Positions 1-64,000 of a stretch of DNA of 64,000 nucleotides are shown here, piece after piece (the stretch's first letter is position 1; every line of letters begins with the position of its first letter). Below the pieces are notes generated by a model. It was not told the origin of the DNA, searched no databases, and saw only the letters and a program-made list of their open reading frames with translations. The stretch lies in assembly GCF_015245355.1 (NCBI RefSeq), contig NZ_CP063311.1, positions 370,893 through 434,892 on the forward strand, given 5' to 3'. A program made the translations under genes and the position numbers. Source of the DNA: Anabaenopsis elenkinii CCIBt3563 (GTDB taxonomy: Bacteria; Cyanobacteriota; Cyanobacteriia; Cyanobacteriales; Nostocaceae).

Positions 1-248
1 TCGGCTCTTAATGCTGATTTGAGCAAACTTTTTTTACTCAGGCGAAGATCAGGGGGACGTTTTTCCAGTTGTGCGATCGGCTCATAATCTTGAATATACC
101 ATGACCTGAGCGCAATAATTGACATAAGGCGCTAAGTAAGATTGTTCTACTAGTTTACAATTAACTAGGCACTTGTGACACTCTCCCATCTAAAGGAGTT
201 GACCTCATAGTTGTGAGTAACTCCCTTGAGACAGTAAGATTACAGTAA

Positions 249-734
249 CTAATTTAGCTTACCTTCTCCGATGAATGACGTAGAAAGTTGTGAGGCGCGG
301 ATTTGCCCACGCACAGCCATGAGAATTTTACCAAGATGGTTTTGACCAGTTTTTTGCGCCCCACACCCCCAGAAATAATCGGTGGGGGAATTTTCCACTA
401 GGGTTTGATGACCTGTGTTCAGGAGAATTTGTTGAATTTCCCCATGAGTCAGAAACTTTTTGAGTACAGCTTCCGCCATCACTTGAGTTTTAACCATCTC
501 CCAGTCTGGACGCAGTTGGCGACTAGGACAGCGACCCAAAGCTGCGGCGGCTTCCGGGGTTTCGGCATCATGAATGACAGGTATAATGACTGCATCTACA
601 CTGCCGACAAACTTTTGTGCTTGATAATAATGCTCTACAGTGGGCCAGTAAGTACCACGAATTTGGATACCGTGGGGAGAAAAGTTAGAAAAACAGCCAT
701 AAGGTTGCCACACCTTATAAAAGTATATGGTCAT
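249..734 (-). CDS. NADAR family protein (YbiA-like N-glycosidase)
   Basis: A 161-residue protein with the NADAR/YbiA signature: SNFSP at residues 16-20, and the core WPTVEHYYQAQKF at 30-42 containing the conserved Glu34. A further family-type helix, WEMVKTQVMAEAVLKKF, lies near residue 80. Known family role: YbiA-type members hydrolyse the N-glycosidic bond of early, reactive riboflavin-pathway intermediates, and other members act on ADP-ribose derivatives. The length matches the stand-alone family. It appears monocistronic; the next gene on the same strand ends at 832, about 100 bp upstream. The family call is secure. The exact substrate (riboflavin intermediate or ADP-ribosyl group) is inference. 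Confidence 0.85.
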   Translation of the reverse strand: MTIYFYKVWQPYGCFSNFSPHGIQIRGTYWPTVEHYYQAQKFVGSVDAVIIPVIHDAETPEAAAALGRCPSRQLRPDWEMVKTQVMAEAVLKKFLTHGEIQQILLNTGHQTLVENSPTDYFWGCGAQKTGQNHLGKILMAVRGQIRASQLSTSFIGEGKLN

Positions 735-831
735 TTGAAAATTTATCTTTCTATATCTACATCTATAATGCCTGTAGATGCTAGCAAGAAATTCTCAACT
801 TTAGGCAGAATAAAGAATTATCACAGTAGTA

Positions 832-1533
832 TCAACCAAACTCTTGTTCAATAATGCGCCAACTAACTGCACTAATACCCGGTTCTAGGCTTAAGCGGCT
901 AACAATTTGTTCCAATAAGTTATCGTTGCGCTCTTGGGTTAATAAGTCTGCTTCTACTTCTACGTTGTCCGATTCTTCTAAATCTTCGCTATTGAGAGAA
1001 CGTAACTTCATAGCATTAGTACTGCTGAGTGCTTGGAGTAGTAGGGCGCGGACGTGAGCTTCATCCTTACTGCGGCAAACCAAAGAGCAACGATAACATA
1101 ATTCTACTTCCGTTCCCTTGAGGGATTGCTGATTTATTTGATACACCAGCGGACGCAAAAGTACATTAGCTATGAGAACCGCCACCGAACCCATAAATGC
1201 TTGGGAAAAAAAACCCGCCCCAGATAAACAACCCACGGCGGCGGCACACCATAGACTGGCTGCGGTATTGAGCCCGCGTACCGTTAGCCCTTCTCGCAAA
1301 ATCACGCCCCCGGCTAAAAAACCGATACCAGAAACCACTTGAGCCGCTAGGCGCGTAGGACTAGCATCGCTAGGGATGAGAACTGACAGCATGACGAATA
1401 AACAAGCTCCAACACAGACTAAAGTATTAGTTCGCAGTCCTGCTAGGCGTTGTCGCCATTGTCGTTCGAGTCCAATGGCCGAACCTAGGACAAATGCTAT
1501 TACTAAACGAATTCCAAAGTCCTGCCACGTCAT
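832..1533 (-). CDS. MgtC/SapB family membrane protein
   Basis: A 233-residue protein. The N-terminal 140 residues are hydrophobic and carry the MgtC/SapB hallmarks GLERQWRQ, AGLRTN and GIGFLAGG. The C-terminal 90 residues are soluble and acidic and resemble the ACT-like tail of longer MgtC proteins. Family role: an inner-membrane protein linked to growth at low magnesium and, in pathogens, to F-type ATP synthase inhibition. It lies about 180 bp downstream of mgtE on the same strand, which supports a role in magnesium homeostasis. Whether it transports anything is not established for the family. Confidence 0.85.
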   Translation of the reverse strand: MTWQDFGIRLVIAFVLGSAIGLERQWRQRLAGLRTNTLVCVGACLFVMLSVLIPSDASPTRLAAQVVSGIGFLAGGVILREGLTVRGLNTAASLWCAAAVGCLSGAGFFSQAFMGSVAVLIANVLLRPLVYQINQQSLKGTEVELCYRCSLVCRSKDEAHVRALLLQALSSTNAMKLRSLNSEDLEESDNVEVEADLLTQERNDNLLEQIVSRLSLEPGISAVSWRIIEQEFG

Positions 1534-1709
1534 CCTTTAGCTCCTTGAGTAAATTACTGATAAGATATTATTTTCACTCCCAAGTCAAAAAAAGGTTATT
1601 AAAAGGTTAAAGTACCAAATTATTGGTACTTTACGGGTTGCCATAACACACACTACAATTTGAGGTTTGGGGAAAATCGCAGGCTGGAAAAAGCAGGTGA
1701 GATTAATAT

Positions 1710-3086
1710 TTATGCTTCAATGCCTAATAGTAATCCTACTAAGGAGAAGTAAATCCATAAGCCTGTAAAGTCTTTAACGGTGGTAATAAACGGGTCAGCA
1801 CCAGTAGCATGGTCAAAGCCCGATTTTAACATAATCCAGGGTAGGATTGCACCCAGTAACGCACCCAATGTGACTACACAAAATAAGGCAATTCCTACTG
1901 CTAATCCTAGTAAAGGTACTCCATTAGGTATACCCTGCCATACATAGGCAATTACCCCAGCAGTTCCACCTAAAATTATACCCATTATCCCACCGATGCG
2001 AATTTCTCTGAGTAAATAGGGGATGAATTGGCTCAGATTAATATGATTCCAAGCTAGTCCTCGGGCAAAGATGGTTGTAGACTGAGTACCGACGTTACCC
2101 CCCATGTCCATGACTAAGGGAATAAACACAGCAGCTGCAACCACAGATCCCAAAACTTCTTCAAACTGCTCAATTAGTCCACCTACGAGCATACCGCCAA
2201 TGAGGGTGATGATTAAGAACAAAATTCTTAGTCTAATTGCATACCAAGCGTTTCCCCTAATCAGGCGATCGCTCCAAACTTTGTCTCTGGTTAACAGGTT
2301 ACCTACACCAGCTTGGGATAAAGCTGCTTCGGTGGCCTCTTCCTGAATCAGGTCAATGACATCATCAAAGGTGATATCCCCTAACAGTCTTCCTTCACTA
2401 TCTACTACAGGTACCGCTGGGAGATTATAATCTTTGAGCATTTGCGCTGCTTGCATTTCTGAATCCGTGGCGCGTACAGCTACATTTGTCCCATCTAATA
2501 ACATTTCAATTGGTGTTTCCGGATTAACTTTGATTAACCGCACTGTGCGAATAAATCCCCGATAAAATCTCTGGGAGTCAATCAGAAATACCATATCTAG
2601 CTCATCATCTTTCAGGTTGGATTCCCGTACTGAAGCCAAAGCAGCACCAGCAGTAATGTGATTACGGACGGCTAGGTAGCGCAGATTCATTAGTCTTCCA
2701 GCGCTTTTTTCTGGATAACCTAAGAGTAAATTAACACTAGCTCTGGCTTCGGGACTTAAGCTAGCAATTAACCGCTTGGTAATCTTTGCAGGTAATTCTT
2801 CAAATAACTTGACTCGATCATCTGCGTCCAAAGCTTCCAGAACACTGATTACTTCGGGATTTTCCATTTCCCGAATCAAGTCTGCTTGCTTATCAGGAGT
2901 TAAGTATTCAAATACTTCTAGAGCTTTACTTTTTTCTAGTAATCGGAAAGCTAAAACCCGTTTCTTGGGTTCAACTCTACTGAGCGATCGCACTAAATCA
3001 TTAAATTTTAAATGGTTTGCAGTTTGTTTAGCTGCTTCCAAAGCAGTAGGCTTTAAGGATAAGTCACTGAAAGCATTTTGACGCAT
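1710..3086 (-). CDS. mgtE: magnesium transporter MgtE
   Basis: A 458-residue protein with full MgtE architecture: an alpha-helical N domain (about residues 25-130), paired CBS domains (about 135-260, ending near DVIDLIQEEA), and a C-terminal five-helix channel domain. The channel domain contains the family motif GGNVGTQSTT and a conserved polar segment, GADPFITTVKD. It works as a homodimeric Mg2+-gated channel in the plasma membrane, with CBS and N domains sensing cytosolic Mg2+. I chose the ATG at 3086 because AGGTG lies five bases upstream; a GTG at 3098 would add four residues. It neighbours the MgtC-like gene. No M-box riboswitch is apparent upstream. Confidence 0.92.
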   Translation of the reverse strand: MRQNAFSDLSLKPTALEAAKQTANHLKFNDLVRSLSRVEPKKRVLAFRLLEKSKALEVFEYLTPDKQADLIREMENPEVISVLEALDADDRVKLFEELPAKITKRLIASLSPEARASVNLLLGYPEKSAGRLMNLRYLAVRNHITAGAALASVRESNLKDDELDMVFLIDSQRFYRGFIRTVRLIKVNPETPIEMLLDGTNVAVRATDSEMQAAQMLKDYNLPAVPVVDSEGRLLGDITFDDVIDLIQEEATEAALSQAGVGNLLTRDKVWSDRLIRGNAWYAIRLRILFLIITLIGGMLVGGLIEQFEEVLGSVVAAAVFIPLVMDMGGNVGTQSTTIFARGLAWNHINLSQFIPYLLREIRIGGIMGIILGGTAGVIAYVWQGIPNGVPLLGLAVGIALFCVVTLGALLGAILPWIMLKSGFDHATGADPFITTVKDFTGLWIYFSLVGLLLGIEA

Positions 3087-3239
3087 GTTACACCTCACAC
3101 TCAGTAATTATTAAATTTAGTCAGCATAATTTCCGCCATCGCTGCTATCTGCTCAGTGCAACAACGGTAAACGAAACTTCCGTATTAAGTTGGAACCCCC
3201 CGGATTCATCCGTGGTGTAGTTCCCAAATGTGTCGGTTT

Positions 3240-3269
3240 CTAGTCGCGACAATACCCAGTCGCGACTAG
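3240..3269. repeat. perfect 11-bp inverted repeat
   Basis: The arms CTAGTCGCGAC and its exact complement flank an 8-nt loop. The repeat lies between the end of the small gene at 3321 and the mgtE start. On the minus strand it sits 50 bp past the small-gene cluster and could act as a 3' stabilising or termination hairpin, although no T-run follows on either strand. Confidence 0.6.
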
Positions 3270-3320
3270 CTCTATACTTTTGAGAGGCGTTCTCGTCTCT
3301 GTCTGGCTTAGTAGCAGAAT

Positions 3321-3500
3321 TTAAGCCACTTGACTCCCATTCATAAATACTGCATCTAATGCTGCATATAAATTATGGACAAGCCACAACTCTTGTAACA
3401 TCTCCTCGTCATTCTTCCAGCAATCTGGTAATTTCTCGGTGTTTACCCAAGTAGCATATAGACGACCTTGGTCATTTAAATTCCATTTCATGTGCAACAT
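3321..3500 (-). CDS. small hypothetical protein (59 aa)
   Basis: An open frame of 59 residues starting MLHMKWNLND. AGGGA lies seven bases before this ATG, so it is preferred over an upstream ATG at 3539, which would give 72 residues and has no good ribosome site. The protein is mixed polar, rich in Trp and Leu (WKNDEEMLQELWLVHNLY), with no membrane segment or cysteine. I do not recognise the family. It is the last of a run of minus-strand small genes (3321, 3545, 4232) and may be co-transcribed with the 47-residue gene, 44 bp upstream. Coding status rests on the ribosome site and context only. Confidence 0.5.
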   Translation of the reverse strand: MLHMKWNLNDQGRLYATWVNTEKLPDCWKNDEEMLQELWLVHNLYAALDAVFMNGSQVA

Positions 3501-3544
3501 ATTTGTATCCCTGTTTGTTGTCATGATTTGCTTTTGCAAGCAGC

Positions 3545-3688
3545 TTATGAGTTTCTTGACAATTGATTTGTGACTCTAGATTTAATTGCAGTCACAACCG
3601 TTTCTACTACTGTTTCAACTAAGGTTTGAACAGCAATTTCTACCAATGTTTTTACTAACGTTTTGATCATCATTGCAAGTACACGCAT
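3545..3688 (-). CDS. 47-residue Val/Thr-rich amphipathic peptide
   Basis: The ATG at 3688 has AAGGGG seven bases upstream and gives 47 residues. An ATG at 3769 in the same frame would add 27 residues but lacks a ribosome site. The core is an irregular repeat of TLVKT, TLVEI, TLVET, VVET and VVTA, so the whole middle would form one amphipathic helix with a Val/Leu face and a Thr/Glu/Lys face. The tail is basic. I recognise no family. Membrane-active peptide, type I toxin and small assembly peptide are all possible; none is demonstrated. The low-complexity pattern could also be a chance open frame. Confidence 0.4.
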   Translation of the reverse strand: MRVLAMMIKTLVKTLVEIAVQTLVETVVETVVTAIKSRVTNQLSRNS

Positions 3689-3850
3689 GATGTAACCCCT
3701 TGTTTTCGTTAGGTAATTTTCAGTAATTTTCTCTGAGAAAATGTCAGTATATTCTCGATGATTAGACATTTATAAACACACCAAGAATACCCAGTTATTA
3801 CATCTGAGATATTTATATAGCCTTTTTCAGGCTAATGAACTACACATCAA

Positions 3851-3885
3851 TTGCCTATTCCCTGTTCCCTGTTCCCTGTTCCCTG
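3851..3885 (+). repeat. heptanucleotide STRR array (TTCCCTG)
   Basis: Four exact tandem copies of TTCCCTG (3858-3885) follow one diverged copy. Short tandemly repeated heptamers of this sort are characteristic of heterocystous cyanobacteria. The array lies in the non-coding stretch 3689-4231, which otherwise holds only the hairpin at 4163-4223. Confidence 0.85.
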
Positions 3886-4162
3886 AAACTAAACAACTGT
3901 GTACCTCACGAGCATGGGAAATGCTATAAATGTTCTACACAGTAGAGACATTTCAGAAATTAATCACTATGTGGCTCAACAATATGTTCAGTAAGTGATC
4001 ATGGTATGGTATTTAGGTTCCCAGCAAATGTCCTAGGATTGAGGTTAAGCAACCACACCTAACACATTTATTCATAAGTGAACCTGTAAATTCTTGGAGA
4101 TGCAAACAGCCAAGAAATCACATAACTAAGCTATTGACTAGAAATTAAATTTTTGGTTTTAT

Positions 4163-4223
4163 AGTTCATCTCCTAATTTACGAGTAACTACCTGTAGCGC
4201 TGGCGGTTACTCGCAGATGAACT
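4163..4223. other. nested two-stem hairpin beside small ORF
   Basis: The outer stem AGTTCATCT pairs with 4215-4223, and the inner stem CGAGTAAC (4181-4188) pairs with GTTACTCG (4206-4213), giving a 61-nt structure. It starts nine bases past the stop of the 42-codon gene on the minus strand. No T-run follows, so it is not a simple terminator. It could be a 3' stabiliser or a small structured RNA. Confidence 0.55.
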
Positions 4224-4231
4224 AGTTAGCT

Positions 4232-4360
4232 CTAGGCTAAATGCCAATCCTTCTGAGATACCGCCAGCAAGTTACCGCCAGGTTCGTCTTCTTCAGATTC
4301 CCCGACAATAACCATCATGTTGCATATGACTTGGCTGTTACTACTGCCAGAGCCTTCCAT
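4232..4360 (-). CDS. 42-residue acidic small protein
   Basis: An ATG preceded at good spacing by AAAGGAGA, the strongest ribosome site in this part of the window, opens 42 residues ending at TAG. The N-terminal half is Ser/Gly/Asn-rich and continues into VICNMMVIVG; then come the acidic ESEEDEPGGN and a short tail, KDWHLA. An acidic stretch before Gly-Gly recalls leader peptides of processed peptides, but no maturase, protease or transporter gene lies nearby, so that reading is speculation. I do not recognise the family. The strong ribosome site and the 3' hairpin argue for a real gene. Confidence 0.5.
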   Translation of the reverse strand: MEGSGSSNSQVICNMMVIVGESEEDEPGGNLLAVSQKDWHLA

Positions 4361-4526
4361 ACTGAGTTTCTCCTTTGGAATACATGAACGCAACTATTTA
4401 ATTGCGTTATGTGAGATTTTTTTATTCTTTTTTGAAGCTAACACAAAAAAAATTTTTAGTCAACTATATTCCTGTAGATGGCACGGATAAGGCCCTGAGG
4501 ATATGATATTGTGGCCTAGTCGCGGG

Positions 4527-5366
4527 TTAATCGACAAACTTGGGTCTATCTTCACCGTTAGACTGTAATTTTAATCCTAAACCTTGCCAATCTTGCTGTT
4601 CAATCAGGTTAGTTAACTCATCTAGCCTTTGGCGATATTGATGTAATGAACTCAGTAATGCTTGGCGGTTATATTGTGCCATCATTACTCCTAATTCAGG
4701 ATTACCGCCGCCCACTCGGCTGGTATCGCGAAAACCTGAACTAGCAAGATTTTGGGCTAGTTGCAGTACTTGGGAGTCTGTTTCACCCATACAAGTAGCA
4801 ATTAAGGCCGCACTCACCATGACAGGTAAATGGGAAATTAAACTCACCGCTCGGTCATGTTGCTCCGGTGGGCAATAATAAATATTTGCCCCCAGCGATC
4901 GCACAATTTCTGCTACAACTGAAATCGCTGTTTTGGGTGTGGTTGCATCTGGGGTCAGGACATAGGGTCTACCCATAAATAAATGCCGTTGTGCTGCATC
5001 TATACCACTATCTGCTGTTCCGGCCATGGGATGACCACCAATAAAATTTTCCCATACAGGGGCGATGTTCTGGACTATGGGGGCTTTAACTGAACCAACA
5101 TCAGTGATCACAGTAGTGGCAGGTAAATAATTAATTAGCTGCTGCAATTGCGGTATAATCATACCTATGGGTGTACAAATAAATACCACTTCTGCGGTAG
5201 CTAACAAACTCATGTCCACAGATGCTTGATCAACAATACCAAGAGCGATCGCACGGTTACAGGTAGACTCCTGACGAGTCACCCCTAAAACATAATGACC
5301 AAGCGATCGCAAATCATAACCCAAAGAACCGCCTATGAGTCCCAGTCCCAAAATACCAATTTTCAT
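4527..5366 (-). CDS. tyrA: prephenate/arogenate dehydrogenase
   Basis: A 279-residue protein beginning with a Rossmann dinucleotide motif, GLGLIGGSLGYDL, followed by FICTPIG and the TyrA active-site motif GGHPMAGT near residue 115. The helical C-terminal dimerisation domain includes ISHLPVMVSAAL. It performs the oxidative decarboxylation that makes tyrosine, and cyanobacterial enzymes of this short form commonly use arogenate and NADP+. It lacks a fused chorismate mutase or ACT domain. Two DAHP synthase genes follow within 5 kb on the same strand, so aromatic biosynthesis genes are loosely clustered here. Substrate preference is inference from the clade. Confidence 0.9.
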   Translation of the reverse strand: MKIGILGLGLIGGSLGYDLRSLGHYVLGVTRQESTCNRAIALGIVDQASVDMSLLATAEVVFICTPIGMIIPQLQQLINYLPATTVITDVGSVKAPIVQNIAPVWENFIGGHPMAGTADSGIDAAQRHLFMGRPYVLTPDATTPKTAISVVAEIVRSLGANIYYCPPEQHDRAVSLISHLPVMVSAALIATCMGETDSQVLQLAQNLASSGFRDTSRVGGGNPELGVMMAQYNRQALLSSLHQYRQRLDELTNLIEQQDWQGLGLKLQSNGEDRPKFVD

Positions 5367-5589
5367 CTTTTTTGATTTTAACTATAGGGTTGGTGTACCT
5401 ACTCAACCCAGAAACGTTATATCTATCAATAGTCCTGTCAAAGTCACCTTACAGCACTTTTGAAGTAAATAAAGTACACACCTTAATATCATAAATCTTG
5501 TGGGGTGGGCATCGGTGCGGTGCCCTGGCGTACCCACTCAGATAAAATGCCCTGTATTAGTGTAGTAGTCACAATTATGGAGAAAGCAA

Positions 5590-6180
5590 ATGCGTGCCTT
5601 TAACAGAATGATGGGTCGGACTCGCTATGTAGTTTGTCGCTTGTTTGTGCATTTAGCCGGCTCCGATGTTGCACCAGTCTTGGGAGTATTAAATAGTACA
5701 GCCAGAGATGCCATAGAGGCGGAAGGTGACCTGCAACAACTAGGAGAAGGATTAGTCGAAATTTGCGAAACCCTATTACGATATGATCAAGCTTGGTTAT
5801 CCGCTGCCAATGAAGGTGAAGTATTTTGGGATGAAGGTGAAGCCGGAGATTACGTCAACGAATTATTTAGTGATTCGGCCCAACGCTACGGTGCAGACCT
5901 TGATATTAGTTCCACCTCCGATGTAGATCAATCCTTTTCCATACCTGTAACCCGGAATGTGATTGTCATGTTGACTGTAGCTTATGAAGGAGAAGTTCCC
6001 AATTTAGAAACGGACTTGTCCAATATCCGCGCATTAAAAGATGGTTTAAAAGCTTTAATCAATCTGCACTATCAAGAAAAACTGCGCGCCATTCAAGTAC
6101 ATTTTTCCCCAGCACAGTTAGGAGATCAACTCACCAATGATCAGCTTTTGCAATATTACCCAGAATTAATTCCTTTGTAA
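5590..6180 (+). CDS. DUF1517-like conserved protein
   Basis: A 196-residue protein with ATG six bases after GGAG. The C-terminal half matches what I know of the cyanobacterial and plastid DUF1517 family: an alternating strand, VIVMLTVAYEGEVP, then a helix, then AIQVHFSPAQLGDQLTNDQL, ending near YPEL. The middle shows the family pattern of a helix carrying ETLLRYDQAW. Longer DUF1517 proteins carry an N-terminal membrane segment; this one starts directly with a soluble domain. Function is unknown for the family. It is followed 75 bp later by a lipoprotein gene on the same strand. Confidence 0.6.
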   Translation: MRAFNRMMGRTRYVVCRLFVHLAGSDVAPVLGVLNSTARDAIEAEGDLQQLGEGLVEICETLLRYDQAWLSAANEGEVFWDEGEAGDYVNELFSDSAQRYGADLDISSTSDVDQSFSIPVTRNVIVMLTVAYEGEVPNLETDLSNIRALKDGLKALINLHYQEKLRAIQVHFSPAQLGDQLTNDQLLQYYPELIPL

Positions 6181-6255
6181 CTGGTTGGGTAGTCTCTACA
6201 TTCCCACCCCCATAAAACCTTGTTAAGCTGAAAAATAAGAAATAGTAAAACGCCC

Positions 6256-7134
6256 ATGAGCATATTACGAAGATTTACAGTGATTTTTTTAGCACTGACT
6301 TTGTGCTTAACAACCGTAGCCTGTGGTAATTCTAACCAAACCACCCCAGAAACTAGAAGTATGAGCACCGGATCTACAGCTACTAAGCTCAGTGATGGTG
6401 AGTATCAGGTGCAACAAGCTAGTTTTGACGATGGCACTGGGGAGTATACACTGTTTTTACTCAACAGTAGACCCCCAACCTTTAAAACTGAAAATTTGCA
6501 AATGGCAAGGCTGACCGATGAGCAAATCCAGGAGGGAAAAAAGACTTCTTTGAAGGTGGAAAACGGAGAACCAGCCTTGTATATGACAGAAGACTTTAAA
6601 ATTGAGTACGTCCACAACGTCACTGAAGTACAAACTAATCCCCAAACAGGACAACAAGAAACCGTAGTAGTCCGCAGAGAAAGCAACTTCTGGGCACCTT
6701 TTGCCGGGGCTGTAGCTGGTAACATCGCCGGTCAGGTAATCGGTAATATGTTATTTAGACCCCAATACTATGTACCCCCTGCTTATCAATCAGGAGGGGT
6801 GCTAACTGGTTACGGTGGTTATGGTAGTACCTATAATCAAGCAGTGAATAACTATCGGACTCGCTACAATGCACCACCTGCAGTGGAGCGCAACCGCACG
6901 AATTTCCGCACCACGGGAACAATTAGAAGATCATCCCCTGGTAGTTCAACTGTACGCACTACACCACCGACGAATACCACCAATCGCCCCTCTGGTTCTG
7001 GTTTTGGTAGCAGTAATCTCAGACCTTCTAATAGTTCCGGTACCACTAGACGCAATACTGGTACTGGTTTTGGTTCTGGTGGACGTTCTACACGTAGTCC
7101 CAGCCGCTCTTTTGGTTCTGGTAGAAGAAGGTAA
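6256..7134 (+). CDS. Gly/Ser/Thr/Arg-rich lipoprotein
   Basis: A 292-residue protein. Residues 1-23 form a lipoprotein signal peptide ending in TVAC with Cys23 as the predicted lipidation site. A compact domain (about 45-135) is followed by a Gly/Ala-rich hydrophobic segment, FAGAVAGNIAGQVIGNM, and then a long low-complexity tail of repeated TNRPSGSGFG-like units rich in Ser, Gly, Thr and Arg. The tail looks disordered and basic and could contact peptidoglycan, DNA or polysaccharide at the cell envelope. I recognise no defined family. Reading frames on the opposite strand over the tail are compositional shadows. Confidence 0.7.
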   Translation: MSILRRFTVIFLALTLCLTTVACGNSNQTTPETRSMSTGSTATKLSDGEYQVQQASFDDGTGEYTLFLLNSRPPTFKTENLQMARLTDEQIQEGKKTSLKVENGEPALYMTEDFKIEYVHNVTEVQTNPQTGQQETVVVRRESNFWAPFAGAVAGNIAGQVIGNMLFRPQYYVPPAYQSGGVLTGYGGYGSTYNQAVNNYRTRYNAPPAVERNRTNFRTTGTIRRSSPGSSTVRTTPPTNTTNRPSGSGFGSSNLRPSNSSGTTRRNTGTGFGSGGRSTRSPSRSFGSGRRR

Positions 7135-7136
7135 AC

Positions 7137-7169
7137 TTTGCGGCACGCTACGCCGTAGCGTGCCGCAAA
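7137..7169. terminator. 16-bp perfect palindrome between convergent genes
   Basis: Left arm 7137-7152 and right arm 7154-7169 are exact complements around one base; the core is GCGGCACGCTACG. The palindrome lies two bases after the lipoprotein stop and ten before the DAHP synthase stop on the other strand. It can serve as a bidirectional terminator and resembles dispersed GC-rich palindromes common in Nostocales genomes. Confidence 0.65.
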
Positions 7170-7178
7170 CACTCCCAG

Positions 7179-8243
7179 TTAGGAGTTAGCTGTAGCAACC
7201 ACCGGTTGGGGCCAACGTCTCACGGCCTCACCAATCACTGCTAATTCCTGCATTAAAGAATCAAAACGTTCTGGTGTTAGAGATTGGGGTCCATCAGATA
7301 AAGCTTTGGCTGGGTTGGGGTGGACTTCAATCATCAGGGAATCGGTTCCAGCGGCGATCGCAGCCATAGCCATAGCAGGTACGAAATCCGACCAACCCGT
7401 ACCATGACTGGGGTCAATCATAATAGGTAAGTGAGTTAGCTTCCGTAATACCGGCACCACAGATAAATCTAAAGTATTGCGAGTGTGTTGACGGTCAAAA
7501 GTCCGAATTCCCCGCTCACATAGAATTACATTAGAGTTTCCCCCAGCTAAAATATACTCAGCTGCCATCAACCAATCTTCAATAGTAGCAGCCATGCCTC
7601 GCTTTAGAAGCACTGGTTTTGGTTGCGCCCCCACCTTTTTGAGCAGGGAGAAATTTTGCATATTCCTAGCTCCCACCTGAATCACATCAGCCACATCGGC
7701 GATCATATCCAAGTCCGCAGCATCCATTACCTCAGTAATAATACCTAAACCACTAGCTTGCCGCGCCCGAGCCAACAATTCTAAAGCACTCTCACCATGA
7801 CCTTGGAAGGCATAGGGTGAAGTCCGGGGTTTGTACGCCCCACCACGTAAAAACTTCGCTCCAGCCGCTTTTACCCGCTGGGCTGTTTCCACAATCATTT
7901 CTTCATTTTCTACGGAGCAAGGGCCAGCAACAACTACTAAAGGATGGTGTTCACCAAATACAACATCACCATCGGGAGTATTAACCACTACCTCAGAGGC
8001 TTGTCCATGTCGAAACTGGCGGCTGGCCCGTTTGTATGGTAACTCTACCCGCAATACCTGCTCAATCCATGGGCTGAGTTCCTGAATCTGTAACGGGTCT
8101 AAACTGGCTGTTTCACCCACCAGACCAATTACCACCTTGTGTTGACCGATGATTTTTTCTGGTATGAGTCCCCAGGTAGTAAGTTCCTGGCTAATGCGGT
8201 TGATTTCCATTTCTGGGGAACCGCTTTTCATGACTATAATCAT
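7179..8243 (-). CDS. aroF: DAHP synthase, type I-beta
   Basis: A 354-residue 3-deoxy-7-phosphoheptulonate synthase that condenses phosphoenolpyruvate and erythrose 4-phosphate, the first step of the shikimate pathway. An N-terminal ferredoxin-like regulatory domain (about residues 1-70) precedes the barrel, which shows VVAGPCSVENEEMI, KFLRGGAYKPRTSPYAFQG, IDPSHGTGWSD and MIEVHPNPAKALSDG. This is the type I-beta layout found in Thermotoga and Bacillus enzymes. A second, type I-alpha enzyme lies 1.1 kb upstream, so the two isozymes could respond to different feedback signals. The HIP1-containing stretch upstream shows no clear promoter. Confidence 0.93.
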   Translation of the reverse strand: MIIVMKSGSPEMEINRISQELTTWGLIPEKIIGQHKVVIGLVGETASLDPLQIQELSPWIEQVLRVELPYKRASRQFRHGQASEVVVNTPDGDVVFGEHHPLVVVAGPCSVENEEMIVETAQRVKAAGAKFLRGGAYKPRTSPYAFQGHGESALELLARARQASGLGIITEVMDAADLDMIADVADVIQVGARNMQNFSLLKKVGAQPKPVLLKRGMAATIEDWLMAAEYILAGGNSNVILCERGIRTFDRQHTRNTLDLSVVPVLRKLTHLPIMIDPSHGTGWSDFVPAMAMAAIAAGTDSLMIEVHPNPAKALSDGPQSLTPERFDSLMQELAVIGEAVRRWPQPVVATANS

Positions 8244-8469
8244 ATAAAATTACCTGATTATTTGAATCAAACCTCAAACAAGTAGGAGACACATTATATT
8301 GTTTATTTTATTGAATTTAAAAAATCAGGCACTCAGTAGTTTAGCTGCTCTGTATCGGTTTGAACTACACATATCCAATTATTACTTATAAACTTGGAAG
8401 TTAGGTAAAATTGCCTAACTTCACAATCTACCCCATACCGCAGTTAGTCTGGTACCTGAGCGCCAAGGC

Positions 8470-8940
8470 TCATAGATTTTTTTGCCGAGTTTCGCGCCAC
8501 ACTTCCACCATTCGACCCCAATTGGTACTAAACTCCCCTAGACCCAAGAGGCTCCCTGGTCTTTCTTCATCCCAAGAGGAAGAAAGAACACCATAAGTAA
8601 TCCCCAAAACTCCAATACCAAATAATCCCATATTCACTAATAACACGGCAATGGGAGGCAGTTGGATATCTGTATACCTAGCCAGTAAATAACTGACTAT
8701 TAAGGTTGTAATACCCAAAGCTGTAGGTATACCACAGAACCCCGCCACCCTGCGGATCATCCTTTGGCTAACAACCTCGGGAATGGCCATTTCTTCTTTA
8801 GTGAAAGGCGGCTGCTTGGTAGGGGGTTTTTCTACCCTCTTAGGCTGTGCTTGTGGTTTACCTGTGCCCTTGGTAGGTTTTTGGCGCTTGGTTTTTGGTT
8901 CAAAAGGTAAGGGGCTGCGCTCAGATTCTTCAGCAGACAT
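8470..8940 (-). CDS. PAM68-like photosystem II assembly protein
   Basis: A 156-residue protein. The first 65 residues are Lys/Pro/Gln-rich and probably cytosolic. There are two membrane helices (about 75-97 and 103-125). The conserved C-terminal segment is SSSWDEERPGSLLGLGEF. This layout matches the PAM68/DUF3464 family, which in plants and cyanobacteria assists early photosystem II assembly in the thylakoid membrane. It starts 12 bp after the rpsO stop and is probably co-transcribed with that gene, a linkage I would expect to be conserved among cyanobacteria but cannot check here. Confidence 0.85.
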   Translation of the reverse strand: MSAEESERSPLPFEPKTKRQKPTKGTGKPQAQPKRVEKPPTKQPPFTKEEMAIPEVVSQRMIRRVAGFCGIPTALGITTLIVSYLLARYTDIQLPPIAVLLVNMGLFGIGVLGITYGVLSSSWDEERPGSLLGLGEFSTNWGRMVEVWRETRQKNL

Positions 8941-8952
8941 AAGCGATAATTC

Positions 8953-9222
8953 CTACCCACGAATACCCAAACGGGCAATTAAATCTTGATATTTTTCCCG
9001 ACTGCCTTTTTGAATATAGGAGAGAAGACGCTTGCGCTGACCAATCATCTTCAATAGTCCCCGACGGGAGGAATGGTCATTTTTATTTGCCTGGAGATGT
9101 AAGCTGAGGCGACTAATGCGATCGCTCAGCATGGCAACTTGAACTTCGACAGAACCAGTATCGGTTTCGTGAACTTGATAGTTCGACATGATTTCTTGTT
9201 TGCGCTGTTGCGTCAGAGCCAT
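8953..9222 (-). CDS. rpsO: 30S ribosomal protein S15
   Basis: An 89-residue S15 of standard length with diagnostic segments [32 protein letters not shown] and [12 protein letters not shown]. It binds the central domain of 16S rRNA in the small subunit. It is the first gene of a probable two-gene unit with the PAM68-like gene. Confidence 0.97.
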
Positions 9223-9376
9223 GATAGATTCAGTTTCTAGTTATGTTAAATGTATGCAGCAATCTCCCATGATATCACAGCCGCCAAATTGTTGGTATTA
9301 ATCAGCAATCAGTATTTTGGCTGTATCAGATAGTATGTCGATATTTCAACTGCTTGGTCAACTCCTACCCTAGCAA

Positions 9377-10420
9377 CTAATTGAGTTTTTGGTAAGCAGC
9401 CAAAATAATCCTTTCTGTTTCCTCCCAATTAATACACTTGTCGGTTACAGAAACACCATACTTTAATTCTTCTGGGTTACTGGTTATGGGTTGATTACCC
9501 TCGTGTAAGTTTGATTCGAGCATTACACCCACTATTGATGTATTACCATCAACTATTTGTTGAATGACATTGTCTAATACATAGGGTTGTAGCTTGTAAT
9601 CTTTATTAGTATTTCCGTGGCTACAGTCGATGACAATTCTTGGTGATAAATTAGCCTGTTTTAATTTTTCTTCTACCAGTTTAATACTTGCTGCTTCAAA
9701 GTTAGGCTGACTACCACCGCGTAAGATAACATGACCATAGGGATTTCCCCTAGTTTCAAATACACTCACTTGTCCTTTATGATTAATACCTAAGAAACTA
9801 TGAGGACTTTGGGCTGATTGTAAAGCATTTAAAGCTACTTGAATATTACCATCAGTACCATTTTTAAAACCTACAGGCATGGAAAGCCCACTGGCCATTT
9901 CACGATGGGTCTGTGATTCAGTAGTTCTGGCACCAATGGCAGACCATGTGATAAACTCACTAATATATTGAGGTATGATAGGGTCTAGTGCCTCTGTACC
10001 AGCGGCCAAACCCAACTCTACGATTTTTAGCAGTAGACCACGTGCTGTTAATAAACCTTTTTCTACATGGAAAGAATCATCCATATCTGGATCATTAATT
10101 AGTCCTTTCCATCCCACTGTAGTGCGCGGTTTTTCAAAGTACACCCTCATGATGAGTAGCAGTTTATTCTTGACTCTTTCAGATAAAACTTTCAATTTAT
10201 GGGCGTACTCCAGCGCTGCTTCTGGGTCATGAATTGAGCATGGGCCAACTACAATGAATTTTCTCCTGTCCTGAAAATCTAGGATGTTTTTAATCTCCTG
10301 TCTATATTGCCAAACATTGTGTTCAGCTAATTGAGTTAAAGGTAATTTTGTTTTGACTTCATTGGGGGTTAATAATACGTGCGAACTCTTGATGTTAGTA
10401 TTAAATAATTTATTGTGCAT
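9377..10420 (-). CDS. aroG: DAHP synthase, type I-alpha
   Basis: A 347-residue enzyme of the E. coli AroF/AroG/AroH class: FIVVGPCSIHDPEAALEYA, YFEKPRTTVGWKGLINDP, GARTTESQTHREMASG, IDCSHGNTNKD and GVMLESNLHEGNQ are all present. It catalyses the same first shikimate step as the type I-beta enzyme at 7179. The N-terminal extension typical of feedback-sensitive I-alpha enzymes is present. I chose the ATG at 10420; a TTG 33 bases upstream would add 11 residues. Carrying both subtypes a kilobase apart is notable. Confidence 0.93.
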   Translation of the reverse strand: MHNKLFNTNIKSSHVLLTPNEVKTKLPLTQLAEHNVWQYRQEIKNILDFQDRRKFIVVGPCSIHDPEAALEYAHKLKVLSERVKNKLLLIMRVYFEKPRTTVGWKGLINDPDMDDSFHVEKGLLTARGLLLKIVELGLAAGTEALDPIIPQYISEFITWSAIGARTTESQTHREMASGLSMPVGFKNGTDGNIQVALNALQSAQSPHSFLGINHKGQVSVFETRGNPYGHVILRGGSQPNFEAASIKLVEEKLKQANLSPRIVIDCSHGNTNKDYKLQPYVLDNVIQQIVDGNTSIVGVMLESNLHEGNQPITSNPEELKYGVSVTDKCINWEETERIILAAYQKLN

Positions 10421-10951
10421 AGAGCCAAACTGGTGATTTTTGCGATTCTTCAAAAGAGGATGTTAATCAATGATTTGTAGACATCCAGGCATTACCTTAC
10501 TCAAAACTGGTCAAGACTCAAAACCTGGAGTTTTTCTAGATTCCACCATGGGTATAGTAGCAAATGATATTCCCTTGGGATTTTTCAAACATCCTCTGGG
10601 GTAAAGTTAATATATTATTCTAAATCAAATCTACAACACTGAGTTATAGATTATTAAAATAATCAGGACTTTGGGCTGTTAAATTCGCGATTTCACCAGA
10701 AAAATCCTATTTGATTCCTTAAAATCTGCATAAATTCAACAACCGGGCTTCTAGAAACTGAGTTAATTTACTCAGCTTAAAATATTAATGCGATAATTTA
10801 TACATATTTTTCCAAAGGTCGAAATCAATGCACAAGCCCTCAATTGTTGTTTTTTCATCACTTTTAGCTATGAAGTTGATTACACCCTGCATTTATACTT
10901 ATAAACACTATTTTATGGTCAAGCAGTTATTAAGATATCTTGATACTGCAA

Positions 10952-10979
10952 GAAAAAGGAGCCTCATTAATAGGCTCCC
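10952..10979 (-). terminator. Rho-independent terminator without an assigned gene
   Basis: On the minus strand GGAGCC pairs with GGCTCC across a 9-nt loop and is followed by TTTTTCTT. The nearest upstream minus-strand gene (DUF1823, stop at 11548) is about 570 bp away, so this either ends a long 3' region or a small RNA. Confidence 0.65.
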
Positions 10980-11438
10980 TGATTATAAGGTGCAAACAAA
11001 ATCGATTCAATGGCGCTTGCCATAAAATTATTTATTAGTTCATTAATAAAAATTGATATAAATACCTAATCAAGTATGAATCTATTCTTTACTCATCCCT
11101 GACAGCTATTTGTGAAAATTACTTTATCATAGGTAAAGTAAAATTTTCTGCTGAGTTTCCTTTGATTACATACTATTATAGGATAGTACAGCTTTTATTA
11201 TATATCACTACAATTTAATAATTAAATTATTTTCTTATTCTTTTTTGAAAAAATATTAAAAAAAATGATTAATTAGATTTTTGCAAACTCCCCACCGCTG
11301 AATTTCCAGCATTCGAGTCTCACTGACTGTTTCACTGTTCATCTGTACCGAGTTTTAGGGAGCGGGTCAAGAGCAAATTGACTAGGGTTAGATTTAGTGA
11401 TATAATTTTAAACTTTAGTCTTCGAGTACAGTCTAAGC

Positions 11439-11500
11439 TGCCAAGACAATCCGGCTATTGCTTAGGAAGCTCTTGCCTTTAAGAACGGAATGCCCTACCG
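11439..11500 (-). repeat. degenerate IS605-type right-end-like repeat, copy A
   Basis: This segment aligns without gaps to 45409-45470, with 49 of 60 positions identical from 11441 by my count. Shared blocks are CCGGCTATTGC, AGGAAGCTCTT and TGCCCTACCG. The 45-kb copy is followed by a hairpin like those at IS200/IS605 ends, which is why I read both as remnants of such an element's 3' end on the minus strand. That assignment is inference. Confidence 0.45.
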
Positions 11501-11547
11501 CTACGTGTAAGTTCTTTAACATGCAAATCTTCAAGCGCTAAAAAAAT

Positions 11548-11925
11548 TTACTGAATGCTACCGTTTATTCCTTGTAAATAACTTAATAACCAATTGGCTG
11601 CTGTTGCTCTGCGAGTCTGTCGAGGTCCAAATTCACCAATTTTGTAACCTTTAAAACCCAATTTTTCTTTGAGTATTTGTTTATTTTCTTGAGGAATGGA
11701 ACGAGTTAATTTCACTGTTGCTGGACGGCTATCAATGAAATCGGGCGGTTCTGGGTAATCATCTCGCCATTCTGATGTGACTTGGCTATTATCCCACTTA
11801 GTAGCGGAAGAGTCATAGCGATAGCCTAGATAGTACCATACTAATTGATTGACTATGGTATCATCTATTTGATCATTAAGAATAGCCCAGATTGTTTCTG
11901 TATTCAGTGGTGGCAAGTTAGACAT
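11548..11925 (-). CDS. DUF1823 family protein
   Basis: A 125-residue soluble protein recognised from the conserved cyanobacterial segments TIWAILNDQIDD, VWYYLGYRYD, WRDDYPEPPDFID and RPATVKLTRSIP, which are typical of DUF1823. No catalytic motif or membrane segment is visible. Function is unknown. It stands alone, with convergent or empty DNA on both sides. Confidence 0.7.
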   Translation of the reverse strand: MSNLPPLNTETIWAILNDQIDDTIVNQLVWYYLGYRYDSSATKWDNSQVTSEWRDDYPEPPDFIDSRPATVKLTRSIPQENKQILKEKLGFKGYKIGEFGPRQTRRATAANWLLSYLQGINGSIQ

Positions 11926-12096
11926 GAGGACTCAATTTTTACATTTAACTTGTGACGAAATTAAATATTGTAGACATCATCCTACAACCTAGAGTCATTT
12001 TATCTCTTTTTCAAATATTCAGGGGGCAGGAATGCCAACCCCACAAGAGTTAGAATTATTTAGGTTATACAGTTTCAAGGGGGGACAGCTAAGTTT

Positions 12097-12402
12097 ATGC
12101 GGAATCCTACACCACTACTGCCCAAGATAGTCCGCGCCCATGTATTTATTTCTGGCCGAGTGCAAGGGGTAGGCTATCGCTATGCCACTGTGGATACAGC
12201 TACTCAGTTGGGATTAACTGGCTGGGTGCGGAATCTTCCTGATCACCGCGTGGAGGCGGTTTTTGAAGGGGCGCGGGTGGTTGTAGAAGAGATGGTTCGC
12301 TGGTGTCACAGTGGACCACCTGCTGCAGTGGTCAAAGATATTGTGCTTGAGTTTGAAAAACCCGAAGGTTTGCGGGGGTTTGAAGTTAAGCGCTGTGATT
12401 GA
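12097..12402 (+). CDS. acyP: acylphosphatase
   Basis: A 101-residue protein with the acylphosphatase signatures HVFISGRVQGVGYRY (phosphate-binding loop and catalytic Arg) and GLTGWVRNLPDHRVEAVFEG (catalytic Asn). It hydrolyses carboxyl-phosphate bonds in small acyl phosphates. Length and motif order are normal. An earlier start than the ATG at 12097 is not supported. Confidence 0.93.
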   Translation: MRNPTPLLPKIVRAHVFISGRVQGVGYRYATVDTATQLGLTGWVRNLPDHRVEAVFEGARVVVEEMVRWCHSGPPAAVVKDIVLEFEKPEGLRGFEVKRCD

Positions 12403-12449
12403 AATGAATACAGTAGCAATTAATACAACTAGACTGGAGAAACTACTAA

Positions 12450-13412
12450 TCAATTAACTGCCAATACAGCCGAACCTGTAATTTTGCCACTACGTAGGGC
12501 GGATAAAGCTTCATTTGCTTTATCCAGAGGGAAAGAACTAACTTCAGTGCGGATGGGTATTTTAGGAGCGATCGCCAGGAACTCTTCTCCATCTTGGCGA
12601 GTCAAATTTGCTACAGACCGCAAGACCCTTTCTTGCCAGAGGATTTGATAGGGAAAAGCAGGAATATCACTCATGTGAATACCAGCACAGACAACTATAC
12701 CACCTTTGGCTACGGCACGCAAAGCAGCTGGAACTAATTTTCCCACGGGGGCAAAGATAATTGCTGCATCCAAGGGTTCTGGAGGTAAGATATTTGAATT
12801 ACCAGCCCAAGTTGCACCTAACTCACGGGCAAACTTTTGCCCCTGAATGTCTCCAGGACGGGTAAAGGCAAAAACTTGTCTGCCATGATAACGAGCCAGT
12901 TGAATCAAGATGTGGGCAGATGAACCAAAACCATAAAAACCTAGTTTTTCAGCATCACCAGTCATGCTGTAAGCGCGATAGCCAATTAAACCACCACATA
13001 ATAGAGGTGCTGCTTGCAAGTCAGGATAGCTCGGATCTAGGGAAAAACAAAAACGGTAGTCAGCTACGGTATATTCTGCATAGCCACCATCTAAGTGATA
13101 ACCGGTAAACTCAGCATAATCGCAAAGATTTTCCCGATTAGAAACACAGTAACGGCAGCGATTACAAGTATGACCCAGCCAAGGAACACCCACACGTTGA
13201 CCTATATGAAAATTAACAACACTATCACCTTTAGCCTCGACGGTACCCACAATTTGATGTCCAGGGATTAAAGGTAATTTTGGGTCGGTTAATTCCCCAT
13301 CTACTATATGTAAATCTGTCCGACACACAGCACAGGCATGAACGCGAATCAGCACTTGCTCAGAATTGGGTTGTGGCACTGGTAACTCAACTAGGCGTAG
13401 AGGTTGGCGCGG
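12450..13412 (-). pseudogene. zinc alcohol dehydrogenase, 3' part, split by IS607
   Basis: This part encodes 320 residues of a medium-chain zinc-dependent alcohol dehydrogenase: catalytic zinc ligand region CAVCRTDLH, GHQIVG, structural zinc cysteines in CNRCRYCVSNRENLC, and the NAD-binding fold GFYGFGSSAH. The frame is open upstream of a GTG at 13379 through codons reading TPRQPLRLVELPVP, which is normal N-terminal dehydrogenase sequence. It ends abruptly at the IS607 element. The missing codons (MRAMILET) are at 15353-15376 beyond the element. Removing the element gives a single 328-residue protein. Without its start and promoter the gene is probably inactive; a weak internal GTG restart cannot be excluded. 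Confidence 0.85.
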
Positions 13413-13440
13413 TGTGCAACTTTTAAGCTAATCAAAGCGA

Positions 13441-14646
13441 TTAAACTAGATTAACTACGGCATCCGTCAATTCTGACTCCTCAGAAAGCACGATAGAATC
13501 ATGGGTCACGGTAAAGGCAGTTGCTTGCAAAGCACGCAATAAAATATTGCGTGCGCCATTCACATCACGATAGACCTGAATTCCGCAATGTGGGCATTTA
13601 AAAATTTTGTGTCCACCTAGCTTATGGTGAACATGACCGCAGTTGCCACATGTTTTTGATGTATATGATTCATTGCAAAGAACCACTATTACACCTTTTC
13701 TTTGTGCAGCTTGTTTAAGATGTTGCTCAAATTTGTAATGGGAAAGAGTCAGCATTTGCCGTACAGACTTACTGTTGATTTTGCGTTTCTTCCCGCTACG
13801 GCTTTTAATCACCATTTGACTAGAATCAAAGGTTGGTAAGTAAATTACCTTGTAGGAATTAACCAGCAAGTTAACAGCTTTGTTATGCAAATCTTTAATT
13901 AAATTCTGAATTCTTTCTCTGACGCGATTAGCAGCAATACGCATCTTTCTACGTTTACGGCATCTTGTTTTGGTAGAACGGCTGATGAGATTATCAAGGT
14001 GCTGACACAATCTTTGTATGCGTCCGATGTCTCCGGTTCCAATCTCTAAGACATTCTCCCCATCAAAACCAGTTAAGAAAGTGCGATTACCAGGGTCTAC
14101 TGCTATTACCCTATCACTGCCAGTAGGTACAGTTTCTTTATATTGAGGAAAGCAACCAAACCACTTACCACGACGGTAAACAAGCTCTGTGCCATATTCG
14201 CATTGTTCAGGAATAGTTTGACCAATTGTCGTAAAACCTAAACCTTTGGTTGTGCGCGGATACCAAGTACCATTTTTGAAATTACCAACTTTGAATTGGA
14301 TAGTTTGACTTGTGGATTTACAGCTTTTAAATTTCGCACTACCACCTTGAGTGCGAGCCTGTTTAAAGGCATCAAATGCCTCAAAACAAGCTTCTTGACG
14401 TTGATGCCCTGGTAATGTTTTCACCCATGGTGATACATCCATTTTTTGAGCTATTTTATCTAACTCCTCAGCAGATATCTTGACTTGTTTTTCTTGGCTA
14501 GTTTTTTTATCAATAATTACTCTGACTTGAGTATCATAATTATTGTGAAGATAACTGATACATTGATTGAAGTAATAACGATAAGCAGCAAGCCAACGCT
14601 TCCAGACTCGATGTAATTCCTTGCTAGGAAATAGCCTGATTTTCAA
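13441..14646 (-). CDS. tnpB: IS607-family TnpB (RNA-guided nuclease family)
   Basis: About 401 residues from a TTG at 14646. The frame stays open for another 200 codons upstream, but that part is antiphase sequence of tnpA and not TnpB-like. RuvC-I Asp is in IAVDPGNRTF (residue 184), a zinc finger is formed by CGNC and CPHC (333-354), and RuvC-III Asp is in YRDVNGARNI (361). The RuvC-II segment reads PTFDSSQM, with Asp where the second TnpB in this window has Glu (PTFETSQM). TnpB proteins are guide-RNA-dependent DNA nucleases that help retain transposons. It overlaps tnpA by 23 bp. The start codon is uncertain, and the effect of the Asp on activity is unknown. Confidence 0.8.
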   Translation of the reverse strand: MKIRLFPSKELHRVWKRWLAAYRYYFNQCISYLHNNYDTQVRVIIDKKTSQEKQVKISAEELDKIAQKMDVSPWVKTLPGHQRQEACFEAFDAFKQARTQGGSAKFKSCKSTSQTIQFKVGNFKNGTWYPRTTKGLGFTTIGQTIPEQCEYGTELVYRRGKWFGCFPQYKETVPTGSDRVIAVDPGNRTFLTGFDGENVLEIGTGDIGRIQRLCQHLDNLISRSTKTRCRKRRKMRIAANRVRERIQNLIKDLHNKAVNLLVNSYKVIYLPTFDSSQMVIKSRSGKKRKINSKSVRQMLTLSHYKFEQHLKQAAQRKGVIVVLCNESYTSKTCGNCGHVHHKLGGHKIFKCPHCGIQVYRDVNGARNILLRALQATAFTVTHDSIVLSEESELTDAVVNLV

Positions 14647-15265
14647 TACACTGTTCGGTGACTGCTTTGTCGATTCCTTGTGACGCGACTTCTTTTTGTA
14701 AGTCTTCTTTGATGCTTGACTTGTATTTTCTAAGCCCGTATAACCTGCTAGAGAAACAGTGGATGCTCGACAGCATATCTTGTACGAGTTCCTGTTCTGG
14801 ACTGAGCTTGCGGTCATTGAGAACCACGAGTTCGCACTCAAATTTTGTGCATAACCACCTAACCAATTCAAATCCGAATCGGACAAGTCGGTCAGGATGG
14901 GCAACGACAATACGTTGGATATCGCCGTCGATGATTCGTTCCAGAATTGCGAGGAATTTTTTCCGTTTAAAATTGAGTCCGCTTCCAACTTCTGAAATAA
15001 TTTCAGCCTCTGGGTATCTTGTGCGTAAGTGTTCAAGTTGTCGTTGCAAATCATCTTGCTGGGAATGAGTCGATACTCGTCCATAGCAAATAGTTTTAAT
15101 TGTCCTGGGTATTCCGCCGATTTTTTCGACTTCTTCGAGGATGAACCGCCTTTGACCGCCTGGTGTACGGATTGCTTTAAGTTTGCCTTCGTTTTCCCAT
15201 CTCCTGAGACTGGAGACATGGACACCAAGGATTTTAGCTGCTTCCTTGGGAGTGACATGTTGCAT
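14624..15265 (-). CDS. tnpA: IS607 TnpA serine recombinase
   Basis: 213 residues from the ATG at 15265 (a TTG lies three bases upstream). An N-terminal MerR-type helix-turn-helix, TPKEAAKILGVHVSSLRRWE, is followed by the small serine-resolvase domain with the nucleophile in CYGRVSTHSQQDDLQRQ (Ser at about residue 65) and FGFELVRWLC. It catalyses excision and integration of the element. The frame is complete with no visible lesion, unlike the relative at 26226, so this copy may still be active. Confidence 0.88.
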   Translation of the reverse strand: MQHVTPKEAAKILGVHVSSLRRWENEGKLKAIRTPGGQRRFILEEVEKIGGIPRTIKTICYGRVSTHSQQDDLQRQLEHLRTRYPEAEIISEVGSGLNFKRKKFLAILERIIDGDIQRIVVAHPDRLVRFGFELVRWLCTKFECELVVLNDRKLSPEQELVQDMLSSIHCFSSRLYGLRKYKSSIKEDLQKEVASQGIDKAVTEQCIENQAIS

Positions 15266-15352
15266 CAAAGCCTCATTAAATCAACTACTTTTAGTCTAGC
15301 GGGATTTAGTAAGATTTACTCTGTTTAAGCAAATAATTTACAATTAGTTACA

Positions 15353-15376
15353 TGTCTCCAAAATCATTGCACGCAT
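15353..15376 (-). pseudogene. alcohol dehydrogenase, first eight codons
   Basis: Reads MRAMILET from the ATG at 15376 and is then cut by the IS607 element. In-frame joining to codon CCG at 13412 restores MRAMILETPRQPLRLVE, a normal dehydrogenase N-terminus. The native promoter of the gene must lie above 15376. Confidence 0.8.
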
Positions 15377-15818
15377 AGGCACAGGATCAATTCAAAGGTG
15401 AAATGCTTACTATCAAATGGTTCTAGAATTTTGTCATCTCCTAATACCCTTTTAGATGCTGTAATTTTAGGCCATTTTTCCCAGGTATCTAACTCTTTTG
15501 TAAATTATATTGACTTTTTGTAAAGGATTAGTTACAATAATTTACATTACTTAGTAAGTAACTCAAACAATTTTAAGTAAATCAGTATTAATCAAGTTAG
15601 TTTGCACTTGACTTGTAGTTTCGCTTGTTGAGTATTGTTGTATCTCAATCGTCATTCTTATTTCTCTGAATCAAAAACCTCAGTTGCCAAGTTGAGGTTT
15701 TTTTGTTGGCTATGAGTCAAAAAGCCCTAATTGATATTCTGGCATTTTATGACGGCCAAATCACCCTGCGATCGCTACATTAGAAGATACATGATTTATA
15801 GTTGACTCACACAAAACC
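15377..15818. other. intergenic interval with orphan terminator
   Basis: 442 bp between the dehydrogenase start and the oligopeptidase start. It should hold the dehydrogenase promoter (minus) and the oligopeptidase promoter (plus). Apart from the terminator at 15676-15704 and one HIP1 site, I see no gene; a small RNA ending at the terminator is possible. Confidence 0.5.
15676..15704. terminator. bidirectional terminator hairpin
   Basis: AACCTCA pairs with TGAGGTT across a short loop; seven T follow on the plus strand and a run of A precedes on the other side, so it can work in both directions. No annotated gene ends here on either strand. Confidence 0.65.
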
Positions 15819-17927
15819 ATGAGTGAAAATGTGACTATTGCTGCAAATCCTTTACTTAAAGGTTCTGGCTTACCCCCCTTTGAAGAGATTCAACCAGAGC
15901 AAGTAATACCAGCCTTTGAGCAGCTACTGGCAGAACTTGACCAGAAGCTAACTATTTTAGAAACTAATATTGAACCTACTTGGAACAGCTTAGTAGAACC
16001 ACTAGAAAAGCTCACAGAACAGCTCAACTGGACTTGGGGTATAGTCAGCCACTTAATGGGTGTCAAGAATAGCCCTGAACTACGGACAGCTTATGAAAAA
16101 GTACAACCACAAGTAGTACAATTCCTCAACAAGCTGGGTCAAAGCCAACCAATTTACAATGCTCTCAAGGTCTTGCGCGCCAGTGATCACTGGGATACCT
16201 TAGAATCAGCCCAACAGCGAATTGTAGAAGCTGCCATCAGAGATGCAAAACTGTCCGGTGTAGGCTTACAAACAGAAGCCAGGGAGCGTTTCAACGCCAT
16301 CCAAATGGAGTTAGCACAACTGAGTACCAACTTCTCAAACCATGTGCTAGATGCGACTAAAGCCTTTACCCTAACCCTGACGACAACAGCAGAAATCGAA
16401 GGCTTACCGGATAGCTTATTGAGTTTAGCAGCACAGGCTGCCCGTGAAGCGGGAGATGAAAACGCCACCCCAGAAAATGGCCCTTGGCGCATTACCTTAG
16501 ACTTTCCCAGCTACAGCCCATTTATGCAGCACAGCACCCGGCGAGATCTGCGTGAGAAACTGTATAAAGCTTATATAACTCGTGCTTCATCGGGAGAGTT
16601 AAATAATCAGCCCCTAATTGAGCGTACATTGGAGTTGCGGCAAGAATTAGCCCAATTACTAGGCTTTGAAAATTATGCCCAGTTGAGTTTAGCCAGTAAA
16701 ATGGCTCCCAATGTTGCAGCAGTTGAGGGATTATTAGAAGAACTACGTCAAGCCAGTTATGATGCTGCTGTCAAAGACCTAGAAGAACTCAAAGCCTTTG
16801 CGTCCAGCAAGAAAGCAGCACAAGCCGATAATTTACAACATTGGGATATCAGTTTTTGGGCCGAACGTCAACGGGAAGAAAAATTTGCCTTCACCGCCGA
16901 AGAATTACGCCCTTACTTTCCCCTACCCCAAGTCTTAGATGGTTTATTTGCACTGGTAAAGCGGTTGTTTGGTGTGACTGTCACTCCTGCTGATGGTCAA
17001 GCTCCAGTCTGGCATGAGGATGTACGTTATTTCCAAATTGCCGATGAAAGTGGTAGTACCCTAGCTTACTTCTACCTAGACCCCTACATCCGCCCAGCAG
17101 AAAAACGCGGTGGTGCTTGGATGGATGTATGTATTAATCGCGGCAAAATTACCGAGAATGGTGTGACAGGAATTCGTTTACCTGTGGCATATTTGGTATG
17201 TAACCAAACTCCCCCCGTGGATGGTAAACCTAGCTTGATGACTTTTTATGAAGTAGAAACTTTATTTCATGAGTTTGGTCATGGCTTGCAGCATATGCTC
17301 ACTCAGGTAGACTATACTGGGGCAGCAGGCATTAATAATGTAGAATGGGATGCTGTGGAATTACCCAGCCAGTTCATGGAAAACTGGTGCTATGAGCGCA
17401 CGACTTTGTTTGCCATGGCCAAGCATTATCAAACTGGTGAACCCCTACCGGAGCATTATTACCAAAAACTCCTAGCTGCACGCAACTATATGAGTGGTAG
17501 TGTGATGTTGCGGCAAATTCACTTTAGCAGTGTTGATTTAGAACTACACTATCGTTATCGCCCTGGTAGGGAGGAAACAGCTACAGATGTGCGTCGTCGC
17601 ATTGCCAAAACTACTACAGTTTTAGCGCCACTACCAGAAGATGCTTTTCTATGTGCTTTCAGCCACATTTTCGCTGGGGGTTATGCCGCAGGTTATTACA
17701 GTTATAAGTGGGCTGAGGTATTGAGTGCTGATGCATTTGCCGCTTTTGAAGAAGCTGGTTTAGAAAATCAACAAGCAATAAAAGATATAGGTAGACGTTA
17801 CCGTGATACAGTACTGGCTCTCGGTGGTAGTCAACATCCTATGAATGTGTTTGAATCTTTCCGCGGTCGTCAACCCAGTACAGTGTCTTTACTTAAGCAT
17901 ACTGGTTTATTACCAACTGCAGCTTAG
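15819..17927 (+). CDS. prlC: M3 family metallopeptidase, oligopeptidase A
   Basis: A 702-residue M3 zinc peptidase of the usual oligopeptidase A length. The catalytic motif FHEFGHGLQHML (HExxH) is followed by the third ligand region in NVEWDAVELPSQFMENW. The C-terminus has the M3 substrate-pocket segment AGGYAAGYYSYKWAEVLSADA. It degrades short peptides, including cleaved signal peptides, in the cytoplasm. No signal peptide is present. It is monocistronic. Confidence 0.94.
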   Translation: MSENVTIAANPLLKGSGLPPFEEIQPEQVIPAFEQLLAELDQKLTILETNIEPTWNSLVEPLEKLTEQLNWTWGIVSHLMGVKNSPELRTAYEKVQPQVVQFLNKLGQSQPIYNALKVLRASDHWDTLESAQQRIVEAAIRDAKLSGVGLQTEARERFNAIQMELAQLSTNFSNHVLDATKAFTLTLTTTAEIEGLPDSLLSLAAQAAREAGDENATPENGPWRITLDFPSYSPFMQHSTRRDLREKLYKAYITRASSGELNNQPLIERTLELRQELAQLLGFENYAQLSLASKMAPNVAAVEGLLEELRQASYDAAVKDLEELKAFASSKKAAQADNLQHWDISFWAERQREEKFAFTAEELRPYFPLPQVLDGLFALVKRLFGVTVTPADGQAPVWHEDVRYFQIADESGSTLAYFYLDPYIRPAEKRGGAWMDVCINRGKITENGVTGIRLPVAYLVCNQTPPVDGKPSLMTFYEVETLFHEFGHGLQHMLTQVDYTGAAGINNVEWDAVELPSQFMENWCYERTTLFAMAKHYQTGEPLPEHYYQKLLAARNYMSGSVMLRQIHFSSVDLELHYRYRPGREETATDVRRRIAKTTTVLAPLPEDAFLCAFSHIFAGGYAAGYYSYKWAEVLSADAFAAFEEAGLENQQAIKDIGRRYRDTVLALGGSQHPMNVFESFRGRQPSTVSLLKHTGLLPTAA

Positions 17928-17956
17928 TCAAATTTTGCTACTTATTCTCGTAGCAC

Positions 17957-17990
17957 TGGGGTATGTGAGGCGATCGCATAGCATACCCCA
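17957..17990 (+). terminator. hairpin after oligopeptidase gene
   Basis: TGGGGTATG pairs exactly with CATACCCCA around a loop containing a HIP1 octamer. It lies 30 bp past the stop codon. It has no T-run, so it is either a weak terminator or an mRNA end stabiliser. Confidence 0.5.
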
Positions 17991-18311
17991 TCTGTTTACC
18001 CTCAACCAATAGCCTGGGTGGCTTACCCAGATCCGGTTTTCTATATCTGTGGTGAATTAATTCCGCCAATACCTGAATTGATCTGAAAATGTGAAAAATG
18101 GTTGATTAATTTTCATGCCAAATACAGATATAAAACTATATGAAAATTATTGATAATACTTAAGTTTTAGATAATTTTAAGGAAAATCAACCTAGATTAT
18201 TAAAAAAAATAACTAAGATAATAATTGATAAACTTTATTACGCTAAATTGAAAGTATACACAGCCTGGTAAAAAATTTGTAAATAAGGGTGAGCAACTCA
18301 AGATTAATTAG

Positions 18312-18341
18312 CTATTTTTCGCTGTAAACAGTGAAAAATAG
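18312..18341 (+). promoter_or_regulatory. AT-rich leader hairpin upstream of usp
   Basis: A 13-bp stem starting CTATTTTTCGCTG closes on a TAAA loop with one G-T pair, and is flanked by TTAATTA on both sides, extending the dyad. It lies 117 bp before the usp start in a long AT-rich leader (17991-18457) that holds nothing else I recognise. It may be a terminator-like attenuator or an operator. Confidence 0.4.
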
Positions 18342-18457
18342 GTGTTAATTAAAAGTTTGCACTGACTGACTAGGTTGTTTTTTCTGGGGTTGAAATATTC
18401 AACTCAGTCAACTAATAAGAGTAAACACCAAAGAAACTTTAACGGCGAGAAGTAACA

Positions 18458-19309
18458 ATGATTGCAAGAATCTTACTAGCAGTTTCTGGCTTAGGCCACG
18501 CGGAAGAAATGCTGAAAATCTTAAAAGAGATGCCGGCAATTAAATCTGCCAATGTGACGGTTCTCCATGTTGTACCTCCCCAAAGTACTTCTGCTGCAAT
18601 GACAGATAAATGGGAGGAGGGTGGTAAAATCTTAGCTAGTGCTATTCAATCTCTCAATTTAGACCCCAGTCAGGTGTCTTCCATTCTGCGACAAGGTGAC
18701 CCCAAAGACCTGGTTTGTCAGGTAGCAGATGAAATTGATGCTGACTTAATTATTATGGGTTCACGGGGACTCAAGCGCCTGCAATCAATTTTATCTAACT
18801 CGGTGAGTCAGTATGTTTTCCAGCTATCTTCTCGCCCCATGTTGCTGGTCAAAGACGACATTTATGTCAAGAGAATTAAGCGGGTGATGGTAGCTATGGA
18901 TAACTCAGAGCCTTCTAAAAAATGTTTAAGTTTGGCGCTGTTTTTATTACGAGATGTCCCCGGTAGTCAGTTAGTTTTAGCCAATGTGACTACAGATTTA
19001 CGCAACAAAAAATCCGAAGTCACCGAAATTACTCCAGATAAAAATTCTAGTTTAGCATCGGCGGCTGCTGAGGCGCAAAAGTACGGTGTACAAACTCGTT
19101 GTTTCACCAGTAGCGGCAAACCAGGGGAAGAAATCTGCCGCATAGCAGAAGAGTTAAATATAGATTTATTATTGCTTGGCTCTCCAGACCGCCGCCCATC
19201 GGTGGCTAAAAGTTTCGTGGATATAGACAGACTCATCGGTGCTTCTTTGTCTGACTATGTTCGAGTTCATGCAACTTGTCCTGTGTTGTTGGCCCGTACT
19301 ACCGTTTAA
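18458..19309 (+). CDS. tandem-domain universal stress protein
   Basis: 283 residues made of two Usp domains (about 1-133 and 140-282). Domain 1 has the ATP-binding pattern GSRGLKRLQSILSNSVSQ followed by RPMLLV. Domain 2 has LGSPDRRPS and ASLSDYVRVHATCPVLLAR, with a less canonical glycine loop. Such proteins bind nucleotides and respond to stress. An AGAAGT sequence precedes the ATG. It converges on psbM across a shared hairpin. Confidence 0.88.
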   Translation: MIARILLAVSGLGHAEEMLKILKEMPAIKSANVTVLHVVPPQSTSAAMTDKWEEGGKILASAIQSLNLDPSQVSSILRQGDPKDLVCQVADEIDADLIIMGSRGLKRLQSILSNSVSQYVFQLSSRPMLLVKDDIYVKRIKRVMVAMDNSEPSKKCLSLALFLLRDVPGSQLVLANVTTDLRNKKSEVTEITPDKNSSLASAAAEAQKYGVQTRCFTSSGKPGEEICRIAEELNIDLLLLGSPDRRPSVAKSFVDIDRLIGASLSDYVRVHATCPVLLARTTV

Positions 19310-19320
19310 CAGGTCAACAA

Positions 19321-19345
19321 AGAACCCCAATGGTGTTGGGGTTCT
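19321..19345. terminator. hairpin between usp and psbM
   Basis: AGAACCCCAA pairs perfectly with TTGGGGTTCT with a 5-nt loop, 11 bp after the usp stop and 18 bp after the psbM stop on the other strand. It probably terminates both. Confidence 0.75.
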
Positions 19346-19363
19346 TGATCTTATGCACAAATA

Positions 19364-19480
19364 TCAAGTATCTTTTCCACCTTCACGGCTAGCAGTTTGG
19401 ATGTAAAGAACTATTAAAAACACTGCGGGCACAAGAACGAACAGAATGCTCGCCACAAACCCTAGGTCATTCACTTGCAT
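19364..19480 (-). CDS. psbM: photosystem II reaction center protein M
   Basis: A 38-residue single-helix protein beginning MQVNDLGFVASILFVLVP and continuing through LYIQTASREGG, which is near-identical to known PsbM. It sits at the photosystem II dimer interface in the thylakoid membrane. Four extra residues (GKDT) follow the usual end. It is short enough to be missed by length-filtered gene finders. The DNA upstream of its start (from about 19500) is occupied by a mobile-element-like repeat. Confidence 0.95.
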   Translation of the reverse strand: MQVNDLGFVASILFVLVPAVFLIVLYIQTASREGGKDT

Positions 19481-19530
19481 AGCAAGAAAGCCTCTCTTTA
19501 ATTTTAGTTTTTAGTGAACAATTTTAGATT

Positions 19531-19883
19531 GACTTATCCCCTGGATGGAATCACAAGGGATTCTAAACTGATGTTGCTACGCCGGCTTAAGCCATGCATC
19601 GCAACGTTTACGATCTGATTTATTTATTAAACAAGTCATATCGTTGTGGCACAGTCAAATATGCCCTACCCACCTCGACTAAGGATAAACCTAGCTGTGT
19701 GGCTACTTAAGGAAAGCATCTTTTGGGTTTTTCACCATATTTGTGGATGCTTTTTTTTATCCTAACTAATCAGAAATGCTTTGTAAATACCTGTTAAAGT
19801 TTTTCTAGTAAGGATACGACAGGATAAATCCTGTTGAGTCAGGTTTCATCCCCTCGCTTTAGCGTAGGGGTTCTCACGCTCCC
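19531..19883 (+). repeat. solo IS605-type 3' end / guide-RNA-like repeat, copy 1
   Basis: The first 178 bp align with 27910-28095 over blocks such as GATGTTGCTAC, AACGTTTACGAT, TACCCACCTCG and CTAGCTGTGT. The last part has a small hairpin (19819-19834), the motif GTTTCATCCCC and a terminal hairpin (19850-19870), ending TTCTCACGCTCCC. The same order is found past the disrupted TnpB at 28.1 kb. No transposase frame is present here, so I read this as a solitary right end. Whether it is transcribed is unknown. Confidence 0.55.
19713..19758 (+). terminator. strong plus-strand terminator inside the repeat
   Basis: AAAGCATC pairs with GATGCTTT, followed by a run of about nine T. No protein gene on the plus strand ends here, so it suggests a small transcript covering roughly 19.5-19.75 kb. 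The copy at 28 kb lacks it. Confidence 0.65.
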
Positions 19884-19957
19884 AATATATTTTGATAGCA
19901 TTATCAATGCCAGTATTAGCTGAAATTTTTACTCCCGTGGGTCTGAAAATTTAAATG

Positions 19958-20254
19958 TCACGGTTTGGTTATTACACTGACTGGTCCGTTGACTAGGGTT
20001 TGACAGGCCAGACGGTAGTTATCAGGTTTTTTCTGAAATTTCCGCTTCTCTACATCTGTGCGGGGGGAAAGATTTTCTATTCCTTCGACTATCTCCACAA
20101 TGCAGGTGCCACACTGACCATTGCCGCCGCAATTGGTCATCTTACCAATAAATTTATATATGTCAATGCCATTTTGCATCGCTTTGAGTCGAAGATTAGC
20201 CCCATCCGCTGCTATTACTTCTTGGTTTTCTTTGACAAATTTGATGTTACCCAT
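19958..20254 (-). CDS. 2Fe-2S ferredoxin
   Basis: A 98-residue plant-type ferredoxin-like protein. Cluster cysteines are in [10 protein letters not shown] plus a distal Cys in [11 protein letters not shown]. The loop before the cluster (KMTNCGGNG) differs from photosynthetic PetF, which suggests a specialised electron carrier and not the main photosystem I acceptor. It is soluble with no signal peptide. The partner enzyme is not evident; neighbours are psbM and psbK. Confidence 0.88.
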
Positions 20255-20404
20255 GGCTTATTTATACCTCTTTGACTGTAGGCGTTTTTTCATAAAGCTG
20301 ATTTTGGCATAGAGTGCCCACAATATCTTACTTAATTTCTGGCAAAATATTACAAAATACTAAGAGATATCAAGTTTAGAAAAGAAAAAACTGCCAAATA
20401 AATA

Positions 20405-20425
20405 GGACAGGTATCCTACCTGTCC
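20405..20425 (-). terminator. psbK terminator hairpin
   Basis: GGACAGGTA pairs with TACCTGTCC across three bases, 22 bp past the psbK stop on the minus strand, followed by the T-rich TATTTATTT. Confidence 0.65.
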
Positions 20426-20447
20426 CAAAAATTGGTCATAGGTTGGC

Positions 20448-20585
20448 TTACCTGAAACCAACAGCTGCTTGCCATACAAATGCCAGCAACAAGAAAAAGA
20501 CGGGAATAATGGGGAGAACATCTACCAAAGGATCGAAAATTTGGTAAGCCTCAGGCAATTTTGCTAATAACAATGCTGCTTCCAT
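20448..20585 (-). CDS. psbK: photosystem II reaction center protein K
   Basis: A 45-residue precursor. An eight-residue leader (MEAALLLA) precedes the mature start [17 protein letters not shown], followed by a single helix and the invariant end [10 protein letters not shown]. It is a small core subunit of photosystem II. It lies 84 bp downstream of tgt on the same strand. Confidence 0.96.
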
Positions 20586-20669
20586 GTTTGTTTAAATCCA
20601 CCTATCTAACATAGACTTCATAATTGAAGTGTATCTTAACATGGTTTGGGGACAAGGTATTGAATATTT

Positions 20670-21794
<1,125 letters not shown>

Positions 21795-21895
21795 CTAAAT
21801 GTATAAACAAAAAACCGAAATCCTGGTAATTGATTCTTGATGAACACTCAAGGACTCACAAATAAACCATTACCAACTTTTTGAGTATATGCTAA

Positions 21896-22345
21896 TCAAA
21901 AGCAGTCAGAAGCATCATCATCCAGTGCATCCCATTTAGCAGAGAAAACCTCCTCCATCATCGCTTCCATAGCATTGAAATTCAAGCCGCGCTTTTTTCG
22001 CTCTTGTAAGGGAGTCGAAAGGGGAATCAACCGTAAAAACCTATCTTCTTGGCACAAATCAAAGAAAGTTTCTTGTTGCGGCGACTGTTTAACCTCGAGA
22101 TAATCAAAACTATCCAGATTTAAGTAAAGCGCACAGTTAGCAACGACTGTAGACCTTAGAGGATTAACAAAAACTTCCATCACATCTCCCTCACCCTCGC
22201 TCTGTAATTTGCCTTGTTGGGTGTAGATGTAGTGGACTCGTCCTAAATCAGACAGCAATCGTCGCATATCAAGCTTATTTACAATTATGCCCGTATTAAC
22301 AATACACGGAGCTGGTATCCTGGTGTGGGGTAGATGGTGACTCAT
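21896..22345 (-). CDS. conserved hypothetical protein
   Basis: 149 residues from the ATG at 22345 (a TTG at 22366 would add seven). It is a soluble alpha/beta protein with recognisable segments VNTGIIVNKLDMRRLLSDLG, NPLRSTVVANCALYLNLDSF and an acidic C-terminus, DALDDDASDCF. No motif links it to a known enzyme. I do not recognise a named family. It is transcribed towards tgt, 122 bp away, and could share its transcript. Confidence 0.55.
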   Translation of the reverse strand: MSHHLPHTRIPAPCIVNTGIIVNKLDMRRLLSDLGRVHYIYTQQGKLQSEGEGDVMEVFVNPLRSTVVANCALYLNLDSFDYLEVKQSPQQETFFDLCQEDRFLRLIPLSTPLQERKKRGLNFNAMEAMMEEVFSAKWDALDDDASDCF

Positions 22346-22661
22346 AGGACAATAGGAGATAAGCAAAGGTCAGAACAAAGCGAAACTATAACTTTAATAA
22401 CTTTTGGCCTGCTTTTAAAAACGTCTAAATTAAGTCTAGGGTAATTTATTACTTGCAGAATGCAAAATTCAATTATTTGTTTTACTAGTTGATGTTGCTA
22501 ATGTCAGGGGTATTCCCTCACAGTCAAAATGTAAAAAAAAAATATACAAGACTTCATGGGTCATTCAGCCTCCTACTTCAGAAGGGGGACATCAGCTAAT
22601 CCTCATCGCCCCTTCCCTATCTCCACCCTAGGAGTACGTTGAAGGTGGAGACTTACACGTA

Positions 22662-23447
22662 ATGCTAATTATCAAAATGTATCAACCTCAGTGGTGGAAA
22701 AGATTATTTTTTGATGTATTTGCCAGTATTAGTTTTTATACTGCTATTCCTTTACCTTATATCAATGGGTTAGACTTCCGCAGAGTGGCGTATTTTGCAC
22801 CGCTAGTAGGAGTAATGATTGGCGGAGTTTTAGGGCTATGTGATACTGGGATGAATTATCTGGGGATACCCGTGCTAACTCGTAGCGCTTTAGTAGTGGT
22901 TATCTGGATTGCTATCACTGGAGGATTGCACTTAGATGGGGCCATGGATACTGCTGATGGTTTAGCGGTGGCTAACCCAGAAAAACGCTTAGAAGTAATG
23001 ACAGATAGTGCTACAGGGGCTTTTGGGGCTATGGCGGGTCTGGCGTTAATATTACTCAAAACCACAGCTTTAACGGATATTTTAGACCACCGTTGGCTAG
23101 TGCTGATGGCAGCTTGTGGATGGGGACGCTGGGGACAACAACTCGCGATCGCCCGCTATCCTTACCTCAAACCTACTGGTAAAGGCGCATTTCACAAACA
23201 AGCTATTCGTTCATATCCAGATTTATTACCAGGACTGTTTTTATTACTGAGTCTGAGTGCATTACTGGGGTTATTCAATGGCCAGTATGTATTTGTCCCT
23301 CTGATTATGAGCGTGGCCGGGAGTGCGATCGCTTTACTCACCGGTGTATGGTTCGATCATCAATTAGGCGGACACACAGGAGATACTTATGGCGCAGTCG
23401 TTGAGTGGACAGAAGCCTTATTTCTCTGTGTTCTCACCACTTTTTAA
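22662..23447 (+). CDS. cobS: adenosylcobinamide-GDP ribazoletransferase
   Basis: 261 residues with multiple membrane helices. The CobS signature [16 protein letters not shown] is present, with the following [19 protein letters not shown] and a C-terminal [15 protein letters not shown]. It catalyses the final joining of adenosylcobinamide-GDP with alpha-ribazole in cobalamin synthesis at the membrane. The preceding 295 bp show no cobalamin riboswitch that I can recognise. A second ATG at 22677 is an alternative start. Confidence 0.93.
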
Positions 23448-23936
23448 CTATTTGACGGCTTGCAGCTTTGTGACCTTGAGTTGAAAAGGTCCTACCCCAG
23501 TTTCCCCAAAGGAGCGGACGCGGATGATATAGTTTCCGGTTTCATGAATCCGGGTAAACAGTAGGGAATTAGTGGTACCATCGGGGCCATCATCATTTTC
23601 CGCTACTGTGGCTCCATTAGGTCCTAAGAGGGTAATAATTGTATCAAAACTATCAGAGTACAAATCAATCACTAGCTTATCACCCTGATTCAATTTGACT
23701 ATATAATCCCGGCCAAAGCCACCGTTTCCCGTGGGGATATCTTTTTCTGAGAGGGTATCTGACAGTTCAGTACTGGGAGTTATAGGAATAGGATTATACA
23801 ACTTATTTTGAGCCAATCCCACCCTTGTATTTATACCCATTACCAACAAAGTGCTAGGAATAATCATTAGCTGTCTTAAACGCACCAGCAAAGCTTTACT
23901 AATCATTAGTGTTATCAACAAAATAGGTCGCCACAT
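23448..23936 (-). CDS. secreted PPC-domain protein
   Basis: 162 residues. A hydrophobic N-terminus with several possible starts leads to a signal-peptide-like end, VGLAQN. The rest is a single prepeptidase C-terminal (PPC) beta-sandwich: YIVKLNQGDKLVIDLYSDSF, DTIITLLGPNG, AENDDG and GNYIIRVRSF. PPC domains usually accompany secreted enzymes; here the domain stands alone. Its stop is directly adjacent to the cobS stop (convergent). The start is uncertain because several Met codons lie in the hydrophobic region. Confidence 0.7.
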   Translation of the reverse strand: MWRPILLITLMISKALLVRLRQLMIIPSTLLVMGINTRVGLAQNKLYNPIPITPSTELSDTLSEKDIPTGNGGFGRDYIVKLNQGDKLVIDLYSDSFDTIITLLGPNGATVAENDDGPDGTTNSLLFTRIHETGNYIIRVRSFGETGVGPFQLKVTKLQAVK

Positions 23937-23967
23937 TTAGGATAGATTGTTCAAGTAACCTCACCTA

Positions 23968-24660
23968 TCAACTTTGAGAGTATTTATCTTTGACAGCGGT
24001 AGTAACAACGACTAAACCTAAGACCGGAATATCATCGTGGCTGAGTGTGTGAACAGCAGACCTGAGGGTAGCACCAGTGGTATAAATATCATCAAGTAAC
24101 AATACGGGAACATTTACACTGCGACTGCGTAATTCTGCGCCAACAGCAAATGCTGAGGCTAAGTTGCTTTCTCGTTGTGATGCTGATAAACCAAATTGTG
24201 CCTCAGTTTCTTGCACTCTTTTTAAACCATTAGCCCGCAATTTTAACCCAGTTGTTTGACAGAAACTTTCAGCTATGAGTGCAGCTTGGTTATAACCGCG
24301 TTTTTTTTGCTTATTGGGATGGAGTGGTATGGGAACAACTACAGGCTGTGGTTTGGTTTTCGATACCTTTGATAACAACCATGCTTCTCCTAACCATTGA
24401 CCTAAGGGGCGGGCAATTTGGGGTTGATTTTCATATTTCATCATAGCGATCGCTTGTTTGACAATACCCCCGTACATTCCCCAGCCAAATACAGGTATTG
24501 GTTGTTCCCACAAAGCAGTAGGATTCCTATGCTGGCAGTTTTTTAGTTGCTTAATACAATAAGGGCAAAATTCACCAGATGTTGGTCTTTGGCATAAAAG
24601 ACAACTTGATTGGAGAAACAGGTTGAGAAAGTTGTTAAAATTGTGCTTCCAGTTTGGCAT
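23968..24660 (-). CDS. comF: ComF family phosphoribosyltransferase-like protein
   Basis: 230 residues. An N-terminal zinc-binding cysteine cluster, CLLCQRPTSGEFCPYC, precedes a type I phosphoribosyltransferase fold with KKRGYNQAALIAESF and the PRPP-binding loop VLLLDDIYTTGATL. ComF proteins are involved in DNA uptake in competent bacteria, and many cyanobacteria are naturally transformable. Length is standard. It lies just upstream of the PPC gene. Confidence 0.88.
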   Translation of the reverse strand: MPNWKHNFNNFLNLFLQSSCLLCQRPTSGEFCPYCIKQLKNCQHRNPTALWEQPIPVFGWGMYGGIVKQAIAMMKYENQPQIARPLGQWLGEAWLLSKVSKTKPQPVVVPIPLHPNKQKKRGYNQAALIAESFCQTTGLKLRANGLKRVQETEAQFGLSASQRESNLASAFAVGAELRSRSVNVPVLLLDDIYTTGATLRSAVHTLSHDDIPVLGLVVVTTAVKDKYSQS

Positions 24661-24909
24661 TTCCAGAATGGGGGGACTTGGAGTGTGATATGGTTAATTT
24701 TTACAAACAAAGTATAATTTTACTTATAAAATTTATGTCATAGTATTTTATCCAGGGGTTATCAGCAGTTTGGCATCAGTATAACAGCGACAAAAGTAAC
24801 CATTGCATCTTCACAAAACTCATCAGTTGAGTAAGAACGTATTATTTGTCTCACGACTTTATTCACGTGAGTAACGTTTGTAATGTTTAAGCTGTAAAAA
24901 CCCTGCCAA

Positions 24910-24939
24910 GGTAGCTAGTAGCAGTATATACTATCTACC
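24910..24939. promoter_or_regulatory. dyad upstream of padR (putative operator)
   Basis: GGTAG and CTACC flank a perfect decamer palindrome, AGTATATACT (24923-24932), about 50 bp before the PadR start. PadR regulators commonly bind such AT-rich dyads over their own promoters. This is the only regulatory-looking sequence I see in the 330-bp interval 24661-24990. The function is inference. Confidence 0.35.
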
Positions 24940-24990
24940 AGGATTGTAGATACCACTATTATCAGGCATTTTTTAGCCATTCACTAAACC

Positions 24991-25341
24991 ATGAAACTTG
25001 AGGATATATATCAATTCTTTGAGGATCCTCCGCCAGCTTATCTCTGTCAGGAACTAGCAGTTTGTTATATTTTGTATGTTTTAATACAACATGAATCCTA
25101 TGGCACTGAATTGATCCAACGACTAGAAACTGAATACCCAGACTATCGGCTTTCGGATACCGTACTTTATAGTGCGATCAAATTTCTGGAAGACGAAAAG
25201 GCTATTACTGGGTATTGGAAGAAACTCGACAGGCGAGGAAGACCCCGACGGATGTATGAAGTTTCTCCAAAATGGCAAGAACGAGCCCAAAAGTTGGCCT
25301 ATCTTTGGCAAGATTACATAAAGGGGAGGAAGAATTTATGA
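24991..25341 (+). CDS. PadR family transcriptional regulator
   Basis: 116 residues with the PadR winged helix: VCYILYVLIQHESYGTELIQ, the recognition region LSDTVLYSAIKFLEDEKAI and the wing segment RRGRPRRMYEVSPKWQ. The ligand-binding C-terminal helix is short. It probably controls itself and the downstream gene, which starts 29 bp later. Cyanobacterial Pex is also a PadR-type protein, but I cannot say this is Pex. Confidence 0.85.
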   Translation: MKLEDIYQFFEDPPPAYLCQELAVCYILYVLIQHESYGTELIQRLETEYPDYRLSDTVLYSAIKFLEDEKAITGYWKKLDRRGRPRRMYEVSPKWQERAQKLAYLWQDYIKGRKNL

Positions 25342-25370
25342 ATATTTGATCATAAATTCGGTCTCATCTC

Positions 25371-25931
25371 ATGACAACAATAATAATTTTAGTTATGAAT
25401 AACGCAATAATCGTGCCATCTACGCTGTTGCTCACCTTATTGTTATCAGTGGGTCTATTGTTCTTTATTCGGGCCTCAACCAAAGACCGCACAACAAAAG
25501 CAGAACTTGTATCTGAACAAGACGAAGCTGCTTTAATCCCCAAAGTTAAGGAGTATTTTGACCGCCGTTCTTACCAAGTAACCGCCATAGACACACAAAA
25601 CAATCAAGTGACTTTTGAAGGTTTTGTTCAACCCAGCTTATTTTTAGCCCTGTTTTTAACGCTCTTAGCATCTGCTGGTATGGCTTGTCTAGGATTGGTC
25701 TTGTCCCTACTTTTTCCCAACTTTGGTACTTGGTTTCTGGGATTGCTGCTATTGTCACCTTTAAGCGGTGTATTTTATTGGCAAAAAGCTGGAAGATTTG
25801 AGAAGGTATCCCTGCACATAGAAGAAGCAAACCAGGCGCAAGCAGGTTTTATCAGTAAAGTCACCATAATTGCTCATCGAGATGAACTCATGGAGTTCCA
25901 GAGGGCTTTACAGTTAAAATCCGGTGATTGA
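25371..25931 (+). CDS. CCB2/CCB4-like cytochrome complex assembly protein
   Basis: 186 residues. Membrane helix near 12-33, a soluble stretch with AALIPKVKEYFDRRSYQV and NNQVTFEGFVQPS, a hydrophobic hairpin of two helices (about 88-130), then a soluble C-terminus, VTIIAHRDELMEFQRAL. This matches the family annotated as cofactor assembly of complex C subunit B (CCB2/CCB4), which attaches the extra haem ci to cytochrome b6. It probably shares a transcript with padR. The family call is from overall pattern, not a catalytic motif. Confidence 0.65.
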   Translation: MTTIIILVMNNAIIVPSTLLLTLLLSVGLLFFIRASTKDRTTKAELVSEQDEAALIPKVKEYFDRRSYQVTAIDTQNNQVTFEGFVQPSLFLALFLTLLASAGMACLGLVLSLLFPNFGTWFLGLLLLSPLSGVFYWQKAGRFEKVSLHIEEANQAQAGFISKVTIIAHRDELMEFQRALQLKSGD

Positions 25932-26073
25932 GCACAGCCTACCAAAAAACGCGCACAGTGCCCCTAGTTTCTAACTATGGGGGTGTAGTGCGCTAGCGAC
26001 TTCAGTCGCAGTCCTAAAAATCGTCTTGAAAAATATTAGCCTCAATGTATAATGTTACTAGGAGGTGATGCAA

Positions 26074-26157
26074 GTGTTTAATCTCACCTGCGAATTTAAA
26101 CTCAAGCCAACTCAAAAACAAATAGCAATATTTGAAGAATGGTTAGAAACTCATCGA
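26074..26157 (+). pseudogene. N-terminal fragment of an IS605-type tnpB
   Basis: AGGAGG precedes a GTG at 26074 (an ATG two codons earlier is also possible). The frame reads a TnpB-like N-terminus, EFKLKPTQKQIAIFEEWLE, and breaks off where the sequence shared with the 33.7-kb IS607 derivative begins. The remainder of the protein is not found after the insert, so the outer transposon has lost its nuclease. Confidence 0.5.
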
Positions 26158-26225
26158 CGGTTAGCCAATAGCTATTTATTTACTAATAATAGATTACATA
26201 TGCTCATAAATGCTAATATAGTGGC

Positions 26226-26819
26226 ATGGCTTATGTACCACTACGAGAAGCAGTTAAACAACTGGGATTGCACCCAAACACTTTAAGGAAGTACGCAGAC
26301 AATGGCAAGATTGAAAGCATCAAAAACGAAGCAGGACAAAGACTTTTTCACCTTGAATCCTACCTCCGTGGTGCAACTAGAACTTCCTTTGTCTGCTACT
26401 GCCGAGTTAGTTCAACCAAGCAACGAGACGACCTTGGTAGACAAATCGCCTATATGCAATCACTCTACCCAGATGCCGAAATCATCAAAGATATCGGCAG
26501 TGGAATCAACTTTAAAAGAAAAGGACTGCAAACCTTACTGGACAGACTTATGCGCGGCGATAAGCTCACGCTTGTTGTTACCTGTCGTGACAGACTCGCA
26601 AGGTTTGAATTCGAGCTTATTTAGTACATGGTCGAGGAAAACGGTGGACAAATCGTGGTTCTCGACAACACTGTACATTGCCCAGAGTCAGAACTTACCT
26701 CGGATCTTCTCTCCATCCTCCACGTCTTCTCTCGTCGGATGCACGGACTCAGGAAGTACAGTAAAAAAATCAAGGAAGATTCGGATCTTCCTTACAGCCG
26801 AGCAAAAGCAGATCGTTAA
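26226..26819 (+). pseudogene. tnpA: IS607 tnpA with nonsense codon
   Basis: A MerR-type DNA-binding domain, REAVKQLGLHPNTLRKYAD, and a serine-recombinase domain with YCRVSSTKQRDDLGRQ (Ser62) are read until TAG at 26622-26624, after FEFELI. The same frame then continues YMVEENGGQIVVLDN to 26819, exactly where a full TnpA would go on. One base change therefore truncates it to 132 residues, removing the end of the catalytic domain. The relative at 14624 reads through this position (FELVRW). Confidence 0.8.
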
Positions 26820-27870
26820 ACAGTGGTTTGGTGTGTCCAGGTTTGTTTACAACACCACCGTCAAACTGCTACAAGACTCAAGCATCAAAGCTAACTGGAA
26901 AGCGATTAAGACTGACATATTGAACGGACTACCAGAATGGAGTAAATCAGTTCCTTATCAAATTAAATCAATCGCCATCAAAGATGCTTGTAAGTCTGTC
27001 AGCAACGCCAAGAAAAAGTTTAAAACCGGTGGTGGTATTAGCAAGATTAGATTTAGGTCAAGAAAAGACACTGTACAATCTTGCTACATTCCCAAATCTG
27101 CCGTGAAAGACTTGGGGATTTACCACACTGTATTAGGTAAGGTAACCTTCAAAGAACCCTTACCACAAAGCTTTGGCGACTGTCGTTTAGTATTTGCCTA
27201 CCGTGATTACTATTTGACAGTTCCAGAGGACGTGCCACAACAGAAGTCTGATAACCAAGGACGTGTTGTAGCACTTGACCCCGGTATTAGAACATTTATC
27301 ACCTTCTTTTCTGAATGTAGTTTTGGTGAAATTGGCACCTCTGCTAATTTACAAATTCAGAAGCTGTGTTTTCGTTTGGATAAGTTAATTTCTAAATTCA
27401 CTAAAGCCAAGTGCAAACAAAGAAGAAGGATGAAGCTCGCCGCCAGTAGACTGCGGGGTAAAATCAAAAACCTTGTAGACGAATTGCACAAGAAAACTGC
27501 TAGATTTTTGGTTGATAACTTTGACATTATTTTACTGCCGACCTTTGAAACATCCCAAATGTCTCAGAAGGCGAAACGACGGATTAGGTCAAAGTCAGTG
27601 CGTCAAATGTTAACACTCTCTCACTACCGATTTAAGCAGTTTCTCAAGCACAAGGCTTTTGAGACTAATAAAGTGGTGATGGATGTGAACGAAGCGTACA
27701 CATCAAAAACAGTCAGTTGGACTGGTGAAATCATTCCCAACCTTGGTGGTGCTAAATTCGTTAAGTCTCCATCTGACGGGCTGGTAATGAGCCGGGACAT
27801 AAATGGTGCGCGTGGGATTTTCCTACGTGCATTGGTTGATACGCCCTCTCTTAAAGAGTGTATTTGTTAG
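26761..27870 (+). CDS. tnpB: IS607-family TnpB, zinc finger lost
   Basis: About 369 residues of TnpB. The open frame extends upstream to 26302, but that part is antiphase to tnpA. No standard start codon lies at the beginning of homology, so the true start is uncertain. RuvC-I Asp is in VALDPGIRTF, RuvC-II Glu in LPTFETSQM and RuvC-III Asp in SRDINGARGIFLRAL. The segment that holds the CxxC zinc finger in the 13.4-kb copy instead reads TSKTVSWTGEIIPNLGG without cysteines. The catalytic triad is complete, so nuclease activity is possible if expressed. It overlaps the end of tnpA. Confidence 0.72.
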   Translation, partial: VKKSRKIRIFLTAEQKQIVKQWFGVSRFVYNTTVKLLQDSSIKANWKAIKTDILNGLPEWSKSVPYQIKSIAIKDACKSVSNAKKKFKTGGGISKIRFRSRKDTVQSCYIPKSAVKDLGIYHTVLGKVTFKEPLPQSFGDCRLVFAYRDYYLTVPEDVPQQKSDNQGRVVALDPGIRTFITFFSECSFGEIGTSANLQIQKLCFRLDKLISKFTKAKCKQRRRMKLAASRLRGKIKNLVDELHKKTARFLVDNFDIILLPTFETSQMSQKAKRRIRSKSVRQMLTLSHYRFKQFLKHKAFETNKVVMDVNEAYTSKTVSWTGEIIPNLGGAKFVKSPSDGLVMSRDINGARGIFLRALVDTPSLKECIC

Positions 27871-27909
27871 TGAATGTTAGCAAAAAAGTATCGGATTATA
27901 TTTGCTTTT

Positions 27910-28179
27910 GACATCTCCCATTGCTGGAACCAAAGGGATTCTCTCAACGGATGTTGCTACAGCGGCTAGAAGCCGTATTTCGTAACGTTTACGATATGAT
28001 TTATTTCATCGTGTAAACAAATCGGCTCGTTCTGGCAGTGTCAAGCTGCCACTACCCACCTCGGCTAAGTTCAATCCTAGCTGTGTAGTTACTTGGGCGA
28101 ATTTATTCCCTAGTCTATATTAACAGAAAAAGAAACACCAGACTAAAGTCTGATGAGTCGCGTTTCATCCCCTCTCTAA
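27910..28179 (+). repeat. IS605-type 3' end / guide-RNA-like repeat, copy 2
   Basis: The counterpart of 19531-19883, including the covarying small hairpin CAGACTAAAGTCTG (28139-28152) followed by GTTTCATCCCC. The terminal hairpin is broken by the MITE at 28182; its right half, TAGGGG followed by TTCTCACGCTCCC, resumes at about 28450-28468. It lies downstream of the tnpB genes, where a TnpB guide RNA scaffold is expected. Confidence 0.55.
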
Positions 28180-28181
28180 AG

Positions 28182-28453
28182 ATTGACACTCCCCACGGCT
28201 AGAAGCCGGGGGATTCTTGCTTCACGGGGATTCCAATGAATTTACCCGCGCTAACGCGCCGCTTCGCTAACTGCAAGCATCTTGACCGTGTGCCCCACGG
28301 CTGCAAGTTTGCGTGTAAATGGTTGTTTTACTAGCTTTGACCATTAGATCACTGTGGCTAAAGCCAGTCAATCGTTCTAATGCGACTAAAGTCGCTAGCG
28401 CACTACACCCCCATAGTTAGAAACCAGGGGCACTGTGCGCGTTTTCTGGTAGG
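28182..28453 (-). mobile_element. 272-bp IS605-type MITE, copy 1
   Basis: Aligns without gaps to 34192-34463 with only scattered mismatches. The left side has a right-end-type hairpin (CACGGCTAGAAGCCG region near 28190-28215), and the right side carries the 73-bp left-end hairpin sequence also found at 25938. It encodes no protein. It has the ends of an IS200/IS605 element and no transposase, so it would move in trans. Orientation is minus relative to the 25938 left end. Confidence 0.65.
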
Positions 28454-28628
28454 GGTTCTCACGCTCCCACGACAGTTTGATAGTCGAATTAACTGAACTC
28501 CATATCGATGTACTGGTAACTTAGTCAGAAACTAAAAAAAAACCAAAAATTTTCATAAACTGAACCACTTTACCAGTTAAATGATTGACGGAACCCACAT
28601 TCCAAATCTCAAGATCACCATTGAGAAT

Positions 28629-28946
28629 TCAGCGGCTAGCCACAGCCGCTGGCTCCATACCCGTCGGAGATTCTAATGAACGCAGGCTGGGAAACAAGAA
28701 ATGGTTTTCTTCTACATATTGAGCACCAAACAGGCCCTTCTCTGCCCAGAAATAACGGTCTGTGGTGTGCTCATTGCGCTTGACAAGTAGCAATGCGGGT
28801 GGGGCAATGCCTTCAGCTTGAATAAATTTTCTTGCTGCTGTGACAGGTTTTTCTTCGCCACTTTCAATGCTATATTGAGGCACGTGTTCTAGAATCCGTC
28901 GCCCTTCTTGGCGACGACGACTTTTCCTCTTCCGTCTTCTAGCCAA
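28629..28946 (-). CDS. DUF3155 family protein
   Basis: 105 residues from a TTG at 28946, chosen because AGGAGG lies seven bases upstream; a further TTG at 28967 would place that ribosome site inside the coding region. The N-terminus is strongly basic (ARRRKRKSRRRQEGRRIL). A conserved domain follows: ARKFIQAEGIAPPALLLVKR and RYFWAEKGLFGAQYVEENHF. This matches the cyanobacterial DUF3155 family, whose function is unknown. The basic start suggests nucleic-acid contact. It is a single gene, separated from the mobile element by about 150 bp. Confidence 0.72.
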   Translation of the reverse strand: MARRRKRKSRRRQEGRRILEHVPQYSIESGEEKPVTAARKFIQAEGIAPPALLLVKRNEHTTDRYFWAEKGLFGAQYVEENHFLFPSLRSLESPTGMEPAAVASR

Positions 28947-29211
28947 AGTATATTCCTCCTGTTTCAAGCTATAGATTGTAGTTATAGCTACAAAATCAGT
29001 GGCAATTATATAATTTCTGTCTTAGAATATCAAGAGTTTTTAAAGTTTCGATACACAGAGGGAAAACATGAAATTTCTCAAGCATATAATCCCTTGGTGC
29101 AAAGCATCACAGCAAAGATTTAGTTAGGCTTTATTGAAACAGAGATACAAAATAAAGCAATCTTCTTTTCTATTCCCTACAATTGTGTCATCCTGAGCAA
29201 AGGCTAAAAAA

Positions 29212-30552
29212 ATGTTAATGTCTGCCAGTTCAGATTTTGTTGCTCTATGCCGAGAGCAAATAGCACTGCTAGCCCAATGGCTGGGAGCATCATTAAGTGT
29301 TGTTTATCTAACAGAAGAACTGGTAGATGCTTCTGCTAGTGAAGCGAAACTTATTCCTGTGGTAGTTTACCCAGAAACAGTAGTATTACCTCCAGGGGAA
29401 GAAATGACGCAGCCACGAGTTGGGGATGTTGTGATCGTACATGAGCAACAAAGTAAGTTATTGGCACAGGGGACGGGATCAAGGATTTCATTAGACGAGA
29501 CAAAGAAAGCAGATGCACAAAAAACAGATTCACACCAAGGCTCTCGGCTGAGTGAACACCAAATTGTCCTACCTCTTATTCATGAAGGCGTGATGATGGG
29601 TCTATTGGTTACAGGTAGAGAAGATAGGGACTGGAATCAACAGGAACAAAGTGAAATTGAAAAAATCGTGCAAACCCTAGCCATCGCTTGTATCTTAGAC
29701 CAACGTCGAGCCTGGTTACAGCATCAGCTACATCAACAACAAATTTTGCAAGCCCAGCAGCGAGATTTGCTGGATAATCTACTACATCAGTTTCGTAACC
29801 CATTGACCGCCTTACGCACCTTCGGCAAACTGCTATTAAAACGCCTGCGTCAAGGTGATCCCAACCGAGATGTGGGAACTAGTATTGTCAGGGAAAGCGA
29901 TCGCCTCCAAGAATTACTGCGACAGTTCGAGCGGGTAATTGATTGGACTGAGGGTAATTTAGCACCTTTGCCATTGTCTGAGAATCAAGTATTTGTGGAA
30001 GCAACTGTCGAGAAAGAACCCAAACCGGTACTGTTGTTACCGGGAATAGGAGAACAAAATATTGATTGCTTTGTAGTTGATTTATTAACACCATTATTGG
30101 TGTCCGCTCAAGCAATAGCACAGGAGCGTAATCTAGAACTCTTAACCGAAATTCCCGCTAACTTACCTCCAGTAAAAGCTAATGTGAAAGCATTACAAGA
30201 AGTATTCAGCAATATTATTGATAATGCTTTAAAATACACTCCTCATGGGGGCAAAATAGTCATTCAATTAGGGCAAGAAAAACCTAATTTTCAGGGAATC
30301 GCCATTAGTAATACCGGAGTGGGTATTCCACCAGAAGACTTAGTACATTTGGGAGAACGCTATTATCGCGGAGTACAGGCCCAAAGTGAAATTCCTGGTA
30401 GTGGTTTGGGACTAGCGATCGCCAAACAATTAATCGAACAAATGCAGGGGGAAATGGAAATTTTCAGCCCAGCAATTAACTCGAGTCTGGTTTCGCCCCA
30501 TAAACCGGGAACTACATTTATAATTTGGTTACCAATCACTATTGAGACTTAA
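29212..30552 (+). CDS. GAF-domain sensor histidine kinase
   Basis: 446 residues. The N-terminal GAF-like sensor is at about 10-165. The dimerisation/phosphoacceptor helix LLHQFRNPLTALRTFGKLL (His in the H box) is near 195. The HATPase domain from about 320 has the N box NIIDNALKYTPHGG, G1 GVGIPPEDL and G2 GSGLGLAIAKQLIEQM. No membrane segment, so it is a cytosolic sensor. No response regulator is adjacent. Its last four bases overlap the sbcC end on the opposite strand. Confidence 0.88.
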   Translation: MLMSASSDFVALCREQIALLAQWLGASLSVVYLTEELVDASASEAKLIPVVVYPETVVLPPGEEMTQPRVGDVVIVHEQQSKLLAQGTGSRISLDETKKADAQKTDSHQGSRLSEHQIVLPLIHEGVMMGLLVTGREDRDWNQQEQSEIEKIVQTLAIACILDQRRAWLQHQLHQQQILQAQQRDLLDNLLHQFRNPLTALRTFGKLLLKRLRQGDPNRDVGTSIVRESDRLQELLRQFERVIDWTEGNLAPLPLSENQVFVEATVEKEPKPVLLLPGIGEQNIDCFVVDLLTPLLVSAQAIAQERNLELLTEIPANLPPVKANVKALQEVFSNIIDNALKYTPHGGKIVIQLGQEKPNFQGIAISNTGVGIPPEDLVHLGERYYRGVQAQSEIPGSGLGLAIAKQLIEQMQGEMEIFSPAINSSLVSPHKPGTTFIIWLPITIET

Positions 30553-33500
30553 ATTGATAAACTGACTTGGGAACCTTGTTGAGTTTTATTCACCTCAATC
30601 CGGGCTTGAAAAGCTTCTTTGAGATGGGGCATATGGGTAACTGTCAGGATACAAGCAAAATCAGAGGCGATCGCATTAATCGAGGCAATTAAGCGATCGC
30701 AGCCTTCCGCATCCTGGGTACCAAAGCCTTCATCTATAATTAATAATTGTAAAGCCGCACCAGCCCTCTGTGCCAATAATTTCGCTAGGGCTAAACGGAT
30801 AGCAAAGTTAATTCTAAAAGCTTCCCCACCGGAGTAAGTCTCATAGGCTCGTGTTCCCCGAGCATCAGCTATTAAAATATCTAAAGTATCGATCAGCTTG
30901 GCGTTTTTCTTCTTAGCCTTGTTACTCCGCCCAGATTTCTGAGTAATAAATTGCACGTGCAATTGATTAGCACTCAAACGCGATAACAGTTGATTTGTCT
31001 CGGCTTCCAGTTGAGGTAACACATTTTCAATCATCAATGCTTGGATACCATTTTTACCAAATGCCTGCGCTAATTCCTGATAAACTCGTTGTTGCTGCTT
31101 ACAAGCTTGTAATTCCTGCTGCTGTTCCTCATACTGAGTTTGCAGGTTTTCCAATTGTAACATCATCTGTTCTAAACGCCCCAGACGTGATATATAATCA
31201 TCCAGTTGTTGTCGGCGTGTGTGAATTTGCTCCTCTAAAGCCTTGATTTGCTCCGTGGGGTTGGCTGATTGGTCTAACTGTTGGGTAACACTGGCGATTT
31301 GAGTCAGGAGCTTTTCCACATCTCCCCATCTTTCCCTCCTAGAAGCTTCTAAATCCTCCCATCGTTGCTGGAGTTGGGGGTACTGCTCCTGGGCTAATAA
31401 AAGTTGTTGATAACGCAATTGCCAAGATTGACCTTGGCGTACCGCTTGGCGCAAGCTGTTGTGATGCTCTGAACTGTAGCCGATTTCATTAATCTGACGC
31501 TGAATTTGGGCAATTTGTTGGGCACACTCAGAATCAGTTTGCTCCTGCTGGATTTTAGTTTGTAATTGGGCAATATTCCCTTGTAATTCTGGTTTCCGGG
31601 CTGCTATTTGCCCCTGTCGCTTCACTGCGTCTCTAATTTGCCCTTGTTTAATTTCTGCCCACCGCCACCGCTCTACTTCACTGCGAGCCAAGGCATGGTC
31701 TTGCTCATTATAATTGAGTTGTTGTAAATATTCCTCTAGTTGCCGCAGTTCTGCCTGCTGTTCTGGGGCGTAATCACCCAGTTCCAGCGATCGCTCTAAA
31801 TCCTGCTTCTGAGTCGCTAATTCTTGTAATTCCTGCTGAGTGTCACTAATAGATTGCAGTTGTGCTGCTAATTTACCCCTTTGTTCCCTCAGGTGATCAT
31901 AGTTAGACAATTTATGATCTATTTCCCGGTATTCCTGTCTGAGCAGTTGAATTTCTCGATCCGAAACTGCGTTTTGTTCCCGTAATACCCACAATTGATC
32001 CTCAATATCCTTGTATTCCTCCTTAGTTTTATCTAGAACACGATTCCAGTGATGTTCATCTAAAGGACTTTCACACAAAGGACAACTTGCATCAGGGGTG
32101 CGAAGCATCTGCAATTTTTTCTCCAACTCCCCCAATAATCTTTCATATTCCCGTTCTTGACCTTGGAGACGTTCCATAAAGTGCCTTCTTTCGAGCCCTT
32201 TCTCCCGTACTCGTTGTAGGTAAACTTTATCTTTCTCCATTTGGGAAATCTGGGTTTCTAAGTCTCTGGCGGCTTGTTCTAGTTGCTGTTGACGTTGTGA
32301 GGAGCTTTTTAGTTGGTTTTCCCTCGCCTGTAACTGTTCCAGACGTGCTAAGATGGAATTATGAACTTTATCCAGTTGATTTTGCAGGTTTTGCCGTTGT
32401 TGTAACAAAGGAGAAACTTGCATTTGCAGTTCATCCAACTGAGTCAAACGGCGACGGGCACTGTTAAGTTGTGCTAAAGCAGCTTCAACTTCTCTAGATT
32501 TTTGCAGAATTTCATCAATTTCTGGCTCTTGTGATTCTAAGACTACTAATTGTCCTTCAATTTGTTGTACTTCCCTTTCCAGTGCGTGAATTTGGCTAGT
32601 TAGTTGCTGTTCCTTTTGTTGCAGCAACACCGTGGCACTGGTGTATTCTTGAAACTTACTTGCTAAGGCTTCCTCTTGCAGCTGAAGATTTTGATAGTTT
32701 CTAAAACCATTGTGGATTTCAGTCTCCTGATTTAATATTGTTTCTAAATCGGATAGCTGACTTTGAATTGCTGATTGTTCCTGTTGCAGGCGATCGCTAT
32801 CTTGAGTTAAATTTTGATGTTGTTGCCTGAAAAAATTCAGTTGTTGCTCCCAACTTTGGCGCTGATGCTGGATCACCTGCAAACTTTGTAATTGAATCTT
32901 CTCCAAAGCTTCAACTTGTTGCAGTTGCTGGAATTGACTTTCTAACTCTACCTTTTGGGCTGCGATTACTTCCTGTTCTTGCAGTTTAGTCTGGCTGGAC
33001 TCTAGACAACGCTCCAACTCCTCACATCTGGCCTTAAACTGGCGAGAAGCATCTTTTGCTCTTTCTTCGAGTTGATCATATTGATTAAGTTTTAATAACT
33101 CAGCCAGAATTTCCTTGCGCTCACTGGGGCGCTTGATCATAAATTCATCAGCACGGCCCTGACGCAGGTAAGCAGAATTAATAAAAGTATCATAATCAAG
33201 CTTGATGTGTTGTAATATCAACTCCTGGGTTGCTTTGACACCTTTACCAGTCAATGCACGAAACCCCCCTGCTGTTTCAATTTGAAATTCTAATACACCA
33301 CTCGCACCGCGAACTCGTGTACGAATCACCCGATATTTTTGCTGGTTACATTGAAAAATAAAATCAACTCGAACCTCTTTCGCCCCTGCATGAATTACAT
33401 CGTCTTCAACACCGGCGCGACTCTCACCCCAAATTGCCCATGTGATTGCCTCTAACAGGGAAGATTTACCCGCACCATTAGAACCACAAATACAGGCGGT

Positions 33501-33575
33501 ATGCAAACCGCTAAAATCTAAAGTTGCATCACGGTAACTCAGAAAGTTTTTCAGTATCAGTTGTACTGGAATCAT
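30549..33575 (-). CDS. sbcC: exonuclease subunit SbcC (Rad50-like ATPase)
   Basis: 1,008 residues. N-terminal Walker A ICGSNGAGKSSLLEAITW, two long coiled-coil arms rich in Gln/Leu/Glu flanking the zinc hook CPLC near residue 500, a C-terminal signature TYSGGEAFRINFAIRLALAK and Walker B LLIIDEGFGTQDAEG. SbcC pairs with the SbcD nuclease to process hairpins and broken ends in DNA; sbcD is not in this window. Two HIP1 octamers lie in the region encoding ...EGCDRLIASINAIASD, relevant to the fragment at 37690. It is convergent with the kinase gene. Confidence 0.95.
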   Translation of the reverse strand: MIPVQLILKNFLSYRDATLDFSGLHTACICGSNGAGKSSLLEAITWAIWGESRAGVEDDVIHAGAKEVRVDFIFQCNQQKYRVIRTRVRGASGVLEFQIETAGGFRALTGKGVKATQELILQHIKLDYDTFINSAYLRQGRADEFMIKRPSERKEILAELLKLNQYDQLEERAKDASRQFKARCEELERCLESSQTKLQEQEVIAAQKVELESQFQQLQQVEALEKIQLQSLQVIQHQRQSWEQQLNFFRQQHQNLTQDSDRLQQEQSAIQSQLSDLETILNQETEIHNGFRNYQNLQLQEEALASKFQEYTSATVLLQQKEQQLTSQIHALEREVQQIEGQLVVLESQEPEIDEILQKSREVEAALAQLNSARRRLTQLDELQMQVSPLLQQRQNLQNQLDKVHNSILARLEQLQARENQLKSSSQRQQQLEQAARDLETQISQMEKDKVYLQRVREKGLERRHFMERLQGQEREYERLLGELEKKLQMLRTPDASCPLCESPLDEHHWNRVLDKTKEEYKDIEDQLWVLREQNAVSDREIQLLRQEYREIDHKLSNYDHLREQRGKLAAQLQSISDTQQELQELATQKQDLERSLELGDYAPEQQAELRQLEEYLQQLNYNEQDHALARSEVERWRWAEIKQGQIRDAVKRQGQIAARKPELQGNIAQLQTKIQQEQTDSECAQQIAQIQRQINEIGYSSEHHNSLRQAVRQGQSWQLRYQQLLLAQEQYPQLQQRWEDLEASRRERWGDVEKLLTQIASVTQQLDQSANPTEQIKALEEQIHTRRQQLDDYISRLGRLEQMMLQLENLQTQYEEQQQELQACKQQQRVYQELAQAFGKNGIQALMIENVLPQLEAETNQLLSRLSANQLHVQFITQKSGRSNKAKKKNAKLIDTLDILIADARGTRAYETYSGGEAFRINFAIRLALAKLLAQRAGAALQLLIIDEGFGTQDAEGCDRLIASINAIASDFACILTVTHMPHLKEAFQARIEVNKTQQGSQVSLSI

Positions 33576-33724
33576 TGAGGCTACAGCACCACATCTATTG
33601 TTTTCCTATTTGGCAGTACAGATGCCTTATCTGATAGTTTAGCTATGTGCTTATGACTATTGTAGTATTTAAGTCCGTAACTTTAACAAAGTTAACAATA
33701 ATATGAGGCAACTTTTCATCAGAG

Positions 33725-34172
33725 GGTTAGCCAATAGCTAGTTATTTACTAATAATAGATTAGATATGCGGATAATAGTGGTATGGCTTATGTACCACTA
33801 CGAGAAGCAGTTAAACAACTGGGATTGCACCCAAACACTTTAAGGAAGTACGCAGACAATGGCAAGATTGAAAGCATCAAAAACGAAGCAGGACAAAGAC
33901 TTTTTCACGTTGAATCCTACCTCCGTGGTGCAACTAGAACTTCCTTTGTCTGCTACTGCCGAGTTAGTTCAACCAAGCAACCAGACGACCTTGGTAGACT
34001 TGCCTATATGCAATCACTCTACCCAGATGCTGAAATCATCAAAGATATCGGCAGTGGAATCAACTTTAAAAGAAAAGGACTGCAAACCTTACTGGACAGA
34101 CTTATGCGCCCAGATAAGCTCACGCTTGTTGTTGCCTGTCGTGACAGGTGAATGTTAGCAAAAAAGTATCGG
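33725..34172 (+). mobile_element. internally deleted IS607 derivative
   Basis: 33725 to about 34147 matches 26158-26590 closely, then jumps directly to sequence matching 27869-27893. The deletion removes the end of tnpA and all of tnpB (about 1.3 kb). The MITE copy 2 begins 20 bp further right, so the two elements sit side by side. Confidence 0.7.
33783..34151 (+). pseudogene. truncated IS607 tnpA
   Basis: 122 codons retaining the helix-turn-helix (REAVKQLGLHPNTLRKYAD) and the catalytic serine segment YCRVSSTKQPDDL, ending after VACRDR at the deletion junction. Compared with the 26226 copy, a one-codon loss shortens the segment before AYMQSLYPDAE. It could at most give a DNA-binding fragment. 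Confidence 0.75.
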
Positions 34173-34191
34173 AAAAGAAAATTATCCTGCT

Positions 34192-34463
34192 TTTGACACT
34201 CCCCACGGCTAGAAGCCTGGGGATTCTTGCTTCACGGGGATTCCAATGAATTTACCCGCGCTAACGCGCCGCTCCGCTAACTGCAAGCATCTTGACCCTG
34301 TGCCCCACGGCTGCAAGTCTGCGGGTAAATGGTTGTTTTACTCGCTTTGACCATTATATCACTGTGGCTAAAGCCAGTCAATCGTTCTAATGCGACTAAA
34401 GTCGCTAGCGCACTACACCCCCATAGTTAGAAACCAGGGGCACTGTGCGCGTTTTCTGGTAGG
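34192..34463 (-). mobile_element. 272-bp IS605-type MITE, copy 2
   Basis: Same length and organisation as 28182-28453, with differences such as one base in the CCTGGGG arm of the left hairpin. It carries the 73-bp left-end sequence at 34391-34463. Immediately right of it is unrelated DNA (AGTTGTATTG), which defines the boundary. Confidence 0.65.
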
Positions 34464-34504
34464 AGTTGTATTGATATGGTTTTCAAAATTCTCTTTACCG
34501 GAAC

Positions 34505-34606
34505 TTGGCGGGAGAGTGAAAGCCCCTGAGAAGCAGCAACGCAGTTGCGTACTTCGTGCTTTAGACAGGGGATGAAACGCGACTTGGCAGGCTTCAGCCT
34601 GCTGTG
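34505..34606 (-). repeat. guide-RNA-like right-end module, copy 3
   Basis: Read on the minus strand: hairpin CAGGCTGAAGCCTG (34586-34600 region), then GTCGCGTTTCATCCCC, a long stem-loop beginning CCCCTG and closed by CAGGGG, then CTTTCACTCTCCCG. The order matches copies at 19.8 and 28.1 kb, but the stem sequence differs by paired changes. It abuts the end of the RHH gene, whose stop codon lies inside the first hairpin. Confidence 0.5.
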
Positions 34607-34740
34607 TCCCCTTCGAGTTTTAGGCTATCAATCCAATCTTCAATCAAAGCAGTGATAGTTTTATCTTTTTGAGCAGCATATAAATAAAGTTTATTTCTTC
34701 TCCGCTCAGATAGACGTATTGTTAATGTTTTTCCCTTCAT
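34594..34740 (-). CDS. small ribbon-helix-helix protein beside tnpB
   Basis: 48 residues starting MKGKTLTIRLSERRRNKLYL and continuing AAQKDKTITALIEDWIDSL, a typical ribbon-helix-helix (CopG/Arc-like) DNA-binding fold: one strand with alternating residues, then two helices. It is divergent from the adjacent tnpB, with start codons 55 bp apart. Such small RHH genes often accompany IS605-type tnpB genes in cyanobacteria and may control the element's expression. The last residues (LEGDTAG) and stop lie inside the right-end hairpin, so the original C-terminus may have been changed. Confidence 0.7.
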   Translation of the reverse strand: MKGKTLTIRLSERRRNKLYLYAAQKDKTITALIEDWIDSLKLEGDTAG

Positions 34741-34795
34741 AGTTGACATACATTGTTAGTATTTAATGTTAGTATATATCAAGGAGGTGAAAACA

Positions 34796-36094
34796 ATGTA
34801 TGGATGTCAGCAAAACTTAGTTAACCCAGATAATGAACTTAGAGCAGTCATTGAGTTTATTTGCTCAGAGTCCCATAAACTGACAAATTGTGGTATCTAC
34901 TACGCTCGTCAGTTATATTTCAAAACTAGGAAGTTGATTGGTAAGTATGATTTAGAGAAAGAATATAAGACCAATAAACATTATCAAGTTTTGCACTCTC
35001 AAGCAGCACAACAAATTTTGAGGTCTGTTGCAGAATCATTTAAGTCTTTTAAAGAATTAGATAAGAAGTACAGCAAAGGTGAATTGCATTTTAAGCCCAA
35101 GCTGCCGAAATATCGTAAAGGTGCAGGGTATTCACTTGTGACCTACCCAAAGCAAGCATTGAAGCTTGTTGGTGATCATATAAAAATACCGCTGGGTAAT
35201 ACTGTTAAACGTTGGTTTAAACTTGATAGTTTCTTGCTGCCAATGCCTTCAAACCTGAAGTTTGCGGATATTAAGGAATTAAGAATACTACCAAGAAACC
35301 GATGCTTTTATGCCGAATTTGTCTATGAGCAAAAGTCGTCACCAAAAATTAATTTTAATCCCCAGTATGCTCTAGCAATTGACCCTGGCATCAACAATTG
35401 GTTAAGCTGTGTTTCTAATGTTGGAACTAGTTTTATTGTTGATGGACGCAAAATTAAATCTCTTAACCAATGGTATAACAAGCGTGTTGCTACCTTAAAA
35501 GAAGGTAAACCACAAGGATACTGGGATGAACAACTAGCCCACATCACAGAAAAGCGTAACCGACAAGTGAGAGATGCTGTAAATAAAGCAGCTAGATTAG
35601 TTGTTGACTACTGCATTAAATACAAAATTGGTACAGTTGTTTTTGGGTGGAATCAAGGACAGAGACAAGAAGCAAAGTTGGGTAAAACAACTCAATCTTT
35701 TGTACAAATACCAACAGCTAAATTAAAGGAACGAGTTAAACAACTGTGCGAATACTACAGCATCAAATTTGTTGAAACTGAAGAGTCCTACACCAGTAAA
35801 GCTAGTTTTTTAGATGGTGACTTTCTACCTATTTTCGGCGCAAAACCTGAAGGGTGGATACCAAGTGGAAAACGAGTAAAACGCGGAATGTATTGCACTG
35901 GTGCAGGTAAATTAATCAACGCTGATTTGAATGGTGCTGCGAATATTCTTCGCAAAGTAGAGACACAACTAGATTTAAATCTGGTCAAGGTCTGTAGGCG
36001 AGTTTTGACCCTCGCTACCAGATATCGTATCTGGGAAACCAAAACTAAAAAGCGGGGGGAAGCGGCTTTAGCCCTTCTGGTAGCAACAGTTTAG
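34796..36094 (+). CDS. tnpB: IS605-type TnpB lacking canonical RuvC-II Glu and zinc finger
   Basis: 432 residues from the ATG at 34796, seven bases after AAGGAGGTG; an upstream in-frame TTG would place that ribosome site inside the gene. RuvC-I Asp is in ALAIDPGINNWLSC and RuvC-III Asp in LINADLNGAANILRK. The strand that usually carries the RuvC-II Glu reads VVFGWNQGQRQEAKLG, with no acidic residue at the strand end; candidate replacements are the nearby Glu residues here or in FVETEESYTSK. No CxxC pair is present after that. It is either a rearranged active site or a catalytically dead, possibly regulatory, TnpB relative. Confidence 0.82.
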   Translation: MYGCQQNLVNPDNELRAVIEFICSESHKLTNCGIYYARQLYFKTRKLIGKYDLEKEYKTNKHYQVLHSQAAQQILRSVAESFKSFKELDKKYSKGELHFKPKLPKYRKGAGYSLVTYPKQALKLVGDHIKIPLGNTVKRWFKLDSFLLPMPSNLKFADIKELRILPRNRCFYAEFVYEQKSSPKINFNPQYALAIDPGINNWLSCVSNVGTSFIVDGRKIKSLNQWYNKRVATLKEGKPQGYWDEQLAHITEKRNRQVRDAVNKAARLVVDYCIKYKIGTVVFGWNQGQRQEAKLGKTTQSFVQIPTAKLKERVKQLCEYYSIKFVETEESYTSKASFLDGDFLPIFGAKPEGWIPSGKRVKRGMYCTGAGKLINADLNGAANILRKVETQLDLNLVKVCRRVLTLATRYRIWETKTKKRGEAALALLVATV

Positions 36095-36097
36095 AAT

Positions 36098-36118
36098 CCC
36101 CGTCCATTTATGGCGGGG
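36098..36118 (+). other. right-end hairpin of the IS605-type element
   Basis: CCCCG and CGGGG close a stem just after the tnpB stop, followed by GAGAGGTCAAC. It is the expected structure for the transposon right end and the 3' end of its guide RNA. No tnpA (Y1 transposase) is present. Confidence 0.6.
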
Positions 36119-36292
36119 AGAGGTCAACAAATCTTAATCAATGTTAGTCATCTGGCGAGCAAGAATATAAATATCTTCCCTGAACAATCTTTAACTCCAG
36201 ATTAACACCGGTCAGTCACGTTCAAACACACCAGAAACAATGATCATCAATACCTCGTCAGATCGGGTACAGACATTCAGCACAAGCATCTT

Positions 36293-36976
36293 ATGAATAC
36301 TCTTTACCAGTGGAAATATCAGAGCGCCGCACTTTTAGCAGCAGTTACTACTACTGTTGCTCCCATGATGATTGCCTATGCTCCTGCTCATGCTGCCCAG
36401 TGTAATACTGCCCAAACTAGAACAGTCACAATTCCAGCTAACGCTGGCGTAAGTCTCCCCGTAACACATGAAAACCAGAGAGTTGTTGTGGAACGTGGGG
36501 AAACATTAAACCTGACATTGAAAATATCAAACGACATCATCGATGGTCGCAGAAACATCTTAATTCCCAGAAACACTGAAGTTATAGGACAGCTAGAACC
36601 TGTATATTTCGATAACCGCAACAGAGATAGTAACAATGTTAGAGGTGTAAGGTTCGTGGCCAGGGAGTTAGTCTTTGCTGATGGCTGTCGCCAATCAATT
36701 AATGCTTCCTCTGGGATAATTACCAGAACTGAAAAAATTACTAAAAATGATACCGGCAGAGTATTGACAGATGCGGCTATTGGCGCTGGTGCTGCTACGG
36801 CAATTTCATTAATTACAGGTAACCGCAGAGTGGAAATCTTAGAACCAGTGGGGGGTGCTGCAGCTGGTGCTTTAGCTAGTGTATTGCTACGGAAAAAAGA
36901 AGTTGAAGCATTCGTTTTAAGACCCGAACAAGATTTGAGGCTGGGACTCAATTCCAATTTAGTTATCAACTTCTAG
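36293..36976 (+). CDS. secreted hypothetical protein
   Basis: 227 residues with a Sec signal peptide (hydrophobic 10-30, cleavage expected after AHA at about residue 34). A beta-rich domain follows: TVTIPANAGVSLPV, LTLKISNDIIDGRRNILIPR, GQLEPVYFD. Then comes a Gly/Ala-rich hydrophobic hairpin, LTDAAIGAGAATAISLITG and VGGAAAGALASVLLRKK, and a final strand, VLRPEQDLRLGLNSNLVI. The pattern resembles periplasmic proteins that use a glycine-zipper-like membrane-associated segment. I do not recognise a named family. It stands alone downstream of the tnpB element. Confidence 0.65.
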   Translation: MNTLYQWKYQSAALLAAVTTTVAPMMIAYAPAHAAQCNTAQTRTVTIPANAGVSLPVTHENQRVVVERGETLNLTLKISNDIIDGRRNILIPRNTEVIGQLEPVYFDNRNRDSNNVRGVRFVARELVFADGCRQSINASSGIITRTEKITKNDTGRVLTDAAIGAGAATAISLITGNRRVEILEPVGGAAAGALASVLLRKKEVEAFVLRPEQDLRLGLNSNLVINF

Positions 36977-37089
36977 ATTGACTATTATCCTTGAGCGATG
37001 GCCACTGCACCATAAGATGGCGGGCGATCGCTTAATTTTTTAGCTGCAATCTGCTGTAAGTTTGATGCTAGCTTTTGAGCCAAAATGAA

Positions 37090-37593
37090 TTAATCAATCC
37101 GTTGTGTATTACCTATTCTTACCCAACCTTCTTGTTGGCTTTGGGTGCGGATTTTTTGCCATCTTTTATCCTGACTTTCCGCCAAAATAATCAATTCTTC
37201 ATTCACAGCCACCCCAGCCACACGGGGAGCATCCAAACTTGGTTCAGATCGCACACTCAACCCCTCAGCCCATGTTACACGTCCTCGGTAGGCTCCCTCT
37301 GGTAATGTTTCCTCTGGAGTTTCCTCGGGAGTTTTCTCGGGAGTTTCTGGGTTTACATCCTCATTATTATTATCTGATACATCTGTTACCTGAGTTATTT
37401 CAGGGGCTGGTTCTGGCAAAGAGGGACGATCATTGACAAAAATAGGTTTAGGCGGGGAGATTAAATTGCGATTAATGAAATAGAATGCAACCGTCACACC
37501 GCTACCGATTAAAATGGCGATCGCTAAAAAAACTCCTAAGATAAATTTTAGTAAACTAGACAGCACAGTTAAAACCTCATCGTCAATGGTCAA
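37090..37593 (-). CDS. membrane-anchored SH3b-domain protein
   Basis: 167 residues. One membrane helix near 15-37 (FILGVFLAIAILIGSGVTVAF), a Pro/Glu/Thr-rich linker with repeated TPEET-like units (EKTPEETPEETLPEG), and a bacterial SH3 domain: GLSVRSEPSLDAPRVAG and WQKIRTQSQQEGWVRIG. SH3b domains usually bind peptidoglycan, so this is probably an N-in, periplasmic wall-binding protein. The repeat linker is encoded by near-identical tandem units that may vary in number. Confidence 0.78.
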   Translation of the reverse strand: MTIDDEVLTVLSSLLKFILGVFLAIAILIGSGVTVAFYFINRNLISPPKPIFVNDRPSLPEPAPEITQVTDVSDNNNEDVNPETPEKTPEETPEETLPEGAYRGRVTWAEGLSVRSEPSLDAPRVAGVAVNEELIILAESQDKRWQKIRTQSQQEGWVRIGNTQRID

Positions 37594-37689
37594 TAGTCAA
37601 TAGTAATTCATAATTAAATATTGACCACTCCGATAAAAAATGTACTGGAGCAGCCAGTGTAAAATTACGGTAACTTGATGATAAAAAAA

Positions 37690-37791
37690 GTGAGCGCCGC
37701 CTTACTATTGCTAATTATTCATGAAGGCTTTGATACACAGGATGCAGAAAGATGCGATCGCATCTGACTTTGCTCGTATCCTTACTGTTAC
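37690..37791 (+). pseudogene. decayed sbcC 3' fragment
   Basis: Read in two frames: AALLLLIIHEGFDTQDAERCDR, then after a shift IASDFARILTVT. This matches SbcC ...LQLLIIDEGFGTQDAEGCDRLIA... and IASDFACILTVT of the intact gene at 30549. Compared with the intact gene, 26 bp are missing between two HIP1 octamers, leaving one octamer and shifting the frame. The Walker B Asp is also changed to His. It lies directly beside the stop of the ABC fusion gene. Confidence 0.8.
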
Positions 37792-37793
37792 CC

Positions 37794-39326
37794 CTAGCCT
37801 GATAGAACTTCCCGACGATAAGCCAATTGTGCTAGCACCCCTGCAACGACTGTCCACCATAGTAACCACAGGATATGAACTAGGGGGTAGTTGTCAAACT
37901 TAAAAATTATGCTGTTCGATATTTGGAAATTGGCTTGACCTATCCAAGCGATCAATTGACCGTAATGATAAGCAGGGGAATAAAGAACCAATTGCTCAAA
38001 CCAAGGTTGAGGAAACAAACTGGTTGGGTTCCATCCTACTGTTAACAAAATCAAAGCTATAACTATCAGACTCACCCACCGGACAGACTCAGGTTTAAAG
38101 AGATATCCCAAGGTGAAGCTGAAAATAGCAAAGGGAACAATGGCTAATAGTAGGATTAGACTTAACCAGAGCATCCAGGGTTCAAATATCAATGCTGGTT
38201 TGTGATGTACCAAGCTCTCCACCTCTGCGGTAATCAGAGATAATCCACTCATTGTTAAAGCCAGCAATGAAAAAATCCCTACTTTGGCGGCAAGATATGT
38301 TGTAAAGGGAAGTGGCGTGATTCGGATGAGTTTTAACCAACCGCGATCGCGTTCTGAGGCAATTTTCAAACAGAACTGAGTAATACAAAGAAAAAGAATC
38401 AAGGCACTTAAAGAAATTGATACATAGGCTTGGAAGGATTCTTGGCTAGATTTATCAAGAAAGAAGCCAATGGCAATCGCTGAAATAGCACTCCCCAGCA
38501 CAGTATCGATTTTGCGAAAACCTTGTAACATCTCAGCATAGAACTGTCCCCAAAAGGCTTTGGAATTGCTGATAAAATTGTTTTCTTGATAGTCACTGCT
38601 AGCTGGAGAATGTTGTGGAGAATTGTCTGTGCTGTTAACAACAGCTAGAAGGTCTTGATAGCGAGGTGAGGAAATTTCTTGAATTTTTCCATGACTTGGT
38701 TCTAATATCAGTTCCCGTGTCACTAAATCAGCAATTTCATCACAATCTTGTTGACTGTGGCTAATGGCGATAATGGTTTTTCCTTGGCTATGGAATTCCC
38801 GAACTTGCTTCCAGAAATTTTCACGAGCTTCTTGACTAAGATTATTAGTAGGTTCATCAAGAATGAGTAAATCTGGGTTTCCCACAATCGCTAATGCAAA
38901 ATATAAAGATTGAGCTTGTCCCCCAGCTAAGGTGGTTGCATAATCGTTTTGTTTTGTGTCTAAACGCGATCGATTGATGGTATCTTCAAGTTCCAGGGGT
39001 TGGGGATAGTAACTCCGAAATAGCTGAATAGTTTCTTTGACAGTGAGATATTCCACAGGTTTTGCCCGTTGTAACATCGTCCCCAGTCTTAAATGAGATT
39101 TCGGATCTTGTGGTGATTTACCAAAAACTTCAATAGCTCCCTGATTGGGAGATTGTAATCCACACAACAGGTTTACTAAAGTAGTTTTCCCAGAGCCATT
39201 ATCCCCACGCAGTAAAATAAATTCTCCGCACAGAATATCTAGGTTAATATCGTCTAAGACGTTCTGCTTTTTTTGAGCAATCACATAGGTTTTTGTAACA
39301 TTCTCGAGCTTAATAACTGATTTCAT
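37794..39326 (-). CDS. ABC transporter, ATPase fused to ABC-2 permease
   Basis: 510 residues. ATPase domain 1-215: Walker A GDNGSGKTTL (41-50), signature TLAGGQAQ (variant of LSGGQ, 132-138), Walker B LLILDEPTNNL and switch His in IIAISHSQQDC. A linker to about 255 precedes an ABC-2-like membrane domain with about six helices (for example TVLGSAISAIAIGFFLD and LSLILLLAIVPFAIFSF). Such half-transporters act as homodimers exporting lipids, polymers or peptides. It is last in a tight operon with a small membrane protein (5-bp gap) and an Ig-like membrane protein. Substrate unknown. Confidence 0.82.
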   Translation of the reverse strand: MKSVIKLENVTKTYVIAQKKQNVLDDINLDILCGEFILLRGDNGSGKTTLVNLLCGLQSPNQGAIEVFGKSPQDPKSHLRLGTMLQRAKPVEYLTVKETIQLFRSYYPQPLELEDTINRSRLDTKQNDYATTLAGGQAQSLYFALAIVGNPDLLILDEPTNNLSQEARENFWKQVREFHSQGKTIIAISHSQQDCDEIADLVTRELILEPSHGKIQEISSPRYQDLLAVVNSTDNSPQHSPASSDYQENNFISNSKAFWGQFYAEMLQGFRKIDTVLGSAISAIAIGFFLDKSSQESFQAYVSISLSALILFLCITQFCLKIASERDRGWLKLIRITPLPFTTYLAAKVGIFSLLALTMSGLSLITAEVESLVHHKPALIFEPWMLWLSLILLLAIVPFAIFSFTLGYLFKPESVRWVSLIVIALILLTVGWNPTSLFPQPWFEQLVLYSPAYHYGQLIAWIGQANFQISNSIIFKFDNYPLVHILWLLWWTVVAGVLAQLAYRREVLSG

Positions 39327-39331
39327 GATGA

Positions 39332-39619
39332 TTAGTGAAAGAGATGAAGGAAATCAATTTTTTCGATAACAAACCAAATTCCTGCTCCTGCAAGTAAAGC
39401 TTGTCCCACTGGAATTCCTAAGAAAGTTATTAAGGTTAAACTGACTATTACAGCTATTACTATTATGGGCGGTGGAAATGGTGGTGGTGGTGGGGGACAA
39501 GTTGAGTTAATGCAAATTTGGTGAGGAAGTAAAGCTAAAAGCAAAACAAAAATTGTAATCCCTCCCACAATTTTGACTAAGGATGGGGGAAGTCCGAATA
39601 TTTTTTTTGGGTTTTCCAT
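39332..39619 (-). CDS. small two-helix membrane protein with polyproline stretch
   Basis: 95 residues. Hydrophobic segments at about 14-31 and 50-72, separated by a short loop, CINSTCPPPPPPFPPP, holding two cysteines and a proline run. The C-terminal amphipathic part is GIWFVIEKIDFLHLFH. No known family. Position between a transporter fusion and an Ig-like protein (gaps of 5 and 16 bp) makes it very likely a subunit or partner of the same membrane system. Confidence 0.65.
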   Translation of the reverse strand: MENPKKIFGLPPSLVKIVGGITIFVLLLALLPHQICINSTCPPPPPPFPPPIIVIAVIVSLTLITFLGIPVGQALLAGAGIWFVIEKIDFLHLFH

Positions 39620-39635
39620 GATAAAAAAATGCTTA

Positions 39636-41009
39636 TCAATTTACATTTTCAACGAACCAGCAATATCCCCAGGCTGCCGCACTTCCGATACCAACTGCGA
39701 ATGGCGGGGGAACCGTTAATACAGATACGCCCACGGTAGTTATGCCTCCAACGATGACCGCTGTTTCTCGGCTACACAAGCGTGTCACCTCCACACTTGC
39801 CGTATCTGTTTTACTGGAATCAGTAATGGATTTCACTGAGATATGTGCTGTACCTTTTTTTTGTCCCGTAATTACACCATCCTGTTTCACCTCAACTATT
39901 TCGGGATCATCGGATTCCCAGGAAAGTTCTTTCTTAAAATCACCTTCTCCTTCCAACTTGACTTGAAATTGAAATGTATCGTTTATTCCCAGTTTTTTTT
40001 CTCGTGGTTCCAAGTGGAGACCCGTGATAATGGGTTCTGAAACTTTTAATTCAAACGCAGTAGACTTGTTGGGATCTAAATTCGATATCCCAACAATCTT
40101 AGTTGTTCCAGGATTGAGCGCTAATAGTTGACCTTGGCCAGAAATGCTAGCAATAGTGAGATCCTCTGATGACCAAGATACGGTGAGATCGGCTGGAGTA
40201 CAGTTACCTTGACATTCAACATTAACTTTTACCGTACCTTGTGTGCCCACATAAAGCTGCTCTGGTTTATCCACCAATTGAATGGCTGTGATTTGAGGTG
40301 GATTTTCTAAAATTTCTACCGGGATAGTCTGGGTGAGTCGTTTATCTTTGTTCCACACTCCTGTGATTTCAGTTTTTCCGGGTTTTAAGGCTTTTACCTG
40401 ATTAGAGCTATCAATTTCAAGCAGGCTATGATTCTTAATCTTCCACGAGAGAGATTTATCTGTTAACCAGGTAAGACCCTCAATTTTGACTTCTAATTTA
40501 CGGGTTTTGCCTGCTTTGATCCGTAACTGTTGGGGGTTAACGGCTAACTTGGGTAAAACTTCAACTGGAATACTATAGGCTGGTAGATTGTTTCCTTTAG
40601 ATTGATTTTCTTGAATATCAAACTTAACCTGAACTTCAGTGGTTCCCACTGACCTAGCTACAACATGAGCTTGATTACCTTGTTTTTCGATTGCTACCTT
40701 GGAGTTACTTGAACTCCAATCGAATTTTGGGGTATTGGAACCAATATTGCGTATTTGAGCGGTGAGGGTGGCTTGCTCACCTAATGTAATCTCTAAACGT
40801 TCAGGGTGAACAGAAGTTATCCAGCATTCTGTTTGTTTACCTTGCTGCCACCATAGGATAGGATTGCAGCTCTGTTGAGAAATGATAGTGTAAGCTACTA
40901 GAGATACTGTCCAGAGGATAAATATACCAATAAGTATTTGCGATCGTCGGAATAGACTCTCCAGAAAATTAGGCTTAACCGAAGAACTTGAGGGAGCTTG
41001 AGAAGTCAT
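39636..41009 (-). CDS. membrane-anchored Ig-like (Big) repeat protein
   Basis: 457 residues. N-terminal membrane helix at about 24-44 (QILIGIFILWTVSLVAYTII). Four bacterial Ig-like repeats follow (about 65-150, 153-235, 240-325, 328-410), each with the Big_2 pattern of a strand pair, a W-S-S core and a GxTxI/V closing strand: FDWSSSNSKVAIE, SVGTTEVQV, LKPGKTEITGV, LNPGTTKIVG, KKGTAHISV. The C-terminal segment is hydrophobic (VGVSVLTVPPPFAVGIGSAA). Ig-like repeats face the periplasm and could contact a polymer or partner. It is first gene of the operon. Confidence 0.75.
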   Translation of the reverse strand: MTSQAPSSSSVKPNFLESLFRRSQILIGIFILWTVSLVAYTIISQQSCNPILWWQQGKQTECWITSVHPERLEITLGEQATLTAQIRNIGSNTPKFDWSSSNSKVAIEKQGNQAHVVARSVGTTEVQVKFDIQENQSKGNNLPAYSIPVEVLPKLAVNPQQLRIKAGKTRKLEVKIEGLTWLTDKSLSWKIKNHSLLEIDSSNQVKALKPGKTEITGVWNKDKRLTQTIPVEILENPPQITAIQLVDKPEQLYVGTQGTVKVNVECQGNCTPADLTVSWSSEDLTIASISGQGQLLALNPGTTKIVGISNLDPNKSTAFELKVSEPIITGLHLEPREKKLGINDTFQFQVKLEGEGDFKKELSWESDDPEIVEVKQDGVITGQKKGTAHISVKSITDSSKTDTASVEVTRLCSRETAVIVGGITTVGVSVLTVPPPFAVGIGSAAAWGYCWFVENVN

Positions 41010-41280
41010 GAGAAACTCTCATTATTAAAGTTTGCATCCACAGTTTGATTACATACTATATCATTACTTGCTGTATCAAGCTACTCTTAAATTTCGCAAT
41101 ACCATTGTGCCAGGTTCTTCGATAGAATCCGAGTAAATACGTAAAAAATATAAATTGATTAAGTAGGGTTTTCCATTTTTAACCCAAGGTTTCCAGATAA
41201 GTTTATACATATATATACATCCCCAATAAAGAATGTGGAGGGGTGCCATTAAAATTTTTTACAACCGTTGGGAAAAATTA

Positions 41281-41414
41281 TTAAGTAGGTCAACATTCAA
41301 CAACGTAAAATGTGGATAGAGATTGCTTCACTCCACTTCGTTCCGTATGGCTAACGCCAAGCTTCGCTAACGCAATGACGTTTTATCTTTAATTAAGTAC
41401 GTTGACCTACTTAA
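41281..41414. repeat. 134-bp element bounded by 14-bp perfect inverted repeats
   Basis: TTAAGTAGGTCAAC (41281-41294) is exactly complementary to 41401-41414. The interior contains a GCTAACGC...GCTAACGC repeat typical of dispersed cyanobacterial sequences. It lies in the otherwise empty 41010-41425 interval, 12 bp past the Ycf46 stop. It could be a MITE or a large terminator structure. Confidence 0.55.
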
Positions 41415-41425
41415 CATCCGAATGA

Positions 41426-42943
41426 TTAATTACGTAACTTACCGAAAGTATCACCCAAAATATTGTGTTTCGAGGCTAAACGAGCTCTCCCAGATGCAGC
41501 CCACGCTTGTAGTTGTTGGATTTGTTCCACAGCTGTACGCGCCAAGGGTATAATCTGGCTGGCAGCTTCGAGAATGTCATCAGTAGTGAAATCCCGGTTT
41601 TGACTAAATCCAATGTGCATGGCTTCAATCAAAGTTTGCTCAATTTCGGCTCCGGAAAAATCCGGCGTTTCATAAGCTAGTCTGTCAAGATCATAACCTT
41701 TCAAATTATGGGGGCGCAATCGGGATAAATGAACATTGAAAATTGCTTTTCTCTCCTCTTGAGTAGGTAAACCCACAAAGAAAATTTCATCAAATCGCCC
41801 TTTACGCAACATTTCTGGTGGTAGGGATTGGATATCGTTAGCAGTGGAAACAACAAATACAGGTGAGGTTTTTTCAGCTAACCAGGTAATAAAAGTACCA
41901 AATACACGGCTAGTAGTACCTGCATCACCTTTACTACCCAGTCCGGAAAAAGCCTTATCAATCTCATCAATCCACAATACACAGGGGGCGAGGGCTTCTG
42001 CTACCTGAATCATTTGGCGAGTCCGTGATTCTGATTCACCCACTAAACCACCAAATAAGCGTCCTACATCTAAACGTAACAGGGGTAAATGCCAGTGATG
42101 GGCGATAGCTTTTGCTGTTAAAGATTTACCAGTTCCTTGAATACCTAATAACATTAAACCCCGGGGGTGGGGTAATCCGTACTGTCGCGCCTGATCAGTA
42201 AATGAGCCTCCCCGACGCAGTAACCAATCTTTGAGGTTATCTAGTCCCCCTATATCAGAAATTTGCTCAGTGGCGGGGTAAAAGTCCAGGATTTGGGTTT
42301 GGCGGATAGTTTGGCGCTTTTCCTCCAAAACTAAGTCTACATCCTCTGGCTGTAATTCTCCATGGGATGCGATCGCTCTAGCTAAAACCCGCCGAATCCT
42401 GTCCATAGACAGCCCTTGACAGGAACGCACCAAGTCATCGATAATTTTCCCAGATAGGGAGTAATTACCACTAGTTTGTAGTAACCTTTCCACCTCAGCT
42501 TTAATTTCCGAGGCGCTGGGTAAAGGAAACTCTACCACCGTCAGCACTTCAGTTAAATCATCAGGAATAGCAACCCGCGGCGACAGCAACACCAGATTTT
42601 TGGGTTGAGACTTGAGGAGTCTAGCTAAGTTGCGAAGTTTGCGGGCAATAGCTACATCATCTAAAAACCGATGATAATCCCGTAAAATCAAGACAGCTGG
42701 GGCAGAAGCTGGCAGCTTTTCCACAAATTCCAAAGCCTGCAAAGGGTTGCGCTTGCCAAACCCAGCATCATTGGGGTTACCCTGGTAGCCATCCACAAAA
42801 TCCCAGGTGTATACAGGGCGGTTTCCTAGGTTGGCCGCTGCTGTCCCTATTGCGGCTTCCACTCGTTCCTCCTCATAAGTAGGGATATAAATCAAGGGGT
42901 AGCGGGCCCGTAGTAACAATTTAAATTCTTCACCAAAGTTCAT
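41426..42943 (-). CDS. AAA ATPase, Ycf46-like
   Basis: 505 residues. An N-terminal non-ATPase region begins [20 protein letters not shown], then an AAA module with Walker [15 protein letters not shown], Walker [12 protein letters not shown] and the arginine-finger region [13 protein letters not shown]. This matches the cyanobacterial and algal plastid Ycf46 family (Synechocystis slr0374 type), linked to carbon acclimation. Cytosolic. It is separated from the upstream yceD by a terminator, so it has its own promoter. Confidence 0.88.
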
Positions 42944-42976
42944 AATTTGTCAAAATTTAAAAATATATATTTGTTG

Positions 42977-43004
42977 AAAAAACCCGGCTATCAGCAACCG
43001 GGTT
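42977..43004 (-). terminator. terminator after yceD
   Basis: On the minus strand AACCCGG pairs with CCGGGTT, followed by a T-run (plus-strand A tract at 42977-42982). It ends the rpmH-to-yceD operon before ycf46. Confidence 0.8.
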
Positions 43005-43071
43005 CATGTTTGGTTCAACCAATCAATCAATTTTCAGGGTGAGTACAAGCATTACAACCTCAAACATTTAC

Positions 43072-43578
43072 TCACCCCGGAAGTTGCTTTTTAAAAGCTT
43101 CCAGAGAAGCCCAACGACTATCAACAGGCTGATCTGAACTATCCACCTTACCACTCACAATACCCGGACAATTGAGGTGACAAAGCTGGCGCTGAGGTAA
43201 TTCTAAGCACATCTGCTCATATAACCATTCACTCGGATAAAAATAACCATGAGGCGAGAGGGTTTCTAACAAATCTTCCATCAATACTTCCCTCTCTAAA
43301 GGTAAATCCTGTGTTTGATTAGCACCCTCATCTAACCAAATCACTTCTTTGGTATTCACTATTAAACGATGGTTGTATTGCTGCAAACAACGGTTACAAG
43401 TACAAGTAACAATTGTTTCTGCTTGCCCAGAGACTTCCAAGTAATTACCATGATGTTCTACCCGCAAGCGGCCGCGAACAGGTGTTAAGGTTTCCAAACC
43501 AGGGAGAAACTCTTTAACCTCGATTTCCTCTTTCCCCTCGGGGGCTTTGGTAAGTTGCGGAATAAAAATTGCGTCCAT
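43072..43578 (-). CDS. YceD family protein (DUF177)
   Basis: 168 residues with the zinc-like pairs CTCNRCLQQYNH and a second cysteine cluster, CHLNCPG, near the C-terminus. The beta-rich N-terminal half contains LTPVRGRLRVEHHG. DUF177/YceD proteins are associated with 23S rRNA accumulation. It ends the cluster with jag and yidC; the gap from jag is about 90 bp. Confidence 0.85.
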   Translation of the reverse strand: MDAIFIPQLTKAPEGKEEIEVKEFLPGLETLTPVRGRLRVEHHGNYLEVSGQAETIVTCTCNRCLQQYNHRLIVNTKEVIWLDEGANQTQDLPLEREVLMEDLLETLSPHGYFYPSEWLYEQMCLELPQRQLCHLNCPGIVSGKVDSSDQPVDSRWASLEAFKKQLPG

Positions 43579-43668
43579 AGGATTTCGACATAATCAATAA
43601 AAGTTATATTGTCCTGTCCATATAACTTTGTTTGAGCTGTTGTTTGAGCTTTTATATTCCCACCCCGA

Positions 43669-44193
43669 TTATTCAACTGTCGGCGGGGCTGGACAGACCA
43701 CCAAATGACGGTGGGGCTCTCTACCACGGCTAAAAGTTTGCAAATCTGCAAATTCTTGGAAGAAAGAATGGATTTGCCGCCTTTCAGCAGCACTGAGAGA
43801 CTTTATTTCTACTTCCCTCCCAGAAGTGCGTACTTCCTCTGCTGCTGCTTGTGCCAAAGCGAGAATTTCCTCTTGTCTTGTCACCCGGTAGCCATTCAAC
43901 TCAATGGTATAAGAGGCTTGTGACCCTGGTGGTTGCTTGAGGTTGAGCACCGAATTAGCTAAATACTGAATTGCATCCAGCACTGAACCATTAGCACCAA
44001 TTAAAACTTGGATTTGTTTGTCGGTCAGGTTAGTGTGATCAATGGTCAACCAGTAGCTATCTGCTTCTGGGGAATTTTCTTGATCAGGGGTAATTTCTAA
44101 ATTACCTTGAATTTCCGCAGGTGTCCCTGTTAGTTGCAGCAGGGTTTTTAACCACTGCTGCCCTCTGTGCATCCGACTGTCAAGCATCATCAA
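43669..44193 (-). CDS. jag: Jag/KhpB-type RNA-binding protein (KH-R3H)
   Basis: 174 residues. A type II KH domain with the GxxG loop in [19 protein letters not shown], then an R3H domain, [20 protein letters not shown], ending [11 protein letters not shown]. It lacks the N-terminal Jag-N domain, as in other cyanobacteria. It binds RNA and is conserved downstream of yidC. Start ATGATG overlaps the yidC stop by four bases, indicating translational coupling. Confidence 0.9.
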
Positions 44194-45332
44194 CCTGTAG
44201 TCTTTTTCTTAGAACTTTTGGGCTCAAATGGTAAAGTTTTCTGTTCTGCTGCTGCTTCTTTCTCTTGGGTAGCTACAATTTCTTGTAGTCCCTCCGGTAG
44301 AGGTTCACGGGAAAGAATATAAGTTTGGGCAGTTTGGAAAATATTACCAATCACCATATACATTAATACCCCAGCTGGTAGGGGGAAAAACAAAAACATT
44401 CCAGAAAATATAACTGGTGTGATTTTGTTGACTGTATCTTGTTGGGGGTTACCACCAGCCGAATTCTGTCCAGAAATCATTTGGCTGACATAAAGGCTGA
44501 TCCCAAAAAATATGATCATCGAGACAATATCCCAGTGGACTTTACCATCAGGATCTATAGCACCAACTCTTCCTAAGGCTTCAATAAACAAAAATCCTTT
44601 CTGTGCTGCTAGTCCAGGAATTGAGCCTTGAATTGTCACATCTCCGGGTGACAAAGCTTCCAGATTCCCCTGGGCATCTATTTTGACCCTTTCTTCGCCT
44701 TTGATAACTTTCCATTCAGGAACCAGGTTATTTTCTGGGTGTTCTGCTAAAAGCGCCTCAAATGGTTTGCCTTCAAGAGTTTGATATTGGATCTTAGTTT
44801 TTTCTCCTAGGGCTAATTTGTTACCCCCGGGTAGAATAGCTGTGACCCTAACGTGTTCTCCATCAGCAATGTAGATGTTTTGGGGAGCAGTAGCAAAAGC
44901 CTGGGGTTGAATGCGTTCAATTTGTTCAGCCGGAAAAACTTGCAGGTTAACGCTGTAGTTAGCACCGGCAAAAGGTGACCCCCGCAATGTCGCAAACAGG
45001 GCTAGCAAGACTGGCATTTGCAGCAATAGGGGCAGACATCCTGCCAAGGGGTTGCCAAATTCTTTTTGGACATTAACCATTTCCTCTTGCTGCTTTTGCG
45101 GATCGTCCTTATACCGCTGTTTAATTTCTGCCATCCGCTTCTGCATGAGAGGTTGTACAATTCGCATTTTTCGCATATTACGAATTGAACCAGCACTCAG
45201 GGGATAGAGCGCGAAGCGGATTATCAATGTCAAGGCAACGATCGCCAATCCATAGCTAGGCACAATTCCATAGAAAAAATCTATGATTGGCAGCATCACG
45301 TTGTTTGAGAGAAACCCGATACCAAAATCCAT
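44190..45332 (-). CDS. yidC: membrane protein insertase YidC
   Basis: 380 residues. The Oxa1/YidC core is split: helix 1 with [19 protein letters not shown] (conserved Arg), coiled arm [17 protein letters not shown], helix [19 protein letters not shown], then a periplasmic loop of about 130 residues, then the remaining helices and a Lys-rich tail (SSKKKTTG). The loop (about 130-255) includes [20 protein letters not shown], which looks like a Big_2 Ig-like fold. It inserts thylakoid and plasma membrane proteins. An IS605-like remnant lies directly upstream, between it and the PH-domain gene. Confidence 0.93.
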
Positions 45333-45381
45333 TATTCTGAATTCAACCTGAGTTACTGTAAACTACTCTGAATTGGAAATA

Positions 45382-45470
45382 CTCCTACACTTTTAGTGTG
45401 TAGGGGCTTGCCAAGAGCACCCGGCTATTGCTCAGGAAGCTCTTAGCTGTGAGGACCCAATGCCCTACCG
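45382..45470 (-). repeat. degenerate IS605-type right-end-like repeat, copy B
   Basis: 45409-45470 matches 11439-11500. Adjacent 45383-45403 forms the hairpin CCTACACTTTTAGTGTGTAGG followed by GGCTTGC, similar in layout to the MITE hairpins at 28190 and 34200. AAGAGC (45414) and GCTCTT can also pair. It lies between the PH-domain gene and yidC within the operon and contains no gene. Confidence 0.5.
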
Positions 45471-45540
45471 TTCTATTTTTTATATTTATAGCTTACTAGA
45501 TTCAAGTAAATGTTACCTTTGCTAGTCCCTTCTATTTTTG

Positions 45541-45564
45541 AGAGACGCGACGCGTCGCATCTCT
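45541..45564. repeat. 24-bp GC-rich palindrome
   Basis: AGAGACGCGACG is followed directly by its complement with one mismatch. It lies 12 bp past the stop of the PH-domain gene. It resembles dispersed palindromes common in filamentous cyanobacteria and might attenuate the operon. Confidence 0.55.
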
Positions 45565-45575
45565 ACCCTTCCCTA

Positions 45576-45971
45576 TTACTTGTTAGCAGCACCGCCATAT
45601 AGGGGATTTTTAGCTTTAACTCTTTCATTGATGTAGTCATAAGTCTGGCGGAAATTGGGAACAGCCCGCATTTCTAGGCGACTACCATTTCTGAGGGTTA
45701 ATACCATATCTCCCCAAAAGCCCAGTCCACGGGGAACTTTGACAATTTTGACAATCTCTGAATAGATGATATCAGTGCGATCGCCTCCTCTCCAACCTCC
45801 CGTGACGGAAATCCTGCGGTCAGTGATACGGAAGCGCAGCCATAATGCTCTGACTATTGCTCCTACAGTCAATGGAATCCCGACCACAGTCAGTCCAATC
45901 AACAGATTCAGGATTAAGTCCCCGATGTGGGGGCCTCCCTCATAATAAACTTCTTCACGAATGCCCATCAA
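45576..45971 (-). CDS. PH domain-containing membrane protein
   Basis: 131 residues. Two hydrophobic stretches near the N-terminus (LILNLLIGLTVVGIPLTVGAI) precede a bacterial PH-like domain: RFRITDRRISVTGGWRGGD, IIYSEIVKIVKVPRG, GDMVLTLRNGS. Its start overlaps the rnpA end by 17 bp, so it is translationally linked. The position between rnpA and yidC is where other bacteria have yidD; this protein is not YidD. Probably membrane-associated; function unknown. Confidence 0.78.
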   Translation of the reverse strand: MMGIREEVYYEGGPHIGDLILNLLIGLTVVGIPLTVGAIVRALWLRFRITDRRISVTGGWRGGDRTDIIYSEIVKIVKVPRGLGFWGDMVLTLRNGSRLEMRAVPNFRQTYDYINERVKAKNPLYGGAANK

Positions 45972-46371
45972 ACACCTCTGCTTTTTCCAACAACTCCTTT
46001 AATTCTTGCAGAAATTGTTGGCTTCCGCACTTAGATTCTGCTGCTGTTGGTTTGACAACAATCACTAAACGCCAACCTGGAAACAATTTTGGCAATAACT
46101 GATGCAACGCAGCTGTAATCTGGCGCTTGATCCGGTTGCGAACTACTGCTTTTTTACTGACTTTCGTGCTAATAGAAACGCCAAATTTTGTGCTTGATTT
46201 TGTGCTTGATAGTGCTTGATCAGTGGTTGCAGTATCCAAGGAAGGCTTTTTCAACCCTGAAGGTTTTAAAGCTCTCAACGTCAAATGAGAACTGTGACGA
46301 CGAATTCCTTCCCGGAAAACTGCTTGGAAATCTTTTCGAGATTTTAATCGATTTGCTTTGGGCAAAGCCAC
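45955..46371 (-). CDS. rnpA: ribonuclease P protein component
   Basis: 138 residues. Conserved LKSRKDFQAVFREG, the RNR motif in AVVRNRIKRQITAALHQLL and the strand RLVIVVKPTAA. The protein subunit of RNase P, which trims tRNA 5' ends. It is slightly longer than the family average because of a Ser/Thr/Lys-rich insert (about residues 40-65). It follows rpmH by 21 bp. Confidence 0.94.
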   Translation of the reverse strand: MALPKANRLKSRKDFQAVFREGIRRHSSHLTLRALKPSGLKKPSLDTATTDQALSSTKSSTKFGVSISTKVSKKAVVRNRIKRQITAALHQLLPKLFPGWRLVIVVKPTAAESKCGSQQFLQELKELLEKAEVFDGHS

Positions 46372-46392
46372 ATCTGCTGTTCTTGAAATTTC

Positions 46393-46527
46393 CTAAACGC
46401 TCAGACGATGACGTCCCCTTTTTCTTCTAGCCCGGATGACATTTCTTCCGGTTGGTGTCTGCATCCTAGCCCGAAAACCAGAAGTTCTTTTTCTTTTACG
46501 GCAAGTGCCGCCCAGGGTCCTCTTCAT
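46393..46527 (-). CDS. rpmH: 50S ribosomal protein L34
   Basis: 44 residues, highly basic: [20 protein letters not shown] continuing through [15 protein letters not shown] and ending GRHRLSV, the standard L34. GGAGAAGAGG lies upstream of the ATG. It is the first gene of the rpmH-rnpA-PH-yidC-jag-yceD cluster. Confidence 0.95.
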
Positions 46528-46726
46528 CCTCTTCTCCTCTTAGGCGATTTTTATAAAAAGTTACAATCCCTAACTATATCACTTCCCGACTTAAAAATGA
46601 TATTTATTTTTAAATGTTTTATTTAAATGTTTTAAATGTCCTCAACAATTAATCGGGCGGGTAATCAAGCTCATCTGTGATGGCGTCCCCAGGGTAGTCA
46701 TACCCGCCCCTAGTCGCAATGTTTGC

Positions 46727-47287
46727 TTAAGAAATGTTCAAAACCCAGGTTCCTACATAACGCAGTAGTGGTAACTCCCCAGGAGAAAGAATCTGGCAGT
46801 TAAAATAGTACATTCCCCCAAAACTCGGTGTTTTGACATTTGACAGCACTAACTCAACTTCTCCTCCGGCTGGTATCGGCTCTTGGGGGAAAATTTCTAT
46901 CAGGCGAGCTTCTTTGTTCCACTTCACTTGATCTAAAAGCACTTTTTTGCCTTTGACTGTAACCTCTACCTTGTTCGGGTCGAAACTTCCTTGGTAATAA
47001 TCTGGGTAGCTTACCACAAACTTGATGGCTGCTAAGTTCATTTTTCTAGCTGGTATTCGCAGTCTGAATCGCTCCCAGGTATCAGCTTGTCCGCCAAAGT
47101 CTAATCTAAAGGGTAGCTGATTTTCACTTTTAACCCCCCCAAATAGGGTCAGTCCTGGTAAGCCTTGGGCTGCAGTTATGACTGGAAGCCCAGCTAGCAA
47201 AGAGCCAGTCACGGCTACAGCCGAAACCAGCTTGATCAACAGTCTACGATCATAACCGGGAAATTGTAATAAAAAAATTTTTTGCAT
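46727..47287 (-). CDS. DUF2808 secreted protein
   Basis: 186 residues with an N-terminal signal (hydrophobic 19-40, ending ITAAQG). The mature region is beta-rich with RFRLRIPARKMNLAAIKFVV, YPDYYQGSFDPNKVEV, IPAGGEVELVLSNVKTP and a C-terminal YFNCQILSPGELPLLRYVGTW, all typical of the cyanobacterial DUF2808 family. Periplasmic; function unknown. Single gene. Confidence 0.82.
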   Translation of the reverse strand: MQKIFLLQFPGYDRRLLIKLVSAVAVTGSLLAGLPVITAAQGLPGLTLFGGVKSENQLPFRLDFGGQADTWERFRLRIPARKMNLAAIKFVVSYPDYYQGSFDPNKVEVTVKGKKVLLDQVKWNKEARLIEIFPQEPIPAGGEVELVLSNVKTPSFGGMYYFNCQILSPGELPLLRYVGTWVLNIS

Positions 47288-47658
47288 GGTCTAGGCTTCC
47301 TCCACCAGAAAACAGGTTAGTGATATAAATAACTCAAATTGAGTCTTCTTAACTTAACTTTACTACTGACACCTGACTAGGTGACGTTAAATTCCAGCAA
47401 AAAGTGCCATCATCTAGAAAACTTTATCGAGGAATTGTAAAAATTTAGACTAAATAATCAAATCAAAGAAAATATGTAAAGAAAGAATACTAAAAATTTG
47501 CTGATGCCTAAAACAAACTAAAGAGAAACAGAAGAAATTAAGAATCAATTTAGGATTGGCAATATGTGAACCTATTGATAACCATCAGCTAATGTCCAAT
47601 CAGGGGCTAGAACACAAAAAAGCAAAAGTATCGGTACTTCTTATGTGCAGGAGATTTC
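47288..47658. other. intergenic region, divergent promoters
   Basis: 371 bp between the DUF2808 and pntA starts. AT-rich in the middle (47450-47520). It contains the imperfect dyad AGTATCGGTACT near 47629, about 30 bp before pntA. I see no gene or RNA. Confidence 0.4.
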
Positions 47659-48825
47659 ATGAAAATAGCAGTTGCTAAAGAAATAGAAGTTTGTGAACGA
47701 CGTGTAGCCTTAAATCCCGACACCGTTACCCGGTTAGTCAAGCAAGGTTTGGAAGTATGGGTAGAAAAAGATGCGGGAGAAGGCTCTTTTTTTACCGATT
47801 CAGCCTATGAAGCAGCGGGAGCCACAGTTATTAGTGATCCAGGTAAATTATGGGGTGAAGCAGATATTCTGCTCAAAGTTAGCCCACCAAAACAGCGAGA
47901 AAATGGTAGCTCAGAAATAGAATTACTCACAGGGGGATCTGTATTAATCAGCTTCCTCAATCCTTTGGGGAATCCAGCAGTGGCCGAGGAACTGGCAAAG
48001 CGCCAAATTACAGCCTTGAGTATGGAGATGATTCCCCGGACAACCAGAGCTCAAAGTATGGATGCCTTATCTTCCCAAGCTTCACTAGCAGGATACAAAG
48101 CAGTATTAATTGCCGCAGCGGCATTACCTAAATATTTCCCCATGCTGACCACAGCCGCCGGCACGATCGCCCCTGCTAAAGTATTTATTATGGGGGCTGG
48201 TGTAGCGGGATTACAAGCGATCGCCACAGCCAGGCGCTTAGGCGCAGTGGTGGAAGCCTTTGATATTCGTCCCGCGGTCAAAGAAGAAGTGCAAAGTCTG
48301 GGGGCAAAATTCGTCGAGGTAAAACTGGAAGAAGAAACAACCGCAGCGGGGGGATATGCCAAAGAGATTTCCGAAGCTAGTAAACAACGTACTCAGGAAG
48401 TTGTGGCCGAACACGTCAAAAATGCTGATGTAGTCATTACCACAGCCCAAGTACCGGGGAGAAAAGCACCAAGACTAGTGACAGAGGAAATGGTAGCACA
48501 AATGAGACCGGGGTCAGTAATTGTGGATTTAGCAGCCGAACAGGGGGGAAACTGTGCCTACACCCAAGCAGGTAAAGATATTATCTGGAATGGGGTAACC
48601 ATTATTGGCACGATTAATTTACCCTCATCAATGCCAATTCACGCCAGCCAGCTGTACTCTAAAAACTTGTCATCCTTACTGCAATTATTAATCAAAGATA
48701 AAACCTTACAGATAGATTTTGCTGACGATATCATTGATGCGGCTTGCATTACCCACGGCGGGGAAATTCGTAATCAAAGAGTGCGGGATGCACTCCAAGC
48801 CTTGAGTAGTCAAATGGGTAGTTAA
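47659..48825 (+). CDS. pntA: NAD(P) transhydrogenase subunit alpha 1
   Basis: 388 residues. The alanine dehydrogenase/PNT N-terminal domain (CERRVALNPDTVTRLVKQG) is followed by the NAD(H)-binding domain with FIMGAGVAGLQAIATARRLG and VIVDLAAEQGGNCAY. It forms the soluble domain I of the proton-pumping transhydrogenase. In this organism the alpha subunit is split in two, as in other cyanobacteria and Rhodospirillum. AGGAGA lies upstream of the ATG. It is followed by the second part after 16 bp. Confidence 0.95.
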   Translation: MKIAVAKEIEVCERRVALNPDTVTRLVKQGLEVWVEKDAGEGSFFTDSAYEAAGATVISDPGKLWGEADILLKVSPPKQRENGSSEIELLTGGSVLISFLNPLGNPAVAEELAKRQITALSMEMIPRTTRAQSMDALSSQASLAGYKAVLIAAAALPKYFPMLTTAAGTIAPAKVFIMGAGVAGLQAIATARRLGAVVEAFDIRPAVKEEVQSLGAKFVEVKLEEETTAAGGYAKEISEASKQRTQEVVAEHVKNADVVITTAQVPGRKAPRLVTEEMVAQMRPGSVIVDLAAEQGGNCAYTQAGKDIIWNGVTIIGTINLPSSMPIHASQLYSKNLSSLLQLLIKDKTLQIDFADDIIDAACITHGGEIRNQRVRDALQALSSQMGS

Positions 48826-48841
48826 CAGGAGATATGAGTTC

Positions 48842-49135
48842 ATGACCGAAGCATTACTCGCAGCGTTATTTGTATTTGTTTTGGCATCCTTTATTGGCTT
48901 TGAGGTCATCAACAAAATCCCACCGACATTACACACGCCCTTAATGTCAGGCTCCAATGCCATTTCTGGTATTGCGGTCTTAGGGGCAATTGTAGCTGCT
49001 GGCGCTAAAGATACCAATATATCAGTAATTCTCGGTTTAATTGCTGTGGTACTAGCGACAGTTAACGTTGTCGGTGGTTTTCTGGTCACAGATCGGATGT
49101 TGCAAATGTTCAAAAAAAAGGAAGTTAAGGCGTGA
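48842..49135 (+). CDS. pntA2: NAD(P) transhydrogenase subunit alpha 2
   Basis: 97 residues with three predicted membrane helices: EALLAALFVFVLASFIGFEVI, AISGIAVLGAIVAAG and VILGLIAVVLATVNVVGGFL. This matches the alpha-2 membrane subunit. Its TGA overlaps the GTG start of pntB, indicating coupled translation. Confidence 0.93.
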   Translation: MTEALLAALFVFVLASFIGFEVINKIPPTLHTPLMSGSNAISGIAVLGAIVAAGAKDTNISVILGLIAVVLATVNVVGGFLVTDRMLQMFKKKEVKA

Positions 49136-50541
49136 CGGATTTTCTACCAACGGGGATTCAGCTGACATATTTAGTCGCTGCATCGTTATTTATTCTGGGT
49201 TTAAAAAAACTGGGTTCCCCAGCTACAGCACGCAACGGTAACGTGATCTCCGCTGTGGGAATGCTCTTAGCCATTGTCGCCACACTGTTAGATCAACAGG
49301 TACTCAACTATGAAATGATTTTAGTGGGCTTGGCTATTGGTGCGGGAATTGGTGCGATCGCTGCTTACAAAGTCCAAATGACGGAAATGCCCCAAATGGT
49401 GGGTTTACTCAATGGTTTAGGTGGTGCTGCTTCCGCACTCATCGCCGTTGCCGAGTTCTGGCGGTTAATTGGCAATGCTCAACCCATACCCCTAGATGTG
49501 AACATTTCCATTTTGCTAGATGTCCTCATCGGTGGTGTGACTTTAACTGGTAGTTTTATTGCCTTCGCCAAATTGCAAGGTTTAATCAGTGGGTCACCGA
49601 TTAAATTACCTTTCCAGCAACCATTTAACCTCTTCCTACTGGCTGCTTACTTAGTCGGTAGTGTCTATTTAATCATCACACCCGACAGCTTACCCATATT
49701 CTTCGGGGTGGTAGGAGTTTCCTTAGTATTGGGTGTGATGTTCGTCCTCCCCATTGGTGGGGGGGATATGCCTGTAGTCATTTCTCTGTTAAACTCCCTG
49801 TCTGGGATAGCCGCCGCCGCCGCCGGGTTTGTGGTCATGAACAATATGTTGATTATCGCTGGCGCCTTGGTGGGGGCTTCTGGGTTAATCCTCACCCAGA
49901 TTATGTGTAAAGCGATGAATCGTTCATTATTTAATGTCCTGTTTGGTGCCTTTGGTGGGAATGGGTCTGCTCCTACTGGTGGCGGTGCTACAGGTACTAC
50001 AACCAATCAGACAGTCCGCAGCATTGACCCGGAAGAGGGAGCAATGATGTTAGGTTATGCTCGTAACGTGGTGATTGTCCCTGGTTATGGTATGGCTGTA
50101 GCCCAAGCCCAGCATACTGTACGGGAATTAGCAGATCAACTAGAACGCATGGGCGTTGATGTTAAGTATGCTATTCACCCCGTTGCTGGGAGAATGCCGG
50201 GGCATATGAACGTCTTACTCGCAGAAGCCAATGTCCCTTATACCCAGTTGTATGATATGGATGATATCAATCCCCAACTGGAAGGGGCGGATGTGGCTTT
50301 AGTGATTGGCGCCAATGATGTGGTCAATCCAGCAGCCCGCAGCGATACCAATAGTCCCATTTATGGTATGCCGATTTTGGAAGTAGATCGGGCCAAGCAG
50401 ACAATTGTGATTAAGCGCGGCATGAGTACGGGTTTTGCCGGTGTAGATAATGAACTTTTCTACAAAGAAAAAACTACCATGCTCTTTGGTAGCGCCAAGG
50501 ATATGGTTTCTAAGTTGGTTTCGGAAATCAAGCAGCTTTAG
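49132..50541 (+). CDS. pntB: NAD(P) transhydrogenase subunit beta
   Basis: 469 residues from a GTG. The N-terminal 270 residues form the multi-helix membrane domain (AYKVQMTEMPQMVGLLNGLG). The C-terminal NADP(H)-binding domain has VIVPGYGMAVAQAQHTVREL and the closing GRMPGHMNVLLAEANVPY. With PntA1/A2 it couples proton translocation to hydride transfer from NADH to NADP+. Confidence 0.95.
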   Translation: MTDFLPTGIQLTYLVAASLFILGLKKLGSPATARNGNVISAVGMLLAIVATLLDQQVLNYEMILVGLAIGAGIGAIAAYKVQMTEMPQMVGLLNGLGGAASALIAVAEFWRLIGNAQPIPLDVNISILLDVLIGGVTLTGSFIAFAKLQGLISGSPIKLPFQQPFNLFLLAAYLVGSVYLIITPDSLPIFFGVVGVSLVLGVMFVLPIGGGDMPVVISLLNSLSGIAAAAAGFVVMNNMLIIAGALVGASGLILTQIMCKAMNRSLFNVLFGAFGGNGSAPTGGGATGTTTNQTVRSIDPEEGAMMLGYARNVVIVPGYGMAVAQAQHTVRELADQLERMGVDVKYAIHPVAGRMPGHMNVLLAEANVPYTQLYDMDDINPQLEGADVALVIGANDVVNPAARSDTNSPIYGMPILEVDRAKQTIVIKRGMSTGFAGVDNELFYKEKTTMLFGSAKDMVSKLVSEIKQL

Positions 50542-50560
50542 GTAATAATTGTCAACCTTT

Positions 50561-50595
50561 ACTTGCCTTAGGGGTATGATCTTCCTAGGGCAAGT
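50561..50595 (+). terminator. pnt operon terminator hairpin
   Basis: ACTTGCCTTAGG pairs with CCTAGGGCAAGT (one mismatch), 19 bp after the pntB stop, followed by TTTCT. It probably ends the pnt transcript. Confidence 0.65.
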
Positions 50596-50720
50596 TTCTA
50601 CCCAGAGGATTATTTGCGTAGATATCAATTTAATATGCCTAATGATAGAAGCTAATAAAAATATAAAATTTTGAAATTGAATTAAGTCTAGATGAGCAAA
50701 AATGCCTGATAATCAATATT

Positions 50721-51605
50721 GTGATTAATCAGTATGTCTATATGTTATCAAAACAAAAACGGCAAATAGATTTAGTAGGTAATATCCCTTTTATATCAGT
50801 TCATATTGCTGGTTTATTGATCTTTTCTGTAGGCTTTAGTTGGACTGCTTTAATTACTTGTCTATTACTGTGGTTTGTGCGGATGTTTGGAATTACCGCT
50901 GGATACCATCGCTATTTTTCACACCGGACTTATCAAACAACACGTTTTTTTCAATTTATTTTGGCTGTTTTAGGCAATGCTTCGGCGCAGTTGGGTCCAT
51001 TATGGTGGGCTGCACACCATCGTCATCACCACAAATATGCAGATACAGAACAAGACATTCATTCCCCCGTTGTTCATGGTAGCTGGTGGTCTCATATTGG
51101 CTGGGTGGTATCTCCCCAATATTCTCAGACTGATGAATACCAGATCCGAGATTTTGCTAAATACCCAGAGTTACAGTATTTAAACCGGTTTCATATGGTA
51201 GTACCTCTGTTGCTGGCCATAACTGTGACTGTCATCGGCATATTATTTGAGATTTATCTTCCCAGTCTACAAACATCTGGTTTACAGATGCTTATTTGGG
51301 GGTTTTGTTTAAGTACTGTGCTGCTTTATCACTCGACTTTTACAATTAATTCTCTGGCTCATATCATTGGTTCCCGTCGTTTTCATACCTCAGATAATAG
51401 TCGCAATAATCTATTTTTAGCTTTAATTACTCTGGGTGAAGGTTGGCATAATAATCATCATTATTATCCTGCATCAGAACGTCAAGGCTTTTATTGGTGG
51501 GAAATAGATATTACTCATTACATTCTCACGGTGTTGTCATGGCTGGGAATTGTTTGGAATTTAAGAACTCCTCCTCCAAAAATTTATGACCAGTCTCATA
51601 GTTGA
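50721..51605 (+). CDS. fatty acid desaturase (acyl-CoA/acyl-lipid delta-9 type)
   Basis: Up to 294 residues from a GTG at 50721; an ATG at 50742 gives 287. The three histidine boxes are present: HRYFSH, HRHHH and HNNHH in GEGWHNNHHYYPASERQGF. Four membrane helices are expected. It inserts a double bond using a di-iron centre. The delta-9 class is suggested by box spacing and by the WWEIDITHYIL segment. Monocistronic. Confidence 0.88.
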   Translation: MINQYVYMLSKQKRQIDLVGNIPFISVHIAGLLIFSVGFSWTALITCLLLWFVRMFGITAGYHRYFSHRTYQTTRFFQFILAVLGNASAQLGPLWWAAHHRHHHKYADTEQDIHSPVVHGSWWSHIGWVVSPQYSQTDEYQIRDFAKYPELQYLNRFHMVVPLLLAITVTVIGILFEIYLPSLQTSGLQMLIWGFCLSTVLLYHSTFTINSLAHIIGSRRFHTSDNSRNNLFLALITLGEGWHNNHHYYPASERQGFYWWEIDITHYILTVLSWLGIVWNLRTPPPKIYDQSHS

Positions 51606-51680
51606 GCTACAAACTAGTGTCACCACCTTTTGGGATGTGATACTTGCGCCAACTCAAATAGGAGAAATACTCAAAAATAG

Positions 51681-51711
51681 TGTAGGGACATGATCAAATC
51701 ACGTCCCTACA
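51681..51711. terminator. hairpin between desaturase and small gene
   Basis: TGTAGGGAC-type arms of 14 bp with one wobble position and a 3-nt loop. Located between two convergent genes (stops at 51605 and 51737). It resembles dispersed TGTAGGGAC hairpins of Nostocales and may terminate both. Confidence 0.55.
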
Positions 51712-51736
51712 ACAAGATGTTCTCACTGTGAGCGAA

Positions 51737-51898
51737 TTATCGTCGTTTGGGAGAGGTGCGTCGGAGTTCGCGTTTTTCCTCTTCTCGGCGACGGCGATCG
51801 CGCCAATCTGCTAAGGTCAGATAACCAACCCCACCAGTCACCGCTACCAGCAGCAGCAAGGCCAGTAAAGCCAAAATATTCACAGAAGGATTTTCCAC
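51737..51898 (-). CDS. 53-residue single-helix membrane protein
   Basis: GTG start at 51898 with AGGGGAA four bases upstream, immediately after the petN stop. One membrane helix at about 7-28 (NILALLALLLLVAVTGGVGY), then an Arg/Glu-rich cytoplasmic tail, DWRDRRRREEEKRELRR. I recognise no named family. The tight linkage with petN suggests a role near the cytochrome b6f complex or thylakoid membrane, which is inference. Confidence 0.6.
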   Translation of the reverse strand: MENPSVNILALLALLLLVAVTGGVGYLTLADWRDRRRREEEKRELRRTSPKRR

Positions 51899-51905
51899 GA
51901 TTCCC

Positions 51906-51995
51906 CTATAGTCCGTTACGTCCCCACACTACCATTGCAATTGACCAGGTAAACACAACCAAAAGCGATACCCAACCAAGTGTTAAAGTTGCCAT
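51906..51995 (-). CDS. petN: cytochrome b6-f complex subunit 8
   Basis: 29 residues, nearly identical to known Pet[19 protein letters not shown] continuing [13 protein letters not shown] single helix in the cytochrome b6f complex, essential for its stability. It is short enough to be missed by standard gene calling. The 53-residue gene follows after seven bases. Confidence 0.95.
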
Positions 51996-52108
51996 AGTCT
52001 TACACTTTCTAAATAATTACAAAAGGTCTCTAATACCTATGATAATGGGAAAGGGCTGCTGATAGCTATTGATTTCACCATAGACAAAAAGTGAAGGAAA
52101 CTTCAGAT

Positions 52109-52558
52109 ATGCTGATGCCCGAACGCCTAGAATCTCTCAAAGCTGGAATAATTTCGGCTATTTCCTTAAGTTTTGCTTTCCTAATTACTAGTTTGGTAAA
52201 TACTCTGGTATTGGTAAAAAATTTTTCCACACTGGCAAGTCTATATACAAGTATAAATTTCCCTTGGTGGCTGAGTGGCGGAATCGCCGCCTTGTCTGGA
52301 TTCCTCTTTGGTGTTACCTACCGCTATATTATCCGCACAGATGACAACACTCAACTAAAATCTGGTGCTGTACTGGCTTTCGGTCTGGTGCGGGGCTTAA
52401 CTCAGATCAATTCTACCGAGAATATTTTACCTGATTTGGTGCAAGCTGGGGAAAGTATATTTTGGTTCGCCATGGGGGCGATCGCTCTTGATACTGCTAT
52501 GCAAATCGGCTGGGTGAAACCTTTCCCCTCCACAAACCATAAGGAGAAACTACACTAA
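52109..52558 (+). CDS. conserved integral membrane protein
   Basis: 149 residues from the ATG at 52109, chosen because GAAGGAAAC lies upstream; an upstream GTG at 52091 would absorb that site. Predicted helices: about 12-40, 53-70 (GGIAALSGFLFGVTYRYI), 80-95 and 110-130. The repeat-like GVTYRYIIR and GLVRGLTQI are conserved features of an unnamed cyanobacterial family as far as I can judge. No function assigned. It lies 27 bp upstream of the P450 and may be co-transcribed. Confidence 0.65.
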   Translation: MLMPERLESLKAGIISAISLSFAFLITSLVNTLVLVKNFSTLASLYTSINFPWWLSGGIAALSGFLFGVTYRYIIRTDDNTQLKSGAVLAFGLVRGLTQINSTENILPDLVQAGESIFWFAMGAIALDTAMQIGWVKPFPSTNHKEKLH

Positions 52559-52584
52559 ATAGTAAAGATTCCCAAACTACTTAG

Positions 52585-53958
52585 ATGCAAACACCCAATC
52601 TGATTAAAACCCCCTCTTTTATCCAAAAAATACAGTGGGTAGCTGACCCTGTAGGGTATATGGAAACAGCAGCTCAAGAATATCCTGATATTTTCACCGC
52701 CCAAGTGGTGGGTTTTGGCAACAACCTGGTATTTGTTAACCATCCCCAGGGAGTACAGGAAATTTTAACCAATGACCGTAAGAAGTTTGTTGCTGCTGGG
52801 AAAGAGAATAGAATTTTGCAACCTTTACTAGGTGACTATTCGGTGATTATGCTGGAAGGCGATCGCCATCGTCAGCGACGAAAATTGGTAATGCCGTCTT
52901 TTCATGGCGATCGCATGCGAAACTATGGTGAAATCATCAGGGAAATTACCGCCAAAGTTTGGAGTCAATTACCCACAGATCAACCCTTCACCACCCGCAC
53001 CGCTACCCAGAATATTTCCTTACAAGTAATCTTACAGACTGTTTTCGGTGTATATGAAGGAGAACGCAGCCAACAACTGCTAAAAGCCCTCTCATTGATG
53101 GCGGATATATTTCGCTCACCATTAACTTCTAGTTTTCTATTTTTCCCCTCTCTGCAAACAGATTTAGGTCCTTGGAGTCCTTGGGGTAATTTTTTAAGCA
53201 ATAGACAAAAGGTAGACCAGTTAATTTACGCAGAAATTGCTGAACGCCGACAACACCAAGATCAAAATCGTATTGATATTCTTTCCTTGCTCATGTCAGC
53301 AAAAGATGAAGACGGTAACTCGATGACAGACCAAGAGTTACGCGACGAATTAATGACCCTGTTGTTCGCCGGTTATGAAACCACAGCCACCGCCATGGCT
53401 TGGGGATTATATTGGATTCATAAACACCCGGAAGTTAAAGAAAAACTGCTCCAAGAACTGCATACCCTGGGTGATACACCAGACCCCATGAGTATATTTC
53501 GGTTACCTTATCTCACCGCTGTTTGTAATGAGACCTTACGGATTCATCCCGTAGCCATGTTAACATTTCCCAGAGTAGTCAAAGAACCTGTAGAACTCCT
53601 AGGATATTCTTTAGCACCAGGGACAGTATTAATGGGCTGTATGTATCTGATTCACCAACGGCAAGATTTATACCCCGAACCCAAACAGTTTAAACCCGAA
53701 AGATTTCTGGAACGTCAATATTCCCCCTATGAATTTATGCCTTTTGGTGGCGGTGTCCGGCGCTGTTTAGGTGAAGCCTTGGCTGTGTTTGAAATGAAAC
53801 TAGTATTAGCCACCATCTTATCCCGCTATGAACTCGCACTAGCTGATACCAAACCAGAAATACCCCGCCGTCGGGGTGTAACTTTAGCCCCCGGTCGTGG
53901 GGTGAAGATGATGATCAAAGGCAAACTTGCACCCCAACCATCCCCCCAGTTAATTTAA
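52585..53958 (+). CDS. cytochrome P450
   Basis: 457 residues. I-helix oxygen-binding motif LFAGYETTATAMAWG, ExxR in NETLRIHPV, heme-binding loop FMPFGGGVRRCLGEALA with the Cys ligand. Soluble, without an N-terminal anchor. The size and loop suggest the CYP110-type P450s of filamentous cyanobacteria, which oxidise fatty acids and terpenoids; the subfamily is inference. No terpene synthase or redox partner is adjacent. Confidence 0.9.
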   Translation: MQTPNLIKTPSFIQKIQWVADPVGYMETAAQEYPDIFTAQVVGFGNNLVFVNHPQGVQEILTNDRKKFVAAGKENRILQPLLGDYSVIMLEGDRHRQRRKLVMPSFHGDRMRNYGEIIREITAKVWSQLPTDQPFTTRTATQNISLQVILQTVFGVYEGERSQQLLKALSLMADIFRSPLTSSFLFFPSLQTDLGPWSPWGNFLSNRQKVDQLIYAEIAERRQHQDQNRIDILSLLMSAKDEDGNSMTDQELRDELMTLLFAGYETTATAMAWGLYWIHKHPEVKEKLLQELHTLGDTPDPMSIFRLPYLTAVCNETLRIHPVAMLTFPRVVKEPVELLGYSLAPGTVLMGCMYLIHQRQDLYPEPKQFKPERFLERQYSPYEFMPFGGGVRRCLGEALAVFEMKLVLATILSRYELALADTKPEIPRRRGVTLAPGRGVKMMIKGKLAPQPSPQLI

Positions 53959-53969
53959 AATAGGACTTT

Positions 53970-54005
53970 ACCCATTAACAAAATAGCAAAATACTGTTAA
54001 TGGGT
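53970..54005 (+). terminator. hairpin after P450 gene
   Basis: ACCCATTAACA pairs exactly with TGTTAATGGGT, 12 bp past the stop. No T-run follows. It is the first structure in the 517-bp interval 53959-54475, which otherwise contains the repeat at 54420-54449 and no gene. Confidence 0.5.
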
Positions 54006-54419
54006 CACCTAAGTGTTACTTCAATGCACCAGTTAACTATTCCCGAAGTTTAATCAAAATAGCTGAAATAGCGATTCTCATGTTTTTACATCGTCAATCT
54101 AGGGAGTGCCGATTAACCTCGGCCGCTTGCTGTATAAGGGTTTCAGGTGTTTCGTTAGTATGCTAAAGTCCATTTCAGCCACTGCTTTTTCTGAACCTGG
54201 CTAACGCCACGCTATCGCTATCGGAAACAGCCCATAGATTTCTTACGGGGTGGGTATGTGTTTAAAATAGAGAAGTCCCCACTCCCTGGGGACATTAATC
54301 TAATGGAAACATTAAGATTTTTGATGATGTCCAAACCTCTGTACAGACGTTTCATGGAATGTGTCTGCACCTAAATTTATCTGATTATAGCATTTCCTAG
54401 TCTAATCAAGTACACAATT

Positions 54420-54449
54420 ATCTGCGTTTATCTGCGTCCATCTGCGTTT
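54420..54449 (+). repeat. three tandem decamers (ATCTGCGTTT type)
   Basis: Units ATCTGCGTTT, ATCTGCGTCC and ATCTGCGTTT lie in tandem just past the hicB stop (minus strand). Such ATCTGCGT repeats are scattered in cyanobacterial genomes. Function unknown. Confidence 0.6.
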
Positions 54450-54475
54450 AATTATTACTGCTTCTATAGCACGAA

Positions 54476-54694
54476 TTATGCAGCTACGTCAACATAATCA
54501 CATTGGGTTTGCGGTTGAGGAATGTTTAATCCATCTTCTATTAATGCTTCTAAGTGAAAAGCAATTGCTTCTTGAATATTTTGTTTAACTTCTTCTATTG
54601 TGTCACCAACACTCACACATCCAGGTAAATCAGGCACGTAAGCAGAATAGTTTTCTGAAGCTTTTTCAATAATAATTGCATAACGCATGATCAT
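54476..54694 (-). CDS. hicB: HicB-type antitoxin
   Basis: 72 residues with the HicB partial RNase H-like fold: RYAIIIEKASENYSAYVPDL, PGCVSVGDTIEEVKQNIQEA and AIAFHLEALIEDG. It lacks a C-terminal DNA-binding domain, as in many short HicB proteins. It neutralises the HicA toxin encoded directly upstream, overlapping its stop by four bases (ATGA). Confidence 0.9.
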   Translation of the reverse strand: MIMRYAIIIEKASENYSAYVPDLPGCVSVGDTIEEVKQNIQEAIAFHLEALIEDGLNIPQPQTQCDYVDVAA

Positions 54695-54879
54695 TCCTCC
54701 AATTGTGCTTGTTTAAGAATACTTTTAAGAGTGCCAATTCCTAAATCTTTGGAATGTTTACCAGGAACAGTAACTGTTCCTGGTTTATTAGGGTGTTTAT
54801 ATTGACGATGACTTCCTTTAGTTCTCGACAAATACCATCCATCTGCTTCTAATATTTTGATAATTTCAGAAACTTTCAT
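54691..54879 (-). CDS. hicA: HicA-type toxin (mRNA interferase)
   Basis: 62 residues with the dsRNA-binding-like HicA fold: KILEADGWYLSRTKGSHRQY (catalytic His in GSH) and PGTVTVPGKHSKDLGIGTLKSIL. It cleaves translated mRNA when not bound by HicB. Toxin-first order, as usual for the hicAB type. Confidence 0.9.
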   Translation of the reverse strand: MKVSEIIKILEADGWYLSRTKGSHRQYKHPNKPGTVTVPGKHSKDLGIGTLKSILKQAQLEE

Positions 54880-55159
54880 TGTTTATTTTATCATTTTTCA
54901 CGTTTTTGTCTCGGCATAAAAGAATCTTGCCGATATATAGAGAGTTGACCAAATTAGAAGTATACACTATGATAAAACAGTTATCTAAAGATAGATTTTG
55001 AGAACATAAGATTCTACCTATTTTTTTGGTGTAAAATTTTTTGATTCACGGTCTAAGCTTTCATGAAATTTATCCACATTCATGGACTGAGATTCTCAGT
55101 CCATAAGTATTTTAATTTTTCATACTCTCAGATATATAGCAACAGCCAAGGAGGTTAGG

Positions 55160-55234
55160 ATGCAAAAAGCAAGACATCCTCAATACCATCTCGTAAACAA
55201 TCAAACTGCTCTAACTTTTTCTGGATTCGACTAA
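55160..55234 (+). CDS. 24-codon ORF with good ribosome site
   Basis: AAGGAGG lies five bases before an ATG opening MQKARHPQYHLVNNQ to a TAA at 55234. It may be a tiny peptide or the residual N-terminus of a lost gene. It sits in the 350-bp interval between hicA and the WD40 remnant, where nothing else is seen. Confidence 0.2.
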   Translation: MQKARHPQYHLVNNQTALTFSGFD

Positions 55235-55644
55235 TAACGCCTTCGCCAAATCTTGATGGTACCATACATACTCCCAGAAGCTAAGGTGCAACCATCCGGG
55301 CTAAAGGCTACTGAAATAACCGATTCTAAATGTCCGGTGAGGGTAGCGATTTCCCGCCGGGTGGCGACATCCCATAGTTTGATACCATCCTTACTCCCAG
55401 ATGCTAAGTTTTGACCATCGAGGCTGAAGATTACTGACAAAACCACATTTGAATGTCCCGTGAGGGTAGCGATTTCTTTGCCCGTGGGGACATCCCACAG
55501 TTTGATACCATCCCCACTCCCAGAAGCTAAAGTGCAACCATCCGGGCTGAAGGCTACTGAGAAAACCTCATCAACGCAATCTGAATCTTCAGTGAGTGTG
55601 GCGATTTCTTTGCCCGTGGCGACATCCCATAGTTTGATAATACC
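55231..55644 (-). pseudogene. truncated WD40-repeat protein, last three blades
   Basis: An open frame of 137 codons that begins without a start codon directly after a stop. Three WD40 blades: GIIKLWDVATGKEIATL, GDGIKLWDVPTGKEIATLTG and KDGIKLWDVATRREIATLTG, each with an SPDGCTLASGS-like strand, ending IKIWRRRY. Large WD40 proteins (often fused to NTPases) are common in Nostocales. The 5' part is missing here, so this is a remnant. Near-identical blades suggest recent internal duplication. Confidence 0.75.
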
Positions 55645-55738
55645 TTAATTAAAGCATTTTTGACCGCTTTTCAACTATTTTTAGTGCGATCGCCGACATC
55701 ATAAACTACAATAAAAATACTCAAAGAAATGGCTGAAA

Positions 55739-56041
55739 ATGGTCAAATCAACTTTGTACACAACAACAAAAGTCCTGCCAGGAAATAGAATTGAAATTCA
55801 ATCTCCAAATCTGACTGTAGGACAAACTGTTGAAGTCGTTATTTTGGTTCAAGAAGTTAGTCCTGATTCGTCTACTACTGAAGATATCTCTCCATCTTTA
55901 AAAGAGCGTCTTGCTTTTCTGAAGTTACCAATAGCTGAACGTAGGAATATTCTCGAAAGTCAAGCCGACATAATGCTCTCTCACTATCAACAAGATTCTG
56001 AATGGCAGCAGTTAATGGCAGGTGATATCATTGACTATTAG
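55739..56041 (+). CDS. putative antitoxin of MazF pair
   Basis: 100 residues. The N-terminal strand-rich part, YTTTKVLPGNRIEIQSPN and LTVGQTVEVVILV, resembles an AbrB-like or short beta domain, and the C-terminal helical acidic part ends SEWQQLMAGDIIDY. Known cyanobacterial antitoxins preceding MazF-like toxins have this arrangement. Its stop overlaps the MazF start by 20 bp. The antitoxin call rests mostly on this linkage. Confidence 0.65.
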   Translation: MVKSTLYTTTKVLPGNRIEIQSPNLTVGQTVEVVILVQEVSPDSSTTEDISPSLKERLAFLKLPIAERRNILESQADIMLSHYQQDSEWQQLMAGDIIDY

Positions 56042-56396
56042 CCCTGATATGCCAAAACGTGGAGAAATTTGGTTAGTCAACTTCGATCCCACTGTTGGTG
56101 CAGAAATCAAAAAAGTGCGTCCTGCTGTCGTTATCAGTTCAGATTCAGTGAGAAAACTTCCTATCAAGCTTATTGCTCCCATTACAGACTGGAAAACATA
56201 TTTTTCACCAAATTTCTGGCACGTTAAAATTGAACCCAACAGTATAAATGGATTGAATAAAGCTTCTGCGATTGATACTCTCCAACTAAGGGGCATGGAT
56301 TTACAAAGGTTTATTCGTAAATTAGGAAGCGTTTCTGAAATTACAATGCTGGAAATTATAGCTTCCATTGCTACTGTAATCGAATTTGAGGTCTAA
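56022..56396 (+). CDS. PemK/MazF family toxin (endoribonuclease)
   Basis: Up to 124 residues from a GTG at 56022; an ATG at 56049 (MPKRGEIW) gives the family-standard 115. Conserved GEIWLVNFDPTVGAEIKKVR, RPAVVISSD and ASAIDTLQLRGMDL match the MazF/PemK fold with its catalytic Arg. Cleaves mRNA at short sequence motifs. Confidence 0.88.
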   Translation: MISLTISPDMPKRGEIWLVNFDPTVGAEIKKVRPAVVISSDSVRKLPIKLIAPITDWKTYFSPNFWHVKIEPNSINGLNKASAIDTLQLRGMDLQRFIRKLGSVSEITMLEIIASIATVIEFEV

Positions 56397-56480
56397 CAAA
56401 TCACAAGCTAATCATTTTGTACAGTGCGTAAGTCCTATAAAATTAGCAAAATATAACATTTAGCAACATATAATATTCTT

Positions 56481-57653
56481 ATGCACACCCTAGCCTCTCG
56501 TATGCAGGCGGTACAGTCGCCAATCATTCCTGTGGTTGGGGAATTAATTCAAAATTCCCCAGGTACTATTTCTTTAGGACAGGGCGTAGTTTCCTACAAC
56601 CCACCTGCGGAAGCCATTCAGCTTTTACCCCAATTCTTAGGAGATTCCACTAATAATTTATACAAGCAAGTTGAGGGAATTTCTATATTATTGGCTGCGA
56701 TCGCCCAAAAGTTAGAAACTTTCAACGGCATTGTTATTAACCAAAATAACTCAATTGTAGTCACTGCGGGCAGCAATATGGGGTTTATGAACGCCATTTT
56801 AGCCATTACTACCCCCGGTGACGAAATTATCCTGAATACGCCTTACTATTTCAACCATGAAATGGCCATAACTATGGCGGGTTGTAGTCCGGTGTTAGTA
56901 CCCACAGATGAAAATTACCAACTACGTCCCCAGGCGATCGCCCAAGCAATTACCCCCAGAACCCGCGCTGTAGTCACAATTTCCCCCAATAATCCCACAG
57001 GAGTTATTTACCCAGCTGCGACATTGCAACAGGTAAATCAAATATGTGGGCATCATGGCATTTACCACATTAGCGATGAAGCCTACGAATATTTTACATA
57101 CAACGGCGTTAAACACATTTCCCCTGGTAGTTTTGAGGGTGCGACAGATTACACCATTTCTCTTTATAGCCTATCAAAAACCTATGGTTTTGCAAGTTGG
57201 CGGATTGGTTATATGGTAATTCCCCAACACCTACTAGTCGCAGTCAAAAAGATTCAGGATACAATTCTGATTTGTCCCCCTGTGGTTTCTCAGTATGCTG
57301 CGTTAGGGGCATTACAAGCTAAACCAGAGTATTTACATACTCAAATTGGGGCAATTGCCCAAATCAGAGAAATAGTCATAGATGCCCTAAAACCCCTAGA
57401 AGGTTTATGTAATATTACTCCTGCTGATGGTGCATTTTATTTCTTCCTCAAAGTTCATACCCACATAGATAGCTTTGAGTTAGTAAAAAGGTTAATTCAA
57501 GAACATCAAATAGCAGTAATTCCCGGTACAACTTTTGGGATGAAAGATGGATGTTATCTAAGGGTAGCCTATGGGGCGTTGCAAAAAGATACAGCTACAG
57601 CAGGTATAGAGAGATTAGTAAAAGGCTTACACAGGATAGTCAGTAATAGTTGA
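56481..57653 (+). CDS. PLP-dependent aminotransferase, class I/II
   Basis: 390 residues. Aspartate aminotransferase fold type I: ISLGQGVVSYNPP, VTAGSNMGFMNAIL, ISPNNPTGVIYP, DEAYEYFTY, PLP lysine in SLSKTYGFASWRIGY and the C-terminal FGMKDGCYLRVAYG. Probably transaminates an amino acid with 2-oxoglutarate; substrate unclear. A 117-bp copy of its middle (57264-57380) lies beyond the next gene at 58541. Confidence 0.9.
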   Translation: MHTLASRMQAVQSPIIPVVGELIQNSPGTISLGQGVVSYNPPAEAIQLLPQFLGDSTNNLYKQVEGISILLAAIAQKLETFNGIVINQNNSIVVTAGSNMGFMNAILAITTPGDEIILNTPYYFNHEMAITMAGCSPVLVPTDENYQLRPQAIAQAITPRTRAVVTISPNNPTGVIYPAATLQQVNQICGHHGIYHISDEAYEYFTYNGVKHISPGSFEGATDYTISLYSLSKTYGFASWRIGYMVIPQHLLVAVKKIQDTILICPPVVSQYAALGALQAKPEYLHTQIGAIAQIREIVIDALKPLEGLCNITPADGAFYFFLKVHTHIDSFELVKRLIQEHQIAVIPGTTFGMKDGCYLRVAYGALQKDTATAGIERLVKGLHRIVSNS

Positions 57654-57745
57654 CCCATCCTGCGCCTTATGTGTAATAAGTGTCTTTGTTTGTATCCTTG
57701 ATGGTTCCTTGCTCAGAGGCTATTGGCGAAGTTGAGACTCGCCAA

Positions 57746-58426
57746 TTAATCTAAAGCAAATTCTACAAACTCTAGTTGTCCAGCTAACATATTTTTATCC
57801 ACCGCCGACAAGGTTTTATTATGAGAACGGGGAGAATTTAAACAGCCACAAACTAACTGGGCGACATCTGCCCGGTGAATAGTGCCAACAATACGGGTAT
57901 CTTCGGTTAAAATACCATTGCCTGTTGCAGGTTCCGATTTTAAGCCACCGGGGCGAATGATAGTATAAGTCAGCCCACTAGCAATTAAATGTTGTTCGGC
58001 CTTGTCTTTTTCCACTAACACAGGTTCCAATGTTGCTAGAGCTTGGGGAGGTAAAGCACCAGCACTATTACCAGTACCGATGGATGAAATTAAAATAAAC
58101 CTTTGTACCCCTGCTTTGACTGAGGCATCAATGAGATTTTTATTACCCAGATAATCAGCCCTTTCACCCTCGGAAGGTAAGCCGCCAATGGTACTAATTA
58201 CCGTTTGGATAGGTTCATCCCCGAGTATGGCAGCTTCTACATCTGTGACATTTAAAGCATCTCCCATGACAGTTTTAACACCTATTGCTTCTAGTTCAGG
58301 AGTTTCGCTTCTTAGGAGTGCTTTCACCCGGATATTTTGCGCCGTTAAAGCCGTTAAATATTTAGCAATTTCTCGACCAACGCCACGACTTGCGCCGGCG
58401 AGAAAAATGTAAGATGCAGTGGTCAT
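57746..58426 (-). CDS. atypical SDR, NAD(P)H-binding protein
   Basis: 226 residues. Glycine-rich GASRGVGREIAKYLTA at residues 11-26 and a Rossmann fold with VMGDALNVTDVEAAILG and FILISSIGTG; no classical YxxxK. This matches the NAD(P)-binding SDR-a5-like group. It lies between the aminotransferase and its partial copy on the opposite strand. Specific substrate unknown. Confidence 0.82.
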   Translation of the reverse strand: MTTASYIFLAGASRGVGREIAKYLTALTAQNIRVKALLRSETPELEAIGVKTVMGDALNVTDVEAAILGDEPIQTVISTIGGLPSEGERADYLGNKNLIDASVKAGVQRFILISSIGTGNSAGALPPQALATLEPVLVEKDKAEQHLIASGLTYTIIRPGGLKSEPATGNGILTEDTRIVGTIHRADVAQLVCGCLNSPRSHNKTLSAVDKNMLAGQLEFVEFALD

Positions 58427-58540
58427 ATTAAGGGATTATAAATTCACTACCTCAGCTTACAATGTAGCGAACTCATTAAACGCCAAAGTTCACCAATCAC
58501 AAGCACTATGGATGTGCCGAGAACTACACGCACCCATTCC

Positions 58541-58657
58541 ATTTTAATTTGTCCCCCTGTGGTTTCTCAGTATGTTGCATTAGGGGTATTACAAGCTCAA
58601 TCAGAGTATTTACATACTCACATTGGGGCAATTGCCCAAGTCCGAGAAATAGTCATA
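58541..58657 (+). pseudogene. 117-bp echo of the aminotransferase gene
   Basis: Aligns to 57264-57380 without gaps and with few mismatches, encoding ILICPPVVSQYVALGVLQ and IGAIAQVREIVI against ILICPPVVSQYAALGALQ and IGAIAQIREIVI. The rest of the gene is absent on both sides. It lies 53 bp from the mfd stop on the other strand. Confidence 0.8.
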
Positions 58658-58710
58658 ATTGATCAGGGAACAAGTCAAATGTTGGGAGAACTCCGAACAT
58701 TACTCCCTCA

Positions 58711-61700
58711 TTAAACCCTGGCCACCTCTGGAACACCACCTTGGATTTTATACATTGCATCTAGTAGATTTTGCAGTTGCTGGTCGGCTTTGAGGACTGC
58801 TAAACCCCTGACTGTGACTTTACCGGGGGAGTAAACAAAGCGGGTTTTGAGATGTGCGGGTAAATTGGCTGCTAGGAGGTTCCAAGCTGGCTCCTCCATG
58901 GGTGTTTCTAAAATCACGTGTTGTTTATTCTCTGGTTTAATGCGACTAAATCCTAATTTTTTGGCTATCTGTTTGAGTTCCATTACCCGCAGCAGTTGAT
59001 GAGCAGACGCTGGTATAGCACCATAGCGATCGCCCCATTCTGCGGCAATATATTTTAAATCTTCCGCAGTTTTTGCGGCTGCTACTGCCCGGTAAGCACT
59101 CATTTTTTGATCTATATCCGGGATATAATCGGAGGGAATAAATGCGGTGAGGTTGAGGTCAATTTGAGTATCATCCACCTTGGGTATTTCTTGACCGCGC
59201 ACCTCTCTAATGGCTTCTTCTAACATTTCCATATACAAATCAAAGCCGATGGCTTCCATTTGGCCTGATTGTTCTGCACCCAGGAGGTTACCCACTCCCC
59301 GAATTTCCATGTCACGCATGGCGAGTTGATACCCTGAACCAAGTTGCGTAAATTCCTGAATGGCGCGCAGTCTTTGGCGTGCTGCGTCGGAGAGGCTTTG
59401 TTGTGGAGGATAAAATAACCAGGCGTGGGCTTGTATTCCTGCCCGTCCTACCCGACCACGTAACTGGTATAATTGGGATAAGCCGAAGCGGTGGGCGTCT
59501 TCAATTAATATCGTGTTGACCCGGGGGATATCTAACCCAGATTCAATGATAGTTGTACAAACTAGAATATCTGCGTCTCCATTACTAAAGGTGAGCATGG
59601 TTGATTCTAGTTCGCTTTCTGCCATTTGACCATGGGCGATCGCAATCCGCGCCTTGGGGATCATTTCCTGTAATTTCGCCGTTATTTCCTCAATGCCTTC
59701 TACCCGAGGAACTACATAGAATATCTGCCCTCCTCTGTCTAATTCCTGACTAATTGCCATGCGGATCATCTCCGGTTTTAAGGGAGATAAGTGGGTTTTA
59801 ATAGCTCTTCTGGAGGGGGGTGGGGTGGTGATTAAACTCATTTCCCGAATTCCTGAGAGGGACATATATAAGGTGCGGGGAATGGGGGTAGCGGAAAGGG
59901 TGAGGACATCAACTTGAGTTTTTAAGGTTTTAATTTTTTCCTTTTGATTCACCCCAAAGCGTTGCTCCTCATCCACTACCAACAGACCTAAATCGTGAAA
60001 GATGACATTTTTACCAAGAATTTGCTGTGTACCCACCACTACATCTAACTCTCCTGTGGCTAATCTGTTTTGGATGGTGCGGCGTTCTTCAGAACTGCGA
60101 AAACGATTCAGCAAGCCAATAGTTACAGGGTAAGGGGCAAAGCGTTCTTTCAAAGTATGGTAGTGTTGCTGGGTTAAAATTGTCGTGGGTGCAAGTAGTG
60201 CAACTTGTTTCCCAGCGGTAACGGCCTTGAAAATAGCCCGAATTGCTACCTCTGTTTTACCAAAACCTACATCTCCACAAACTAAACGATCCATGGGGCG
60301 ATCGCTTTCCATGTCTCGTTTGACATCTTGGACTGCTTTAAGTTGGTCTGTGGTGGGTTGGTAGGGAAAAGAGTCTTCTAATTCTTCTTGCCAAGGCATA
60401 TCCTGGGGATAACTATAGCCTTGTTGTTGGGAGCGGGTGGCATATAATTTCAGCAGGTCTACGGCTAACTTTTTAATCGCCTTGCGAACGCGGTTTTTAG
60501 TATTTTCCCAAACCTTACCAGTCATTTTGTGTAGTTCTGGCGGCTTATCTGTCGTGCGGCGAAACCGAGATAAAGCTGCGAGTTGATCCGCTGGGACTCT
60601 GAGGATACCATCAGCATACTTGACCACTAAATAATCACGGGTTTCGTGATTAATAGTTAAGCTTTCTAGTTTAATAAACTGACCGACTCCGTGGCTTTTG
60701 TGAACTACATAATCCCCCTGACGTAGTTTGTTCGGGTCTACTTGTTTAGAGCTAGCTTGACGACCTTTGCGGATATATCCCGGGGTGGCGAGGGAGTGCT
60801 GACCGTAAAATTCCCGGTCGGTGATGACTACGAGGCGGTATGTAGGGAGGATAAAACCTTCTAGCTCCGCTAAACCGGAATATTTGATCGCTGTGGGTAT
60901 GTGGTTAATTTGCAACTTGTCCATTGCTTGGTAGTCCCGGGGATTGGGGACAAATTGGGCGGGACAGTCGTGTTCTTGGAGTAGGGAGACGGAGCGGGAG
61001 GGTTGAGCGGAAATCAACCAAATGGAATGATTAAGATCCCGTTGTTGGCGCAGAATTTCGGCGAGTTTGCCAAATTGGTGGGGTGTTACCGGTAAGGAGC
61101 GACTCGCCAGGTTTATACCAGTGTTTTCTATGGCTAATTCTGATAAATATAAGGTTTTAAACCTATTTACCTCTGGGAGACATTCATCAAAACAGCGATG
61201 AATTTTGGGTATTTGGGGGAAAATCTGCCTAGATTCTTCTCGATGCATCATCTCCCATTGTTCTTGGGCATTTTCTACCCAGCGATCGCTATGGCTATGA
61301 CATTGTTCTGGTTCATCAATAGCAATCAGGGTATTTTCACTTAAGTAATCTAACAGTGATGCTGGTTGGGGGAAGGCTAAACCTAAAAAACGCCGACTAC
61401 CTTCTAACAGTGACAAGTCCGATGGTAACAGGTCTTGGTTTTCCAGCGCTTCCCAGATCATGGGGGCGAAGCTGGTGGGGGTCAGGGTAATTTGGTCAAT
61501 TTTATCCAGGGCGGAACGTTGAGTTGTCGGGTCAAATGGGCGGATTTTCTCGATGTTGTCACCAAACCACTCTATTCTCACCGGGGTTGATGATGAGACG
61601 GGAAAAATATCGAGGATGTCACCGCGGCGACTCCATTGACCCTCTGTTTCTACTAGTGGGACTCGTTCATAACCCAATTTAGTAATTTTGGTGCTGAAGC

Positions 61701-62163
61701 TATCTAGGTCAAAGCTGGTTCCCGACTCTACTGTTAGAGACAAGGAGCTAAAAGCTGCGGGTGGTGGTAGGTGGGGTTGTAAGGCTTCCGGGGTGGCGAC
61801 AATTGCTAGGTTGCTGTCTGTTTTCCCGGCGATTAAATCCGCTAAAACCTGCATCTGTCCCCAGGTCATCTCTGTTTCTGGGTCAAAGGGTTCGTAACCC
61901 GAAGCTGCTGATGTGGGGTAAAAGTGGACTGTTCGCCATCCCATGGCTTCTAGTTGTGCATGGGCGCGCCCCCCTTCTTCTAGGGTCGGAACTACTACTA
62001 ATAGGTTGTTTTCCCCAGTTTGGGCTAAGGCTGAGGCTATCAGACCTTTGGGGAGGCGAGGAATACCGTTTAACCGCAGCTGTTGTTGGCGATTTAGTTG
62101 GGAAAGTAGTTCTGTGTTTAGAGGCGATCGCCTCAAGGCACGCACAATAGAAGAAAATGCCAT
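58711..62163 (-). CDS. mfd: transcription-repair coupling factor
   Basis: 1,150 residues. UvrB-homology module at the N-terminus (about 1-350), RNA polymerase interaction domain around 500-560 ([13 protein letters not shown]), SF2 translocase with Walker [20 protein letters not shown] box VVDEEQRFG and motif [12 protein letters not shown], then the TRCF C-terminal domain. It displaces stalled RNA polymerase and recruits UvrA. The length is normal. Confidence 0.96.
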
Positions 62164-62346
62164 AGTTATTATTAATTATACGGTTGGACGTTATTACAGG
62201 TATAAACCTATAACTATCACGATCTCCGCCCTGTGGAGGGATGGGGTATGAGAGCGATTTGTGATCAAACGAATTACTATTACTAAATATTAACAGCTTG
62301 AACACTGTTTTTCAGTTCACTTGCATGGAATGGCGATTGGTGAAAA

Positions 62347-63675
62347 ATGTCCTCTATCACCTTTGAAGTGTTAATCCTTTTAGTGTTAATTATAGCTAAT
62401 GGTGTGTTTTACCTGGCGGAAGTCGCCATATCTAGTGCTAGTCAGGTCAGGTTGCAACAATTAGCCAACGAAGGAGATGGAAGGGCTAGGGTGGCGTTAA
62501 GATTGGCTGAGTCACGGAGTCTTTTTTTCTCTAGGATTCAGTTGGTAATTAAGTTTTTGATTATCCTGACTGGGGTTTGGGCGGGGGCGGTAATTGCTGC
62601 TAGGCTCAAGGTATATATAGGGTCGATTCCTTTTTTGGCATCTTACAGTCAACCTCTGGCTTTACTCCTAGTAGTTTTATTTATTACCTATTTATCCCTG
62701 GTGATTGGGGAGTTATTACCTAGGGGTTTGGCTTTGAATAACCCTGAGGCGATCGCCAGATTTATGGCCATCCCCATGGAAAGACTGACTGGGTTAGTTT
62801 CCCCTCTGGTCTATTTCCTGGGTGCTTCTACAGATGTGATCCTGCGGGGTTTGGGGATGACTCCCTATTTAAATCGTAGAATTACTGAGGAAGAAGTAAA
62901 AATTTTAATTGAGCGGGGAACGGAGGCGGGGACTTTTGAGGAAGCGGAGCAGGATATGGTCGAGCGGGTTTTTCGCTTGGGCGATCGCTGTGTGAGTGCT
63001 TTTATGACACCCCGCCCTGATATTATTTGGTTAGACTTAGAGGATTCTCCAGAAACCAACCGTCAAAAGATTATGGAAAATACCTATTCTAGGTATCCAG
63101 TTTGTCGTGGTGGTTTGGATAATGTTTTAGGTATAATTTCTGTAATTGATTTACTAGGTAGGTGTTTGGCTAGTCAACCCATAGATTTAACCCTAGATTT
63201 AACCCTAGGATTGCGCCCCCCTGTATATGTACCAGAAATTACACCTGGTTTAAAGGTGTTGGAACTGTTTAAACAAACTATTACTTACATTGCTTTGGTG
63301 GTAGATGAGTATGGTGTCATTCAAGGGTTGGTAACCCTCAAGGACATCATGAGCGAAGTTGTTGGGGATGTTCCCGAGGAACCCGGAGGGGATGAACCCC
63401 AAGCGGTACAACGTGAGGATGGTTCCTGGCTTTTGGATGGGATGTTACACATAGATGAATTTTATCAACTTTTTGATCTCCAAGAGTGGGAAATTGAAGA
63501 AAGGGGTAACTATCAAACTTTGGGGGGTTTTGTGATCAATCATCTGGGTCGAATTCCTGCGGTAGCAGATTATTTTGAATGGCGCAGGATGCGGATTGAG
63601 GTGGTAGATATGGACGGTAATCGTGTTGATAAAGTTTTGTTAACACCCCCCAGGGACGCAGATCCCCTCGGTTAA
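62347..63675 (+). CDS. CNNM/CorC-type transporter (DUF21-CBS-CorC_HlyC)
   Basis: 442 residues. DUF21 membrane domain with three or four helices (1-190, including ISSASQVRLQQLANEGDGRA), a CBS pair (about 205-335, with RFMAIPMERL before it and ISVIDLLGRCL, VVDEYGVIQGLVTLKDIM within), and the C-terminal CorC_HlyC domain ending DGNRVDKVLLTPP. Family members export or regulate Mg2+/Co2+. Annotated as hemolysin-like in older databases. Divergent from mfd. Confidence 0.9.
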   Translation: MSSITFEVLILLVLIIANGVFYLAEVAISSASQVRLQQLANEGDGRARVALRLAESRSLFFSRIQLVIKFLIILTGVWAGAVIAARLKVYIGSIPFLASYSQPLALLLVVLFITYLSLVIGELLPRGLALNNPEAIARFMAIPMERLTGLVSPLVYFLGASTDVILRGLGMTPYLNRRITEEEVKILIERGTEAGTFEEAEQDMVERVFRLGDRCVSAFMTPRPDIIWLDLEDSPETNRQKIMENTYSRYPVCRGGLDNVLGIISVIDLLGRCLASQPIDLTLDLTLGLRPPVYVPEITPGLKVLELFKQTITYIALVVDEYGVIQGLVTLKDIMSEVVGDVPEEPGGDEPQAVQREDGSWLLDGMLHIDEFYQLFDLQEWEIEERGNYQTLGGFVINHLGRIPAVADYFEWRRMRIEVVDMDGNRVDKVLLTPPRDADPLG

Positions 63676-63677
63676 AC

Positions 63678-64000
63678 TTAACCACAACTACAGTAGTTCC
63701 CATAGCGACGGTATTTCTGTGCTTCATCGGTTAATTCTTGCTCTGCTAACAGTTGAGCTAAAGCTTGATAAGTTGCGGGAGAGGAACGGTCAAGGGATAG
63801 GGATTGTAAATAAGCCCAAATGGCTTTTTCCACATCATCAGCTGCTTGATAAGCTAAACCCAATTGGTAGTAACCTTGAGGATCATCAGGATAACCTTTG
63901 GTATAGTCTTGATAGTCTTCTAGGGTAGTTCCGGGTTGCAATTTCTCAGGGAGACTAGGGATACTAAGTGACTGTTCCCCAGATTGTAGATAAATTTCCC
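63678..64000 (-). CDS. TPR-repeat protein, 3' part (runs off window)
   Basis: The frame is open to the window edge, so the start lies beyond 64000. Visible residues include GYYQLGLAYQAADDVEKAI and PATYQALAQLLAEQELTDEA, two tetratricopeptide units, and an unusual Cys-containing end, GNYCSCG. Probably a scaffold or assembly protein. Its stop is two bases from the CNNM stop (convergent). Confidence 0.65.
   Translation of the reverse strand, partial: EIYLQSGEQSLSIPSLPEKLQPGTTLEDYQDYTKGYPDDPQGYYQLGLAYQAADDVEKAIWAYLQSLSLDRSSPATYQALAQLLAEQELTDEAQKYRRYGNYCSCG

Follow-up and report, generated by a model that had tools for sequence, protein, structure and literature searches.

Can a scrap of DNA that has lost a few bases between two HIP1 octamers tell us whether HIP1 affects the stability of cyanobacterial genomes? 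This question is raised by a short relic of the DNA-repair gene sbcC (hereafter the ghost) in Anabaenopsis elenkinii CCIBt3563. It lies in a 64,000-nucleotide stretch of contig NZ_CP063311.1 (positions 370,893 to 434,892), which is called the window here. All coordinates are counted from the first letter of the window, and the features are listed in Table 1. In our judgement, the ghost has probably undergone an ordinary deletion between short direct repeats in a scrap of sbcC pseudogene, with HIP1 supplying the homology.

Table 1. Positions of the ghost, the intact sbcC gene and the neighbouring features in the window
Feature	Position	Strand	Basis or remark
Intact sbcC, 1008 aa (AAA_23, Rad50 zinc hook Rad50_zn_hook, SbcC_Walker_B)	30549..33575	-	ORF + Pfam
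HIP1 site B of sbcC	30667..30674	-	HIP1 scan
26 bp of sbcC without counterpart in the ghost	30667..30692	-	Placement ambiguous within the repeat
HIP1 site A of sbcC, first in gene direction	30693..30700	-	HIP1 scan
SH3-domain gene	37090..37593	-	Pfam; 3′ end adjoins the sbcC 3′ end in G001 and G088
Segment (ghost and three genes), flanked by the SH3 gene and an AAA ATPase	37630..41425		Boundaries approximate
sbcC ghost, about 104 bp	37690..37793	+	BLAST matches + collapsed alignment to sbcC
Single HIP1 octamer at the ghost deletion junction	37754..37761	+	HIP1 position scan
ABC transporter with ATPase and ABC-2 permease in one fused protein; convergent with the ghost	37794..39326	-	ORF + Pfam
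Small protein encoded in the segment, without a Pfam match	39332..39619	-	ORF + Pfam
Big_2 Ig-like protein of the segment	39636..41009	-	Pfam

The ghost and its 26-bp deletion

An earlier note, made from the letters of the DNA alone, had read positions 37690-37791 as a fragment of SbcC around Walker B. The BLAST matches and the alignment bore out this identification, and the position was right except that the ghost reaches slightly further, to about 37793. When 26 bp were removed from the sbcC gene of this genome, the gene and the ghost aligned in a single ungapped block with 83 of 104 bases identical. By offset, the ghost corresponds to 130 bp of the intact gene (30635-30764, minus strand). 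In BLAST, its left arm was 82% identical to this sbcC over 66 bp, and its right arm matched the sbcC sequence 3′ of the second octamer. This right-arm match was to the sbcC of G088 at 27 of 31 bases, beginning a few bases beyond the junction, and to that of G065 at 37 of 45 bases, beginning at the second octamer of G065.

The two octamers (GCGATCGC) of the intact sbcC are spaced 26 bp apart. Alignment, octamer spacing and reading frames all confirmed the statement of the earlier note that exactly 26 bp are gone, so that a single octamer remains and the frame is shifted; the loss equals the repeat spacing and one repeat is retained. Frame 0 of the ghost reads ...LLLLIIHEGFDTQDAERCDRI and then meets a stop, and the next frame reads DAIASDFARILTVT. 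Furthermore, the Walker-B Asp, which belongs to LLIIDE in the intact SbcC, is replaced by His. Because the frame is shifted and this Asp is now His, the ghost is dead sequence, a decayed copy of the Walker-B region of sbcC, and it shows the homology, the broken frame and the broken motif of an sbcC pseudogene. No Rfam match was found at E ≤ 1 in 36900-38200.

To see how special the junction is among possible deletions, we enumerated losses of at least 10 bp inside the homologous 132 bp of the window sbcC. Junction homology of at least 8 bp was found in 1 of 5,663 distinct products, namely the observed ghost junction, although this is not a clean p-value, the feature having been chosen for its striking look. 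The same enumeration in the sbcC of G017 gave two products with at least 8 bp of homology among 5,658, one of them the ghost-type junction.

Slippage or single-strand annealing at short direct repeats keeps one copy and loses the spacer together with the other copy. We propose that a small sbcC fragment travelled with an ABC-transporter segment or was left behind at its edge, and that during or after its decay it would have lost 26 bp between short direct repeats 26 bp apart. The repeats would have been the two HIP1 octamers, extended by a few matching bases at their flanks, and the route may have been either replication slippage or single-strand annealing. HIP1, being abundant, most likely gave only homology at this deletion.

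Octamers of the sbcC relatives and the parent of the ghost

The reading in the earlier note, in which the HIP1 copies acted as direct repeats in a slippage or recombination deletion, depends on a donor sbcC with the second octamer. We compared 40 distinct sbcC 3′ ends, taken from loci of up to 9,000 bp with a Walker-B motif. Both octamers, at the 26-bp spacing relevant to the ghost, were present in 32 of the 40 (this genome included), a share that may be biased upward because most of these genes were fetched by similarity to the octamer-bearing ghost. Four others had the first octamer alone and four the second alone. In addition, a direct repeat of at least 10 bp was found in 29 of the 40, the commonest being ATGCGATCGC (13/40). 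Thus, the proposed deletion between two HIP1 copies stays the simplest explanation in view of the 32 genes with both octamers, among them the gene of this genome, although the closest sbcC, that of G088, is without the second one. Site B is substituted there (locus L042) and reads GCCATAGC; it is also substituted in the sbcC of the congener G001 (locus L012), where it reads ACGATCGC. Both octamers are present in the sbcC of G017.

When the sbcC genes were collapsed in silico, the best agreement with the ghost was given by G088 (87/104) and G017 (86/104), followed by several genes at 83/104. These values are too close for a resolved phylogeny of the parent of the ghost. The left arm was best matched by the sbcC of G088 (60/72), and the right arm by that of G017 (28/32; 27/32 for G088). 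G088 and G017 are of one genus, and both arms are most similar to the sbcC of that genus. A ghost without the deletion was searched for in the 217 genomes of the family, and none was found.

From these comparisons, a parent with both octamers is the likelier state. If the parent had been without the second octamer, a random deletion, or one at 1-2 bp of microhomology, would have happened to end beside site A. G088 and the four genes of the 40 with site A alone speak for such a parent. However, most sbcC genes, including those of this genome and G017, carry site B, and of the thousands of products that a deletion could give, only about one would fall in exact octamer register by chance. We therefore regard this origin as unlikely.

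It has also been considered that the ghost is the joint of a recombination between two different sbcC fragments, with no deletion inside one copy. The best matches of the two arms come from different genomes, and the ghost lies at the edge of a segment common to two lineages, so that joining of DNA did happen nearby. On the other hand, the two genomes belong to the same genus, the arms are collinear and in exact octamer register, and they are similarly diverged (60/72 and 27/32 against G088). Such a joint is very improbable, and a deletion between the two octamers of one copy remains our preferred explanation.

Distribution and neighbourhood of the ghost

The same ghost with the same deletion, 94% identical, was found in G088 (WGNO01000021.1, the MAG Nostoc sp. 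RI_552), where it is located between the SH3 gene and a shortened copy of the same ABC transporter gene. Among the 217 genomes of the family, only this genome (G000) and G088 matched across the ghost and its flanks, in a search that scored at most 3 candidates per genome (E ≤ 1e-13) and that a more diverged ghost would escape. The left arm alone was matched at sbcC-like similarity in 6 other genomes of the 217. The plasmid collection gave no match to the ghost. Meanwhile, a degenerate pattern of the collapsed junction hit the genome contigs five times, and only L077, the same record as G088, was the ghost. The other four hits (L074, L075, L076 and L078) were rejected, as they had no match to the ghost or to the window sbcC at E 1e-5. 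Since the same scrap carries the same deletion in G088, the ghosts of the two genomes represent a single event, inherited or transferred.

The ghost stands at the left edge of the ABC-transporter and Ig-like segment. This segment is missing in the sister genomes G001 and G017 and shortened in G088. This genome and G088 are 95% identical over the N-terminal part of the SH3 gene, 94% over both the intergenic DNA and the ghost, and 93.5% at the end of the ABC gene; identity was 70% in the SH3 body, 80-81% in sbcC and the histidine kinase gene, and 87% in 40854-42946. At 37507, inside the SH3 gene, the agreement with G088 rises abruptly, from 70% to about 95% identity, which suggests a recombination boundary there. 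Given this identity pattern and the absence of the segment from the sisters, transfer of the segment between lineages is likely, and the sbcC fragment would have moved with such a transfer; alternatively, the segment may have been present ancestrally and lost later. We rejected the idea that the ghost is a remnant of the native sbcC site. The neighbour of sbcC in G001 and G088 is the 3′ end of the SH3 gene, whereas the ghost is found on the 5′ side of that gene, and G088 holds both sbcC and the ghost.

The ABC gene (37794-41009 region) is rare. It was found in 7 of 100 relatives searched at E ≤ 1e-40, this genome included, and the best outside match was in G154, with 62% identity; G088, which keeps the shortened remnant, is outside that set of 100. 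By inspection, L080 and L081 have beside their ABC gene a small ORF similar to the 39332-39619 product. In G044 and G154, a related ABC gene is accompanied by small neighbours like those here, and no sbcC match was found in their 4.6-kb ABC-gene loci.

Some other features were noticed around the intact sbcC. The stretch 30542-37050, which carries sbcC and the gene at 36293-36976, is inverted relative to G001, G088 and G017. No inverted repeats were found in the breakpoint region 30400-30700. The other breakpoint region, searched separately, has one 15-nt inverted-repeat pair at 37587-37627, upstream of the SH3 gene. In 33783-36094, located between sbcC and the gene at 36293, Pfam identified an IS605-type OrfB/TnpB gene, which is preceded by a small ORF that we take to resemble a serine resolvase. 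In addition, about 1.3 kb beside the histidine kinase gene, common to G001 and G088, is gone from this place here, a statement that concerns this location only.

Stability of HIP1 pairs and comparison with known HIP1 deletions

To estimate how often HIP1 pairs collapse, we surveyed 400-kb blocks from four genomes of one genus (G140, G126, G065 and G104), which are 88.8-90.1% identical over their shared 135-300 kb and whose comparisons are not independent, and a second pair, G102 (360 kb) and G034 (380 kb), which is 88-94% identical at one shared locus. Exact direct repeats of at least 8 bases with 10-300 bp spacing were tested, and a collapse was scored when the relative was shorter by exactly one spacing. 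Long repeats were put in neither class, and octamers made up of only one or two different letters were excluded. The surveyed DNA, with coding and non-coding pairs pooled, is presumably mostly genes, where selection removes frameshifting losses. When HIP1 collapses were planted in one genome pair, 11 of 12 were recovered (40 sites were aimed at, 12 of them far enough apart).

HIP1 pairs had collapsed in 0 of 455 comparisons (422 of the same length and 33 of other length; 232 distinct uncollapsed sites), and other octamer repeats in 20 of 13,145 (at 18 distinct positions, of which some share a locus). Nine of these 20 had spacings of 14, 21 or 28 bp, which are typical of tandem heptamers, so that for lone repeat pairs the control rate is closer to 11/13,145. 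For G+C-rich octamers the count was 8/1,729, and for long repeats 20/929. Fisher's test gave P = 1.0 for HIP1 against all others and P = 0.22 against the G+C-rich octamers. The one-sided 95% upper bound for HIP1 was 0.66% when all 455 comparisons are counted and 1.3% for the 232 distinct sites, and the control rate was 0.15%. Thus, HIP1 pairs show no sign of excess collapse, and with this limited power a several-fold excess over 0.15% is still compatible with the data. A first version of the test had scored one HIP1 collapse in 417 (others 30/12,690); this pair in G065 sits among several other repeat pairs collapsed at the same 120-bp period and belongs to a longer tandem repeat, a class that the final test sets apart. 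In a general gap list, 277 of the 1,305 gaps of at least 6 bp were 10-300 bp long with good flanks. None of the 277 was bounded by HIP1, and 10 had at least 8 bp of homology; since random placement also gives 0, the gap list is by itself little informative.

Because none of the 455 HIP1 pairs collapsed, HIP1-bounded loss is not common. Meanwhile, other direct repeats of 8-18 bp collapse occasionally (the 20 of 13,145), so that deletions of this kind are normal here. The survey is a rough comparative estimate, by which HIP1 pairs are not conspicuously unstable. The statement of the earlier note that the ghost lets us see directly how HIP1 acts on genome stability was not supported: one event in two genomes, set against this survey with its limited power, offers a slight hint of such an effect, and the idea is not new, as the titles of Gupta 1993 and Robinson et al. 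1997 make clear. The role of HIP1 is not settled by this single case.

HIP1 might instead be an active hotspot of deletion or recombination, dependent on methylation or a nuclease, with the ghost as its product. The junction of the ghost falls exactly at HIP1, and several sources agree with such activity. By its title, Gupta 1993 concerns a deletion involving HIP1 at the metallothionein locus of a cadmium-tolerant cyanobacterial strain, HIP1 has been proposed to promote gene rearrangements according to a citing paper (PMC6331805), and Elhai 2015 (PMC4390886) cites connections between HIP1 and recombination of both the site-specific and the illegitimate kind; the evidence described there ties HIP1 to site-specific recombination, and none to homologous recombination. 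However, the survey counts show no such activity, even though the upper bounds are several times the control rate. Furthermore, the title of Robinson et al. 1997 reports that the frequencies of HIP1 excision are similar between E. coli and Synechococcus PCC 7942, which suggests general repeat homology. A hotspot is therefore improbable. We give an equally low probability to HIP1 as a dispersed deletion-prone element whose effect is visible only in selection-free DNA such as the ghost, an effect that the survey would miss because the collinear DNA surveyed is presumably mostly genes.

With an ordinary deletion at short repeats as the preferred explanation, the ghost can be compared with the known cases. 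No description of such a ghost was found in literature searches, which did not name sbcC. The deletion in the title of Gupta 1993 is, like the ghost, a loss of cyanobacterial DNA involving HIP1; it concerned a working locus in a cadmium-tolerant strain, whereas the ghost is a dead gene scrap without visible selective value. The excision of Robinson et al. 1997 is likewise a loss of DNA promoted by HIP1 copies, seen in cloned sequences in the laboratory according to Elhai 2015, whereas the ghost is a natural fossil that cleanly records a deletion between two HIP1 copies. It shows how the abundance of HIP1 can furnish homology for small losses. Compared with short-direct-repeat deletions in general, we saw no difference, HIP1 being the particular repeat, and the ghost is a fresh instance of an already described kind of HIP1-involving deletion.
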